Positions 1-64,000 of a DNA stretch of 64,000 nt are shown piece by piece. Both the position numbers and the translations under genes were made by a program. Every line of letters starts with the position of its first letter. The stretch's first letter is position 1. Under the pieces are notes generated by a model, which worked only from the letters and a program-made list of their open reading frames with translations, was not told the DNA's origin and made no database searches. The stretch comes from Mimachlamys varia (taxonomy: Eukaryota; Mollusca; Bivalvia; Pectinida; Pectinidae), in assembly GCA_947623455.1 (NCBI GenBank), contig OX392545.1:22989501-23053500 (forward strand), read 5' to 3'.

Positions 1-2387
1 AACATGTTTCATTATGAATTTGTAATATACATACATGTTTGTCTACTCTCATATGTGTTTTTGCACAAGGAATAAAGAAATCTGGAATCTAGATGCTTCA
101 TTGACAATAAATTGTGTTTCCAAATCTGAATCCCCGAAACATTTGCTTTATATGGGATCATGAAATTGACTATACAGCCTTATGAACTTGCTTCTTCACT
201 TCCTGTGTAAATACTACGTAGATAAGTTGATCACGGAATGAGTTAGAGACTAATGAATCTTTGCTTGTTCAGTAAATTTAATGGCAGAAACAAGAATTAA
301 GCACTTCACAGATTGTGATCTCATTGCGCCAGCCCGGCCCAGCAGTGTGTTGATATTGCGCCGTTTGTTTGACAAAGGGGTGACCCTAATTGAAAAGTAA
401 TTGGGCATTACAGGGACTTTGTAATGTAATGAATTACATTACCATTACATGTAATTAAATTTGCCTTCAATTACACATTACATTCAATTACTTGAAAAAA
501 TGTAATGCATTGCAATGCAAAATGAATCACAGGAAAATTCCAGGTCAAATGTTGAAACACAATGCAAAACAATCTCACATGGTGTTTTTAACATACTGTA
601 AACCTCAAGTCATTTTTCAATACAGCTACTTTTAAAATTCTTTGTTCCAACTTGCATGTTAATCCTTCAGATATTATTCTGAATCATTATGTATCTCAAA
701 ATTGTTCATCAACATGAAAATCTCAGGCATTATTCTCACACGTATAAATATCAAGCAATGATCTCAAAATTATGTTTGACAGTACATGTATAAGTTAGGC
801 TGCAGTGTTCTAAAACATGCGTAAATAACAGAAAATGTTCTAACAGTACTCGGGTACTAGCCTAGTGAACGTACGGCATACTCCTACAACATAATAGGAT
901 GTTAGTATCCGAGCCTGGAAATGTTCGTAAACTTTACATTTGATGGGAGATGAACCGATTGTTCAGCATAAACGAAAATGGCCTTTACATATTATATATA
1001 TTATCCCACAACAAATACAGATTTAGAAAGGTGCTATCTGAAATGCACAGATTGAAGTTCACAAAATAATCATATGAATGATCTCTTGAACAATATTGGA
1101 TAAAGGCCTAAGTACTGTACTCCAATACTGTAAATAGTCTCCCTTATTTAAAGTAATTGTGGAGATTACAGCCAGGTGTCTCAAACTCCCTGCTTCCAGT
1201 CTTATCCAAACCCTACATATGCACGTCGTACAACGCCTCCATAAAATTGTCCAACTGTAATAAAATCAAAGCTTGACCTAGATATCCATATAATGTAGCT
1301 GTATACTAAATTTCAGTTCAATATGTGCACATGTTGCAAAGATAATGAACAGAAACCCAAAAGGTGACAGACAGACAGAAAGACGATAAGGTACACTAGT
1401 AGTCCCCCCCTGGCTTAGCCGGTAGGGGACTAATAAAATGGTCCATATTCCGACTGCTCATCTGGCCTAAAATATCTGAAATCCTCATGGCATTTGGTTT
1501 TAAATATTCTAATACTTTCATGCTTTGCATTAATAATTGGAAGCCCCGTTTCCTCAAGGTTTACATTTATAGGAGCAATCTATTTGTTCCTACTGCGTTT
1601 GGGCAGACTGAAGCTAAACTTCGCCTCTAGCAGCCCAGCATGTTTTTTTTTTCATTCCTGGTCGTTCAGGCACTTTACCAGAAAGCCACGCAGGTCATTG
1701 CAATTTACAAGTGTTTTCATGAGCAAGACTACCAACCGAGAAAAGCGAAAAAAACCCACCTTTGCCTAGTGCCAACAGTACTAGTGCTTTCTTTTTTCTC
1801 TTAGAATTGTTTTTCAACTATCATAAGGTAGCCAAAATTTGTATATGACTTTTTTTGGAATATTCGTGAATCACACATGTTTCTACATGAATGGAAACTA
1901 CAGTGACCCTTGTTATAATGCCCCTGTTGTAGTCATTCTTTGATATTTTGCTGAAAGAACGAGGGAAGCAATAATACAAAACAAAAATTACAACTATTAA
2001 GTACATGAATGAAGGGAAATTGTATACAGTCAGTGTCAATAAAACCTGTATAATATAGATACCTGTATAAACTACTTGGTCACTGTGACCCACTGATACA
2101 TATTAATCTCTTTTGGTCGGTGGTCGGGAGGTGCGGTGGATAGCGTACTTGCCTTTCACCAAGGTGGACGGGGTTCGATTCCCCGACCGGACGTGAAAAG
2201 GTATGGGGTGACCTGGCCAACCACGTGGGTTTTCTCCGCGTACTCCGATTTCCCCCCACAATAAGACCCCTTGCACGCTAACATCCGTGCCAACAAGAGT
2301 GATTTATATAAGTTGGATAACTTGTTTCATAATTGTTGTAAAATAAATAAAAATTTTATTTGATATTTTTACATATTCATCAATTAC
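1..2387. other. Non-coding DNA at left edge (ZNHIT2-like intron 4 or beyond)
   Basis: No convincing exon is seen on either strand. About 400-520 holds an ATTAC-rich simple repeat, and 1370-1430 holds a short ACAG-rich stretch ending in a run of C. The open frames at 1494-1769 and 1821-2093 have no coding character. A tRNA-derived SINE occupies about 2115-2352. Because the fourth coding exon of the ZNHIT2-like gene at 2388 ends in a splice donor, this stretch is probably its next intron, with the remaining exons off the left edge. Confidence 0.6.
2115..2352 (+). mobile_element. tRNA-derived SINE, family A, copy 1
   Basis: A tRNA-like head with a B-box-like GGTTCGATTCC near 2172 is followed by a conserved body (GTGAAAAGGTATGGGGT..., ...ACAATAAGACCCC) and an A-rich tail built on TTGTAAAATAAATAAA. 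Full-length relatives lie at about 21185-21405 and 50953-51201, and a tail-only copy lies at about 52008-52133. The head does not fold as a functional tRNA. This is a retroposed short element, not a tRNA gene. Confidence 0.75.
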
Positions 2388-5300
2388 CTAAATCCAGGCC
2401 GTCAAGTCTTTCCTCAAGATCTGGCTCTTTATCTGAAATACAATATTAGTTATATGACCAGATGTACTATATCAAGATTGATTTCAATCTGCCTAAAAGG
2501 ACTTTTATGTTCTATTCTAAAATTAATGCAACTGCAGACTAAACAAAAATACATGTAAAATAACAAACATCAACTTATAAATATTGTTTTATATTTGTAT
2601 CTGGCTATATTTGATCTGCAGAAATATCAGATTCATCAAAATCTGATTAAAATCATATCTTGATCTCTGCACCATTCCATTACTTCTCTCTGCTGCATCA
2701 ACATCTGACAGCATGCCATAGGGGGTCATGTCCAGGTGACCTTTTGCATTAGCCAATCAAATAGCTACATTTCAGAATCTTAAATGTGAATTTTTGTGGT
2801 GACAAAGCTTGAATAATCGTATTTGTACGTTTAGTCATTTCGTCACAACAAGCTAATGTGCAATGTTGTGACAAAATGACTTGTTGAAGATGACAGCATC
2901 ATTGTAAAATTCTACTTGTATTCAGTAAAGAGGCTACAAAATAAAGGTCAACTGAACATGACCTCGTATGGGATGTTGTCAGATCCTTGTGTAATGGAGA
3001 TGAGTAAGGCTCTGCATTTTAATCAGAATGAACTCATCAAAGTGTAATGACAACTTCATTATTGTCTGTCGTGGTTACTTTCAAATTAAAAGATAGATAA
3101 TTGTACATGTATATATGTGAAAACAATGATTTAGTATTGCCAAGGGCCAACAATTACCTTTCAAATAAAGCAGGATTTTACATTAACTAATTTCACATTA
3201 TATATTTATGCTATATATAAAGCCAAAAACAACGAAAGCATTCAGACAGGGATTTTTTTTACATCTGAAATTAAGTTGGTTTGACTGTAGTTTCTCACTT
3301 AAATCACCAGCTGATAATTTTTAGTTTCTCCATTTTTGATCAATGTGACTCGACTTATTTGATATTTTCACAGACATATACCAAGGAAGGGAGATAACTC
3401 ACCACCATCTGCATCAAATTCCTCAGTTTCTTTTTCCACTCTAGACAACATCTCCATGATTTTTGTTTTCTCTTCAGGTCTGCAATTCAAAATAAAATTT
3501 ACATTGCAACATTAAAATCACTGACCATATCATTTAGTAATATATATATTTCTACCACAATACCCTGTGTTATTCTACTCCATTGTATAAACGTACTGAC
3601 TGTTGGATAAATATATGTTATATATATACCACTAGTGGTCTATGACCTTCCAGACTTTTGATTGGTTGAGAAGTTGAACTTTGACCAGAAATCTCGTGGA
3701 TCAATGCAACGTGCTGATTGTTGACGTCGTCACAATTTGGCGGGAATATATACCAGATGATGTTTTTCGCACAGAAAACAACACTACCACTGCGACTTAA
3801 TAGTATTGTGGTAGAAACAGGTCACACAATTCGTTGTTATTGGATATGTAATTTTTTCCCCTCACATTAATTTTTTTAAAAGTTACAAAAGGCACTCGCT
3901 AAAGCTCGTGTCTTTTGTAACTTTTAAAAAATAATGAACTCATTGACAGGTGAAATAAATTCCATATCCAACAACCACTCGTTGTGTAACCTCTATATTA
4001 TATGCTTTCTCACTGCACGGAAAAAAGATGAAGCTCCTGTTGCTTAACGTATGCTATTTTCCAATAACATATGTAACAGAGGTCATTATTTTTTCAATGC
4101 CTCCGTTAAGGAGTCGAACCCGGAACCTCTGGCTACTAGTCTTACGCTCAACCGATCGAGCTAAAGAGAAGATCTCTCTAGCCGAGAGGTATATTGCAGC
4201 TAGTATTTACCAGGGTTACACATACATTGGGACATTGCGACATAATTATGCTTATATAAAACGCCATAATTGTAGCATTAGAGTCCGCACTGCTCCACTA
4301 TCAACTGGTGGCTATTCTCTCTCTTGGTACCGGCACATCAACCTTGAAACATGCACATGTACTTTGAATACTACTTTGAAACATGCACATGTACTTTGAA
4401 TACTACTTTGAAACATGCATATGTACATTGTACTTTGAATAATACTTTATGTACATGTCTATATCAACTGTATGTTTGTTAACAAAAATGTAATTTACAT
4501 AAGTTCTAGTTGTCATATTCATTACAGTCACAGTGTTTTTTTACCAACTTTTTCCAACCACCCATACCTTTTCAATTGTGAAAATACACGGCATTTCCAA
4601 ATAATTGGGAAAATATGGAAATTGTTTAATAGATCTTTTTTTTTTTTCTTTTTAAATCCAATTGCTAGTCAATTAAAACAAAATCATTGTCAAAATTTCA
4701 TTTAAGTTACTTCACACTAGTAGAATTTTACAATGAAATAGGGCAAAAAAATTCACTGCATTCATAGGTGTGTAACAAACATTGGCACACCTGCTACATA
4801 TTCCACATTGTATCCACAGTACAATTGTATAAGGATTGAAAGTCATTTTTTTAACTTTCATAGTGCTATGAAAGGTCAGCCGTTACATCCATATTGAATG
4901 AAGCCCACTAGGGCTTCATGCTGAATATGGATGTAACGACTGACCTTTCATAGCACTATGAAAGTTAAAAAAATGACTTTCAATCCATATATTTAAATTT
5001 TTACTATAAAACAATTGCTTAACTTTATTGATATTTTTTCCAATCAATAGTTTATTACCTGCGTTTTTAAATGTGTCGTCATTTAAACGACATGGGCGGA
5101 ACAGCCCAGCTTGAATAAAATTGGCGCCAATGATAATAATTAGTCATTTGAGCGTTTGACGCAAGGGCATTCTCCATGTTATTCGAAGCGGCGCGACAAG
5201 ACTCTCGTTGAACAAGCTTGATCTATGACGTCATAATGAAATCACGCACTACGTCTCGAGAACCATTGCTTTCATAGTTTTATAAAAGGCATTTTTGCTG

Positions 5301-8300
5301 GTAATGTTCATATAGTGGGTTGCAGCGCAAATGTAAATATATCAATATGAAGGTGCGCCAATGTATGTAACATACCAATGAATGTATAAAAAAAATTCAG
5401 AATTTGATATATGTCAACATTATAAAATGTAAAAATTCAACCAGCTATTCTTTCGAAGTCAATCAATTATTACAAAACTCAGCAAGAACATTGATGACAC
5501 ATCACTAATCAAAGAGATTACTGATAAGGAAAGAACTAAGATCTAGACCACTTTCTCAAGTCCAATTTTCCCAATCGTCCTGTATACTTTGAGGTATCCA
5601 AGCAACGGAACCATCACTTACCTTTATGACATCGGCTCTATACCTCTACGGATATACACATTTTAATCTTATGCAACCAGTCTGCAAACTCTATGGTATC
5701 CAGGCCTAGATGAAAATCTTATACAACCTATCCCCTATCTTAATATTTATGTACCAGTATATCTAGTGGTATTTCACAAAAAAAAAACAACAGAATACTG
5801 AGGAGGCGTCATCAGAACCATAACCCGAACTCAAAATCAATGAAAGTAGGGTCATGATCAAAATATGAACAAAAGGAAAAGATTTACATGGAGACCCTTG
5901 TAAAAGAATAAGAGAATAAGACCAGGTGTTCCTGAAGAGTAAGCATCTTCTCTTTCATCGACGGCACCCACTATGTAAATCTTGTTCACATCAAAGTAAA
6001 CATCGAAATGAGAACTGATTCATCATTGTCATTACAACAAGTAAGCACACTGATAAGCATGCTCAAAAACTTCCATCTTCATATCACACAAAGGTATATA
6101 CAAAATGTAACTCACCCACAGGAGTGATCCTTCAGACCGTCAATGAAGCAGTCTTTGTAAAACGACTCGGAGCACTCCAAATGTTTCTCCCCCTTATAAC
6201 ATGACACAGAACAGTATCGGCTGTTACAGCGGGGACAGGTGTATTTTGCTTCATTTTTCAAACATCTGAAACAAGTCAACAGTATACACAATTTAAAGAT
6301 TTAAGTACACCAGCACTAACATTTTAGAGATTTGTTTTTAACATTTTACAGACCAATTTGTTTCATCAGGACAAAATGCTGATGAGGAATCGAAGGACTA
6401 GTACTCAATACAGCAGAATTTGGTTACTAGAAAAATGAACAATCCACTTATACATTGTATATGAAAACTGCAGCCAGGCAAACTAAAATTAAATCAGTAA
6501 TAAAAGCGGATTAGAATGGCAATACATGCTATAAAGTTTAAAAATGAACACTGTAAATTATATGCACATAAGTGTTACTACATAACTTTTTATATCTAGG
6601 CAATTAAGTTATCATCAGAGCAATTATAATTAATGCTTAATCAAAGGTAAAATTTGACTTATGCACTAATATAATTAGTGTTGGGAATCAGTTGGCATTT
6701 TCATAATCGATTATATTTTCAGTATACAATTCTAGCCTTTCGATGAGGTTGATACATGGTTTTATCGACCGGAGAAAAAATATCGTGCGAGGACGAAGTC
6801 CGTAGGTTGATTTTTTTGAAGGTTGATAAAACCATGTATTGAGCGAAATCAGAAGGCAATAAAAGTTTTATTATAACTTGATTTTTTAAAATTCAAATTC
6901 AGACTACAAGAAAATGATTTTTTCCAACGACATTTAATCAAATTCTCAAACAATATTATAACAATGCAATGCTAAATACTCCCTGAACACTTTAACAGCT
7001 GTTGATGTTTCCCTTTTGATATTGTAGGACCCACGTCGCAGAGAATAGCATCTTCTGGATTATTGGTAACAACAGCGAGCCTGCTGTCTGCCAATATTGT
7101 TGGTGTCAAGCAGTGTCAAGATCTTCGGAACTCTTGACGTTATGTCATATTATTTCTATTTTTAGAAACATCCAGTCAACCAGCCTTTTTTACCAGCTTA
7201 TTTTGCACACAACCAGTCAAAATGACTTTTTATCAGGAATCACGTAGCACTATCTTAGCCAATCAGAAAGGGCAAAAAATATCAATTTATAATAAAATCA
7301 ATTATTGGTTGACTATGAGTTACTGATTATTGATTATAATCGGTTGTTATTGTCACGCTCAGCAAAAATAGAATTATATATCACATGCTAGTCATCAAAG
7401 ATTTTGGTCCATTTGTTGATTTACCAATTCAAGTAGATTATAATTAGTGGGTTAGATCTACATTGTAGAGAGTCAGAAGCCCTTTGGACTAGTCATGCAC
7501 GTGTGTAAACAACCATGCAGCGAGCTTGGATCAACAATATTACAACTTATTGCAGAACAAAAGAAACAAACACTCTTGGCGTTTTTATTTTAAGATCTAA
7601 AATTAATATTCATTTTCATTATTTGTCTGTTATACGATCATCCATAATCGATAGTCCTAATGGAATGACAATTGTTACAGGAGAAAGAGAAAATGTAGCG
7701 TCCAGACTGGGATTCGAACCCGGAACTCTAGACGAACACTATACCACTGTGCTATCTGGTCGCCGATGATTGACCAAGTTCATTTCCGCTACACAATCAA
7801 TCAATCATCGATTTTAATCGATCAGTCCCAAAATTACAAATAATACTTAAAAAGACGGTATGATGAGTTAGGAAAAATTATTAAAATTTTAGCAAGATAT
7901 AATATGAAAGCTGACAAAATGCAAGGTGCTTGTTAGCTTTATCAGGTATTCTTTTTTTTTTTCAGTAATGTGAGAAATTAAGAATCCAATTAAAAGTATT
8001 GTGATGAATGGATTTATGAAAAAGTTATCGCAAACGCGAAAATGCTAACTGTTTTAATCGCACGATTTATTATTGTAAGGGCTAGGCTATGGAAGAAAAC
8101 AACAGCAAACGTTTTCTTGACGTTGCATTGAATGCTAGTTTCGTCAAAATCACGCCAACCATTTGGACAAAATATGAGGGATCTGCAGTAAGAAACGATA
8201 GGACAATATGTCCAATTGAAACATTGTATATGTCAATCTTAATTGGAATAAAATGTATCGTGAAATAACAGTAATTTCATACTTACAGGGGACAAGTATC

Positions 8301-8327
8301 CAGCAGTGTTTTGTCAACTTCTTCCAT
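2388..8327 (-). CDS. ZNHIT2: HIT-type zinc-finger protein, ZNHIT2-like (first four coding exons, 3' part off the window)
   Basis: Four exons were assembled by eye on the minus strand: 8327-8287, 6265-6116, 3479-3403 and 2432-2388. All have AG/GT borders and matching phases (2, 2, 1, then 1 at the last donor). The start ATG sits in a strong CCATGG context and opens with MEEVDKTLLDTCPLC. Exon 2 supplies a zf-HIT cysteine array (CPLC, then TCPRCNSRYCSVSCY, then HLECSESFY), spaced like ZNHIT2. Exons 3 and 4 give an acidic linker and the segment DLEERLDGLDL, similar to the post-finger region of ZNHIT2. In known animals ZNHIT2 works with the R2TP/HSP90 co-chaperone machinery and U5 snRNP assembly. 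That role is inferred by family here. An upstream ATG at 8458 in another frame would overlap the start and is probably 5' UTR or promoter. The C-terminal half is not in the window. Confidence 0.85.
2433..3402. other. ZNHIT2-like intron 3 with a ~400-bp MITE
   Basis: This intron contains an inverted-repeat element at about 2629-3026 whose ends read AATCTGATTAAAAT and its complement. No other gene signal is seen. Confidence 0.6.
2629..3026. mobile_element. MITE family M1, copy 1 (AATCTGATT...AATCAGATT ends)
   Basis: The ends are short inverted repeats (AATCTGATTAAAAT / ATTTTAATCAGA). The interior matches a second copy at about 39113-39503 over almost its whole length, including the shared phrases GGGGGTCATGTCC and TTTAGTCATTTCGTCAC. 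No open frame of note is present, so it is a non-autonomous element. Confidence 0.7.
3549..3992. mobile_element. Composite TIR element, copy 1
   Basis: The outer unit at 3549-3827 is bounded by TTTCTACCACAATA and TATTGTGGTAGAAA. It is followed directly by a second inverted-repeat unit (about 3829-3992) with ends resembling GGTCACACAATTCG...CGTTGTGTAACC and a central stem on AAAGTTACAAAAG. The same two units in the same order recur at 24699-25140, so the pair appears to move or be copied as one element. Confidence 0.65.
4093..4170 (-). mobile_element. tRNA-like SINE head remnant
   Basis: Read on the minus strand, an A-box-like TAGCTCGATCGGTTGAG is followed by a B-box-like GGTTCGACTCC. Flanking stems do not close into a full cloverleaf, so this is a retroposon remnant and not a tRNA gene. 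Confidence 0.5.
4833..4986. repeat. Near-perfect 154-bp palindrome
   Basis: Starting at GGATTGAAAGTCATTTTTTT, the sequence reads almost identically on the opposite strand to its end at AAAATGACTTTCAATCC. The axis lies near 4909 within GAAGCCCACTAGGGCTTC, and only a few arm mismatches occur. It could be a foldback MITE or a transcribed hairpin inside the intron. Confidence 0.8.
6266..8286. other. ZNHIT2-like intron 1
   Basis: No exon is recognised. A partly inverted segment lies around 6740-6850 (matching arms on GATACATGGTTTTATC and its complement), and a tRNA-like SINE remnant lies at 7690-7768 on the minus strand. Confidence 0.5.
7690..7768 (-). mobile_element. tRNA-like SINE head remnant lacking an anticodon arm
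   Basis: On the minus strand the sequence has an acceptor-like stem (ACCAGA near its 5' end against TCTGGACG at its 3' end), a D-arm-like GCACAGTGGTATAGTGT and a T-arm-like GGGTTCGAATCCC. Only about 12 bases separate D and T arms, so no anticodon arm can form. It is a degenerate tRNA-derived sequence. Confidence 0.55.
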
Positions 8328-8602
8328 GGTGCATGGAAAAATTGCGCTTTGTGAGGGTCTCCGTCGTTACTACGCCGACATTTCTTCATAGTCGAGCACC
8401 TGTCCGAAAAACGTTTGTAAGATGATGATCTTTCCGGAACGCCTCTAGACTGTGCCATCCGTTTACGCCTGTTTTGGCTTCGTCGTTATAGCGACAGTCA
8501 CAAACTAGTCTGCCATATTTACCCGAAGTAACACGCTTGGTCTGTTGTCAAGTGAAGGAAAGGTGCTTGTAAAGTTATAAACAGGAATAAGATTGAACAA
8601 AA
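8328..8602. promoter_or_regulatory. Presumed shared promoter between head-to-head ZNHIT2-like and SPA17-like genes
   Basis: Only 275 bp separate the two start codons, which face away from each other. The interval must hold both 5' UTRs and at least one core promoter. No TATA box was recognised. The arrangement suggests a bidirectional promoter, but transcription starts are not visible from sequence. Confidence 0.5.
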
Positions 8603-8756
8603 ATGGCAGTTCCATTTTCAAACACAAAACTTCGGGTACCTAAAGGTTTCCAAAACATTCTTGAAGGTCTTGCAAGGGAAGTATTGAGAAATCAACCTGA
8701 AAACATTTACGATTTCGGTGCCAAATATTTTGACCAGTTGCTGAAAGTGAGAGATG
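8603..8756 (+). CDS. SPA17: SPA17-like protein, first coding exon (RIIa dimerisation/docking domain)
   Basis: The exon encodes 51 residues beginning MAVPFSNTKLRVPKGF, followed by LLEGL-like and REVLRNQP segments, and ends at a GTAAGT donor in phase 1. The spacing and wording of this N-terminus match sperm protein 17 and the RIIa fold of PKA regulatory subunits (known family). In animals these domains dimerise and bind amphipathic helices of A-kinase anchoring proteins, notably in cilia and sperm flagella. The exon boundary falls just after the RIIa domain. I did not find the downstream exons (the acidic linker and possible IQ motif) between here and 27.5 kb, so they are either too diverged for recognition or this is an isolated copy. 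A retrocopy is excluded by the intact donor. Expression is unknown. Confidence 0.8.
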
Positions 8757-9212
8757 GTAAGTGACCCTTGTTTTTTCTTCTATCATATGTTATCAGTGTT
8801 ACTGAAACAAAAACTTGTTATCCGTTTTATCTGGAAGTTATAGCAATACTTTCCTTGTCAACATGCATCAGCATACATGTAACATTTTCTAAAAACAAGA
8901 TGTTTGGGATAGGCCTATAGGAATGGTCCAAATTTCATACTCGTTACAACAAGGATCTTTACCGAGCCAGTACAGACCTCTGCTATGATGATATGACTCT
9001 TAAAATTGTTAGACATGTAATGTATAAAGCTGCATTTGTAGTCGAGTAAATGTATACATGTACATGATATAATTAATGTGTGTAACAGCTAGTTTATAAC
9101 GCTGCTGTGTGCGACTCAGATTGTATTAACTGGTATTGGACATGTCATTCCTCTCAAACGTGTTTTCTATGACATGTATGTAGCCGATTTGGACTTATCA
9201 TCAGTGGCCAGA

Positions 9213-9290
9213 CAACTGAACTCAGTTGGTTGAGTGTCCGTCTAGATTTCGGAAGGTCCTGGGTTTGAACCTCGGTTTGAACCTCGGTTT
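9213..9290 (+). mobile_element. tRNA-like SINE head remnant
   Basis: The segment AACTCAGTTGGTTGAGTG is A-box-like and TGGGTTTGAACC is a degenerate B box. A short duplication of GGTTTGAACCTC follows. There is no complete cloverleaf. Confidence 0.45.
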
Positions 9291-11163
9291 GGCTCATTAA
9301 TGCATTTTCTCTTGAGCCTGTTACTTGTATTTTAATTAATCTTGATTCCAGAGCATTGACTGGATCTCAAGATGGAAAAAAATTCTTGAAAACAACAAAT
9401 TGGTGAGGATCGAAAAACTGGGCAACTGATGATTGCCACAGGCAGTGTTTTTATTGTAAACACTATGAATATCTATATAAATATTAATATAATGTTGGTT
9501 ACATACAATAATGTACTTGCCAACTTTTTGAAATTTCCATGGGGGAGATCACGCATCCTCAGAATTGAAAATATAAATAAAATGTATACATGTACTGTAT
9601 ATTCAGAGAGGAAAAAATCTTTTAAATGGCTTCTTTTGAGCTTAATTTAGACTTCTTTTACATGTAGATGAAGTCATCAGATCTTTAAAAATACTAGGAA
9701 CAGTTAAGCAAATTCCAAAGTTGAAAATGCAACATTTTAGGGTCCAAAATCAGGAGTTGATCCCCCTGCTAAGTAGGAAGGGTTGGCAAGTATGTGGTTA
9801 ATTTTGTGGACTGGGTCAATCATCATAATACAGTAGTTCAGTTGGCAGAGCATCCAACAATCAAGAGTTTGAAGACTCCCCATGCAGTGATCACAGACTG
9901 CCCATATATGTATTTTTCCGATCCTGATTTATTTGGTGCTGGTGACCAACATGTATTATAAGTACTGATTTGGTGGTTGTTTGGCAAGGATACCTCAGAT
10001 AATAACTTATATTTGCATGTTAATCTTATGTGACCTTTAGTTTCCGGGAGACTGTTCTTCAAAGGGTTGCAGATTCATGGTCTGTGATCCAGTGATATAT
10101 ATATATATAATTAAAACCTCTTAAAACCTATGAGTTGGGGGATTTTATCACATCTTATGGGATCAGTAAAATTTCTATGAGATTTGTTTGATGTAGTAAT
10201 ACAATTTAGATTTTCAGGAAAAATATTGGAAAAATACCAGAATCTGTCCCCAAAGTGATCCCTTAAGCTTATAACCTATCATCAAGCAAAACAAATAAAC
10301 CGAATTGAGACCATTGGCACTGTATACATTTGGAACTTCAATTTTGCTATGCAATATATCCTAGTTACAATGTACATACAAACCCAGAGAGAAAAACACT
10401 GACAGCTACTGTACCACGGCAGTACCCATGCAGTTAGACATGTACAGGAGTCTGTGACGAAGTGTTGGATGGCTGGTGGTCGTAAATGGTCAGACACTAT
10501 AACTCAGTCACTGTGGCCCACCAGATACCTTAGACATATTTAGATGTCAATCTAAATATGTCATCCTGTATAAATAATTTTTTTTTTTTTATTATTAAAG
10601 TGTAAAACCTGCCAGATTAAATTATGTTCAGTATTAGAGATTGTGTGGAATATAAAGTTCAGATTGATTGAAAGCGGCATAAACAAAATGTTAGAAATAG
10701 TTTATTTCTGTTTGTTTGATTTCAGTGTAATTACCATAAGAAAATGTAAATATGTTAATTTTATAGTGGATCAAACCCTAGAAAACAGTTCAAAGTGGGT
10801 ATTGACAGGGTTCAAATGAATCCATACAACATTTTCTCTAATACTTCAGTTGAGAAAAATGTTTGGGTTTGGATATCATTAGATTGATCGACCTCCCTTC
10901 AGATATTTAATTGTCTTTTGAGTTTTTTTTTGTTGAAAATTTATGCTTTTATTTAAGTATGCACTCTGCACTAGACAGAATTTATGGCTCACTATCTGCA
11001 TGATTTACCAGTACATCAAGCTTGTCATTCAAGTCCTGCTTGCCATCTGTGTAAAAATTAGAAACTAAGTTATCTCCCTTGAGGTACTACTATACTCTAA
11101 TGCTATAAACCTTCTCATATCAGTTCTCACTTTTGATCTTATAAACCAAATGTACATCACTCA

Positions 11164-11236
11164 GTACACCACAGGCACTAGCCTCGTCTGTCAAACACCT
11201 ATAATATAAACAGACGAGGTTAGTGCCTGTGAGTAC
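11164..11236. repeat. 73-nt hairpin with ~27-bp arms (precursor-miRNA-like)
   Basis: The left arm from GTACACCACAGGCACTAG to CCTCGTCTGT pairs with the right arm ACAGACGAGG...TGCCTGTGAGTAC. There are only two or three mismatches, and the loop is about 18 nt. The size and near-perfect arms fit a miRNA precursor, but a small foldback element would look the same. Confidence 0.55.
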
Positions 11237-11406
11237 ACATTGATCAAAATGTCCTTGCAGTTGCAGTGGTGTTTTTAGAAAAAATCATATATATATTTAT
11301 ACACCAAATGGCCGAAAGATTTTTTTTGAAATTTGTCTTACATTTTATAATTAACACTAACAGGCTCATTGAGGCCTAGCAATCAGACTTCTGATAGACT
11401 AATATT

Positions 11407-11496
11407 TAACTAATTCACCCCTAAAGACACATTTGAACTCTTCCGATTCAATGATTGGAATAGTTCATTATGAAACTGCAGGGGTGAATGAGTTAA
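11407..11496 (+). mobile_element. ~85-bp hairpin MITE (ACCCCTGAA family)
   Basis: Ends of the type AACTCATTCACCCC and GGGGTGAATGAGTT flank an interior that is itself partly palindromic (CTTCCAATTC / ATTGGAA). Related copies occur near 24563, 31706, 31981, 42301, 44790, 47071, 47191, 51286, 51716 and 52186, in both orientations. Confidence 0.75.
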
Positions 11497-12590
11497 CTTA
11501 AAAATTCAATTTCAAGGATGAAAATATTGTTTCGGTTCAGTCTTGTTATATACATAAAACTCACAATCAATACCATGTACATCTACCTGATTTGCAAATG
11601 CTGTTATAAGAAGTATTTATTTTTAATGTACAATACAATACAATATGTTTTATTATAGTGACATGTGCATGCATCAAAGTATAAATCATACATTGTTTTA
11701 TAGTGTTTTTGCACCCGACCCAAAGGGTCTATAAGTCACTTTGATTTGAATTGATTAATCAAGTATAGCTTGTATCAGAAACAGAGTAATCTTCAAGCTA
11801 TATTAATAGTAATACAGCTTATTTTTTTCAGAATAGCACATTTTTCGTGTTTTTCTTGTAAATTCATTAAGCAATTTCCTTAAAAGATCAATATCAGATT
11901 TATCATCCAAAGATAGTTAGATACACCAGTCTTCAGAAAAAATGTAACTTGATACTTACAACAGAAAAAAATTCAGACTTATAACAGTCAAGCAGAATTT
12001 TTTTATAAATGATGAAACTAGTGTTGGGTGATTATATAGTTCCAATATAATCTCTCTTATACATTTAGTCTTCAACTTCTCTTTAACTCTGAAGTGATGT
12101 AGCTTTCAGTATTAAAAAACAGATCCAATTGAGGCTGTTTATTCATTAAAATATTGATTTAATAGAAAGGTTGACTTTCTGTGATTTGTACATTCTCCCA
12201 ATGGGTGCCCCTGGATCTATTCAATTATACACATGTAACTAATTTTCGGTGTCTGTCTATAATTGCGCACCCTTCACTTGCATGCTCTCAGAGTATATTT
12301 TTTGTGGTTGGCACACTGTGTTATTCAAGTTAACGTCTCTGACTTGTCAGAGAGTAGCTCCCATTACTGGGGAAGGTTGTACGGTGATCTAACCGATTCA
12401 CAGAAACGTCTGGCCGACTCACCGACATGTAGAGTATCGCTGGAATGTAGCTAGTATTTGTACGATGACTGTTATTACTGACGCTAACTTTGTCTCTGTG
12501 TGATTATCACAATAAACTGGCACCACGTTGAAGACGCTAAATACTATCTTTTACGGCAGCCGTAATCAATGCTGTTAGACATAAAGACTG

Positions 12591-12745
12591 AAGGGTTTTC
12601 CCTGGGACCCTCAAATTGAATCAATTTAGGAGTCCTGGGACTCCAATAACATATAATATATATAGTAAAACTTCATCAATTTTGGGAGTCCTTTGACAAT
12701 TTTAGGAGTCAAGATGCAGGTTTTTGTGCATCAGGGAAAACCCTG
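12591..12745 (+). mobile_element. ~155-bp MITE with CAGGGTTTTCCCTG ends, copy 1
   Basis: The ends AGGGTTTTCCCTG and CAGGGAAAACCCT are inverted copies. A second copy in the opposite orientation lies at 33771-33924 and shares interior phrases such as AATTTTGGGAGTCCTTTGAC on one strand. Confidence 0.7.
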
Positions 12746-15021
12746 ATAGACTGACAACTGTGATACACTTTATGTTTTACTCAGCATATATATATATATA
12801 TAACAGGGATTTAGATGGACAAGAATTTTGATGCATGTGCCTCAAACATCTTTCTTGTAACTTTCATTAATTGGGTCTGTAAGAAACATTCATACAATAA
12901 ACATCATATGCTACACTTCAAAATCTGTTTTCTTAATTTACGTGTAGTCATCAGTGTGCTGGGGTCCACCGCAGGTAGATTTGCCAATAAAAACTTAATT
13001 ATTGCAAATTTATATTCAGGAGTATAACCCAGTATTGAACCTGGTGAGCTAGATCTAAACATTTATTTAGGGTAAGTGAAAATATATTATTAATGTTAAA
13101 GAGTTTTGATAAAAAATATATGTAATAGGCCAGCCTTGTGTGATTCTCAATGATTTGTTTACTGGCTAGGACTTTCAAATGAAATTGCACATTCACCTTT
13201 TCACAAAAACAATGATTGTTCTTGGAGACAAACGTATTAACCTGAGAGAGATTTTGATATTTATGTATGCGTCTCAGGCGCAGATGCAGGATTTTTCGAA
13301 AGGTCAGGGGGTCCAGCTGACGTTTTTTCAATGATGCAATTGTAAAAACTTTCATTTGCAAGGCAATGAAAATTGTCGTCCTCCAAAAAATGTGGCCTAG
13401 ATCTGCTAACTGTGTGTCTCACAAAACTGTTGACAGTTACTATCATAACTTTGTCTTGGTGAGGAGCAGAACAATTTCTACTCAGATTTTGATCTTAGGC
13501 ATCCCCGAACTCTCTAAGAATTCTGATTAGAAGCACTAACAAAGGCAGTCACAGTTGTAGACAGTGATGTCGCTGGTGAACACATTTTTGTACCTCCCTC
13601 CTAACAAACCGTTACAAACACAAGATGTTCAGACATGCTAGCACACATGTCCTTTAGCATTATAAGGCTCCGAAATACAGTATTTGTAAGCTTGATAGGC
13701 CAAACTTGATAATGTCTGTTTAATGTACCAGGCTGTTGAGTTAGGTTTTAAAGTTACGATTGATATTTCATTGAGATTTCAATTTAGTTTTGATTCAAAA
13801 TTCTGAGAGGAAACTACCCATAAGCAGTAATAAAAAAGGCCTAGATATAGCTAGTGTACTGGAATTAGTTTTTAGAGTTGGCAGGTATAACACTTACAGA
13901 AAACAACCATACACATTGAGTTGGCCTAACTTACAGAATCTGTTTTTGTTATTGCTTTCCGAAGGATACATCAAAGGATTTTGTGTAAGCTCCTTGAGTA
14001 AGAGTAAAATGGAAGACGAAGCTAATTTGTCACTAGATGTTACAGGGTAATGCTTTACAGCGATGAAGATGCAAAAACCATCAGTGGAATAAAAAATTCA
14101 AACATCTGGTCCCAATCTTCTGGACAAAAAATGACATCACTTAGGGTCTGACTTATTAGTGAAGGAGTGTTGTAAATGTGAAGTGAAAGCCATGCAAACA
14201 AAATATTTGGTCAGGAGGAAAACCTGGACTGCATTCATGAGATCATAAATCTTAGTAATGGCCATTATGAGTTCATAAGAAAAAAATGTTTGTTGTTAAA
14301 TTGTAATTACTGCCAAGGTGACGTAATGATGTTTTAGAAAAATTGGCCAGTTAAATGTCATGCAGTACGTAATACACTATTATCTATGACATATTTTTCA
14401 AAAAATTAATATATAGTTTTCTTTTGATTTAATTGATATTGTGATCATGTCAAGATTGTAGAGTTTGTTAATCCATAATTAGTCATTGAAAAAATTTTCT
14501 CGAGGGACAAATGGCATATTCAACAAATTAACATACAAATGTATAATCATTGGTGTAATATTGAACACACATACATGTACCAAAATTTGAAAAAATTAAG
14601 ATCAAACATCAAAGGTCATATAATACATGCACATAATATGTAATCTAAAATATTTTGAAAATTCAATCTAAAATCTATCAAGTATTCAGATCTAACTTTT
14701 TAAAGAATTTAAAACATTTCATCTTTTTCTCAAATCTCCTAAAATTTTAACTGGCAGATAAAAAATTGAACAGCTTTTCTGAAATATGATAGACGTTTAC
14801 AGCATAAATGTTTTCGTACAGGAAATGGGTCTGTGGACAGGACTATCCACATACTGTGATAACAAAAACTCCCAACGTGTAAAAGGTTGGGCTATAATAT
14901 CATCATGTTAGATGCATACCACACGTGTAGTGTAGTGCAGTCAGTGATTCAAGCCGTATTTGTTGACAGATGGCAACAGTATGGAGCATAGTCTGATAGC
15001 CTGTACCCGCCAGGGGGCGTG

Positions 15022-15697
15022 CTCTAAAGTATGGCCTGGAATAGGTCATGTCATCTAAAGTATGGGCTTGAATAGGTCATGTCATCTAAAGTATGGGCTG
15101 GAATTAGGTCGTATCATCTAAATTATGGGCTGGAATTAGGTCGTATCATCTAAAGTATGGGATGGAATAGGTTGTGTCATCTAAAGTATGGGTTGGAATA
15201 GGTTGTGTCATCTAAAGTATGGGCTGGAATAGGTTGTGTCATCTAAAGTATGGGCTGGAATAGGTAATGTCATCTAAAGTATGGGCTGGAATAGGTTGTG
15301 TCATCTAAAGTATGGGCTGGAATAGGTCGTGTCATCTAAAGTATGGGCTGGAATAGGTCGTGTAATCTAAAGTACGGGCTGGAATAGGTCATGTCATCTA
15401 AAGTATAGGCTGGAATAGGTCGTGTCATCTAAAGTATGGGCTGGAATAGGTCATGTCATCTAAAGTATGAGCTGGAATAGGTTGTGTCATTTAAAGTATG
15501 GGCTGGAATAGGTCGTGTAATCTAAAGTATGGGCGGGAATAGGTCATGTCATCTAAAGTATGAGCTGGAATAGGTCGTGTCATCTAAAGTATGAGCTGGA
15601 ATAGGTCGTGGCATCTAAAGTATGAGCTGGAATAGGTCATGTCATCTAAAGTACGGGCTGGAATAGATCATGTCATCTAAAGTACGGGCTGGAATAG
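15022..15697. repeat. 31-bp minisatellite, about 22 units
   Basis: The unit is close to CTAAAGTATGGGCTGG followed by AATAGGTCGTGTCAT. Units differ by point changes, for instance GTCGTG against GTTGTG or GTCATG. The array has no flanking inverted repeats and no coding potential. Confidence 0.9.
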
Positions 15698-16059
15698 GCT
15701 GTAACATTTTATCTGAAGAGTTATTGCCAGACTTAAGAAAATTACTTGAAAAATATTCTTCACTGTGTTAAAAGATCCAATGAGATGATTAAATTTTGGT
15801 CAAGCCCAGTTCAGAATCTGCAACCAAGTAATGATAAATACCATTTAAACTAGGTCCATATAAACCTTATCTGATCCCTACGAAGACAGGACAAGACAAT
15901 TTGAGACCATAACCATGGTGATGGACCTTTTTTACCAATATGCCTTCTCCTTCAAAGCCTCTAGACAGAGGTAACTAAAAAGTGTTGAAGATGATTTGTG
16001 AAAAGCATGTGTAATGTACCCAGCATCACTCAGACACAAGTAAGCTGTAAACACTCCAC

Positions 16060-16100
16060 CATCTTCGCTAGGTGATCGTAACCCCTGGATATCGAGGATG
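16060..16100. mobile_element. 41-bp miniature insertion made of two fused element ends, with 9-bp duplication
   Basis: The insertion begins CATCTTCGCTA and ends CTGGATATCGAGGATG. These are the two termini of the larger element at 22388-22930 joined with almost nothing between. It is flanked on both sides by the identical 9-mer ACACTCCAC (16051-16059 and 16101-16109), a target-site duplication typical in length of Mutator-like elements. Confidence 0.75.
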
Positions 16101-18470
16101 ACACTCCACCAGCACTCAGATAGCTTACAAAGTGATCAAAACTTCACCCAGATTATTGAAATAAGATTTAAAGATGCTTTCTTCATCAATTTAAATTTTC
16201 ATTAATGCCTCCATAAGAGTGATTAAAACAATTATGTTTGTAATTTTCTTCACCATGAATATTTTGAAAAGTATGGAATTTGTTTGTTCTGAGTTTTACA
16301 GCTGAAAATTTGCCTTATTTTTGTGAAATTACCAAGAAATGAGGAATTTACTCCCTAATTTAAATAAAAACAACGCTATATTTTTCGATTCAACACAAAG
16401 AAACAAGATATGAGAGATGTCATTGGCTTATTTTTATCCAAGTGAGGGGGGTTTCCAACTGTTAAATATGTCTACCTATAATACCTATATATTTTCGGGT
16501 TCCCTATTATATATTTGTGATTTTTGTCTTTTTCATACAGGGGAAATTAGTGAAATAAAAATTGACTTGCTCCACAATGTATTTGACATTTTTGTTCATA
16601 TTTTGGTCCTAAGCTGTATTTATTACCTTAGGTTATTTGAAGTTGGGGAGGGGGGGGGGGGAGATGTGTTGTTGTTATAAAAAAATACATGGCATGAAAT
16701 CCTTATTATCACTTGCTCTGATGCTTTTTGCTTATAAAAATCTATTTGACTGTCAACCATCATGAACTTGGAATAGACGTTTCCAATTAAAGAAAATATG
16801 CCAGAAGTGGTTAATAAATCACTAATATCTCTATAAAAACGGTGTACTTACAGTGGATATTAGGGTTTATAAATCCTACAGAGTACATGAGAAATAGTTA
16901 GCATTGCTTTGACCTTTGATCTCCTGGGCTTGTAAGAAGGAAATTTCTCAGCATTAATGATACCTTGCCTGCCTCTAATTGACCAAGTGGTAGGAAAGAT
17001 CAGAGTAATTTTACAAGTAGATGTATCAAAAACAGCTAGAGCTGTTCTAAATGACTTGTCAGCTTCCGTTTGAGATTGATAATATACTTAATGAAAAAAA
17101 CAACCTTTTGATGGTATATAAAATGCATATTTAAATGAGAAAGAATTAATAACACTATAGTAGTTGGTGACTGACCTATTTACGTATAATAGATCTAGAT
17201 TATGAATAAAAATCATGTCGAGAAAAACAAGAATTGTTTTCATAATTTCAAGTTGAATAATCTTCCATGTTTTTAACATTTATGATGTCTAGTTCTGTTA
17301 ATGTTTTTACAAAGTGTATTAATAATAGGAATGAATAGGGGATGCTGGCTTCCTGTGAAAGCCTTTAATTAATATCACACACCATTTATAGCGGGCACGT
17401 ATCACTTTACATTGTATGGTATTTAAGGAATGACCCTCAGACTGGTAACACGAGCCAAGTTTATATTTCAAGTGGCTGCTCAAGACTTGTGAATGGTTTT
17501 TGTTGCATGTACATTGTACATATGAATTTTGCAAATTATATATATATATGATACCTACAGCAGAATATCTTTTTATTTCAAGTGAGTGCCCTGAGATTTG
17601 TAAATAGTTTTTGTTGCAAGTACAATTCGAACATTGTAGATTTCATTTTTTCAAATATCTATATAATACCACATTACCTACACCAAAATTTATGATTTTT
17701 TTATTTCAATAAATTTTTTTTTTTTGCTTAATTTTTGTTTTTAATAAGTAAATTTTCTTCTTTGTATATTACTATTTCATGTTGAAATAATTAAGACAGA
17801 TTGAGAAAAAAACAATCCTGACAACTATTATTTGTAGAGTTTTGGAATATAACTGGCTTGGATGTTGATATATTTCTATGTTTTTAAGCCATCTGGTGTG
17901 TGTTGGGGAGGCTGGTGTCAGACTCGCATGTTTCTCTGTTGGCATCTATGGTCTGTGCCAGCTCACTATCAATCTGTATACACCAGGTGTACAGCTACTA
18001 CATGTATTTATACTGACATACTTATGTCACATAGCCCTTGATTTTTGTTTTGACATGTAGGGATCGCATTGTCGGTGCATGTCTCTGGTCAATGTCATTT
18101 TCAGTTAATTGGTGTCGCCAGGCGTGGTTTTTAAGCGTTGTCCAAAAACGTTTGCAGTGCTTTAACTTTCCCTTCGGCCTACAAACTCAAACTTAATACA
18201 GTATTTCCTAACGGAAAGCCCTTGCTTGGGATTGGAGAAAGATGAAGGTCACTGTTACTATTTATAGAACTGATCTGAAATAAGGTTTCCATGCAATTAT
18301 TTAGTTTCCTTTCGGCTTATCAAACTCAAATTTCATACAGTGCTTTTTAAAATTGAACGCCCTTGTTAAAGTCATTGTTTTTCAGGTCTGAAGGTCAAAG
18401 ATCAAGGTCGCTGTTACTAAAATTAGAACTGAAGTTCAAAAATAGGTTTCTGTAAAATAACTTGAGTTCC

Positions 18471-18750
18471 TTTGGGGGCTGCGGTGGCCGAGTGGTTAAA
18501 GTGTCCCGACATTCTACCACTAACCCTCCACCTTTGGGTTGCGAGTTCGAAACCCATTTGGGGCAGTTGTCAGGTACTGACCGTAGGTCGGTGCTTTTTT
18601 CTCCGGTACTCTGGCTTTCCCACACCTCCAAAACCTGGCATGTCCTTCAATGACCCTGGCTGTTAATAGGACGTCAAACAAAATTAGCCAAAAACCCTTT
18701 TGGCTACTATGATACTTGTTTATTAATGAAAAGATTTTAATAAAGAAGTG
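18471..18750 (+). mobile_element. tRNA-Leu-like SINE, family B
   Basis: The head reads GCTGCGGTGGCCGAGTGGTT (A box) with a B-box-like GCGAGTTCGAAACCC. A conserved body and the tail phrase GGACGTCAAACAAAATTAGCC follow. The same head has been amplified as a tandem array at 41444-42063. Confidence 0.75.
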
Positions 18751-20232
18751 TTCTTTCTTTATTGTTATAATCTGTGTACTGTTGGCCCTACAGGCGACAC
18801 ACTCACTCTCGTGGAATTCTTGTTGTTTAAATAGTTAACAAATCATCATCAATGAAAAATCGTAACTTAATCAACATGCAAACCTGAGATTTTCATCAGA
18901 ATTAAATTTGATAATTTTCTGAAAAAGCATTCATTTAGTCAACTAAATTAAGTGTCTTGAACTGATGTACATCAAAACATGTGTATACAGTCAGATCAAG
19001 GCTTCTACTTGACTTCTAATGTCAATAAAAAAAAGTTGTAAAATGTTTTAAATTGTTTATTTCTCTGAGAGTAATTTTGAGTAATATACATACATGTAAA
19101 TATTAACAATTAAGTACTTATATCTCTATACATAAAGCAGTGAAGTATTTCTGTTGTTTAAGACAGCATGCTGTTAAGATGTTTTCAAGAAAAAAATTGT
19201 TTTTGAGATGGACCACCAGAGGAAAACATTAAGAATCTTGAGACAGAAATTAATTAGTTTTCAAGAATAAAAACGAAAAACTTAATCTTAGATTTAGTTA
19301 GGAATTTTACAATTATTCAATGAGCAGACACGATGATGAACATTAAATCAATGCAGTGCTGTTTATCCAGAATGGTATATATTTCTCCAAATATTTGATG
19401 TGGAGGAATGTATGGTAAATCTAGTGTGTTATCCCTGTGTGGTTAGACTCCCAGGGTCTGTAAAGTATGATTGGTTCTGTATCTTACAACAAAGAAAATA
19501 GTTCTGGAGTCCATCATATATAAAACAATTACTCGGCTGCCCTGGCAGGTCGAACATCTGTGGTTGGACTCCGTAACATAGCAGAGGAATGTCTGTTTTC
19601 ATGTTGTCTTGTCAGCTTATGAAATATGAAAAAAAATATAGGAATCTAAAATAAAAATAATAAAAAAATTTTGTTTTAAGATGCTGAATAATTTGATACC
19701 CTGCTTATCCATTGGAATCCAATTTTGCATTCTTTTCATATTTAATATAAATAATCAACATAGCTGAAGCTTAATAGAGAATATAAAGGAAGAAGGAGAG
19801 TGTAGAAAGATGAAAGATGTTTATTATAACTAAGCCATGACCAAAGGCCCTGGAACGTGCTGCAATCTGTACCAGACCTTCTCCAGAAAACAATTGTTTT
19901 GTTCAGTGTGTGTGGCTTATATTGTAGTTTGTACCTGAGAAGAAGGTTATTAAAAATGTATATATCTGTTACAAGGGCTATATACACATCAGGAACTCCA
20001 CCTTAATTTATACACTGTATACAAAGTACACCGATTTTATTGGTTTTAAAACTTAATTATAATATAATGATAATTATTTTCAATATGATTCATTAGTTTG
20101 GAAAAATGTAGTATTAAAATACAATAAAAGTATAATAAAGTACAAACTATGGAGTTTGGTAGTTATTTAATGAGCTATGACTGTTTGTACCTGAGAAGTT
20201 GGATACTCTATTTACTGGTTTTAAAACTTACC

Positions 20233-20617
20233 TTAAAGGCCCAATATACGTAACTTTCAGCAAAACATAAAGCGAAAATCAAGCTTAATAACTTTTTATA
20301 TTTATTAATATTAAGTGATATCAGCAATATTCAAGATGAATTCTTATGCGGTAACTGGTACAGCAGCAGTTGAAACTCGGTATTTGTAAACACGTGTCCA
20401 TTTTGAACAGTCTTCTACCTTCGGCTTGTTGTTGAAGTGGGCCACACCTGAATTATTTTCAATTCTTTGGAATTTTTCTGTCAAGGGTTTCTTGTTAGTT
20501 ACCACTCAGGTTTACTTCGTTTTAGACTTATTTTTGCATGGTAAATAATTGGATTTTTTTTCATAATTTTTCAGAATCCCGAAAAATTTCCTGAAGTTAC
20601 GTATATTGGGCCTTTAA
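20233..20617. mobile_element. 385-bp MITE flanked by TTAA
   Basis: The termini are TTAAAGGCCCAATATACG and its exact complement CGTATATTGGGCCTTTAA, continuing with TAACTT / AAGTTA just inside. The TTAA on each side could be a target duplication of the piggyBac type. The interior has no gene. Confidence 0.75.
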
Positions 20618-21184
20618 TAAAAAAAATAACAAATGTTTCATAAAATATTTTCAATATGATTCATAACCCGTAGTTTGGAAATAAGTAGTATGAAAATTTT
20701 ATAAAGTACAAGTGTTAGTTACTTTATACACAAACTATGAATCTTGGCAACGTCATTTAATGAGCAACATGTATGACTGTTGGTCTTAAAATGTTTCAAC
20801 ACTAGTACAGGGTTTGATTGCGCTGGGTATTTTGTAAATGGGGTCCTTTCCTAAATAAATGGGGTCCCTCTACATCGTTTTAATGTGAATTCTGAAAATT
20901 AATGGGGTCCTTTTCAGTTTCTATTGTTGAAAAAGATGTAAGGATGGCTTCAAAGCAAACAATGCTAGTACTTTTAATATACATGTACATTGTGTTTAAA
21001 GTTGAACTTTATATTTACATATCAGTCTTTAAAAGCTTTTGTGATCTTGATAGTTTAAAAAAAAATCTTTAGATTTTGTCTGTATAATGTTCAAAACTTC
21101 TAATCTTGAATGAGTTTAAAAAGGGCTTATTTATGAGCATCAACAATTAATTAGTTGCTCCTTTTTGAGCATTTGAGTTATCAT

Positions 21185-21405
21185 TGGTGGTTGGGTGGTA
21201 CAGTGGATAGCACAATTGCCTTCTAACAAGGCGGACAGGGTTCGATTCCCTGACCAGACGTGAAAAGGTATGGGGTCATCTGCCCGACCATGTGGGTTTT
21301 CTCTGGGTAATCCGGTTTCCTCCCACAATAAGACCCCTCAATCAAGAGTGATTAATACCTATAAGTTGGATAGCTTGTTTCAAAATAATTGTAAAATAAT
21401 ACAGT
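21185..21405 (+). mobile_element. tRNA-derived SINE, family A, copy 2
   Basis: The head has B box GGTTCGATTCC, then GTGAAAAGGTATGGGGTCAT and ACAATAAGACCCC, and it ends with TTGTAAAATAAT. It matches the copies at 2115 and 50953. Confidence 0.75.
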
Positions 21406-22387
21406 TTATATTTTTTATCATTGGTACAGTTTTCTGGCATGGGCTTGAGCAAGTCTAATGTACCTGTATGACATGATGTATACCTGTGACTCACTGAGGC
21501 TCCCAGCCTGTTTGTGTAATAGTACAAACATCTTAGTGAGATTTTCCCAGGGAGATAGTTTTTACCTCCTGATCTCACCCAATTGATTTCCAACCTGTTG
21601 TGATTAATGACCTGTATCTTCTGTGTAATCTGTGTACTGACATTCTAGGACAATAGTGAATTGTATTATTGGATGTTTAAAAGATAAGAATGTTTAGGAA
21701 AGTGATTTGAATTTTGAATAATTTACAAATGACACATTTCTGCTTCAAAGAATTTGGGCAAAGAAGACAAGAATAATTCTTAAAAATGATAATATACTTT
21801 TATGATAGGCACTGTAGGATGCAAGTGTATAAAGCGTTAATATTGAAATAAAGTTCTACACATACAGTATGTTTATACAGTACATTCCTCTTTATATCAT
21901 GTTGCATTTGTCAGACAAAAACATGATATTAATAGGAATGTGACATTAAGAGAAACATGTTTTTCCACTAAATCTAGTGCATTTCCAATCTCCATAACTA
22001 AAAGCAAGCTGTATATATGAAAATGTTTCAATATATATATAGATAACATTATTACAATTTAAAATCAATTTTAGGTTTATTTTTTATTTTCTATGCAACA
22101 TTTTGTACAAGTTGTATCTGAAATCAATGGAAAAGACATCATTTTCTGGATATTTTATGTGGTTGGTTAAAAAAAACATGACATTAAGAGGGATTCACCT
22201 CAAAATACACGATATTAACCAAATAAAATTACATAGATTATATAGAGAGAAAAATGGTGCTTGGGAAAAACATGATATAAAGAGGAATGTGATATTAACA
22301 GGGGTGATATTAAGTGGAGTCCACTGTATAGAAGTAAATACTAGAATATCTTATAATATTGCTTAAATAGCTACATATACATCTTGT

Positions 22388-22930
22388 CATCTTCGCTAGC
22401 CAAGGGTTACGATCCGCACTCATCTTCACCCTTGGCATATATAGACCACATTTCGTAAATCCCGCGACGAGAATTTTCATTGGATGCAGCTAGGTCTGGC
22501 TGCGTCCAATAAGAGCGCACCTTACATTTGATCACGCGCTGTTCTTATGGGACAGAAAAAAGGTAAACAAACATGGCACAGTGTCGACTGTGTCATGGAT
22601 CTTTACCAGTAAAACAGAGAAGAACAACCTTCAACGACACATTTAGGGTAATTAGGACTCAGTGCGTGGATCGCCGTTTCCTGATGCTGTCTAATTTGAT
22701 CAAGCTTGAATTTTTCACAGATCAACCGAATGAGATGTTCTTCCTTGTTTACATTAATTGCAGAAGCCGTTTTGTTGCACGCATTTTGATTGGTCGGTGA
22801 TTACGTGATTCAAAGGGAAACAATGCACACCGACCGCTAGGTGGCAGACCCGGGAGCTTTCAATTTTGCCATGATATATTCCAGGGGTGTAGATTACATA
22901 GGTGATCGTAACCCCTGGATATCGAGGATG
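22388..22930. mobile_element. 543-bp MULE-like non-autonomous element with 9-bp duplication
   Basis: The left end CATCTTCGCTAGCCAAGG and the right end (complement CATCCTCGATATCCAGGG) continue into a shared GGTTACGATC, giving imperfect ~27-bp terminal inverted repeats. The flanks ACATCTTGT and ACATTTTGT are 9-mers differing at one base, fitting a target-site duplication of the length made by Mutator-like transposases. The element contains the open frame at 22573-22800. Confidence 0.65.
22573..22800 (+). CDS. Short ORF or exon with N-terminal CxxC inside the MULE-like element
   Basis: The 75-codon frame starts MAQCRLCHGSLP and contains a Cys-x2-Cys pair. A possible splice donor (GGTAATT) occurs after about 25 codons, so the real product could be a short first exon rather than the whole frame. 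Its position entirely inside a terminal-inverted-repeat element suggests either a captured host exon or a remnant of an element gene. No confident family assignment is possible. Confidence 0.3.
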   Translation: MAQCRLCHGSLPVKQRRTTFNDTFRVIRTQCVDRRFLMLSNLIKLEFFTDQPNEMFFLVYINCRSRFVARILIGR

Positions 22931-24562
22931 ACATTTTGTATATGTGTAGACAAGAGCAGCCTTTTTTGTACATAGAAGTACAGATAAAAGCTGCTGCTGT
23001 CGACATAATGGAACCAGGGTTAGAATGGCTGTTTAGGCCATGCCAATTTGATTTATTGTTCGTCGGATTTACCGCTCCTGTTTTGGAAAAATAAAATAAA
23101 AGTAAAAGTAAAATATTACCGCCCCAATTTTATCGTCTATGAAAAATGATGAATCTGGATATATTTTACAATGGTTCAAAACTTAGAAAGCGCTATTCCG
23201 GTTCATTTGAATGTTCGAAACGAAGGTAAAAATGGTATTTCAAGCGTTTTTTTAGGCAGCAACACGAGGGAAATGCGCGACGAGGCTTTTTCACTTTTGA
23301 AAAAATCTGGAAATGTGTCAAAAATGACTTTCTTATCGTGTTGGTCACTACATGAACTAGTCACCATAATGTATTATCTTGATCAAAAAAACAAAATACG
23401 GAACTCAAGCAGTCTCACTAAAAGGCGACTTCAAGCGTCAACAGAAAATATCTTTAAAAATCCTTTAAAAAATATTAAGTAGGTGATATCAGAAGAGATG
23501 TTAATACAAATGTACGACTATAATAACACCTTTATATTGAATTTCAAATCGATATTCTTCCCAAGCAATCAACCCAATTTGGCAGACATCAGTCATTTCA
23601 TCAGTCTTGTGTTAATAGAATAGGACACTGTTGATAGTTAAAAAAAACTTGTTTGCTATTGATATTTTGGAATATTTATGTAGGTATTACCATTCGAACT
23701 GGAATTGCGCACATTTAAATCTCGAATGGATTACAGTGTAACACTGGGTTCATGATGCTTTTTCAACCTCGAGATAGACAACAATTGACGGTATATATAT
23801 ATGGGACGTCAGTTTATAAACTGATATTGAACTTCATGTTCTGGATATGATAGTACACAAATAATGCTGGTGTCGATTAATATTACAATTATTATTATTG
23901 TAGCTGAAAGGTTATGTCTGCAAAACACCTAGTGCCATATATCTAGCATTCAGGGTTTGTTTTATAGCGGTACAATATACATATATATATCTAGTCCAAA
24001 GGGTTCTGACTCTCTGACCCGCTAAATATTTGGACGACAGGCGGGTGCGAGAGTCAGAATTCCTACTTAGTTAAAAAGTGGAAATTTTACTGACCCGTGT
24101 CAGGAACAACAACAACAATTTAAATTCGTGTACTGTTTGATGATACATTATATTAATAGTCAAACATGTATTCTGACATTTAGTCTTTTGAAAACTACCG
24201 CTCGCTCGACATTTTAAGGAATTCAAATATTTTGTAAACACAAAATAATTTCGCCCGCTCGCTCCAATTTTGAAATCTCATTTTCCGAAGAACAATAAAT
24301 CAAATTGGTATGGCCTTATGATAATATTTATTCAGGTAAATTGAAGACATTACACATTTAAACTTTGCAGATGGGACATAAATTATCTACATAAGTATAT
24401 CACAGATGTTATTTCAAAGTTATTTATGTCGGAGAACTTGTATTTGGTCAGAGAGTTAAGAAACAGGATTGCATATAGACTTCATTTATTTGGACTTCAT
24501 CAGGTACTAAATTAATTAGGACAGTATGTTTCCTGAGATGACCAATAAAGCCACAATGTGGT

Positions 24563-24646
24563 TTAATTTCACCCCTGAAGACACATTTGAACTCTTTCAA
24601 ATCAAAAGTTGGAATAGTTTATTGTGAAATTTCAGGGGTGAATGAG
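24563..24646 (+). mobile_element. ~85-bp hairpin MITE (ACCCCTGAA family)
   Basis: TTTCACCCCTGAAGACACAT at the left and TTTCAGGGGTGAATGAG at the right form the hairpin ends. The interior matches the copy at 11407. Confidence 0.75.
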
Positions 24647-24698
24647 TATATTCCCTTAAATCTCTAGTTCAGCCTGTTCTGGTCGTTCAGTAACAGTA

Positions 24699-25140
24699 TT
24701 TCTACCACAATACTTTTTTATTCCACTCTCAGACCATTGAATAAACGTGTTGACTGTTGTATATGTTATATATCACTAGCGGTATATGACCTTACAGACT
24801 TTTGATTGGTTGAGAAGTTGAACTTTGACCAGAAATCATATGGTTCAATGTCACTTGCGGATTGCTGATGTCATCACAACTTGGCAGGGATATATACGAG
24901 ATGATGCATTTTCACCCAAATAGTCAGCGGTTCACTCCAGAAAACAACACTGCATGCGACTTGACATTATTGTGGTAGAAACAGGTCACACGACACATGA
25001 TTATTGGATATGGAATTTATTTCACTCTTGTTAATTATTTGTAGTTAAAAAAGACTAAAGCTTGTGTCTTTTGTAACTTTTAAAAAATAATTAACGAGAG
25101 CGAAATAAATTCCATATCCAACAACCACTCGTTTTGTGAT
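24699..25140. mobile_element. Composite TIR element, copy 2
   Basis: It has the same two-unit structure as 3549-3992, with TTTCTACCACAATA and TATTGTGGTAGAAA bounding the first unit (24699-24981). The second unit ends within CATATCCAACAACCACTCG. Confidence 0.65.
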
Positions 25141-26243
25141 CTCTATATATCCTGGTAGTGATATATATTTCAGTAGAAGTACGATATGACATGGTAGTAT
25201 ATATCAACAGTATATATATATATATATATAATGGGTTTATTGTAACAGATGAGAGATTTCCCTGTTATAGCGGTCAGTGACAACACTGTTTACATACTAT
25301 AACATGAGGTTTATTTCTATCTCTATATAGATAGCTCCTGGCTGGCTGCACCAAACCCAAAAATACAACTTATCACTGAGCCATTACGCTTTTATCAGAG
25401 CTCTTAAAGTGATAAGCTGTCCAGATCCAGCAGTTGGAACAATTCCTGATTTGACAAAAAAAAATAACAAGAAAAAAATATACTTTCTTAAATTCTTTTG
25501 GCTAGTTCTAGATATATATATATACCAGTATATATTTATAAAAGCAAAAAATATGAGAAATTTGTTTTCATATTTTTAAACAACTTTTAAAGTATTTTGG
25601 GACTGGTAGAGCATTTATTTTCGAATTGATGGATTCATGCCAACTTACAACAGAAAGCAAATTGTCTTGACTATAACAAGGTCTATTGTAAACAGACTAA
25701 TTATAATACAGAAGCAAGCTACTGTACAGGAAATTTTTAAAATATCTTACATTTAATTTGACTAAAATTTTCTAAAAATCTCGAAAAAGTTAACAGTTTA
25801 CAGTCATTAACATAAATATGAATGTACCATGTTCTTTAAAAAATGGCTCAGAATAACTGGTTATGAAATATTTATCTTCTTCATGCCTAAAATTTCAAAA
25901 TTAACTATTCAAACATTTGAGCTGGATGGGTTCAACTGTGTTTTGATGGTTAATAGGAGTTATATATATATACCTCTCAAAGTAGAGCTCTTTTAAATAG
26001 GAGATAAATGTCACAGTAAAAGCAGCTAGTATACTCCTTAAGTTTTCAAAACCAGTAGTAACCAATTAAAATAATTACATCTTCCTTTGTGCGGAACTCT
26101 TTTTAAAATGAAGGTGTATTTATCTTACTGTAGCACCATCCTTAAGATAACCAGACTGTTATAGTAATAACTATAGCCGTCTGTATAAAACATCTATCTG
26201 TAGATAACGAGTCCCCCTTCATCCCCCAGTAGCTAGTTCTTAC

Positions 26244-26336
26244 CCAGACTCAAGATTCTTATGCACTGTATCGCATTCCGTAATGTTGGATGCAAGTTGG
26301 ATGCATGTCAAGAACGATTCAATATGATTCACGTTT
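26244..26336 (-). CDS. Unidentified internal exon (31 codons)
   Basis: Read on the minus strand, an acceptor (ATGACAG) opens a 93-nt frame without stops, ending at a GTAAGA donor. The peptide includes NVNHIESFLTCIQLAS and TECDTVHKNLESG, which looks like folded or helical protein rather than repeat translation. Exon length is a multiple of three (phase 2 to phase 2). I do not recognise the family. It may belong to the same minus-strand gene as the exons at 38.5 and 40.0 kb, but phases show that at least one further exon would have to lie between. Confidence 0.4.
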
Positions 26337-27562
26337 CTGTCATAATATTATACTGGGAGTGTGTTGATAGATGAAGATCTTCCCTCTACAGTAATAGTTC
26401 TTTAGCTTAACGGCATCCCTCGCTGAGTGATTGGTGCAAAAAACAGTCTCTCTTTGATACACTGCTTCCCGATCAGGAAATAGGATTATAAAAAAATACA
26501 CTTCCTTTGAGAAAGTTAAAGTTTTCGACAAAAAAAACTTTTGTGAGATAAGTTTCAGCGATACCAATCTCCCAGACATGGGAGTACAGTGTTACATGCG
26601 CTAGACATGTAGTGTTATGATAGGTGAAATTAGCATAATGTTGGTTTTCCTGTAGGGAAAATTCAGTCTTTAAGTGGATTTTTATTGGATGGTTTCACAG
26701 GAATATGTACCACTTCAACCAAAGATGTAGCTGAATTAAGTTACAAAGAGACAAAGGACATATAACATTCAATTATAACTTTTTAAACAGTTCAAGAAAC
26801 TTCAAGGATAGAAAACAATAGACTTACTCATGAACACAGATTCATTTTAAGATAGAATATATCCAATTTAAGCTGGAAATAGGTACATTTTATGATCAGT
26901 GTGATTTTATCATTCACACTAAGATATTAAATATAATGATACATATGACTGATGTTAAAACCCTGTGAAGTGTGGTAGCATTTGAATCACGTCTCCAATC
27001 AAGCGGATTCTGGGTGAGAGAAAATTGGTGGGAGAACTATTATTTTGCTCTGGTGTGTATGTGTGCTACTCGTAGTAGCGGGCAGGCAGAGTGGTAGACC
27101 TACACTGTAATGTACAGACAGACAACACATGTGCTGTGACAGACCAGCCTGTCTACCAAACAGTTACACCAGCAGCAGCTAGCATTGGAGACTTACGTTA
27201 TTACCCGCAAGCTGAAAACATTTCGAGGAGAAAAAAAATCAAAATTTTGGAAGCAGTACACTTGTGTAGTTTATCAAATCTTAACACAGGATTTAGCTGT
27301 GAGGAAATCCATCTCTGGTTTGTACTGTATTTCGTATTTTCGCTGAGGAATGTGTTTTATCTGTATGATGTAAACTCTTGGCTTGAACATTTCTGAACAC
27401 ATCATATTTTCGTATGTTTTAACGATATACAGATTGAGAGATACTTCTACATATAAACACTTACATTCGTTATTTTGATACATGATTCACTGTAAGGAGT
27501 TATCATTTGTCTGTGTCTGGATCCAAATCCTCTAAAAACTGACACTAGAACTGTGATACAAA

Positions 27563-30490
27563 ATGGGGTGTACTCTAGGAGCACAGAAAGTGGCAAAGGC
27601 TGAAGCCAAAAAGGAAGGAAAACCGATAAAAAATAAGGATAAAAATGGCTCTAAGCAAGATTTGCAGACAAACAAAGTTGAAGATGAAAATGTAAAGGAA
27701 ATTAATGGTGAAAAAGAAGATGGAAAGGAAACAGAAAATAATGACATTAGTGATGAGCAAGTTGTTCCTTCACAAGTGAAAAACGCAGAAGAAGAGAGTT
27801 CTACAAAGGATGAGAACAATGCACAAGTAAACACAGTCCCAGACTGTCAGAAAAACGATTGCCCTTCTGTGGTTATTGTAACTTCAGAAAATACAGATAC
27901 TCCAAAGGCAGAGAGTCAGCAACAGGACTGTTCAGGAGAAATAGAATCAGCAACTTGTCAGAAAGTTGCAGTGGACACTGAAACTCCAACTTCTTCAGAG
28001 GTTCAGAGTTCAGAGGGACAAAAAGAGGATGCTAGTGAAACCATTCCAGCCGTGAGTGAACAATCTGAGGAAGTTACACCATCAGAACCTCTTGTAGATG
28101 TTCAAAAAGCTGTAAGTGTTGTTCAGCATGTTGTTGAAAAACAACAAGAAGCCACAGAGGATCAGCAAGAATCTATTGTGGCCACAGAGGATCAGCAAGA
28201 ATCTATTTTGGCCACAGAGGATCGGCAAGAAGCTATTGTGGCCACAGAGGATCAGCAAGAAGCTATTGTGGCCACAGAGAAACCAAGCAATACGGCTACT
28301 GCTGTTGAGCAGTCAGAGTCAACTGAAGCTACTGAGGAGGAGGAAGCTGTTGCAGCCGTAGAGGAAGAACAACAAGTTCCAGTGGTAAATGTAGAAGAGA
28401 AACCACAAACAACAGTTGTTACTACAGAGGAACAACAACCAGTATCTATTGTAGCTGTGGAGGAAAAACAACAAGAAACACAAGTTGTAAGTACAGAGCA
28501 ACAGCAAGAATCAGTTGTAACTACAGAAGAAAAACAGCAAGAAACGGTTGAAGCTACAGAGAAGGAACAACAAGTACCTGTTGTAAATGTAGAGGAAAAA
28601 CAACAAGTGCCAGTTGTAACTATAGAAGAGATACAACCAGTGTCAATCGTAGCTGAAGAGCAAAAACAAGAAGCACCAGTTGTAAGTACAGAGGGACAAC
28701 AAGAAAGTGTAGCGGATCAGCAAGTAGTTGTTGCAGAAGTACAAGAACCAAACATAAATGGGCCTAAGGCTGCGATACAAGAGATAGCACAAGAGGTTGC
28801 CCAGAGCAATTTTCAACCTGTCGTTGATGAATCACGTCAGCTTGTAGAAACAAAAGAAGAGACTGTTGAAAACACTTTAGAAAATGTACCGGAAGAACAG
28901 CAACTTCCTGTGGAAGAATCTGTTGTCGAGGACACAGAGGCCCCAGCTAAGGAACCTGTAGAGTCAGAATCTTTCCCTGACGTTGTGGCATCGGACCAAG
29001 GTCCGACACAGGAGGCAGACAATGTAGAAGACAAAAGTACAGAGGTTGTACAAACTGAGGAAAAAGAAACAGAAGAGACAGGTTCATCTGTAGATGCTCC
29101 ACCAGTATTGGCAGAAAATATCAGTGATGTACCAAATGAAGAGGATGTAATAGCAACAGAGTCTGCTACAGCAGAGGAAACCACAAACGAACAAAGTCAA
29201 CAAGAAATTTCGCAAAACGAGACTGATGCTGGATCATCTGTTGATGCAGCTCCTCAAACACTTGAACCTGAAAACATAGATTGTAAATCTTCAGTTGATG
29301 CTTTACCTCCACCTCCACAGGAATCAGAACAAAGCACACCTGAACAGGAGAAAGAAAAATCCCAGCAAGAAGATATTGAAACAGCAGTTGAAACTGAATC
29401 ATCAGTTGATGTTCTTCCAGAATCACAAGTAGATGCAAGTAAAGAAGCAGAAAGCACAGAGGAAGTGCCACCACCTGCTGCTCCTGAGGTAGTTGAAGAA
29501 ACAAAGGATGAAGTCTCAGAAACAAAAGAAGAGGTAGTTGAATCTTCAGTAGATGTTGTTGCTCCTTCTCAAGACAATTTGCAAAAAGAACAAGAAGATT
29601 CAAAGACTGAAAAAACTGAGGAGGTTTGTGGATCGTCAGTGGATGCTCTGCCACCTCCTCCACCTCCTCCACAAGAGGAGGAAGTGGCTGCAGACACAGA
29701 ACAAGTCCAGGAAACATCCAAGGAAGCTGAAGTAGTAGAATCTGCTGTTGATTCTCTCCCTCCTCCACCCCCATCTCCACCACAGGAGACACAGACAGAA
29801 GAAGGAGCATTGGTAGAGGAAGTAGAGTCACTGCCTCCTCCACCTCCTTCACCGGTGGAAACAAAACCTACAGAACAGGAAGTTTTAGATGCAGCACCTG
29901 CAGAAGTTGAAACAAAAAGTGAAGCAACAGAACCAACAGATTTAACAGCGGAATCCTCTGTCGATGCTCTCCCACCGCCGCCACCACCTCCTCCTCCTCA
30001 GGAGGAAGTGTCGCCTGTGACAGAAGAAGGAGCTGGATCTTCAGTAGATCCGTCAGCCTGTGATGAGTCCCAAGTAGCTGAAGCTACACCAGAGTTATCT
30101 GAGCAGTCACAAGCCCCACAGCCAAAAGAGGCTGAAGGGACAGAACTCCAGGAAGAACAGAACAATACCACAGCATGTGATCAGAATGAAGTAAGATCAG
30201 AGGTTATTCCTAATGGCGACGAAGTGTCCAAGGATGACATCCCAGAATGCAACTCCATAGAAAGTGATGGGGAAGTTGAAAACAACTTGGATGGCGAAGT
30301 TGAGCTGGATGGAGAGGTAGGTGATGATGAAAATGTTGTTGAGCCGTCTAGTAAGGAGGAACAGAGTATCAGTGACAAACCGGTGCCAAATGAAGGAAGT
30401 GGTAAAACTGTTGTAGAAAAACCACTGGCTAACGGTGATCATTCTCAGAAGGAAGAATCCCAGTGTGTGCCTGCCCAAGAGGCACAATAA
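27563..30490 (+). CDS. 975-aa disordered Glu-rich protein, N-myristoylation signal, SSVD/LPPPP repeats
   Basis: The start is fixed by an in-frame TGA three codons upstream, and the frame is open to TAA without introns. The N-terminus MGCTLG has Gly2 and Cys3, fitting N-myristoylation plus palmitoylation (the classical Ser/Thr at position 6 is Gly here). A Lys-rich stretch follows, as in membrane-bound BASP1/GAP43-like proteins. Residues ~190-390 are degenerate repeats rich in Q, E and V (ATEDQQESIV type). Around residue 400, AAIQEIAQEVAQ has the spacing of a PKA-anchoring amphipathic helix. Residues ~505-830 carry eight SSVD motifs, five of them or their variants leading into LPPPP runs that match EVH1 (Ena/VASP) or profilin ligands. 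The C-terminus is acidic. No globular domain is visible. I infer a membrane-tethered scaffold and do not recognise an orthologue by name. Confidence 0.85.
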   Translation: MGCTLGAQKVAKAEAKKEGKPIKNKDKNGSKQDLQTNKVEDENVKEINGEKEDGKETENNDISDEQVVPSQVKNAEEESSTKDENNAQVNTVPDCQKNDCPSVVIVTSENTDTPKAESQQQDCSGEIESATCQKVAVDTETPTSSEVQSSEGQKEDASETIPAVSEQSEEVTPSEPLVDVQKAVSVVQHVVEKQQEATEDQQESIVATEDQQESILATEDRQEAIVATEDQQEAIVATEKPSNTATAVEQSESTEATEEEEAVAAVEEEQQVPVVNVEEKPQTTVVTTEEQQPVSIVAVEEKQQETQVVSTEQQQESVVTTEEKQQETVEATEKEQQVPVVNVEEKQQVPVVTIEEIQPVSIVAEEQKQEAPVVSTEGQQESVADQQVVVAEVQEPNINGPKAAIQEIAQEVAQSNFQPVVDESRQLVETKEETVENTLENVPEEQQLPVEESVVEDTEAPAKEPVESESFPDVVASDQGPTQEADNVEDKSTEVVQTEEKETEETGSSVDAPPVLAENISDVPNEEDVIATESATAEETTNEQSQQEISQNETDAGSSVDAAPQTLEPENIDCKSSVDALPPPPQESEQSTPEQEKEKSQQEDIETAVETESSVDVLPESQVDASKEAESTEEVPPPAAPEVVEETKDEVSETKEEVVESSVDVVAPSQDNLQKEQEDSKTEKTEEVCGSSVDALPPPPPPPQEEEVAADTEQVQETSKEAEVVESAVDSLPPPPPSPPQETQTEEGALVEEVESLPPPPPSPVETKPTEQEVLDAAPAEVETKSEATEPTDLTAESSVDALPPPPPPPPPQEEVSPVTEEGAGSSVDPSACDESQVAEATPELSEQSQAPQPKEAEGTELQEEQNNTTACDQNEVRSEVIPNGDEVSKDDIPECNSIESDGEVENNLDGEVELDGEVGDDENVVEPSSKEEQSISDKPVPNEGSGKTVVEKPLANGDHSQKEESQCVPAQEAQ

Positions 30491-31705
30491 TAGGAGGATT
30501 TCTTTTGGATGTTTGTTAATATTTGATAAGAAAAATGTTTAAACTGTGAAAGAGATTCCTTTATCATACGATGACCATTCTAAAAAGGAATTTACCAGTC
30601 TGAGTGTGTACTGCCCGCAATAATTGGATTTAGTATTTTTACGGATTTCAAAATGAAATAGATCTATTCTATGGATTACGTACAAAGATGTAGTGGTGAC
30701 TGCTAATGTGTTTTCAGTAAATATATAAAGGATATTTAATATTGTGAAGCAATCCTTTATAGAAACAGAATTAAACTAGAGGATCACTCTATATAAACAA
30801 AGATACGAGGAAAGGTGAAATGGATTACCTGTGCTATGTACTACTGATGATAAAACAAATACCTGGCTGAAACCTTGTGAAAGGATTAGTTGAACACAAG
30901 GATACTCAAAAGATTGCCAGGCTCAGAAACTAAAACTATTCAATGAATATCTACACAGATACACGAGAAAGTGTAGTATAGTGGAAAACAAGAATTTAAT
31001 GTGTGATACAGTCAAACTTTGTTAACTCGAACTTGTGTAATGTGAAGACCCCATTTAATTCAAAGTATTTTGTTGGTCTTGGCTGAACCTTATGCTAAAC
31101 ATTTAATATTGCTTAACTCAAATACTCGAATATCTCAAAAATTTCCCATGGTCCCATCCACTTCGTGATAACAAGGTTTGATCTTTTGGACTTGGTTATG
31201 TTCTATCACACCGTATATATATATATACAGTGACTATTCAGTCCAAACTGATTTGTCAGCATGGCAATAACACAGATATAATTATAATTTCCATTAACAA
31301 TAATGTAAATCAAAATTCATATATTGATTGAAATAATTTCACAGTGTTGCTGTCTGATACAAATCCCCATCACATTGTCTTTTACACAGAATAGGTGTTT
31401 AGATATATCTGAGTACTGACTACTGTGTTGTGTCAGTGTTTGCTTTGATAATCAAGTTGTGTGCTAATTTATATACATCACACATAGAATAGGATAGAGA
31501 ATGTTTATCAACCTGGAGCTAGTGCTTGTTTTGTAGTGTAAATTTCATGTTTGTGACTTTTTGACATTTACTCTTGTTATATTTGTCACATTGACAATTT
31601 AACCTGTTGATATTTAATGCTACTTCCATGAGGGTGATTTTGTTTCATCACAATATACCAAAGTGCTCTTCATATCAGGGTTAGTTGTGTCAGCTCGATT
31701 AAATT

Positions 31706-31785
31706 ATTCACCCCTGAAATTTCATGGTGGACTATTCCAACCTTAAAATTGGAAGATCTCAAAGTTTTACCAGGGGTAAATGAGA
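31706..31785 (-). mobile_element. ~85-bp hairpin MITE (ACCCCTGAA family)
   Basis: The sequence ATTCACCCCTGAAATTTC to CCAGGGGTAAATGAG is in the orientation opposite to the 11407 copy, with interior GACTATTCCAACC. Confidence 0.7.
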
Positions 31786-31980
31786 CATTTGGCTGGAAAT
31801 TTTTGATTTATTTTTATTGAATTATTACAAATAAAAAGCTAAGAAAGATACATAGTAATCTGAGAGATAATTGAAAACTTCATAAAAATTAGAAGAAGTA
31901 AAAAATGATTAATTGCAAAAATTCTTGTAAAGCTAACACATATTAGTTTATCAAGCCTTGCCAGCTTTATAAATTATCAG

Positions 31981-32054
31981 CTGATTCACCCTGCAGGCAC
32001 ATTTAAACTCTTCAAATATAAATGTTGGTAAATTTCAGGGGTGAATGGTTTAAT
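31981..32054 (+). mobile_element. ~75-bp hairpin MITE (ACCCCTGAA family)
   Basis: A shortened, diverged copy running from CTGATTCACCCTGCAGGCAC to TTTCAGGGGTGAATGG. Confidence 0.65.
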
Positions 32055-33770
32055 TAATCTAACATTTTAATCAGTATAATATTTTCATAATTAATATTTG
32101 GATGTCCAATGAAATAATCATATTTCTGCAGAAAACAGTCAAACAATTTGAATCTTTATAAGAGAGCTAGAGCTTGGTACAACTTGTCCCTGGTTGATAT
32201 TTCCGGTGAATTTACTGCTGAGCTTTTACATATCATAAATACTTATATTGCTTAATGCTGTGTAACTAATTATAAAGTCTTGTCCAAGCATTATCACTGC
32301 TGTTTGTGGGTTGTTAAACATTAAATAACTGACAGAATGGTAGGTTTGGTGCAAACGTGGTCAATTTTGTAAACAAATTCAGTTAATGAATATAAAGTAC
32401 CGTAACTTTCATACAATCTGGCCTCAATGAAACCATGTCAAGTCTAAATCTGTCGATAACATTGTGAAAAATTACATCAATACATGATTGGCTGAGCAAA
32501 AACTTCGGTATAAGATTGTTTCGTGATCTCGAAGCAATATATATTTTTTTCAAACCTCGAGCTCCCATTACATGCACCAGCTGCCTGTAAAGTTAACAAC
32601 AATAAAGGAATTTCTAACATATTGGTGGAATGAAAATATATAAAAAAAAAACCAAACTAACAGTAATGGTAATGCTATGGGAAGGAAGACTATAGTGTAT
32701 TTATATCGGCTTTAAAGTTTGTTATCTGAAGTCAGGAAGTCTCATGAGTGTGGCGTGAGGTTGTGGATGTGTGACAGATGTATTAATATATTGAGGATAC
32801 TGTAATATGTAGTTGTATTATAATGGTGCTATTAAACGTTGACGTGTTGCCAAAAGTTTTTCAATCCCAGTAGTTTTTATAAAAAAATTCACACTGCTGT
32901 AACTTGATCAACAGTATTTAACAATTATGGACACTTGTCGTGGAAGATATGTTGTTTTATTGACCTGATGAATAACCCAATAAGATCTTTTTTATAAGAA
33001 AATTAACTCTGCTACAACTTTATCAACAGTATTTATCAATTATGGACACTTGTCGAGGAAGATATGTTGTTTTAAAGACCTGATGAATGTATTGACCAAG
33101 ACAAAAGTCCCTGATTTCTATATTACTATACCATGGCATCAAATACCAGTAGATTTTAGATATGTCCAAGTAGAGTCATAGATTTTAAATATGTCCAAAT
33201 AGAGTCAGGATATGGCGACTTTTTTAAGATGAAATTCTTCATTTAAAATTAGAATGAAGAAAATTCAGACCATGTGTAATATTGTGCATTTTATGCTTTG
33301 ATTGAATGACTTTACCAGAAATCAAATGCTATTTTAGGACTTCTGTATACAAAAGAAAATGATTTCCAGTACTTCATCAGAATGTGTGCTGAAAATTTCG
33401 GCAGAACATTATTTGATCTTGATCCTACTGCATATCGTACATGTATATAATACTCTGGGTAATTTGAAATTCTTCTGCATAATGTTACTTCAGATTCCTG
33501 GAATTTTTCCAAAATCTCGATTGGAATTCAAAATAGCATAACAATTTTTTTTGTGTGGTATTTCGAAGAAATAATAAAAAAAAAAAGGAAAATATGTAGA
33601 CGCCAGAAGGATAAAACTAGGTATTTTGAAGTTAACCATTGCTATTTTTTTCTTCAGCAGTGGTAGTTAAAAGTTGTAAATTGTTTACTCATTTAACGCA
33701 TTATTTTGTATCTGGCTGGACTCTTTTTACAATTGTATCATTAGAAAGTCTTGGAATAACAGCTAGTACA

Positions 33771-33924
33771 CAGGGTTTTCCCTGCCACACAAAAACCTTC
33801 ATTTTGACTCCTAAAATTGTCAAAGGACTCCCAAAATTGATGAAGTTTTACTATATATTATTTGTGATGAGGAGTCCCAGGACTACTAGATTTATTAAAT
33901 TTGAGGGTCCAAGGAAAAACACTG
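33771..33924 (-). mobile_element. ~155-bp MITE with CAGGGTTTTCCCTG ends, copy 2
   Basis: The left end is CAGGGTTTTCCCTG and the right end is degenerate (AAGGAAAAACACTG). It is inverted relative to the copy at 12591-12745. Confidence 0.7.
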
Positions 33925-36914
33925 AGTAAAGTTCAAAAGCTTTGTACATAACTTTCATCATCAGAATTTCTTCTTTTTCTTAATGCTCACTGCTGAGACT
34001 GATGCATCAGAATCTGAAATCTGGCAACGTAAAAAAATCTACCAGATTAAGGAGTGTACAGGGTTGTTACACATTAGATGTGTGTTATGTAGGAGGGTGT
34101 GGACATGATACACCGACCAGAGACATCACTCTAGTTAGGTATGGTGGGGGATCTCCTCCGTTTTTACTGCCTGTGGCACGCATCCAAACACTCCAATATA
34201 TTCCCAGCCAACTTTAATTATCATACAAGATAGCTATAGCATAACCATTTCACCACCTCGGTCTCGAGTCTAGCTATCTTCCACCACAGAAATAATGGTG
34301 TTGTAAAATCTGTCTTTATTGTTAATTATTAATTTTCTGAAATGAAACTTTTATACCTTTTTGCATATTTTATTGTTGGTGAAGGTTGAAATGATGCATT
34401 GTGCCAGTAATAATTATATATAACTAGGCCAGCTGTTACTCTGTTTCTCATAATAGGACGTCGTATATATATATCAGAATAATAAACAGGCTTCTGTGTC
34501 ATGTTAGAATATTGGTTGTATGCTATCAATCTTATCTACATTAATTCTAAAACAGTATGATATCTGTTGCCATGATATTGTATATTAATGAAAATCTTTG
34601 TTGATTCTCAAATAGATTATTTTTAAAATTTTACTGAAAAGGTGGTAATTGCCCTAATTTGAATTCATCATAATTTTTCTGGTAATTCTATAAGGTTCAG
34701 TTTGAAAATAGAAATTTTAAGCATGTTAATAACTGCTTTGTGAAATTCATTTATAAGTTCTATTTTGAGTTTTTTCACAACTACAATTTGTGGGTTCTTG
34801 ATGATACGAAATCTTGAGTATTTTGACTTAACATACAGCTGTATGTTCATTTTTATAATATTATCAAATCCAGTTTTTTTGTTTCTTAATTTAATTTCGT
34901 CATCCTCTGCACCTTATTCTAATTAAAATGTGTCTATCTTGTATACACTTATGTGTTATCAGAATCTGCTTAATTTGCGTCATCTGCAAGCCTGCATTTA
35001 CTGTGCATTTTGTACAAATAAGAATAATTTCTACCTAATTAAGTTATCAGAATAATTAAGATGCGTATAAAATGTTTCAGAAAGAGTTATACTGTTTGTC
35101 AATTTTATACCATGTATTCTAGATGTCAGAGAGTGTGCTATTTGAATAAGCTTGATGGAGTTATTTCCCCTGCCCCTAGGTTGTAGCTTTGGTGCTTACT
35201 TTTGGAAAGCTAAGCGGTATAAAAACTACATATTTGTAGTGTACAAAATGCAAAAATATGAAACAAGAGTTAAAATCTGACTTTGAAATGTTTGAAAGCA
35301 ATTCAAATTGTAACTTTTTATGATGCTTAAGTGTGCAAATTGTAGTAATATATATTAAATTATCAGAATTGTAATGGAAAATTGTAATTTAATTACAATA
35401 TATATATAACTTATTTTATATTATCATGTTTCATCTTTTCATTTACCTTTAATAACATACATTAATCATAACAATTATTTGCATCATGTTTTTATATGAT
35501 TTTTAAAAAAAAGTTTGGTACAGGTGAAAGTGTTTTTTTTTAATCTGTTCCTTTTTTAAGTAGTTGAAAAAAAACCAATAAAATATTTAGACCCACATTC
35601 ATCATATATTAACAAAAAGGTTCTACAAGAACTATTTTTACATAACATAACAACCATTCATATAACAAAGAATTTTTATATCGATAATTTGTGTTGTAGC
35701 CTGTAGCTGTTACTCTAATAAAAAAGGTGATAATTGATTAATTAATGATGATATTTATGCTACTGTAAACAGTTTTGAAAGCCGATTAAAGTATATATTA
35801 TTGCTGTGTTTTAATGTTGTGTTCAATCATTATATAAGCAAGTGTATCCCCTCAGAATTTTGGTAAATATCATCAACAACAATTATAAATAGGTCTTAAA
35901 GATTCCTTGATCTTTCTCTTAAGATTTAAGCAAAATTGTAGGCCTGCATGTTGTATCCATAAAAGAACTGGCTCAAAATTTTATTTTCCAGAGCAAAGAT
36001 TTCTTTGTCAATAGTTAAAAACAGGACATGTAGTTAAAGGGGCATAACTCTTCTGAATTTATACTTCAGAAATCCATTGAAGTTGTAACACAAACACAAC
36101 CTGTAAATGTATGTTGGTAAGAATATAAGGTTAAGAATGGAATTATAAATGTATTGTTTAATGAAGAACTACTATCCCTTCCCAATATATATAGGTTATA
36201 GACATGTAAAAAATAGTTTGTTTCCATTTGTAGGTATAGGTATAAAGATAAAATAAATAAAAACAAGACGATTGACTTCCAAATGCTTTCACCCTCTTTG
36301 GGGCTCTTCAGGAAAGTTTATTTCAAAACAGACAACATCAGGACATTATAAACAAAGTGATGTCACAATACACATAATGTTCATAAAGCAAGTTTATAAA
36401 AAGGCTTATAAATGGTAATGGACATTATAGACAGGTGGTACCTAAATATTCGGGTGCTATATGGATCTCTGTTGCAAGTTTGACTGACAGTTGATAAGTT
36501 GTGTAAGCTCACAAGGTCCAAATTAGGGCCATGTGAACTTATGCTGTGGTGTGTCGTCTGCCATTCATCATTTATCTGGCCTCTATATATAACTGAAAGG
36601 CCCTAGTTAGTGATATTTGGCCAGAAGATTACCGAGATTGAGTGCTCCAAACTTAATTTCCTTAAGTAAATGGTCTTGGCCTACTTTCAACATCATGGGG
36701 TCAAATGTGTTCAATAGCTTCGTTTACCAGACCTAAAAAGAGGGGTGATAAAGTCCTGAATGATGAAATGAAAATGTTGCTACAGTAGTATATTGATACA
36801 CACAGCAATCAATTTACAATTTATTTTCATGGGTCTTTTTTGTAAATATTACCGAAAATTATGGATCCCACAATGGTAAATTGAAGTATTTCCAGAATTT
36901 CTATGAGTCCTTTC

Positions 36915-37995
36915 CATACCTGTCAAGGGTCAAATGCTAACAAACTGGAGATCTCCAGTTTGCTGACTATTCTCAAACTGGAGATTACGCGTGACGACAT
37001 TTTTCTGAACACAGTGCATTCGTCAACAAAAAAAAACCATCAACCCATGTACATATTATGATTAATATACAGTCAAACCTGTCATATGTGACCTTCGAAG
37101 GGAGGCAACAAAAAAGGTCACATATGACAGGTGGTCTCTTAATACAGGTTCAATAAAAAAAAGGTTGAAAAACAAATTAAATTTTATTCCTATATATTAC
37201 ATACTGAGGAACTACCATATTTAAAGTAGATTATATCATAAAACTTCCTTCAAAGACAAAAAATATAATTTTTGAAATGCATGTCTTTTTAACCTAGATT
37301 AATTATAAAGAAAACATATCTCAAATCATTGGGAATAATTAATCTTTGTGAAAAAAATAACTTCATATTTGTCCAATTGAAGAAAAATGCTTATTTGTAT
37401 GTTGGTTTCCTATCAACATTCATCCCATCGCTACGACCGGACAAATTCCGTATCGAATGTTATTGTCCGGTTTCTATTTTATAGTCACTACTTCACTTCC
37501 GTTCAGTAAACAATGCGAGACTCACCATGCTTACGATGTGGCTATTTAATGTTTACACATCCTGTAATCACATATTAATTAGCAACTAGCCCCAACTGGA
37601 TGATTTAATTGCTCTATAGTATACACATCAGTAAGAATGACACAAAGCCATGTGCCGCGATCGAGGCCCCCACAGCTGTTGTGTACGGGCCGTGATGCAT
37701 GACCATCTGACCATTTACAACTTTCACACCAGTCTCCACGTGCACGCTGCTAATTGGTCTGGTCTGTAATTAAAGTGGCTTGTCTGTGACAAAGGTCAGT
37801 GTGAATCCATGTCGTTATTGTTTATTCGTTAAAATGACCAAGTTTGATTATTTTTGTGAGACAAAGCGGGAGAAAACGGGAGAATTTAATACAATGCGGG
37901 ACCCGCGCGGGTCATTAATTTCAAACTGGAGATTTTGATTTCTGTCATAAATAATCGGGAGTCTCCCGTCCAAAGCGGGAGACTTGACAGGTATG
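36915..37995. mobile_element. 1081-bp TIR element with apparent 6-bp duplication
   Basis: The ends are CATACCTGTCAAG and CTTGACAGGTATG, and the 6-mer CCTTTC flanks both sides. The interior carries a 22-bp palindrome on CAAACTGGAGATC near 36955, the perfect hairpin at 37077-37132 and the ACTGGAGAT / GGGAGACT motifs near its right end. No transposase frame is seen, so it is non-autonomous. Confidence 0.6.
37077..37132. repeat. Perfect 19-bp inverted repeat with 18-nt loop
   Basis: ACCTGTCATATGTGACCTT is followed by its exact complement AAGGTCACATATGACAGGT after 18 bases. It is nested in the 1081-bp TIR element. Confidence 0.85.
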
Positions 37996-38454
37996 CCTTT
38001 CATAATTTTATGAGTACTCTACTCGGGACTCGCACATAGATTGATCACTATACACACATGCCCTTTACTTGAATACAAAGATACTGTTAACATGTTGGGA
38101 TAGAGATGTAGAAAGTTAAATTTAGTCTGGATATAGAAATATTTAAGAAATTACTTTTATGGATAATATCACCTATACTGGCCCTTTTGACCTCTTGTTT
38201 GTAACGAAGCAATTTATAGACAAGTAGTTGCTATACTACCTCTAAGGAAGATACCCAGGACCGTATCAAATTAAAATGATGAAATGAAAATATTGGTACA
38301 ATAGTAAATTGATGCACACATGCCCTTTACATGAATACAAAGATACACACCAATTAAACATATTGTAAGAGGACCCCAGACACATCTATATATAGCTACC
38401 TGTAGTAGGGAATGCACCTCTGAATAAAACATGGCTAATTTATTGATATGATAC

Positions 38455-40083
38455 CTTTATCTTCAGACCATTTGTATTCGCTACACAAGTCTCCCTGACT
38501 ACTATCAGCCAGAGATTCTGCTGCCATCACAGCACGCACGTTTGTCTGAAGTCGTAGCTTTACGAGATCTAAAAACTTTGTACCTGGAATAATTAATTAA
38601 TTATTTCACCCGACGCAGAATCCAATGTAGAACACCCATGAGGCTAAAGGAGATTGCACCTTGTGACCTCTGTTTGGGAACTAAATTTCAATTCGAAATC
38701 ATGAGCAAGTGCATAAAAATGCTATCGTACAAATTAAATTATTGTCTGATATTATGAAATGCAACCCCATTTCTATATGATACATCAATCGTGTCAATAA
38801 ATTTACATTTTAGTTGAGACGGCAGAAGAGTTTCCCAAAACACAATCAATATCTGGTTTTGAAGATTTTTTTTTTTTATTTTCAAAACTGTACCTACATG
38901 TGGTACACTATATTTTTTCTCTGATTTTCCATACATGTTCTTTGTAAAGTACTGTATCTATATATTTCATATCAACAATTTACTGTTGTATTCCCAATAT
39001 TTGTGTCAGGGTTGTCCCTATTCCTGGGTAAGGTGGGAGAATATATGAGCTATGAACCTCAGCATTGAAGCTCCCCAATTTCTAAACCATCAAGAGGAAT
39101 TACTTTCAACAACAATCTGATTTAAATCATATCTTGAACTCCGCGCCGTTCCGTAAACTCCTCTCTGCTGTGTTAAGATCTGAGATAATCCCATAGGGGG
39201 TCATGTCCCGATGACCTTTTGCATTAGCCAATCAAATTACTACTGTCAACATCTTGACAGCGAATTTTTGAGGCGACAAAGCTGGCAAAATCGCATTTGT
39301 CAGTTTAGTCATTTCGTCACCAAAATGTTAATGTGGAATAAAGTGACGAAATGACTTCCTGCAAAATGACAGGTCATTGGAAAATTATTTTGGTGTTAAG
39401 TCAAGAGGCGACAAAGGTCATCTGAACGTGACCTCTTATGGGATGATGTCAGATCCTTGTAACACAGAGTGAGAACAAGGATCTGTATTTTAATCAGATT
39501 GCCTTAAACAATCAAATGAAAACATATAATATTAAGTTTATTTCATTTTGCTACAAAAGAAATACATTATAATGATTTTGGAATAATTCATCTGCAAAAT
39601 AATTGTCTTCTTGTCATGAAACTTAAAAATTATTTTTTTTTTATTCCAAATATGCTTTAAAATATATATACAGATTTAAAAAAAAATATGTTTTAACTGG
39701 AATATAACTGATCCTTATAATATCCCTACAAACTGTTATTTTGTGGTCTGCTGTGAGAAAGGATTATATTTTCTTATAGGAAGACAATAAATGACAAAAA
39801 GCTAACTATACTTTTGGTGAAGAGACACTGCCAGAATTAATGTGAGTCTCAATGAATGAACCACTGAACATGATCATAATTGGATTTTTTGTGCTTTACA
39901 CTCAACAAAGAATCTGATGAAATATTAATTAGCCATTTGGCAAGCAGTGAGACTGGACTGCTGCTACCGTAGAGCAGGCGATCGGGCGTAGACCAACCTC
40001 GGCCGCTCATTGACGGAGTGATCATCTATACCTGTACTGTTGGGAATAAGTGGCATGGGAGATAACTCTGGAATATCATCCAC
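38455..40083 (-). CDS. Two exons of an unidentified minus-strand gene
   Basis: Exon 40083-40032 (52 nt) follows an acceptor ATGACAACAG and ends at donor GTATAG. It encodes VDDIPELSPMPLIPNST. Exon 38583-38455 (129 nt) follows acceptor TTATTCCAG and ends at donor GTATCA. It encodes TKFLDLVKLRLQTNV, then RAVMAAESLADSS and SEYKWSEDK. The phases match exactly, since the last G of the first exon plus GT of the second makes one Gly codon, and neither exon contains a stop. The text is protein-like and not part of any repeat seen here. Neither the first nor the last exon was found; a weak candidate first exon is at 45608-45567. I do not recognise the family. Confidence 0.55.
39113..39503. mobile_element. 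MITE family M1, copy 2
   Basis: Ends AATCTGATTTAAAT and ATTTTAATCAGATT form the inverted repeats. The interior aligns with 2629-3026. It lies in the intron between the two minus-strand exons. Confidence 0.7.
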
Positions 40084-40769
40084 CTGTTGTCATGTGGCCA
40101 TGTCAGAGTGTTAACATCTAAAGCTAACTTTATATGAAAGAATTATTAGTGGGGTATTGATTAGCAACTATCAGAACTTACGTTTAACAATGAAAACTGT
40201 GTTTTCTGCAGTATATTTCTTTGGGTACATTAATTGCAATGGAATTGAATTTTTGTTTTTAATATTTTCATTGTTTTTGAATTCTGATACAATTACAGCT
40301 TCCACTTTTGCATTGGATGGGCATGATATAATTTGTTCAGCCCTGTGGCACTCTTGTTTGAATTTAGACTGAGGAAATTAATACACTACAGTTTACTTTC
40401 CCTATTTAAGAGAATAGCTAGACCCTTCGATTAATTAATTCAACCATTGATCATTTACTCAATTATTCCTATATTCTATAACCACAGTGATCTTATCTGA
40501 AAGAATCTATATATAGATCAAAGACAAAGATAAGATAATTTTCAGTGCATTTTTTCTTGTTTTTACCTTTTGCCATGTTGGAACCTTCCCCATGGCAATT
40601 GAAGCTTAATTGATGCAGTCCCAGCATATTTTTTTTTCATTTTTCCATCCCAACACAATTTATCATCAGATTACACAGGGTCAATGTAATTACTAATGAT
40701 AAGACAGGGATATTTTTTCAGTTCAAGGAAAACAGAACAGGTTGTAACACCTGGAATTTCCATGATGGG

Positions 40770-41119
40770 CAGTGGGCATGAAGTTTTGGATTTTGTTAAA
40801 ACTGTACAGGAGTATGAATAACAATGTTGTACATGGATATACTTTTATCAGACTTTATAAATTTATACATTGAAATTACCTCCCCTATTTTAATGGAGTT
40901 ATGTCCCTTTGTAAGAGGATTTAAATTAATTCTAACAGTCAAAGCAGTGGGCATGAAGTTTTGGATTTTGTTAAAACTGTACAGGAGAATGAAAAACAAT
41001 GTTGTACATGGATAGACTTTTATCAGACTTTATAAATTTATACTTTGAAATTACCTCCCCTATTTGAATGGAGTTATGCCCCTTTGTAAGAGGACTTAAT
41101 TGATTATAACAGTCCCAAA
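40770..41119. repeat. 175-bp tandem duplication, two units
   Basis: CAGTGGGCATGAAGTTTTGG begins both units (40770 and 40945). They stay aligned through ACCTCCCCTATTT and CTTTGTAAGAGGA with few differences, so the duplication is recent. Confidence 0.85.
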
Positions 41120-41443
41120 ATCACCATTTAAAGTCCTATTTATTACAGCCCAGGTCTCCTATATCTGCTATAGAGTTGAAGGAATCACCAATAAGAAATT
41201 CCTTGCATTCTGATCATTCTTTGTCTGGCACAGTGAGACAGTTATAACCTTATAATACACTTTCAGGGAATTCACTGCCCTAATTATGTGTTTAGGAAGA
41301 AGAGATCAATACCAGAATCTCAGTTTAACTGGATTAAAATTTGTAGCCTTGAAGACTGGTAACACATAGAAAAACTGTGTATAATTTACATATTGATTAT
41401 TATCAAAACTTGTGTGGAGGGTCTAGATAGTGACTTCAGAGGA

Positions 41444-42063
41444 CTGACTGTGGCCAAGTGTTTAAGGTGTCTGACATTCTACTACCATTAGCCCTTCACC
41501 TTTGGGTTGCAGTGGCCAAGTGATTAAGGTTTCTGGCATTCTGCTACCATTTATCCCTTTACCTTTGGGTCACTGTGGCCAAGTGTGGTGTTTGATATTC
41601 TACTACCATTTAGCCCTTTACTTTTGGGTCACAGTGGCCAAGAATTTCAGGTGTCTGACATTCTGCTACCATTAGCCCTCCACCTGTGGGTCGCAGTGGC
41701 CAAGTGGTTAAGGTGTCTGGAATTCTGCTACCATTAGCCCTCCACCTCTGGGCCGCAGTGGACAAGTAGTTCAGGTGTCTGACATTCTGCTACCATTAGC
41801 CCTCCACCTCTGGGCCGCAGTGTCCAAGTGGTTAAGGTGTCTGGCATTCTGTTACCATTAGCCCTCCACCTCTGGGCCGCAGTGGCTATGTGGTTGAGGT
41901 GTCTTGCATTCTGCTACCACTAGCCCTCCACCTCTGGGCTGCAGTGGCTAAGTGGTTGAGGTGTCTGACATTCTGCTACCATTAGCCCTCCACCACTGGA
42001 TCAGAGTGGCTAAGTGGTTAAGGTGTCTGGCATTCTGCTACCATTAGCCCTCCACCACTGGAT
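41444..42063 (+). repeat. ~62-bp tandem array of a SINE head, about ten units
   Basis: Each unit resembles GCAGTGGCCAAGTGGTTAAG followed by GTGTCTGGCATTCTGCTACC and ATTAGCCCTCCACCTCTGGG, which is the tRNA-Leu-like head of the SINE at 18471. The last unit runs into SINE-body-like sequence to about 42165. The array therefore arose by tandem expansion of one SINE head. Confidence 0.85.
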
Positions 42064-42300
42064 CGGGTGTTTGTGGCCTATGTGGGGCATTTGCCAAGTG
42101 CTGGTCGGTAGTTCTTCTTTCGAAAATCCAGTTTTCATCCACCACTAAACAATTTAAAATTAAACAAACAAAAAATAGTGATTTATTGATTTTTGATATT
42201 TTTTTCTTCTTTCTTCTATATCAAATTTTTATTTTATTGGTTTTGTTTGTGGGTGTCCAATGGATAGTTTTATAATGAACATAATTTACTTTTTGTGTAA

Positions 42301-42390
42301 ATTAACACATTCTACCCTGAAGACGCATACAAACTCTTCCAATTCAAAGAAGAGAATAGTTCATTATGAAATATCAGAGGTGGATGAGTA
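42301..42390 (+). mobile_element. ~90-bp hairpin MITE (ACCCCTGAA family), diverged
   Basis: It retains CTGAAGACGCATACAAACTC and ATATCAGAGGTGGATGAG. It is clearly related to the other hairpin copies but more mutated. Confidence 0.6.
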
Positions 42391-43077
42391 AGATTTTCTG
42401 TAACTTTGGCAAAAAATCTTTCAATATGATGAATAAAAATTGTCATTTCGACTGACATATTAACTGCCCCCTGGTCGATTAAAACAACCAGAAAAGGAAT
42501 AGTTACTTGTTGAGATGGAGTTACCTCCCCTTATCTTCGCCCACCGAAGCTAGAGTCCCCCCTGCCTGCACTGTTACATTGTGGCTATCCCTATAAATCA
42601 TTCTCTGAACTGGAGTCCCCAGTCTTTATACACTATATAGTCACATAGAAATTAGCCCTATGCATTACAATAATCAATTTCAGAAATTGCAACACTCTGT
42701 CAAATAATCTGATTGCAGAAACTTTCAATTATTGATTAAGAATGTTCTAGATATTGTTATGGTACTATTGCTATGTATTATCATTTCTCTCAGATATAGA
42801 AATTTGTATAAACATCTAGACATTTTTATTTACCTTGAATAGAAACAGAAGTGTACGACTGGTATGGGTAGTCACAATATTTATTCTGGCTTCAGTGTAG
42901 ATATACATAACATAAAAGAGCTGAGTTCACAGGAAGAAATTAGTGAAGGATCTTTATAGAATTGTAGTTAACATTTGTGACACATTTTCAACCCTTTCAA
43001 AAACATGTTTGCTTTAAATATTCTCCTTTTAATTCTGGTGAAAGAGAAATTTAAGATAGGGTTAAAATTATAAATGT

Positions 43078-43340
43078 TAAAGGGAGATAATTCTGGTGAA
43101 ACAGAAATATCAAGTAGCGTAAAATTATAAAGTTAAACGTAGATTATTATAATTATAAATGTTTAAGGGGGATAATTCTGGTTGAAAAATATCATTGCTC
43201 AAATTATTAAAGTTAAAGGGAGATAATTCTGGTGAAACAATATCAGTGCTCAATTTTTTATGTTAAAGGGAGATAATTTTGGGGAAACAATATCAGTGCT
43301 CAAATTATTAATGTTAAAGGGAGATAATTCTGGTGAATCA
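43078..43340. repeat. ~50-bp imperfect tandem array
   Basis: Units start TTAAAGGGAGATAATTCTGG and continue TGAAACAATATCAGTGCTCA. About five or six diverged units are present. Confidence 0.75.
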
Positions 43341-44789
43341 ATATCAGAAAGCATTAAAGTTATAAATACATGTAGTAAATGCAGATCATTCTGTTAATGT
43401 CATTGGTAAATGGGATGATACAGGGATATCAGATAACATAAAAATGATAAAAGTTAATAGAAGACGATTAGGTGTAAGGTTACATTTATGCTCTGATAAC
43501 ATCTGTTATAAGCTTTCCAAGAGCTTTGAGGGGAGATAATTCTTGCATTAATCAATCATAGGTTCAATCTGATTGTTACATGTATTACTTTAAATCTATT
43601 CTTTATTCTACAAATATTCTACAAATAACAGGATTTTAGATACTCAAGATAATGCATTGCATTGCGTTACATTAGTGTTTGATTTAAAGCGCAGTGTAAG
43701 ATAATGATGACTGAGCACCTGTTCCTGTTTTATTGAAATAGCTGTACAATAATAATTCAATTGTGTATTGATCCCTATAAATTTTGCATATTCCATCAAT
43801 CTTGCACTAGAAGATTTTAGAAGGATTGAATTGCTCTTTGCCAAAGTACATGTGTAATTCCATGCTTCAACCTTTCAATTTCTAAAAGAAGAGAGATTTG
43901 TTTACCATATAAAAGTAAATTTTTAAAAAAAAAGTGATTATATAGGCATAATAAAAACCGTATTGGACAAATGTGAAGTGATTAAGTTTTTATAAATTGA
44001 TACCAGTTGTAAACAAATTTGTCAACTTTATTTTTGGATACAAAATTTGCCTTTCTTTTTCCTTTTTTTTCCCTGCTTCTCCACCTTTCTATCTTTATTT
44101 TACTTTCTATCTATGGTTAACTATTTGAAGCCTTGCATTATACATAACATGTACTGTAAATATACGTGAACAAACTTGGTTTGTAGCCTACGGCAACAAC
44201 TTTTCTCATTAACATGCTAAATTCATGGCTTCAGTCTCTTGGGTAATGTTTTAAAGCTTAACTGTGGTGATAAGGCATTTACTAATTTATAAATGACACG
44301 TAGCATTGCAAGCATACACATCACAATGGGTATCATGAGGCTGGGTTAGTAACTAAATGACTTATATATAGACTTCACTAATGACATCATAACTATGATG
44401 ATGTCATGAAGCAGGACATGGCATTTACAGTTCACATGAATGCTGTGAATAAACTGTGGCTGTAATAATACTACTATACATTAGTATAAAAAATGTGAGT
44501 GTAAAACGATGTTCTAAAGTATGGTTAGAGATGTTCTACTCAAATTCGAGACACAAATTACTGATATTAAATTATTTAATTAAGCATGATGTGTGTTATA
44601 AGGTTTGTACTGGAGTGAATGTACCCACATCATTTTATGTAACAATCAGGAGACTAGCAGACTCTGTGGTTCCGTAAACCGCAAAGATAGGGCTGTGTAA
44701 GCTGATTAAAGTAAATGGTTTGTAGACAAAAAAAGTGCACTTTTCTAGGATCACAACTACAGAAGAATGTCAATCTAATTAGTATAACA

Positions 44790-44880
44790 TTAACTCATTC
44801 CCCCCTGAAGACACATTTAAATTCTTCCAATTCAAAGATTGGAACAGTGCATTATGAAACTACAGGGGTGGATGAGTTAA
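44790..44880 (+). mobile_element. ~90-bp hairpin MITE (ACCCCTGAA family)
   Basis: A nearly complete copy from TTAACTCATTCCCCCCTGAA to CAGGGGTGGATGAGTTAA. Confidence 0.75.
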
Positions 44881-45764
44881 ACATTACCCCTAACCTGTTT
44901 CAGGAAACAATGAAGGTCAACTATAAACATTGACACTGTGTTATATACTACAGCTATAGATCTTTTATAAAAATATCATTTGTACTTAAAAAGTTAAACA
45001 TATTGATTTGATAGATTGATCTATTAATTAATAGGGTCGTTAAAATCCTGGTTCAACACAGACTGTGGCAGTATCTTCGCCAATTAATATATAATTGTAA
45101 CAAAGCGTACTGGCTCAAAGGGATTGAGCGACCTGTAACTTGGTACTGCAGACACAATTAACCTCAATTTGTAATTTTCTCGTATGTGGCCCAAGGGTAA
45201 AACATAGTACAGGAGTATTGATTGGTCAATAAAAATAGTTGCTTAAAAGAGACACATTGATTTTGTTTCCTTCAAAACTTGTAATCAGTTTTTAAACTAA
45301 TGAATATCAAAGATACATAAGTTAATTTAATTTACAGTACACACTCTACTAGACTTCAAACCTTAGGACTTAATATGTCAGATTTGTAATCCACACTGAT
45401 ATTCTAATTTCCATGTACCAGTAAAGGTTTTTCCCAAAAGTGTTGTTATTCCCCGTTGATAGGTCAAAATAGTGGATGCAAGATGGACTTCCGGGAAGTA
45501 TTTTAATGATGATTTGGCGCCAAATGACAATCAGATGACGTCATTCCTATTATGACGTCATAATTACTTTGCGCAAATTCGTTTCAGAAACACTTCCCAA
45601 TTTAGCCATGATATTGCAAACAAGGGAGATAACAACACTTTTGAGATACAGAATGTAGGCCTATAAGGCAATGAAATCGCATAATAAAAAATTGACAATT
45701 ACACATAATTCACCTTTCACCTGTTAGCTAAATTATGGAAATTTCATCTCTTTCTGAACCAGGT

Positions 45765-46248
45765 CATGAATGATTCTCAGTAAATTTATCAGAGATTTAC
45801 TAAAGCTACGCTCTTTTAAGGCTTTGCCTTTATCATATTAGAAACCATGACTAAATGTACCACTGATAGAAACCATGACTCAATGTGCCACTGATAGAAA
45901 CCATGACTCAGTGTACCACTGATAGAAACCATGACTCAATGTATCACTGATAGAAACCATGACTCAGTGTACCACTGATAGAAACCATGACTCAATGTAC
46001 CACTGATAGAAACCATGACTCTGTGTAACACTGACATAAAACATGACTCAATGTACCACTGATAGAAACCATGACTCAATGTACCACTGATAGAAACCAT
46101 GACTTCGTGTACCATTGATAGAAACCATGACTCAATGTACCACTGATAGAAACCATGACTTCGTGTACCAGTACATGAATGATTCTCAGTAAATATCAGA
46201 GGTTTACTAAGGCTACGCTCTTTTAAGGCTTTGCCTCTGTCATATTAA
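45765..46248. repeat. 28-bp minisatellite enclosed by ~75-bp direct repeats
   Basis: The array at 45841-46170 has about twelve units of GAAACCATGACTCAATGTAC plus CACTGATA. Both sides carry the same ~75-bp sequence, starting CATGAATGATTCTCAGTAAA and ending near GGCTTTGCCT...CATATTA (45765-45838 and 46174-46248). Confidence 0.85.
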
Positions 46249-47070
46249 TTATGTACACCCAAAGGAAAAATAACACGTTTAAATAACTTTTTTGAACTGT
46301 TCTTTCAGATGAAATCATCTGCAAGAATAGTTCAGCATATTTACTGGTTTAAAATGCACAGTTTTAGGGTCCAAAATCGGAAGTCTCCCTCTGAAATAGG
46401 GAGTATCAGTAATATGCAACCTATCTCAATATTTAAATTGGAAGAGTTCAAATGTGTCTGCAGAGCTGTGTTATCTTTGAAATGAGTTTTAAAGTTTTCA
46501 AAAAAATCTATGATATCTTTTAACATTTTAGGAGAATTATGGTAGAACAACAGGGATACTTGTCTGTATTAGGACGAGTGTGAGGATTATGTACATTGAT
46601 TTTCCTTATTCCGAGGCCTGGTGCCTGTAAACCTTCTGTACCTTCGTTTGTATGTAGGACGTAGATTTCGGAGGCCACGATTTGGACGTATGATATTGAG
46701 CAGCCTCCGAACTACACAAAGATTTCATGTCATTAGATGACACGCAACAATATCAAAGCGGTTTGTCTGCGATTATTCCAGGATCAGAGCAATTGGTGCT
46801 CAAATCAGTGTGAAAAGATATCCGTCATTTGTATAGAATTGTATCTCTTTGTATATTTTGTTTCGCACACCAAAAAAGCAAAGACGGTAGTTTTAAAAGA
46901 ATATTGTCATTCTTTTTTATATTCATTATACCGATAGAAACCCTGATCATGAGCTCCTGCCATCAAATCAATATAAAGATGTATGACAAGCTGGAGTGAA
47001 AGAGTTGCCTTTGAAGTCTTTGGCTGCTAACTCTTTTTCTCCTGAGAGTTAAAGATATATCTCCATCTTT

Positions 47071-47277
47071 TTAACCCATTCACCCCTGAAATTTCATAAT
47101 GGACAATTCCAACCTTTCAATTGTAAGAGTTCAAATGTGTCTTCAGGGATAAAGTTTCAGTGGTTGCAGGTCAGCTGTTTGTTGGCTTTATCGCATTCAC
47201 CCCTTAAGACACATTTGAACTCATCCAATTCAATGGTTGGAATAGTTCATTATGCAATTCAGGGGGTGAATGAGATA
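47071..47277. mobile_element. Two hairpin MITE copies in opposite orientation
   Basis: Copy 47071-47152 begins TTAACCCATTCACCCCTGAA, and copy 47191-47277 ends AGGGGGTGAATGAGATA. The two are about 40 bp apart and inverted relative to each other, as judged by the CTCTT/ATCC-CAATTC interiors. Confidence 0.65.
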
Positions 47278-47863
47278 ATAGATTCAGAGGCTGTAGTGGA
47301 TGTTACTCCATTCATGAACAAGAGTTTAAACCTCAGGCTGTTGGTGAACATTAGAATTTAGAAATACATCTAAACAATAATTGCGTTTAGATTTTCAAAT
47401 GTTGAGCTTTGAGGGTTACGTTATATAGTTAACCATTTATATGGCGTTTGCATGGTTTTGAAGTGCCAGAGGTTTAGCTTTGAGCGTTTCATTCAAAATG
47501 GATTGATTGTCTATTGATGTATCTTGGTGTTTGGTTTGAGAGTTTTAGCTTTTTTGCTTCCAGGTTTGTGATGGCTAAATGTTTGACAGTTGATGTAGAG
47601 AAAGTCTGGTTCAAGTCAGCATTTCAGAATTGGTTTCAAGCATTTTTGGTGGCTAAACGGCTCTTGATGTGGATGGCGTTATGTGTTAGAGAAATTTACA
47701 GTTGATACATTTTATGAAAAAATGTGTAAGAAAATCTGGCATTCATTTGCCAACAAAACTTGGCATGTCTTTGAACTGAACATAATTATATACTTGTAGC
47801 AAGGAAATGCAATGTATCTAAACAAAATAGCGTATTAAATTTGTCAATGAGTGTTAGAATGGG

Positions 47864-48006
47864 GATAGTACGTTATTTTTCGTGTCTATACTGGTGATTA
47901 GAACATGATATTTATTTTAAACTCTCGACCTATCGGTCTCGAGTTCAAACCAAATTTCATGTTCTAATTGCCAGTATAGCCACTCAAAGCAACGTACTAT
48001 ACCCTA
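47864..48006. mobile_element. ~140-bp foldback element
   Basis: GGGATAGTACGTT at the left matches AACGTACTATACCC at the right in inverted orientation. The arms continue with CTATACTGG / CCAGTATAG and TTAGAACATGA / TCATGTTCTAA, and the centre is CTCGACC...GGTCTCGAG. Confidence 0.75.
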
Positions 48007-48017
48007 AGTAGTTCTTA

Positions 48018-48412
48018 ATATATGAAACACAATGTATCATATACACTTCGTGTTGTTGATCCAAAGGTTAAAATGTGAATTTCCTGTCGTAATTGTACCA
48101 GGTTTAATATAATTATATAATATTTGTAAAATTCGTATCCATGTATGTATTATATGTATTGGGATTCAGATGTTCACAAGTTGGTGCAGTGGTAGCGGTC
48201 GCAGGTATTTCTGGCTAGGCGATTTGGTGCCGGAGATCGTGAGTTCGAGGCCTGCATGGACACTCAATGAGCACGAGTCAAAAATTGTCTTCCTCCGTTA
48301 TTTGTGTTTCCGTGTTATTTATAATATATTAAACACAATGTATCATATACACTTAGTGTTGTTGATGCAAAGGTTAAAATGTGAATTTCCTGTCGTAATT
48401 GTACCATGTTTG
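48018..48412 (+). mobile_element. tRNA-like SINE insert between ~80-bp direct repeats
   Basis: AACACAATGTATCATATACA begins two near-identical ~80-bp copies (48027-48106 and 48333-48412). Between them lies a tRNA-like head near 48180-48255, with GTGCAGTGGTAGCG and GTGAGTTCGAGGCC. The repeats are far too long for an ordinary target duplication. Confidence 0.65.
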
Positions 48413-48615
48413 ATAAAGTATTTCTTGGGATGTATTAAAGCACAAAACAAACCTAGAGGTTGTTTCTGCAGCTTTGTGTGTTTGAGAAGTTGTGCGTGAA
48501 CTATTGATACAGACGATGTTAAGCCTGCACAGCGTACTGACAGTACTGACAGTTGATAGATATGCACGGCTGATGATGGATGAGTCCCCATCAATTATAC
48601 ATCTATCTTTTACAG

Positions 48616-48701
48616 GTAAAAAGCTGGCAAGTATCGGCATGTTCCAGTCTGACAATCAGACAATGGCTCAGTATAACCATGACAGTATGGGACCATCATA
48701 A
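48616..48701 (+). CDS. Possible terminal exon of an unidentified gene
   Basis: A good acceptor (CTATCTTTTACAG) precedes a frame ending at TAA. The peptide tail includes KKLASIGMFQSDNQTMAQ and YNHDSMGPS, which looks protein-like and is not repeat-derived. No upstream exon or polyadenylation signal was identified, and the same GTAAAA could be a donor, so the call is tentative. Confidence 0.25.
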
Positions 48702-48870
48702 ATTTACGAGGGAAAAAATTGGTATATTCTGAAATAACATCACATGAAAATTTATACTGTATTATTATCAGAGTTGATATCTGTATTTTACGCTGTGACC
48801 TCTACCACTTATACAATCTCCCAACAGGTCGGCTAATCTCCCATCAGGTCGGCTGAGGTGCAAAAATAGG

Positions 48871-49900
48871 TAGTGGGCTTATTACCAGACATGCCCAAAT
48901 GCATAACGAGAGGTCAAAAGTGGAGGGTGGGCTTATTGCCAGACATCCCCCAATGCATAACGAGAGGTCAAAAGTGGAGGGTGGGCTTATTGCCAGACAT
49001 CCCCCAATGCATAACGAGAGGTCATAAGTGGAGGGTGGGCTTATTGCCAGACATCCCCCAATGCATAACGAGAGGTCATAAGTGGAGGGTGGGCTTATTG
49101 CCAGACATCCCCCAATGCATAAAGAGAGGTCATAAGTGGAGGGTGCCTTATTACCAGACATCCCCCAATGCATAACGAGAGGTCATAAGTGGAGGGTGTG
49201 CTTATTATTAGACATCTCCCAATGCATAACGAGAGGTCATAAGTGGAGGGTGGGCTTATTATTAGACATCTCCCAATGCATAAAGAGAGGTCAAAAGTGG
49301 AGGGTGGGCTTATTATTAGACATCCCCCAATGCATAAAGAGAGGTCAAAAGTGGAGGGTGGGCTTATTAATAGACATCTCCCAATGCATAAAGAGAGGTC
49401 AAAAGTGGAGGATGGGCTTATTACCAGACATCCCCCAATGCATAAAGAGAGGTCAAAAGTGGAGGGTGGGCTTATTACCAGACATCTCCCAATGCATAAC
49501 GAGAGGTCATAAGTGGAGGGTGGGCTTATTATTAGACATCCCCCAATGCATAACGAGAGGTCAAAAGTGGAGGGTGGGCTTATTATTAGACATCCCCCAA
49601 TGCATAAAGAGAGGTCAAAAGTGGAGGGTGGGCTTATTATTAGACATCCCCCATTGCATAAAGAGAGGTCAAAAGTGGAGGGTGGGCTTATTACCAGACA
49701 TCTCCCAATGCATAACGAGAGGTCATAAGTGGAGGGTGGGCTTATTACCAGACATCCCCCAATGCATAACGAGAGGTCATAAGTGGAGGGTGGGCTTATT
49801 ATTAGACATCTCCCAATGCATAAAGAGAGGTCAAAAGTGGAGGGTGGGCTTATTATTAGACATCCCCCAATGCATAAAGAGAGGTCAAAAGTAGAGGGTG
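48871..49900. repeat. 54-bp minisatellite, about 19 units
   Basis: The unit reads approximately GTGGAGGGTGGGCTTATTAC, CAGACATCCCCCAATGCATA, AAGAGAGGTCAAAA. Because 54 is a multiple of three, several frames stay open on both strands over hundreds of bases. One unit near 49139 is a base shorter and shifts the frames. Unit variants (ACCAG/ATTAG, AAAG/AACG, CAAAA/CATAA) are interspersed, showing unit homogenisation. Confidence 0.95.
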
Positions 49901-50952
49901 GGCTTACTACAGGAGAAATACAATAACCAAATGAGCTACCTTAATTATTAGCTCAGCGATTACCAGAAATTGACCCAGTGTTACATCCTACAAGAACAAC
50001 AAAGAAAATTGTCAATCAGTAATTCATCTGAGCTATATATCTATCACTTGTTTCCTGTCCCTTATTGATTTTAAACAGACTTGATATTTTGTCATATTCC
50101 ATATGTTAAAGGTTTAAACATAAACAAAGTCGGGACTCGTGGGATTGAATTCGTTCCATTAACACAGAAAAAAGGGACTACTGTATGTTTTATTAATTCC
50201 CTTCACAGAAGTTTGTAAGGATAGTTCCATGTGTTTTGTTTCTGTAGGGAGATTGGGTCTACGACACTCTAGAGAATAAGCATACTCCTACAAACATAAT
50301 CACAGGCTAGGAGCTCCTACCTGTTACATGTATTGACCTTAGAATACTACTGTACCAGTAAGGCCAGTTTAGCAAGTCAACTCATCAATTGTTGATTCCT
50401 ATTTACAGTCATCCTTGTTATCTAAAAGGTGATATGGAATCTTTAGAAAGCTTTGAGATATCCCAAGTATTTGAGGTACCCTCACAATGAAGATAGGTGT
50501 TGGGGGGAGGGGGGGGGGGGAGGGGGTGTATACTGGAATCAGGTTGTCAGTTTGTATGTCTGTCTGTCTGTATACACAATGATGTATCAGCTACTCCTCT
50601 TAAAGTACTGAGGGAATATCAACGAAACTTGGTGGCAATAATCCTTATACATTGTAGATTTATGTAATCTATTACACGTTAAAGATATTTAGTTGCCATG
50701 GTAACCAGGTCAGTATATACCTGTTTTTCTGCAGTAATTTTGGTTGCCATGGTAACCAGTTAAAAAAAACCCAAAATTCTATGATTGTATATGTTGGCCA
50801 TTGGCTTACAGTTCTACTATTTAAACAGGAGATTTCACCTCATGTTCCTTGACTTTGACAATAGTATACTGGTATGTTAGATATGGAAGCATGAAACTTT
50901 TTGTTGAACATTAGAGTAATGCATCAGACATATACAGCAAATACTGGACATT

Positions 50953-51201
50953 TTGGGTGGTTGGGTACAGTGGAAAGCGCACTTGTCTTTCACCAAGGCA
51001 GCCGGGGTTCGATCCACCGACCTGACATGAAAAGGTATGGGGTAACCTGCCTGACCATGTGGGTTTTCTCTGGGTAATCTGGCTTCCTCCCACAATAAGA
51101 CCCCTCGCGCTCTTAACATCCAAGCCAACAAGAGTGATCAATAGTTTTAACAAGTTAGATAACTGGTTTCATAAAAGTTGTAAAATAAATAAAGTTTATA
51201 A
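50953..51201 (+). mobile_element. tRNA-derived SINE, family A, copy 3
   Basis: The head with GGGTTCGATCC, then ATGAAAAGGTATGGGGTAAC and ACAATAAGACCCCTCG, ends with TTGTAAAATAAATAAA. It is nearly full length. Confidence 0.75.
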
Positions 51202-52007
51202 AAACTGGACATTTATCAAGTCATCACCTGACAAAAATAGAATACCTGGGTAATGTTTACTGCTGTCTGTGTACGTCTGCATCCCTTAAAACCCTTTCAA
51301 CTCTTCCAATTCAAAGGTTGGAATAGTTTATAACTTAATCTCAGAGGTGAATGAGAATGACATTTTATTGTGTCTGTCCTAAAGGACTAGTATATTTTCT
51401 GTCCTTAAGGACTTATAAATTGTTTGTCCTGCTGTCATATATTTTATTGTGTCTGTCCTGAAGGACTATTGTTTGTCCTGCAGGAGTCTAAGTATGGAAT
51501 GTGTGTTCCTGTTATCTGTGGAGCAGTAATGTGCGGCCATCTGTCCTATAATGTCCCAGGTCACTCCTCAGTAGCTACTTAACGTCACCAATGATGGTAC
51601 AATCTTAATGGCTATCTGTAATATCACTGTGCTACATTAATAAACTACTGGAATGTATGTACAGGATATTTGCTGATGATGTAGAAAACCGAAAAATGTG
51701 AGTCTGTCTGTGTTTTTAACCAATTCATCCAGAAGTTGTGTTTGAACTCTTTCATTATTTAAAGGTTGGAATGGTTCATTATGAGATTTCAGGGTCGAAT
51801 AAGTTTAAAGAACCCTATCTATCATATTGTTTTCCCTGTTATAATTGTGACTTTAATGGTCTGTAAAACTACATTGTATGACAGGGAATAGTACAATTCC
51901 TCTTGCCTGTCACTCAAAAATTGTTGATAAAGGTTTATATTATAACCAAGTCTGGGACAAAAACGGTTAACGGGAAGGGGCTATAGTTTTTGAGCATTTT
52001 CATTGGG

Positions 52008-52133
52008 TCCACTGCTCAGCAACCACTTTCCCTTCACAATAAGACCCCATACAAACTTATATTGTAACGGGCCAACAAATCTAAGTTGGAAAGCTTGTTT
52101 CATTATTATTTTAAAATAAATAAAGTTCATTTA
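52008..52133 (+). mobile_element. Family A SINE, tail fragment
   Basis: Only the part from ACAATAAGACCCC onward is clear, followed by AAGTTGGAAAGCTTGTTTCA and TTAAAATAAATAAA. The tRNA-like head is lost or unrecognisable. Confidence 0.6.
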
Positions 52134-53411
52134 TTATAATAGGTGTATGGGGAAGGAAAATAAAAGTGAATCTGAGTTTTCTGTAATTAATTCATCCAAC
52201 CCAGAAGACACATTCGAACAGGTTGGAGGCATTCAAATGAAATATTAGGGGTAACCTGAAGCAGGTTATGAAATTTGTGAATGGGATTTGTAAGTGATTA
52301 TAATTTAGAGTGTAAATTAAGGCCTTCGCTTGTTTAAGCTATACGTTACTGTAATGTCTAAATTAAAGACCATAAGGAATAGCGATACTTCATTGTTAGG
52401 ATATAAGTGGAAATTTTCATGCTATGAAAAATATAGGCTGGGCTTCTATAACTTTGTCAGAGTGCTGGTACCGTTTTGGCAGTGGCCCCGCTTGTATTTT
52501 AATAAAAAATTTAGCACACTGAAATACGTTGTACTTCAGAAGCTCAGATATTAGGAAATAATTAAACCATTAATTTTCATCAAATATCAAGGGTAAAAGT
52601 CTATCAATTTCCACTTAAATATTGGATGGGAAAAGTCAAAGCCAGTGCACCATACGGTGACAAAGAGTTAGAAATTGATTTTCAATGCTGGTGTCTCTGA
52701 CTTCGGAATTACAAGAGAACCTGCTCTTTGAAAACATGTTGTACGTATCGGACCCAGGCTGTGGCTGAAGGCACTAAGAACACAATGCTACTACTACTGT
52801 GTATAGTATTGAATTGTTTGTATTTCTGCCCAGCCTCCGTACCCAGGGATTCCCACTCTACCTGCGACCACAGTTCCACTGCTGATTATTCACAACACAA
52901 AAGCGACCATGCTTCGCTTGAGCGACCTCGACTAGAGCTGTTTCGCCCGAGTGGCCCGGGGTACTCGGGCTAGGTGTGACATGTCTAACACTTAGTAAGA
53001 CCTGTATCAGCCGTGTATGTATACCTCAGTCTCTATACAGTAGCAGTACGGGACGTTAGTGGATATATTACTGTACCTAGAACAACTCCTCAATGGATGT
53101 ATAGGACCGCAGGACGTTTTGTGGGAATAGCTTCTACATTTCTACTGGATATATATAAGAGATGGAGCTGTAATACTAAAAGTCTATAGTGTAAGGATTG
53201 TATAATGATGGAGAGAGGAACTTCTGAATGTGGAATTACTACTGTCTGTGAAAAGTGTCCTTATTTGTTCTAACATTGTGTGATTTGAGACAAGCATTTT
53301 CTTTTGAGAAAAAGTTCTGAAAGAAAATTCATTAAATGCAGAAAAGAAAGAAAACATTCTCAAAATCTATAGTTTTGTGAGTTTGGACGTGGAGCATTAA
53401 TAGCAGTTGCC

Positions 53412-53520
53412 ATGGGTACCAAGTTTTCACGTATTGTTGAGGTCGTGAATAAAGCACGAAACCAAAGGAACAATTCTACATCTAGAATCCCTCCATCGGA
53501 GAGCTCTGCCAGTACAGCAG
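53412..53520 (+). CDS. Candidate first coding exon, MGTKFSRIVEVV
   Basis: The ATG lies in a near-ideal start context (GTTGCCATGG). A frame of 36 codons plus one base ends at a CAG|GTAGGG donor. The peptide begins MGTKFSRIVEVVNKARNQR and continues into a Ser-rich stretch. Gly2 with Ser6 fits N-myristoylation. The family is not recognised. The palindromic Polinton derivative lies in the downstream intron, starting about 200 bp after the donor. No second exon is visible before the window ends. Confidence 0.5.
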
Positions 53521-53719
53521 GTAGGGTTAGAGGTCATATAGGTCACTGTAATAAACATTGCAGGGTCATTGGGTAAAGGTCGTTGGGTCAATAGGTCATA
53601 GGTGAAGGGTCATTTGATCATTTCTAGGAGGTCTGTGGAAGTAATGGTCACAGGAACATGCAGTATTAATTGACATTAAATGTCATTATACATCACATAT
53701 AAAACATATTACAGTAAAA

Positions 53720-53725
53720 CTTGTC
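53720..53725. repeat. Target-site duplication CTTGTC, left
   Basis: This 6-mer immediately precedes the element terminus AGTAGTAC and is identical to the 6-mer after the right terminus. Six bases is the duplication length of Polinton/Maverick integrases. Confidence 0.9.
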
Positions 53726-54143
53726 AGTAGTACAAAAGTGAGGATACGAGCGCAGGGTCACCCGGTGCATTCCCTATATAATCCTTACCACCTCCCTGGC
53801 ACCTCCCTAGTGGCACCCCCCTTGACAGGGGGGTACCGATGACGTCACAAATGGAGCACCTCCCTAGTGGCACCCCCCTTGACAGGGGGGTACCGATGAC
53901 GTCACAAATGGAGGGTTATCCAGTGCATAAAAATGACCCTCAGGGGGGTACCGATGATGTAACGGGGGTTATGCCCCCTCCCGTCAATGGGGTTGCTGAT
54001 GACGTAATTATGGCCACGCCTCCTTCCCATCATGAGGGGTACCGATGATGTCATGACGTGTTTGGATTTTCCAATCTATTTCGACCGATTGCATCGCAGT
54101 CAAACTTCTACAACATTATATAAAATAACAAAGCACTTCTTAT
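53726..54143. promoter_or_regulatory. Left terminal block with repeated GGTACCGATGACGTCA motifs
   Basis: About 418 bp outside the coding units contain a 57-bp tandem repeat and five versions of GGGGTACCGATGACGTCA. Two are perfect CRE/ATF palindromes (TGACGTCA at 53840-53847 and 53897-53904). Related degenerate copies follow near 53947, 53990 and 54040. The block could work as an enhancer, an integrase or replication-protein site, or both; function is inferred. Confidence 0.6.
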
Positions 54144-54367
54144 GTACAATATTTTATTTTCCCCGTCGCGATTGAATGAATGTAGGTCGGAGAGCCATCC
54201 TACATCCATCCTTACAAAGAATACCTAATCTATCATGGACAAATGAATATTTACAACTACACGAGAGCCATCTATCACCCATCCTGTAGTACTTGAGCGA
54301 TCTGTGAACGTCCTTTCCCATATTACGGGGTCCTGACATTGGACCTTTCTAGGATAGTTCACTCTCC
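54144..54367 (-). other. Structured post-gene module B, left copy
   Basis: This is the mirror image of 61622-61845. It starts at the INT stop and ends past an AATAAA signal. See the right copy for structure. In this arm it is transcribed leftward. Confidence 0.6.
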
Positions 54368-55521
54368 TACAAATCGGTTATATCGGACGCATTGATCCAG
54401 GAGTTAAATTTCTTCGACCAGTGAAGCCATTTCACATAGTATTGTTTGTTTCGACCCTTTCCTCTGGTTTTCAGAGTGGTCTCCACTTTCCACATATCAT
54501 CGTCCCTGACATCTATTTTCTGTAGCTCGGACTGGTAGAATGTTCCTTTGATCTCGTCTCCATCATAGTCTTTGACTCTATACACTGCTAAGCCTCCGCG
54601 AAGTATCTTTCGAGAAATGGTGAATATCTCCCCCGTCCATTTTTGGTCATATTCTCGGGAGAAAAGGTTTCTCAAATGGGACAGCCTTACTTTATCTCCA
54701 ACTTTAAACTTAAAAGGTTTACGAACCTTCTTCGTTTTCGGTAAGACTGGTTGTTTTCTCGGCCAATACATTCTCCACCAGATAGACGTCTCATTATCTT
54801 TAGACACATTCACTGGGGACATACCAATCGTCCGGTGATATGTTTGATTATAGCTGTCAGCAAACGTTTGTAATTGCTTAACGTATTCATAGTTTCTTCT
54901 GTGTGTGAAATACCTGTACAATCTGGATTTTATGGTCTTGATGACACGCTCAGATACTGCTGCTTTGGATTCGTTTTGCGCATAGAGATGTTGTATGTCG
55001 TATCTATTCAGGAGTGCATTCACCTCTTTCGATCTAAATTCCTGACCTTTATCGGTACGTATCCGACCAGGCTGTCTCCCTTTGGATAAAATGTCTTGTA
55101 GTGCTTTCACAACAGATACACCTTTCTTGTCTTTGAGGGCTCTCATCCACAGATACTTTGAGAACACGTCAATGACAACAAGTATATAAGCATAACCATC
55201 GTTTTCACTCTTGAACTTGACCATGTCCATGAGATCAGCCGACCATTGGTCGTCGATACCCGTCACAATGATTTTGTTTCGCTTGAATGGACGTCGGATG
55301 GATCTCTGAAGGCTGTACGGCTCTTGACGTTGCAACCATTTTCTTATTTTATATTTGCTGATGACGTATTTTCCCTCTTTTCGTACATATCTAAACAATT
55401 TGTCGGGTCCGGAGAAACTCCCCGCCTTTGCAGGGTTATAATAAATATCTCTTAAATAATCCTCCCAGGAAGGCATCTTTCCTCGTCGAGTGCTAGACGT
55501 TGAAATGAAACTTTTAGACAT
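54367..55521 (-). CDS. Polinton-type integrase with chromodomain, left arm
   Basis: This 384-aa enzyme would insert the element's ends into chromosomal DNA, with 6-bp staggered joining in this family. The catalytic acidic triad is visible as D96 (WSADLMDM), D157 (IRTDKGQEF) and E191 (AVSERVIKT), with 33 residues between the last two. The preceding N-terminal stretch (KLFRYV...KIRKWLQ) resembles the zinc- or DNA-binding leader of these integrases. An SH3-like segment (~270-340, KVGDKVRLSHL) and a C-terminal chromodomain (~345-384, YYVKWLHW...NSWINASDI) follow. A TATA-like box only 7 bp upstream suggests initiation at Met16 (MPSWEDYL), where conserved sequence starts, or a bicistronic message with the ATPase 17 bp upstream. 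It differs from the right copy by one residue, Ser for Pro in the chromodomain (base 54417). All key residues are intact, so it is potentially active. Confidence 0.9.
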   Translation of the reverse strand: MSKSFISTSSTRRGKMPSWEDYLRDIYYNPAKAGSFSGPDKLFRYVRKEGKYVISKYKIRKWLQRQEPYSLQRSIRRPFKRNKIIVTGIDDQWSADLMDMVKFKSENDGYAYILVVIDVFSKYLWMRALKDKKGVSVVKALQDILSKGRQPGRIRTDKGQEFRSKEVNALLNRYDIQHLYAQNESKAAVSERVIKTIKSRLYRYFTHRRNYEYVKQLQTFADSYNQTYHRTIGMSPVNVSKDNETSIWWRMYWPRKQPVLPKTKKVRKPFKFKVGDKVRLSHLRNLFSREYDQKWTGEIFTISRKILRGGLAVYRVKDYDGDEIKGTFYQSELQKIDVRDDDMWKVETTLKTRGKGRNKQYYVKWLHWSKKFNSWINASDITDL

Positions 55522-55527
55522 GATACA

Positions 55528-55538
55528 CTATATTTATA
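55528..55538 (-). promoter_or_regulatory. TATA-like box before left integrase
   Basis: Read on the minus strand it is TATAAATATAG, directly after the ATPase stop codon. It is 7 bp from the annotated INT ATG, so a start about 25-30 bp downstream would favour Met16. Confidence 0.4.
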
Positions 55539-56174
55539 TCAGTTTTCATCTATATCGGAGTCATCATCTGATTTATCAACTTCGGAGTCGTCGTCTGATC
55601 CATCATCTTCGGAGTCATCGTCCCACAACTCTTCTAAAACATGACGATTCTTTTTAAGTGCCATCTTGATCGCTTTACTATCTCCATAACCATCTTCTAT
55701 GAAGTCTGTTACATCATCCATAATCTTTTTGTGAATCTTGCCATTTCTTAGCTGAAGAACGTACTGGATAATGGCTTTATAATTTTGGTAAAATTGCTTC
55801 ATATCTTCAGATTCCATTTTCTCGTTCGCTTTCGTCTGTGCTTCGTCATCAGACATGCCCTCGTTTACGTATTTCTCATACTTTTTATTCCATTTAACCT
55901 CGTTCGAAGACTCTGCTTCATTCATCAAGGATTTGAAAACCTCATTTTCTTCACTTTCATCACTTTCCTCGTCAGACTTGTATGAGATCCACCTTTTTTG
56001 TTCTGGTTCCTCTTCGTCTATTGATTCTCGTTTCCTTTTACGGGAATCGTTTTCTGGACACCAGGTTTTCAAGTGTCTCTGTAAATCGTGTATGTCTTGG
56101 AACATGATACCACAATCATCACAGGCGGACATCTCTTCTTGTAGTAGATGTGTTTCGTCTACAGTTTGCTGTTG

Positions 56175-56205
<31 letters not shown>

Positions 56206-56891
56206 TTGGAATACGTCTGCTCGGTTGGAGTATCAGCCTCAAAATGAGCATTAGCTTGATCTTTCTGTCCTTTTATAGGCTGTACAGAAAATATGTCACT
56301 GCGCATGCGTAACGATTCTGGAGTGGATGGCTTCAAATCGACGAGAAGATATCCGTACGGTTTACTGGTAGCCTGTTTGAAATGCGTCATCAGATGTTGT
56401 ACATTTTCGGGATACATCTGTCTTGCAAGAGTCATGACCTGCTGTTTATCGATAGGATTGTTGAACAATACCAAATAGTGGCAATTCCTCCTCTGTGTTG
56501 GATCTTTGTTGTAGTAAAGGTTTTGATTGATGGCTATGACTGATAAATTTCTGTGGTGGCTCCCTTCCGTAAATAATTCGTTTATGCGAGGGTCCTTACT
56601 CGCTGACGACATGAGATCATCCAATATTACCAAGTTTTTAACACTGGGATTTATGAAAGAATCTTGATCTAAATCCATAGGAATCCCTTTGATGAATTCT
56701 ACTGAAGGGTAGACTGTTGCTTTGATGACGTCATAAAGTGGTTGCCACCGTTTGTACAGCCATAAAATACGCTGTGGTGGTGGTGATACTTTTACCATAC
56801 AATTTTGAAGCAGTGTTTTGACAAAATAAGTCTTTCCACACGAGGTCGGTCCCGAAACAGTTGCAGTAAATGGATGTTTAAATACCAACTC

Positions 56892-56925
<34 letters not shown>

Positions 56926-56976
56926 GTACGTGTATTGTGTGCTAGCTGTACAAAACCATCTTTATTGGAAAGTCCG

Positions 56977-57024
<48 letters not shown>

Positions 57025-57075
57025 GTAAATGTATGGTGTGCTAACTGTACAAAACCATCTTTATTGGAAAGTCCG

Positions 57076-57132
<57 letters not shown>

Positions 57133-57183
57133 GTACGTGTATGGTGTGCTAGCTGTACAAAACCATCTTTATTGGAAAGTCCG

Positions 57184-57231
<48 letters not shown>

Positions 57232-57410
57232 GTAAATGTATGGTGTGCTAACTGTACAAAACCATCTTTATTGGATAGTTCGTGCTGCTGCTGCTGCTGC
57301 TGATTGGTATTAACAAATCCCTCTCCGTCCGAATGCTTATGTCTTAGGTGACGTTTTAAATCATGTGGCCAGATATATTCACTAAAGCAAATACGGCACT
57401 GGTGCTTCAT
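55539..57410 (-). CDS. Zinc-finger/poly-Gln packaging-type ATPase (A32/FtsK-HerA type), left arm
   Basis: The 623-aa protein begins with a C2H2 finger (C5, C8, H21, H26). Five Gln tracts of 6, 15, 18, 15 and 11 residues follow, spaced by repeats of HGLSNKDGFVQLAH. The ATPase core has Walker A GPTSCGKT (~187-194), Walker B NLVILDDLM (~259-267), and the GSHHRNLSV and AINQNLYY segments typical of Polinton and giant-virus genome-packaging ATPases. A sixth Gln tract, a C2HC finger (~430-451) and a very acidic C-terminus (~480-623) complete it. In the family the ATPase pumps DNA into capsids. No capsid gene is present here, so helper capsids or another role must be inferred. This copy keeps the residues KGIP before the MDLDQD segment, which the right copy lacks. 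The fused fingers and Gln tracts are unusual additions. Confidence 0.88.
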
Positions 57411-57467
57411 GTTGATGTGTTCTCGTCGGTGTCCAGGTATGAAATGACAAAGTTTTAGATTTCAGGT

Positions 57468-57476
57468 CTATTTATA
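57468..57476 (-). promoter_or_regulatory. TATA box of left ATPase gene
   Basis: On the minus strand TATAAATAG lies about 60 bp upstream of the ATPase ATG, a spacing that fits a core promoter with a short leader. The right arm has the mirror copy. Confidence 0.65.
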
Positions 57477-57527
57477 CTCTATGTTGCCATGCATTATTGG
57501 TAAAAATAAATCGACCATTTGTAACAT

Positions 57528-57754
57528 TCAATATTTTATCGTCTCTGTCAATGAGACAGAACACAAGTCAGAGACCCATCTCGTGCCCGTCTGTACATAC
57601 AAATCCCTACTCTATAATGGACAATGATATATTTACGCTACTGAGAGCCGTCTACCACCCGATCCATGGTACTTGGATGATCTGTGTCGATTGTACACCT
57701 GTTCCCATGCAACGGGGTCCTGAAATAAGACCTTTCTAGGATAGTTCGCTCTCC
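57528..57754 (-). other. Structured post-gene module A, left copy
   Basis: Mirror image of 58259-58485, starting inside the last codons of the polB fragment and ending at GATAAAATATTG. See the right copy. Confidence 0.6.
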
Positions 57755-58014
57755 TTACTTTGTAGCCTCCAGTGGCCGTATGCATAGCTAGTGATCCCGT
57801 CGTCTAGCAGATATCGTTTGTCGTCAAAAGGTGACAGACCTATTTTAGTCATCGATATGTTATAGAGTTGGTGCTTGAAACTTCTGATTTGATTCATTTG
57901 AGACAAAATAATTCTGTTTTGAAGAAGACATTCCTTGTATTGCTCGAAACGAGTGTGGTTTTCGATAACATACTTTTTGATACCTTTCGCCTTCTTCGAT
58001 TCAACGTGTGTCAT
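57736..58014 (-). pseudogene. C-terminal fragment of Polinton-type DNA polymerase B, left arm
   Basis: The 92-codon frame contains KKAKGIKKYV, then NQIRSFKHQLYNISM and DDKRYLLDDGI...AYGHW. I recognise these as the C-terminal tail found in protein-primed family B polymerases of Polinton-like elements. All catalytic exonuclease and polymerase motifs are missing because the gene is cut at the palindrome centre. The apparent start codon lies in the 12-bp spacer and is probably accidental. Confidence 0.65.
58001..58012. other. 12-bp spacer at the palindrome centre
   Basis: The spacer TCAACGTGTGTC is flanked by CTTCTTCGAT and ATCGAAGAAG, where the two arms begin. Read leftward it continues the polB frame (THVE before SKKAKG), so it is probably native polB sequence kept as the loop of an ancestral snap-back. 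Confidence 0.8.
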
Positions 58015-58277
58015 CGAAGAAGGCGAAAGGTATCAAAAAGTATGTTATCGAAAACCACACTCGTTTCGAGCAATACAAGGAATGTCTTCTTCAAAACAGA
58101 ATTATTTTGTCTCAAATGAATCAAATCAGAAGTTTCAAGCACCAACTCTATAACATATCGATGACTAAAATAGGTCTGTCACCTTTTGACGACAAACGAT
58201 ATCTGCTAGACGACGGGATCACTAGCTATGCATACGGCCACTGGAGGCTACAAAGTAAGGAGAGCGAACTATCCTAG
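58008..58277 (+). pseudogene. C-terminal fragment of Polinton-type DNA polymerase B, right arm
   Basis: Identical in sequence to the left fragment beyond the first residues and 89 codons long. It overlaps the left frame by seven bases through the spacer. Its stop codon lies within module A. It lacks all catalytic motifs. Confidence 0.65.
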
Positions 58278-58485
58278 AAAGGTCTTATTTCAGGACCCCG
58301 TTGCATGGGAACAGGTGTACAATCGACACAGATCATCCAAGTACCATGGATCGGGTGGTAGACGGCTCTCAGTAGCGTAAATATATCATTGTCCATTATA
58401 GAGTAGGGATTTGTATGTACAGACGGGCACGAGATGGGTCTCTGACTTGTGTTCTGTCTCATTGACAGAGACGATAAAATATTGA
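58259..58485 (+). other. Structured post-gene module A, right copy
   Basis: This module aligns with module B at 61622 over most of its length, e.g. GAACTATCCTAGAAAGGTC and TCAGGACCCCGT. Predicted stems are GAGAGC (58260) with GCTCTC (58365), CTATC (58269) with GGTAG (58357), and GGTCT (58281) with GGACC (58293). In B the same positions change but still pair. A terminal hairpin (GTCTCTG / CAGAGAC, near 58439-58472) precedes GATAAAATATTG. The reading frame is not conserved between A and B, so it appears to act as RNA or DNA and not as protein. Confidence 0.6.
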
Positions 58486-58536
58486 ATGTTACAAATGGTC
58501 GATTTATTTTTACCAATAATGCATGGCAACATAGAG

Positions 58537-58545
58537 TATAAATAG
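58537..58545 (+). promoter_or_regulatory. TATA box of right ATPase gene
   Basis: TATAAATAG lies about 60 bp before the ATG at 58603 and mirrors 57468-57476. Confidence 0.65.
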
Positions 58546-58602
58546 ACCTGAAATCTAAAACTTTGTCATTTCATACCTGGACACCGACGAGAACACATCA
58601 AC

Positions 58603-58880
58603 ATGAAGCACCAGTGCCGTATTTGCTTTAGTGAATATATCTGGCCACATGATTTAAAACGTCACCTAAGACATAAGCATTCGGACGGAGAGGGATTTGT
58701 TAATACCAATCAGCAGCAGCAGCAGCAGCACGAACTATCCAATAAAGATGGTTTTGTACAGTTAGCACACCATACATTTACCCAGCAGCAGCAGCAGCTG
58801 CTGCTGCTGCAGCAGCAGCAGCAGCAGCACGGACTTTCCAATAAAGATGGTTTTGTACAGCTAGCACACCATACACGTAC

Positions 58881-58925
<45 letters not shown>

Positions 58926-58976
58926 CGGACTTTCCAATAAAGATGGTTTTGTACAGTTAGCACACCATACATTTAC

Positions 58977-59024
<48 letters not shown>

Positions 59025-59075
59025 CGGACTTTCCAATAAAGATGGTTTTGTACAGCTAGCACACAATACACGTAC

Positions 59076-59109
<34 letters not shown>

Positions 59110-59783
59110 GAGTTGGTATTTAAACATCCATTTACTGCAACTGTTTCGGGACCGACCTCGTGTGGAAAGACTTATTTTGTCAAAACACTGCTTCAAAATT
59201 GTATGGTAAAAGTATCACCACCACCACAGCGTATTTTATGGCTGTACAAACGGTGGCAACCACTTTATGACGTCATCAAAGCAACAGTCTACCCTTCAGT
59301 AGAATTCATCATGGATTTAGATCAAGATTCTTTCATAAATCCCAGTGTTAAAAACTTGGTAATATTGGATGATCTCATGTCGTCAGCGAGTAAGGACCCT
59401 CGCATAAACGAATTATTTACGGAAGGGAGCCACCACAGAAATTTATCAGTCATAGCCATCAATCAAAACCTTTACTACAACAAAGATCCAACACAGAGGA
59501 GGAATTGCCACTATTTGGTATTGTTCAACAATCCTATCGATAAACAGCAGGTCATGACTCTTGCAAGACAGATGTATCCCGAAAATGTACAACATCTGAT
59601 GACGCATTTCAAACAGGCTACCAGTAAACCGTACGGATATCTTCTCGTCGATTTGAAGCCATCCACTCCAGAATCGTTACGCATGCGCAGTGACATATTT
59701 TCTGTACAGCCTATAAAAGGACAGAAAGATCAAGCTAATGCTCATTTTGAGGCTGATACTCCAACCGAGCAGACGTATTCCAA

Positions 59784-59814
<31 letters not shown>

Positions 59815-60450
59815 CAACAGCAAACTGTAGACGAAACACATCTACTACAAGAAGAGATGTCCGCCTGTGATGATTGTGGTATCATGTTCCAAGACATACA
59901 CGATTTACAGAGACACTTGAAAACCTGGTGTCCAGAAAACGATTCCCGTAAAAGGAAACGAGAATCAATAGACGAAGAGGAACCAGAACAAAAAAGGTGG
60001 ATCTCATACAAGTCTGACGAGGAAAGTGATGAAAGTGAAGAAAATGAGGTTTTCAAATCCTTGATGAATGAAGCAGAGTCTTCGAACGAGGTTAAATGGA
60101 ATAAAAAGTATGAGAAATACGTAAACGAGGGCATGTCTGATGACGAAGCACAGACGAAAGCGAACGAGAAAATGGAATCTGAAGATATGAAGCAATTTTA
60201 CCAAAATTATAAAGCCATTATCCAGTACGTTCTTCAGCTAAGAAATGGCAAGATTCACAAAAAGATTATGGATGATGTAACAGACTTCATAGAAGATGGT
60301 TATGGAGATAGTAAAGCGATCAAGATGGCACTTAAAAAGAATCGTCATGTTTTAGAAGAGTTGTGGGACGATGACTCCGAAGATGATGGATCAGACGACG
60401 ACTCCGAAGTTGATAAATCAGATGATGACTCCGATATAGATGAAAACTGA
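58603..60450 (+). CDS. Zinc-finger/poly-Gln packaging-type ATPase, right arm
   Basis: The 615-aa copy has the same domain order as the left copy: C2H2 finger, Gln tracts with HGLSNKDGFVQLAH spacers, Walker A GPTSCGKT (~183-190), Walker B NLVILDDLM (~251-259), C2HC finger (~422-443) and acidic tail. It differs in three ways. A 12-bp in-frame deletion at 59310/59311 removes KGIP. The third Gln tract is 14 instead of 18 residues. In the second tract four CAG codons are replaced by four CTG codons (58798-58809), giving LLLL, as if that piece had been flipped. The deleted KGIP lies in a segment conserved in this family, so this copy may be less active. The left copy lacks these defects. Confidence 0.88.
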
Positions 60451-60461
60451 TATAAATATAG
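60451..60461 (+). promoter_or_regulatory. TATA-like box before right integrase
   Basis: TATAAATATAG directly follows the ATPase TGA and lies 7 bp before the first INT ATG. It mirrors 55528-55538. Confidence 0.4.
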
Positions 60462-60467
60462 TGTATC

Positions 60468-61622
60468 ATGTCTAAAAGTTTCATTTCAACGTCTAGCACT
60501 CGACGAGGAAAGATGCCTTCCTGGGAGGATTATTTAAGAGATATTTATTATAACCCTGCAAAGGCGGGGAGTTTCTCCGGACCCGACAAATTGTTTAGAT
60601 ATGTACGAAAAGAGGGAAAATACGTCATCAGCAAATATAAAATAAGAAAATGGTTGCAACGTCAAGAGCCGTACAGCCTTCAGAGATCCATCCGACGTCC
60701 ATTCAAGCGAAACAAAATCATTGTGACGGGTATCGACGACCAATGGTCGGCTGATCTCATGGACATGGTCAAGTTCAAGAGTGAAAACGATGGTTATGCT
60801 TATATACTTGTTGTCATTGACGTGTTCTCAAAGTATCTGTGGATGAGAGCCCTCAAAGACAAGAAAGGTGTATCTGTTGTGAAAGCACTACAAGACATTT
60901 TATCCAAAGGGAGACAGCCTGGTCGGATACGTACCGATAAAGGTCAGGAATTTAGATCGAAAGAGGTGAATGCACTCCTGAATAGATACGACATACAACA
61001 TCTCTATGCGCAAAACGAATCCAAAGCAGCAGTATCTGAGCGTGTCATCAAGACCATAAAATCCAGATTGTACAGGTATTTCACACACAGAAGAAACTAT
61101 GAATACGTTAAGCAATTACAAACGTTTGCTGACAGCTATAATCAAACATATCACCGGACGATTGGTATGTCCCCAGTGAATGTGTCTAAAGATAATGAGA
61201 CGTCTATCTGGTGGAGAATGTATTGGCCGAGAAAACAACCAGTCTTACCGAAAACGAAGAAGGTTCGTAAACCTTTTAAGTTTAAAGTTGGAGATAAAGT
61301 AAGGCTGTCCCATTTGAGAAACCTTTTCTCCCGAGAATATGACCAAAAATGGACGGGGGAGATATTCACCATTTCTCGAAAGATACTTCGCGGAGGCTTA
61401 GCAGTGTATAGAGTCAAAGACTATGATGGAGACGAGATCAAAGGAACATTCTACCAGTCCGAGCTACAGAAAATAGATGTCAGGGACGATGATATGTGGA
61501 AAGTGGAGACCACTCTGAAAACCAGAGGAAAGGGTCGAAACAAACAATACTATGTGAAATGGCTTCACTGGCCGAAGAAATTTAACTCCTGGATCAATGC
61601 GTCCGATATAACCGATTTGTAG
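60468..61622 (+). CDS. Polinton-type integrase with chromodomain, right arm
   Basis: The 384-aa frame is identical to the left integrase except Pro for Ser in the chromodomain (base 61572). D96, D157 and E191 are present, as are the SH3-like and chromodomain segments. It follows the ATPase stop by 17 bp, and its own stop codon joins module B. With two complete integrases and intact ends, the element carries what is needed for its own insertion, although excision or replication would need a polymerase supplied in trans (inference from family biology). Confidence 0.9.
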   Translation: MSKSFISTSSTRRGKMPSWEDYLRDIYYNPAKAGSFSGPDKLFRYVRKEGKYVISKYKIRKWLQRQEPYSLQRSIRRPFKRNKIIVTGIDDQWSADLMDMVKFKSENDGYAYILVVIDVFSKYLWMRALKDKKGVSVVKALQDILSKGRQPGRIRTDKGQEFRSKEVNALLNRYDIQHLYAQNESKAAVSERVIKTIKSRLYRYFTHRRNYEYVKQLQTFADSYNQTYHRTIGMSPVNVSKDNETSIWWRMYWPRKQPVLPKTKKVRKPFKFKVGDKVRLSHLRNLFSREYDQKWTGEIFTISRKILRGGLAVYRVKDYDGDEIKGTFYQSELQKIDVRDDDMWKVETTLKTRGKGRNKQYYVKWLHWPKKFNSWINASDITDL

Positions 61623-61845
61623 GAGAGTGAACTATCCTAGAAAGGTCCAATGTCAGGACCCCGTAATATGGGAAAGGACGTTCACAGATCGCTCAAGTAC
61701 TACAGGATGGGTGATAGATGGCTCTCGTGTAGTTGTAAATATTCATTTGTCCATGATAGATTAGGTATTCTTTGTAAGGATGGATGTAGGATGGCTCTCC
61801 GACCTACATTCATTCAATCGCGACGGGGAAAATAAAATATTGTAC
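61622..61845 (+). other. Structured post-gene module B, right copy
   Basis: The module starts at the last base of the INT stop. Stems GAGAGT (61623) / GCTCTC (61721), CTATC (61632) / GATAG (61713) and GGTCC (61644) / GGACC (61656) match those of module A with changes that keep pairing, including U-G to C-G or U-A. A distal hairpin (ATGTAGG / CCTACAT, ~61785-61810) is followed by AATAAA at 61831-61836, a plausible 3' processing signal. The open frame at 61650-61835 is not preserved in module A. Confidence 0.6.
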
Positions 61846-62263
61846 ATAAGAAGTGCTTTGTTATTTTATATAATGTTGTAGAAGTTTGACTGCGATGCAA
61901 TCGGTCGAAATAGATTGGAAAATCCAAACACGTCATGACATCATCGGTACCCCTCATGATGGGAAGGAGGCGTGGCCATAATTACGTCATCAGCAACCCC
62001 ATTGACGGGAGGGGGCATAACCCCCGTTACATCATCGGTACCCCCCTGAGGGTCATTTTTATGCACTGGATAACCCTCCATTTGTGACGTCATCGGTACC
62101 CCCCTGTCAAGGGGGGTGCCACTAGGGAGGTGCTCCATTTGTGACGTCATCGGTACCCCCCTGTCAAGGGGGGTGCCACTAGGGAGGTGCCAGGGAGGTG
62201 GTAAGGATTATATAGGGAATGCACCGGGTGACCCTGCGCTCGTATCCTCACTTTTGTACTACT
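61846..62263. promoter_or_regulatory. Right terminal block with repeated GGTACC/TGACGTCA motifs
   Basis: Exact mirror of the left terminal block. Perfect CRE palindromes lie at 62085-62092 and 62142-62149. The last bases, CACTTTTGTACTACT, form the element terminus. Confidence 0.6.
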
Positions 62264-62269
62264 CTTGTC
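62264..62269. repeat. Target-site duplication CTTGTC, right
   Basis: Identical to 53720-53725 and immediately outside the CT-3' end of the element. Confidence 0.9.
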
Positions 62270-63430
62270 AAAACCTGTCCCTGTTCTAATCTGAATTCCT
62301 GTCTATTACGACTTCACCATTTGGTCCTGGCATAATTCTTCTGCACTAACTGTAGAACAACTTGTGTAATCCAGACCCTGTTATTTCTGAAAACCGGCCT
62401 TGTTCAACTGATCTTTGAATAAATTGCCTTGTAATAATGACCTCTAGGTGACCATCTACACACCTTTGTAAACTGGCCAAGTATTTGGTCCCAGTGACAT
62501 CCAGTTATAATGATAATAATAGTAATAGTTCGAGGTTCTTATTTGCTGCTTTATCACAACCTGAAGGTCGCCTCAAGGTGATTCACAAATTATCATCTGT
62601 GGTTAGACGGTTAAGACAGGTTATACTGTAGAAGGAATCCTTTGTAAATAATTTCAAGGAAATGTTATTGACCTTAAGTGTCATATAGGTCAAAGGTCAT
62701 CATCAGTATTGCCATAGTAATAAGGAGGGTGTGATTGAAGAATGGTAAAAAGGGATGAAGGGACATACTTAGAGGGATTTTAACTTGTTCACACCTGCTC
62801 AGCCTGCGTGGTAGCTATAATGTTTGTGATTAGTTTGGCTTTTCTATATAATTTTTCCCTATGGAAAATTAGCCGGCTATCATGCATCAATAAGATTTAA
62901 AAAAAGACTAATGAAAGATGACGTAACACACACATGTGCTGCACCTTTTAAATTTAGTAATATACACAGTATGCCGAAAAATGAATTAAACTGCACGATA
63001 CAGCTGTTTTGTCCTCCTAGGACTCTTCAGTGATGCTAGGGACCAAAAGGTGGGAATCCAAAATTTCTAAACAAATGTAGAAGCAGAAGGGTCAGGTGCA
63101 TAAAACCCCTTTAATTTATGAACTTAGAAGTAAATTCAAACTATTTCTGTATCATTTCATGATTTATTCATTGGACTATACTTTTGTAATGATAACGGTT
63201 CTTTAACAGGCGTAATACCTTTGTAATGATTTAACAGGCGTAATTCCTACAGGTTAGAAGGGGTTCCTAAAGTGAATTGAAAATATAGGTTTGCTACCCC
63301 TGTTTTCTTTGAGTTATCTAAAGATCCTGGATTATGAACAGAGATATGGTGAACCCACCCCTTTGAATATTACTGACTTGTTTTATATCTACACAGTATC
63401 AATTTTAGAGAATATTAAAGATAAAACTAT
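62270..63430. other. Intron or intergenic DNA right of the palindromic element
   Basis: No exon or known repeat is recognised. It presumably continues the intron that starts after the exon at 53412-53520. Confidence 0.5.
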
Positions 63431-64000
63431 CGCAGGGACTGGAGATTTAGAATCAAAGGATCACAGGGACTGGAGTTTTAGGATCAAAGGATCACAGGGA
63501 CTGGAGTTTTAGGATCAAAGGATTAAAAGGATTTTAACTGTTATGAATCAAATCTTCACAAGGGCTGGATTTTAGAAGGGTGTTAGTTCAAAGCTTCAAA
63601 GAGGCTATGGTTTAGGATTGAAGCTTCGTAGAGGCTGTGGTTTAAGAGATGTTTAGGTTAAAAGCTTCATAGAGGTTGTGGTTTAGGAGATGTTTAGGAT
63701 TGATGTTTAGGAGATGTTTAGGATCGAAGCTTCATAGAGGTTGTGGTTTAGGAGATGTTTAGGATCAAAGCTTCATAGAGGTTGTGGTTTAGGAGATGTT
63801 AAGGATCAAAGCTTCATAGGGTTGTGGTTTAGGAGATGTTTAGGATTGAAGCTTCATAGAGGTTGTGGTTTAGGAGATGTTTAGGATCAAAGCTTCATAG
63901 AGGCTGTGGTTTAGGAGATGTTTAGGATCAAAGCTTCATAGAGGCTGTGGTTTAGGAGATGTTTAGGATTGAAGCTTCATAGAGGTTGTGGTTTAGGAGA
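63431..64000. repeat. Two adjoining minisatellites, running off the right edge
   Basis: 63431-63530 has two to three ~31-bp units built on ATCAAAGGATCACAGGGACT. From about 63583 a 41-bp unit (TTCATAGAGGTTGTGGTTTA, GGAGATGTTTAGGATCAAAGC) repeats roughly ten times and continues past the window end. ATTGAAGC and ATCAAAGC unit types alternate irregularly. Confidence 0.9.

Follow-up and report, generated by a model that had tools for sequence, protein, structure and literature searches.

In vertebrates, intact Polintons (Mavericks) range from 12.7 to 24.6 kb in size, with terminal inverted repeats (TIRs) of 46–1,447 bp, and they carry capsid genes (PMC8097293). The locus considered here is an 8,538-bp near-perfect palindrome with a 12-nt spacer, located at positions 53726–62263 of the window, the 64,000-nucleotide stretch of Mimachlamys varia contig OX392545.1 that was analysed. 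It shares with these vertebrate elements a 6-bp target-site duplication (TSD), (AGT)2//(ACT)2 ends and TIRs, and its family has in common with them an rve integrase, an ATPase and, in full-length copies, polB. It differs from them in being 8.5 kb long, fully palindromic and devoid of a polymerase or capsid gene, and its parent, also unlike the elements of that source, carries no capsid-sized extra ORF. Of the Polinton norms invoked in the original prediction, the 6-bp TSD and proper ends are found here, but not the size of 15–20 kb with capsid genes, the parent being about 9.9 kb and seemingly capsid-less.

Linear genomes with protein-primed replication can give rise to deletion derivatives in palindrome or hairpin form; such derivatives are known among the defective genomes of adenovirus and reportedly also arise from the kalilo plasmid. 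In these, as in the window element, a linear, protein-primed genome has one of its ends duplicated in inverted orientation, but they are extrachromosomal and lack flanking TSDs. Mu killer of maize is likewise an inverted-repeat transposon derivative, able to yield hairpin RNA, although it belongs to another transposon class. Snapback genomes of AAV, termed defective interfering, occur in symmetric and asymmetric forms, and resemble the palindromes described below in this respect and in being self-complementary with one end kept twice; AAV is, however, a parvovirus with rolling-hairpin replication and packaging, whereas the window element is chromosomal and bounded by an integrase TSD (PMC8235507). 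Truncated virophage elements of Cafeteria are similar in being shortened forms of a related element with TIRs regenerated at both ends, but they belong to protist virophages and palindromes are not mentioned in the available part of their description (PMC8547959). The window element shows two features of snapback or defective-interfering genomes, namely an inverted duplication of one end around a native fold-back loop, and the absence of the replication gene from an element whose parent copies are still present.

Architecture and gene content of the palindrome

The termini of the palindrome carry the Polinton motif AGTAGT...ACTACT (end sequences AGTAGTAC...GTACTACT) together with TIRs, and they are directly flanked on the forward strand by CTTGTC at 53720–53725 and 62264–62269. 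When direct repeats of lengths 2 to 11 were tested, only length 6 matched, as for the 6-bp TSD of Polintons. Arm comparison defined a left arm (53726–58000), corresponding to the integrase side of the parent from its terminus to the fold-back point, and a right arm (58013–62263) that mirrors it, with an asymmetric spacer at 58001–58012. The terminal 242 bp (53726–53967 on the forward strand and 62022–62263 on the reverse strand) are common to both ends of full-length copies, and they include two subterminal 57-bp tandem repeats, each with TGACGTCA (53799–53913, forward strand; mirrored at 62076–62190). The flanks are unmirrored, showing 27.7% ungapped identity over the 1,500 bp compared. The hexamers outside proper termini, the mirror-image arms with their 12-bp spacer and the unmirrored flanks had all been described in the original prediction and are borne out. 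Two separate insertions, and an ordinary chromosomal inverted duplication including the flank, were ruled out by the shared TSD and unmirrored flanks. Fifteen Rfam matches to the palindrome and its CAG runs were dismissed, as they scored below the gathering scores of the families.

Each arm carries an integrase gene encoding 384 amino acids plus stop, with rve and chromodomain regions (rve 8.3e-15, Chromo 4.5e-6), at 54367–55521 (reverse strand) and 60468–61622 (forward strand; D96, D157 and E191). Both ORFs are open, with 386 codons from stop to stop, and the integrase is of the retroviral type typical of Polintons; searches against PHROGs and NCBIfam yielded general transposase matches only. 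The adjoining genes at 55539–57407 (reverse) and 58603–60450 (forward) combine C2H2 and polyQ regions with an A32-type ATPase, and both are also open; the Pox_A32 matches (1.5e-5 and 2.1e-5, the former above the cut-off) agree with the A32/FtsK-type ATPase of Polintons, a putative packaging enzyme. Adjacent to the spacer lie two polB C-terminal remnants with stop codons, at 57736–58000 (reverse) and 58013–58277 (forward), comprising only the last ~87 codons of an ORF that is complete in other copies. The duplicate sets of integrase, ATPase and truncated polB tail that had been claimed for the element are thus all present. ORFs for major and minor capsid proteins and protease were not found in the element.

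No match worth naming was obtained for the polB tail in Pfam, PHROG, NCBIfam or PDB, and its single-sequence fold was poor (mean pLDDT 77.5, pTM 0.44). In other family copies it forms the C-terminus of a long ORF carrying DANNLYG and DTDS, which we take to be family-B-like polymerase motifs. A search of this ORF for Pfam polymerase domains found none, and the ORF is probably PolB, a class assignment resting on the two motifs.

The arms differ by a single substitution (54417 A on the left, 61572 G on the right), where the left A, giving S for P in the integrase, is derived, G being present in 9/9 other copies. They also differ by a 12-bp indel at 56678–56689, where the right-arm gap (~59311, within the ATPase gene) is derived and the 12 bp are present in 9/9 copies, by 12 bp in CAG length, and by four T/A mismatches within one CAG run, where the right arm appears to hold an inverted stretch of CTG. 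The polarised differences are separate derived changes, so neither arm is a mere reprint of the other.

The parent family and other palindromic loci

Eleven loci of this close Polinton family were located in the 975-Mb host assembly, with perfect TSDs at eight. The usual member is about 9.9 kb long and seemingly capsid-less, and it encodes an integrase, a C2H2/ATPase protein and, probably, a PolB of 1,318 aa; apart from polB and a single antisense ORF, the far-end piece of one copy (C19) contains no ORF of at least 120 codons. The window element is the mirrored integrase half of such an element. Likely helper copies are present, with 2–7 differences from the left arm over ~1,822 sites. The two ends of full-length copies share their outer ~242 bp, the first fixed difference between them being at position 243, and at three family loci (C9, C3 and C17) rearranged ends adjoin intact TSDs. 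Outside the host, searches of IMG/VR with the integrase, the polB tail, the whole ATPase, its core and two degenerate patterns gave no relatives, nor did genome contigs, in collections that may not cover the window's own genome; phages yielded only a weak match to a Paenibacillus phage PBL1c transposase (22.6% identity, 2 records).

At the centre of the palindrome, GAT and ATC enclose the 12 nt of the spacer (57998–58015, forward strand), which is native polB sequence in left-arm orientation. The inner end of the left arm is also native in the 9/9 other copies read there, and all nine continue natively through GAT-12 nt-ATC where the window turns back; therefore the palindrome arose by fold-back on a 3-nt polB stem. 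A 3-nt match at any one junction has a chance of 1/64. The full palindrome junction was found at a single locus in the 975-Mb assembly, so the palindrome is not a multi-copy satellite; the proposed count of palindromic loci by their centre junction returned this one locus, and the suggested new class of satellite Polintons is not supported.

Palindromes were found at two of the 11 family loci, with one more in a distant family. The second family locus (C14:1378796–1391822) is a 13.0-kb double palindrome with its own duplication, CTCGGC. It turns back at other points: one is a CAG/CTG tract, the other TTAT-7 nt-ATAA, a native sequence in 16/16 end pieces scanned. Its four arms show no differences over 2,749 sites. 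Because of these other fold-back points, and of 8–9 mismatches to the window arms over ~2,740 sites, it has a separate origin. Its structure fits the same rule applied twice, whereby fold-back drops one end and doubles the other. In the distant Polinton family, locus C1 (C1:47203135–47220727) carries 7.24-kb inverted arms, 100% identical, with the TSD CGCTTT. It is asymmetric, and in place of a simple native loop its centre starts with a 115-bp TIR fragment and includes a long stretch unmatched in the sister pieces compared. The palindrome-forming process recurs in the host genome.

Origin of the palindrome

The window palindrome is probably an integrated snapback, defective-interfering-like genome of the resident ~9.9-kb Polinton. 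A linear copy would have been replicated inward from the integrase end by strand displacement, until the nascent strand's 3' end loosened in polB, folded via the 12-nt loop and primed on the 3-nt GAT/ATC now seen at the junction. Extension as far as the 5' end of that strand would yield a hairpin, and replication from the sole remaining terminus would open it into a linear palindrome bearing an integrase-side terminus at each end, which integrase would then insert with the usual 6-bp duplication, in keeping with the observed TSD and termini. Lacking a polymerase, the palindrome would depend on a helper copy from its family to replicate further. For this reading speak the native fold-back point, the standard termini with the TSD on either side, the unmirrored flanks and the polarised arm differences, together with the second, independent case in the same family, also with a TSD, the third, asymmetric case, the likely helper copies and the AAV precedent. 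Against it stand the common outer ~242 bp, the 1/64 stem chance, the C1 centre and the failure to find a Pfam polymerase domain. The earlier claim of a palindromic half-Polinton with proper termini, a TSD and no polymerase gene is supported, and its integration as a palindrome is most likely, but the TSD alone is no proof.

The main rival, which we consider unlikely, is that the mirror was made after integration, through fold-back synthesis that mended a break in a full-length copy. The integrase arm would have been copied out to the TIR and the new end annealed to the other TIR, as the ~242 bp common to the copies' ends would allow, with TSD and flanks kept. The same TSD, flanks and termini are predicted, but a separate lucky healing would be required at three loci, and twice at C14; moreover, the rearranged ends beside intact TSDs at C9, C3 and C17 fit pre-integration trouble, without proving it.

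It is very improbable that the mirror is an assembly artefact, caused by wrongly joined copies or by a read that was chimeric or had formed a hairpin. Palindromes are difficult to assemble, but a mirrored read would also mirror the flank, whereas the arms stop exactly at the element ends next to the TSD and bear different derived changes, and the same artefact, likewise ending in TSDs, would be required at C14 and C1. A lasting satellite lineage, in which the palindrome would propagate as such by means of a helper's polymerase, would suit the open integrase and ATPase ORFs in both arms and the close helper-type copies, but is scarcely credible with the junction at one locus and a separate origin at C14.

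Implications for Polinton biology

A tentative possibility is that animal Polintons regularly make such palindromes as snapback genomes while replicating extrachromosomally with protein priming; these would retain the integrase end, enter the germline as helper-dependent defectives and perhaps damp the family. Any damping may occur by competition for polymerase, or through the palindromes acting as hairpin-RNA sources for small-RNA silencing.

Replication of Polintons has been inferred from their genes. According to the abstract of PMC8097293, no Maverick viral particles have been observed. Native-loop fold-back junctions bounded by integrase TSDs are what is expected from linear strand-displacement replication followed by integration, and they make the Polinton replication-integration cycle testable in a living animal. 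Such junctions would tie Polintons to what is known of defective genomes in adenoviruses, linear plasmids and AAV, and they may be legible traces, in the host genome, of a replication step otherwise hidden from view.

Structure and gene content of the window palindrome

The element constitutes an inverted repeat of 8,538 bp (window 53726-62263) with arms that are 100% identical over 2,953 nt inward from both ends and over the 913 nt flanking a 12-nt central spacer (58001-58012). Aligned over their full length, the arms differ at a single substituted base, by a 12-bp indel, by 12 bp in CAG length, in the spacer and at four T/A mismatches, all of the latter lying within one CAG run where the right arm carries CTG (58783-58829), a stretch that reads as a small inversion of the type a hairpin could produce. 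CTTGTC occurs immediately outside either end and the flanks show no mirroring. Arm alignment and direct sequence comparison thereby bear out the mirror-image arms, spacer, duplicated hexamer and unmirrored flanks of the original prediction. The termini, AGTAGT...ACTACT, correspond to the commonest end motif of vertebrate Mavericks, and the target-site duplication (TSD) shares their 6-bp length, as described in PMC8097293. Host tandem arrays with periods of 54, 31 and 28 bp are also present in the window (48770-50040, 15013-15818 and 45783-46226, respectively).

Reading outward, each arm begins with the C-terminal ~87 codons of a polymerase-like ORF, followed by a C2H2/polyQ/ATPase ORF and a chromodomain-bearing integrase, and the two copies each of integrase, ATPase and truncated polB tail that had been predicted are thus found as one set per arm. 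The integrase exhibits D96, D157 and E191, the last two separated by 33 residues, and the left polB remnant reads MTHVESKK, as in the native ORF. A ~155-bp module, 78% identical, recurs at the stops of both polB and integrase (58258-58411 and 61621-61769), both mirrored in the left arm, and is perhaps a 3' untranslated region shared by the two genes.

The resident Polinton family

The host assembly searched comprised 975,302,275 bases in 71 contigs (C1, C2 and so forth), with the window at C19:22989501-23053500. A search with the element's first 225 bp yielded 38 matches; those of at least 98%, together with two short pieces from the inner junction of a C14 locus, represent 11 loci of the close family. 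Eight of these span 9.86-10.54 kb, the remaining three being the window element and the longer C14 and C17 loci described below, and perfect 6-bp TSDs occur at eight of the 11, including the window element. Among the copies of usual length, TSDs are perfect at C19:21990180-22000059 (locus L034; CAATGC), C15:25119105-25128964 and C15:25631406-25641377 (CCAGAC and TCTATT), C9:38018968-38029114 (L031; TGCTAT) and C3:63136706-63147222 (L032; GGTAGG). At C12:21026554-21036565, CAAAAA lies on either side and a short deletion adjoins one end, while no TSD was seen at C18:25223930-25233908, where the far end is altered, or at C13:22729124-22739663 (L039), where both ends are. An apparent paralogue of the C19 target site, without the insertion, lies at position 3275 of piece L035.

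The close family accounts for 17 integrase ORFs of 386 codons, all free of stops and with identities of at least 99%: two in the window, four at C14, three at C17 and one at each of eight further loci. The census scored 107 of 1,159 candidates, which makes its figures for distant relatives minimum numbers.

The polymerase ORF of the C19 copy, joined from two pieces whose overlap is identical and keeps the frame, remains open over 1,318 codons. Its N-terminal part matches C2H2 fingers (2.6e-7) and, weakly and under the cut-off, Endonuclease_7 (1.4e-4). A Pfam search of the C-terminal part gave no match; this part contains DANNLYG and DTDS, which we take to be motifs A and C of family B polymerases. 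Apart from polB itself, the far-end piece has only one listed ORF of at least 120 codons, a 173-codon frame lying antisense to it. As judged from pieces of a few copies, the family therefore resembles a Polinton reduced to a minimum, lacking capsid genes and encoding an integrase, a C2H2/ATPase protein and a polymerase-like protein.

Fold-back junctions and their recurrence

At the position of the window's centre, all nine other copies read continue ...CTTCGAT TCAACGTGTGTC ATC ACTTC..., whereas the window reads ...CTTCGAT TCAACGTGTGTC ATC GAAG.... The left arm, spacer and ATC are therefore native; beyond ATC, which pairs with the GAT preceding the loop, the strand copies itself in reverse. A tenth copy, C15:6585431, 92% identical and outside the junction count, also matches the centre stretch. 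Arm position 692 is G in 9/9 copies and the right arm, and the A of the left arm is the derived state; the 12 bp absent from the right arm occur in 9/9 copies. Over 1,822 sites outside CAG runs (1,798 for C12), the differences from the left arm number two for C13, three for C19 and five to seven for each of the remaining seven copies, so either the palindrome is young or conversion has held its arms alike.

At C14:1378796-1391822 (L020/L021; 13,027 bp; TSD CTCGGC) two palindromes stand in mirror tandem with four intact integrase ORFs, in the order terminus-arm-CAG/CTG centre-arm-inner junction-arm-centre-arm-terminus. The inner junction falls ~200 bp short of the terminus at the native TTAT-CCAGTGC-ATAA, present in 16/16 family end pieces scanned. 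Across 2,749 sites the four arms show no differences among themselves; 8-9 differences set them apart from the window arms, and hence their origin is separate. A single rule covers both loci: fold-back drops one end and doubles the other.

A more distant family (integrase 38% identical) provides a third case at C1:47203135-47220727 (L051-L054), with inverted arms of 7,242 bp, 100% identical, and the TSD CGCTTT. Its ~3.1-kb centre has a 115-bp fragment of the terminal inverted repeat (TIR) at its start and, at its end, 269 bp that continue the native sequence, showing that template switches more complex than a single snapback also occur. The related elements at C3:27211080 and C18:28911773 have one integrase each among the scored candidates. 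Different integrases lie in opposite orientation, 5.3 kb apart, at C18:21595311/21600582, as do degraded integrase pieces at C12:40567035/40574443; these unequal or degraded pairs, 5-7 kb apart, are possibly older inverted elements or neighbours.

Replication or repair as the source of the palindromes

The loci directly display fold-back junctions, TSDs and one-sided gene content. The main rival to a snapback formed during replication and integrated afterwards is fold-back repair within an integrated copy, healing on the other TIR. This predicts an identical TSD; because the first ~242 bp are the same at both ends, TIR variants fit formation before or after integration alike. We prefer the replicative origin on two grounds: one rule then serves all three loci, which belong to two families, and end rearrangements adjoin intact TSDs in other copies too. 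The integrase ends of the C9 and C3 copies bear far-end-type TIR letters at 14/14 diagnostic columns beside intact TSDs, so the two ends exchange sequence. At C17:38159363-38173343 (L025, L003, L033 and L026; 13,981 bp; TSD ACCATA) a composite with three integrase ends comprises a near-complete copy followed by two truncated integrase ends in the same orientation, and one terminus adjoins arm position 2015 of the next piece, as in self-integration.

Stacked TIR fragments in alternating orientation, with a break near arm position 188, occur at the far end of the C13 copy (C13:22729124-22729915), and an element of a related subfamily at C2:37193300-37203200 (L022; integrase 80%) carries single integrase and polB genes on opposite strands, TIRs of 415 bp and the TSD GTTAGA.

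Palindromic defective genomes occur in adenovirus, and Mu killer of maize is a comparison case. No palindromic Polinton was found among titles and abstract openings of the papers listed, in a search covering few subscription papers, and none is named in passages of PMC6431247, PMC12721341 and PMC10120064. Other sources describe AAV snapback genomes (PMC8235507), truncated virophage elements whose TIRs were regenerated (PMC8547959) and polymerase domains (PMC11071308).

Under the replicative origin, the Polinton would replicate outside the chromosome, fold-back would leave a hairpin intermediate, and replication starting at the terminus would open it; the resulting palindrome would probably depend on a helper.
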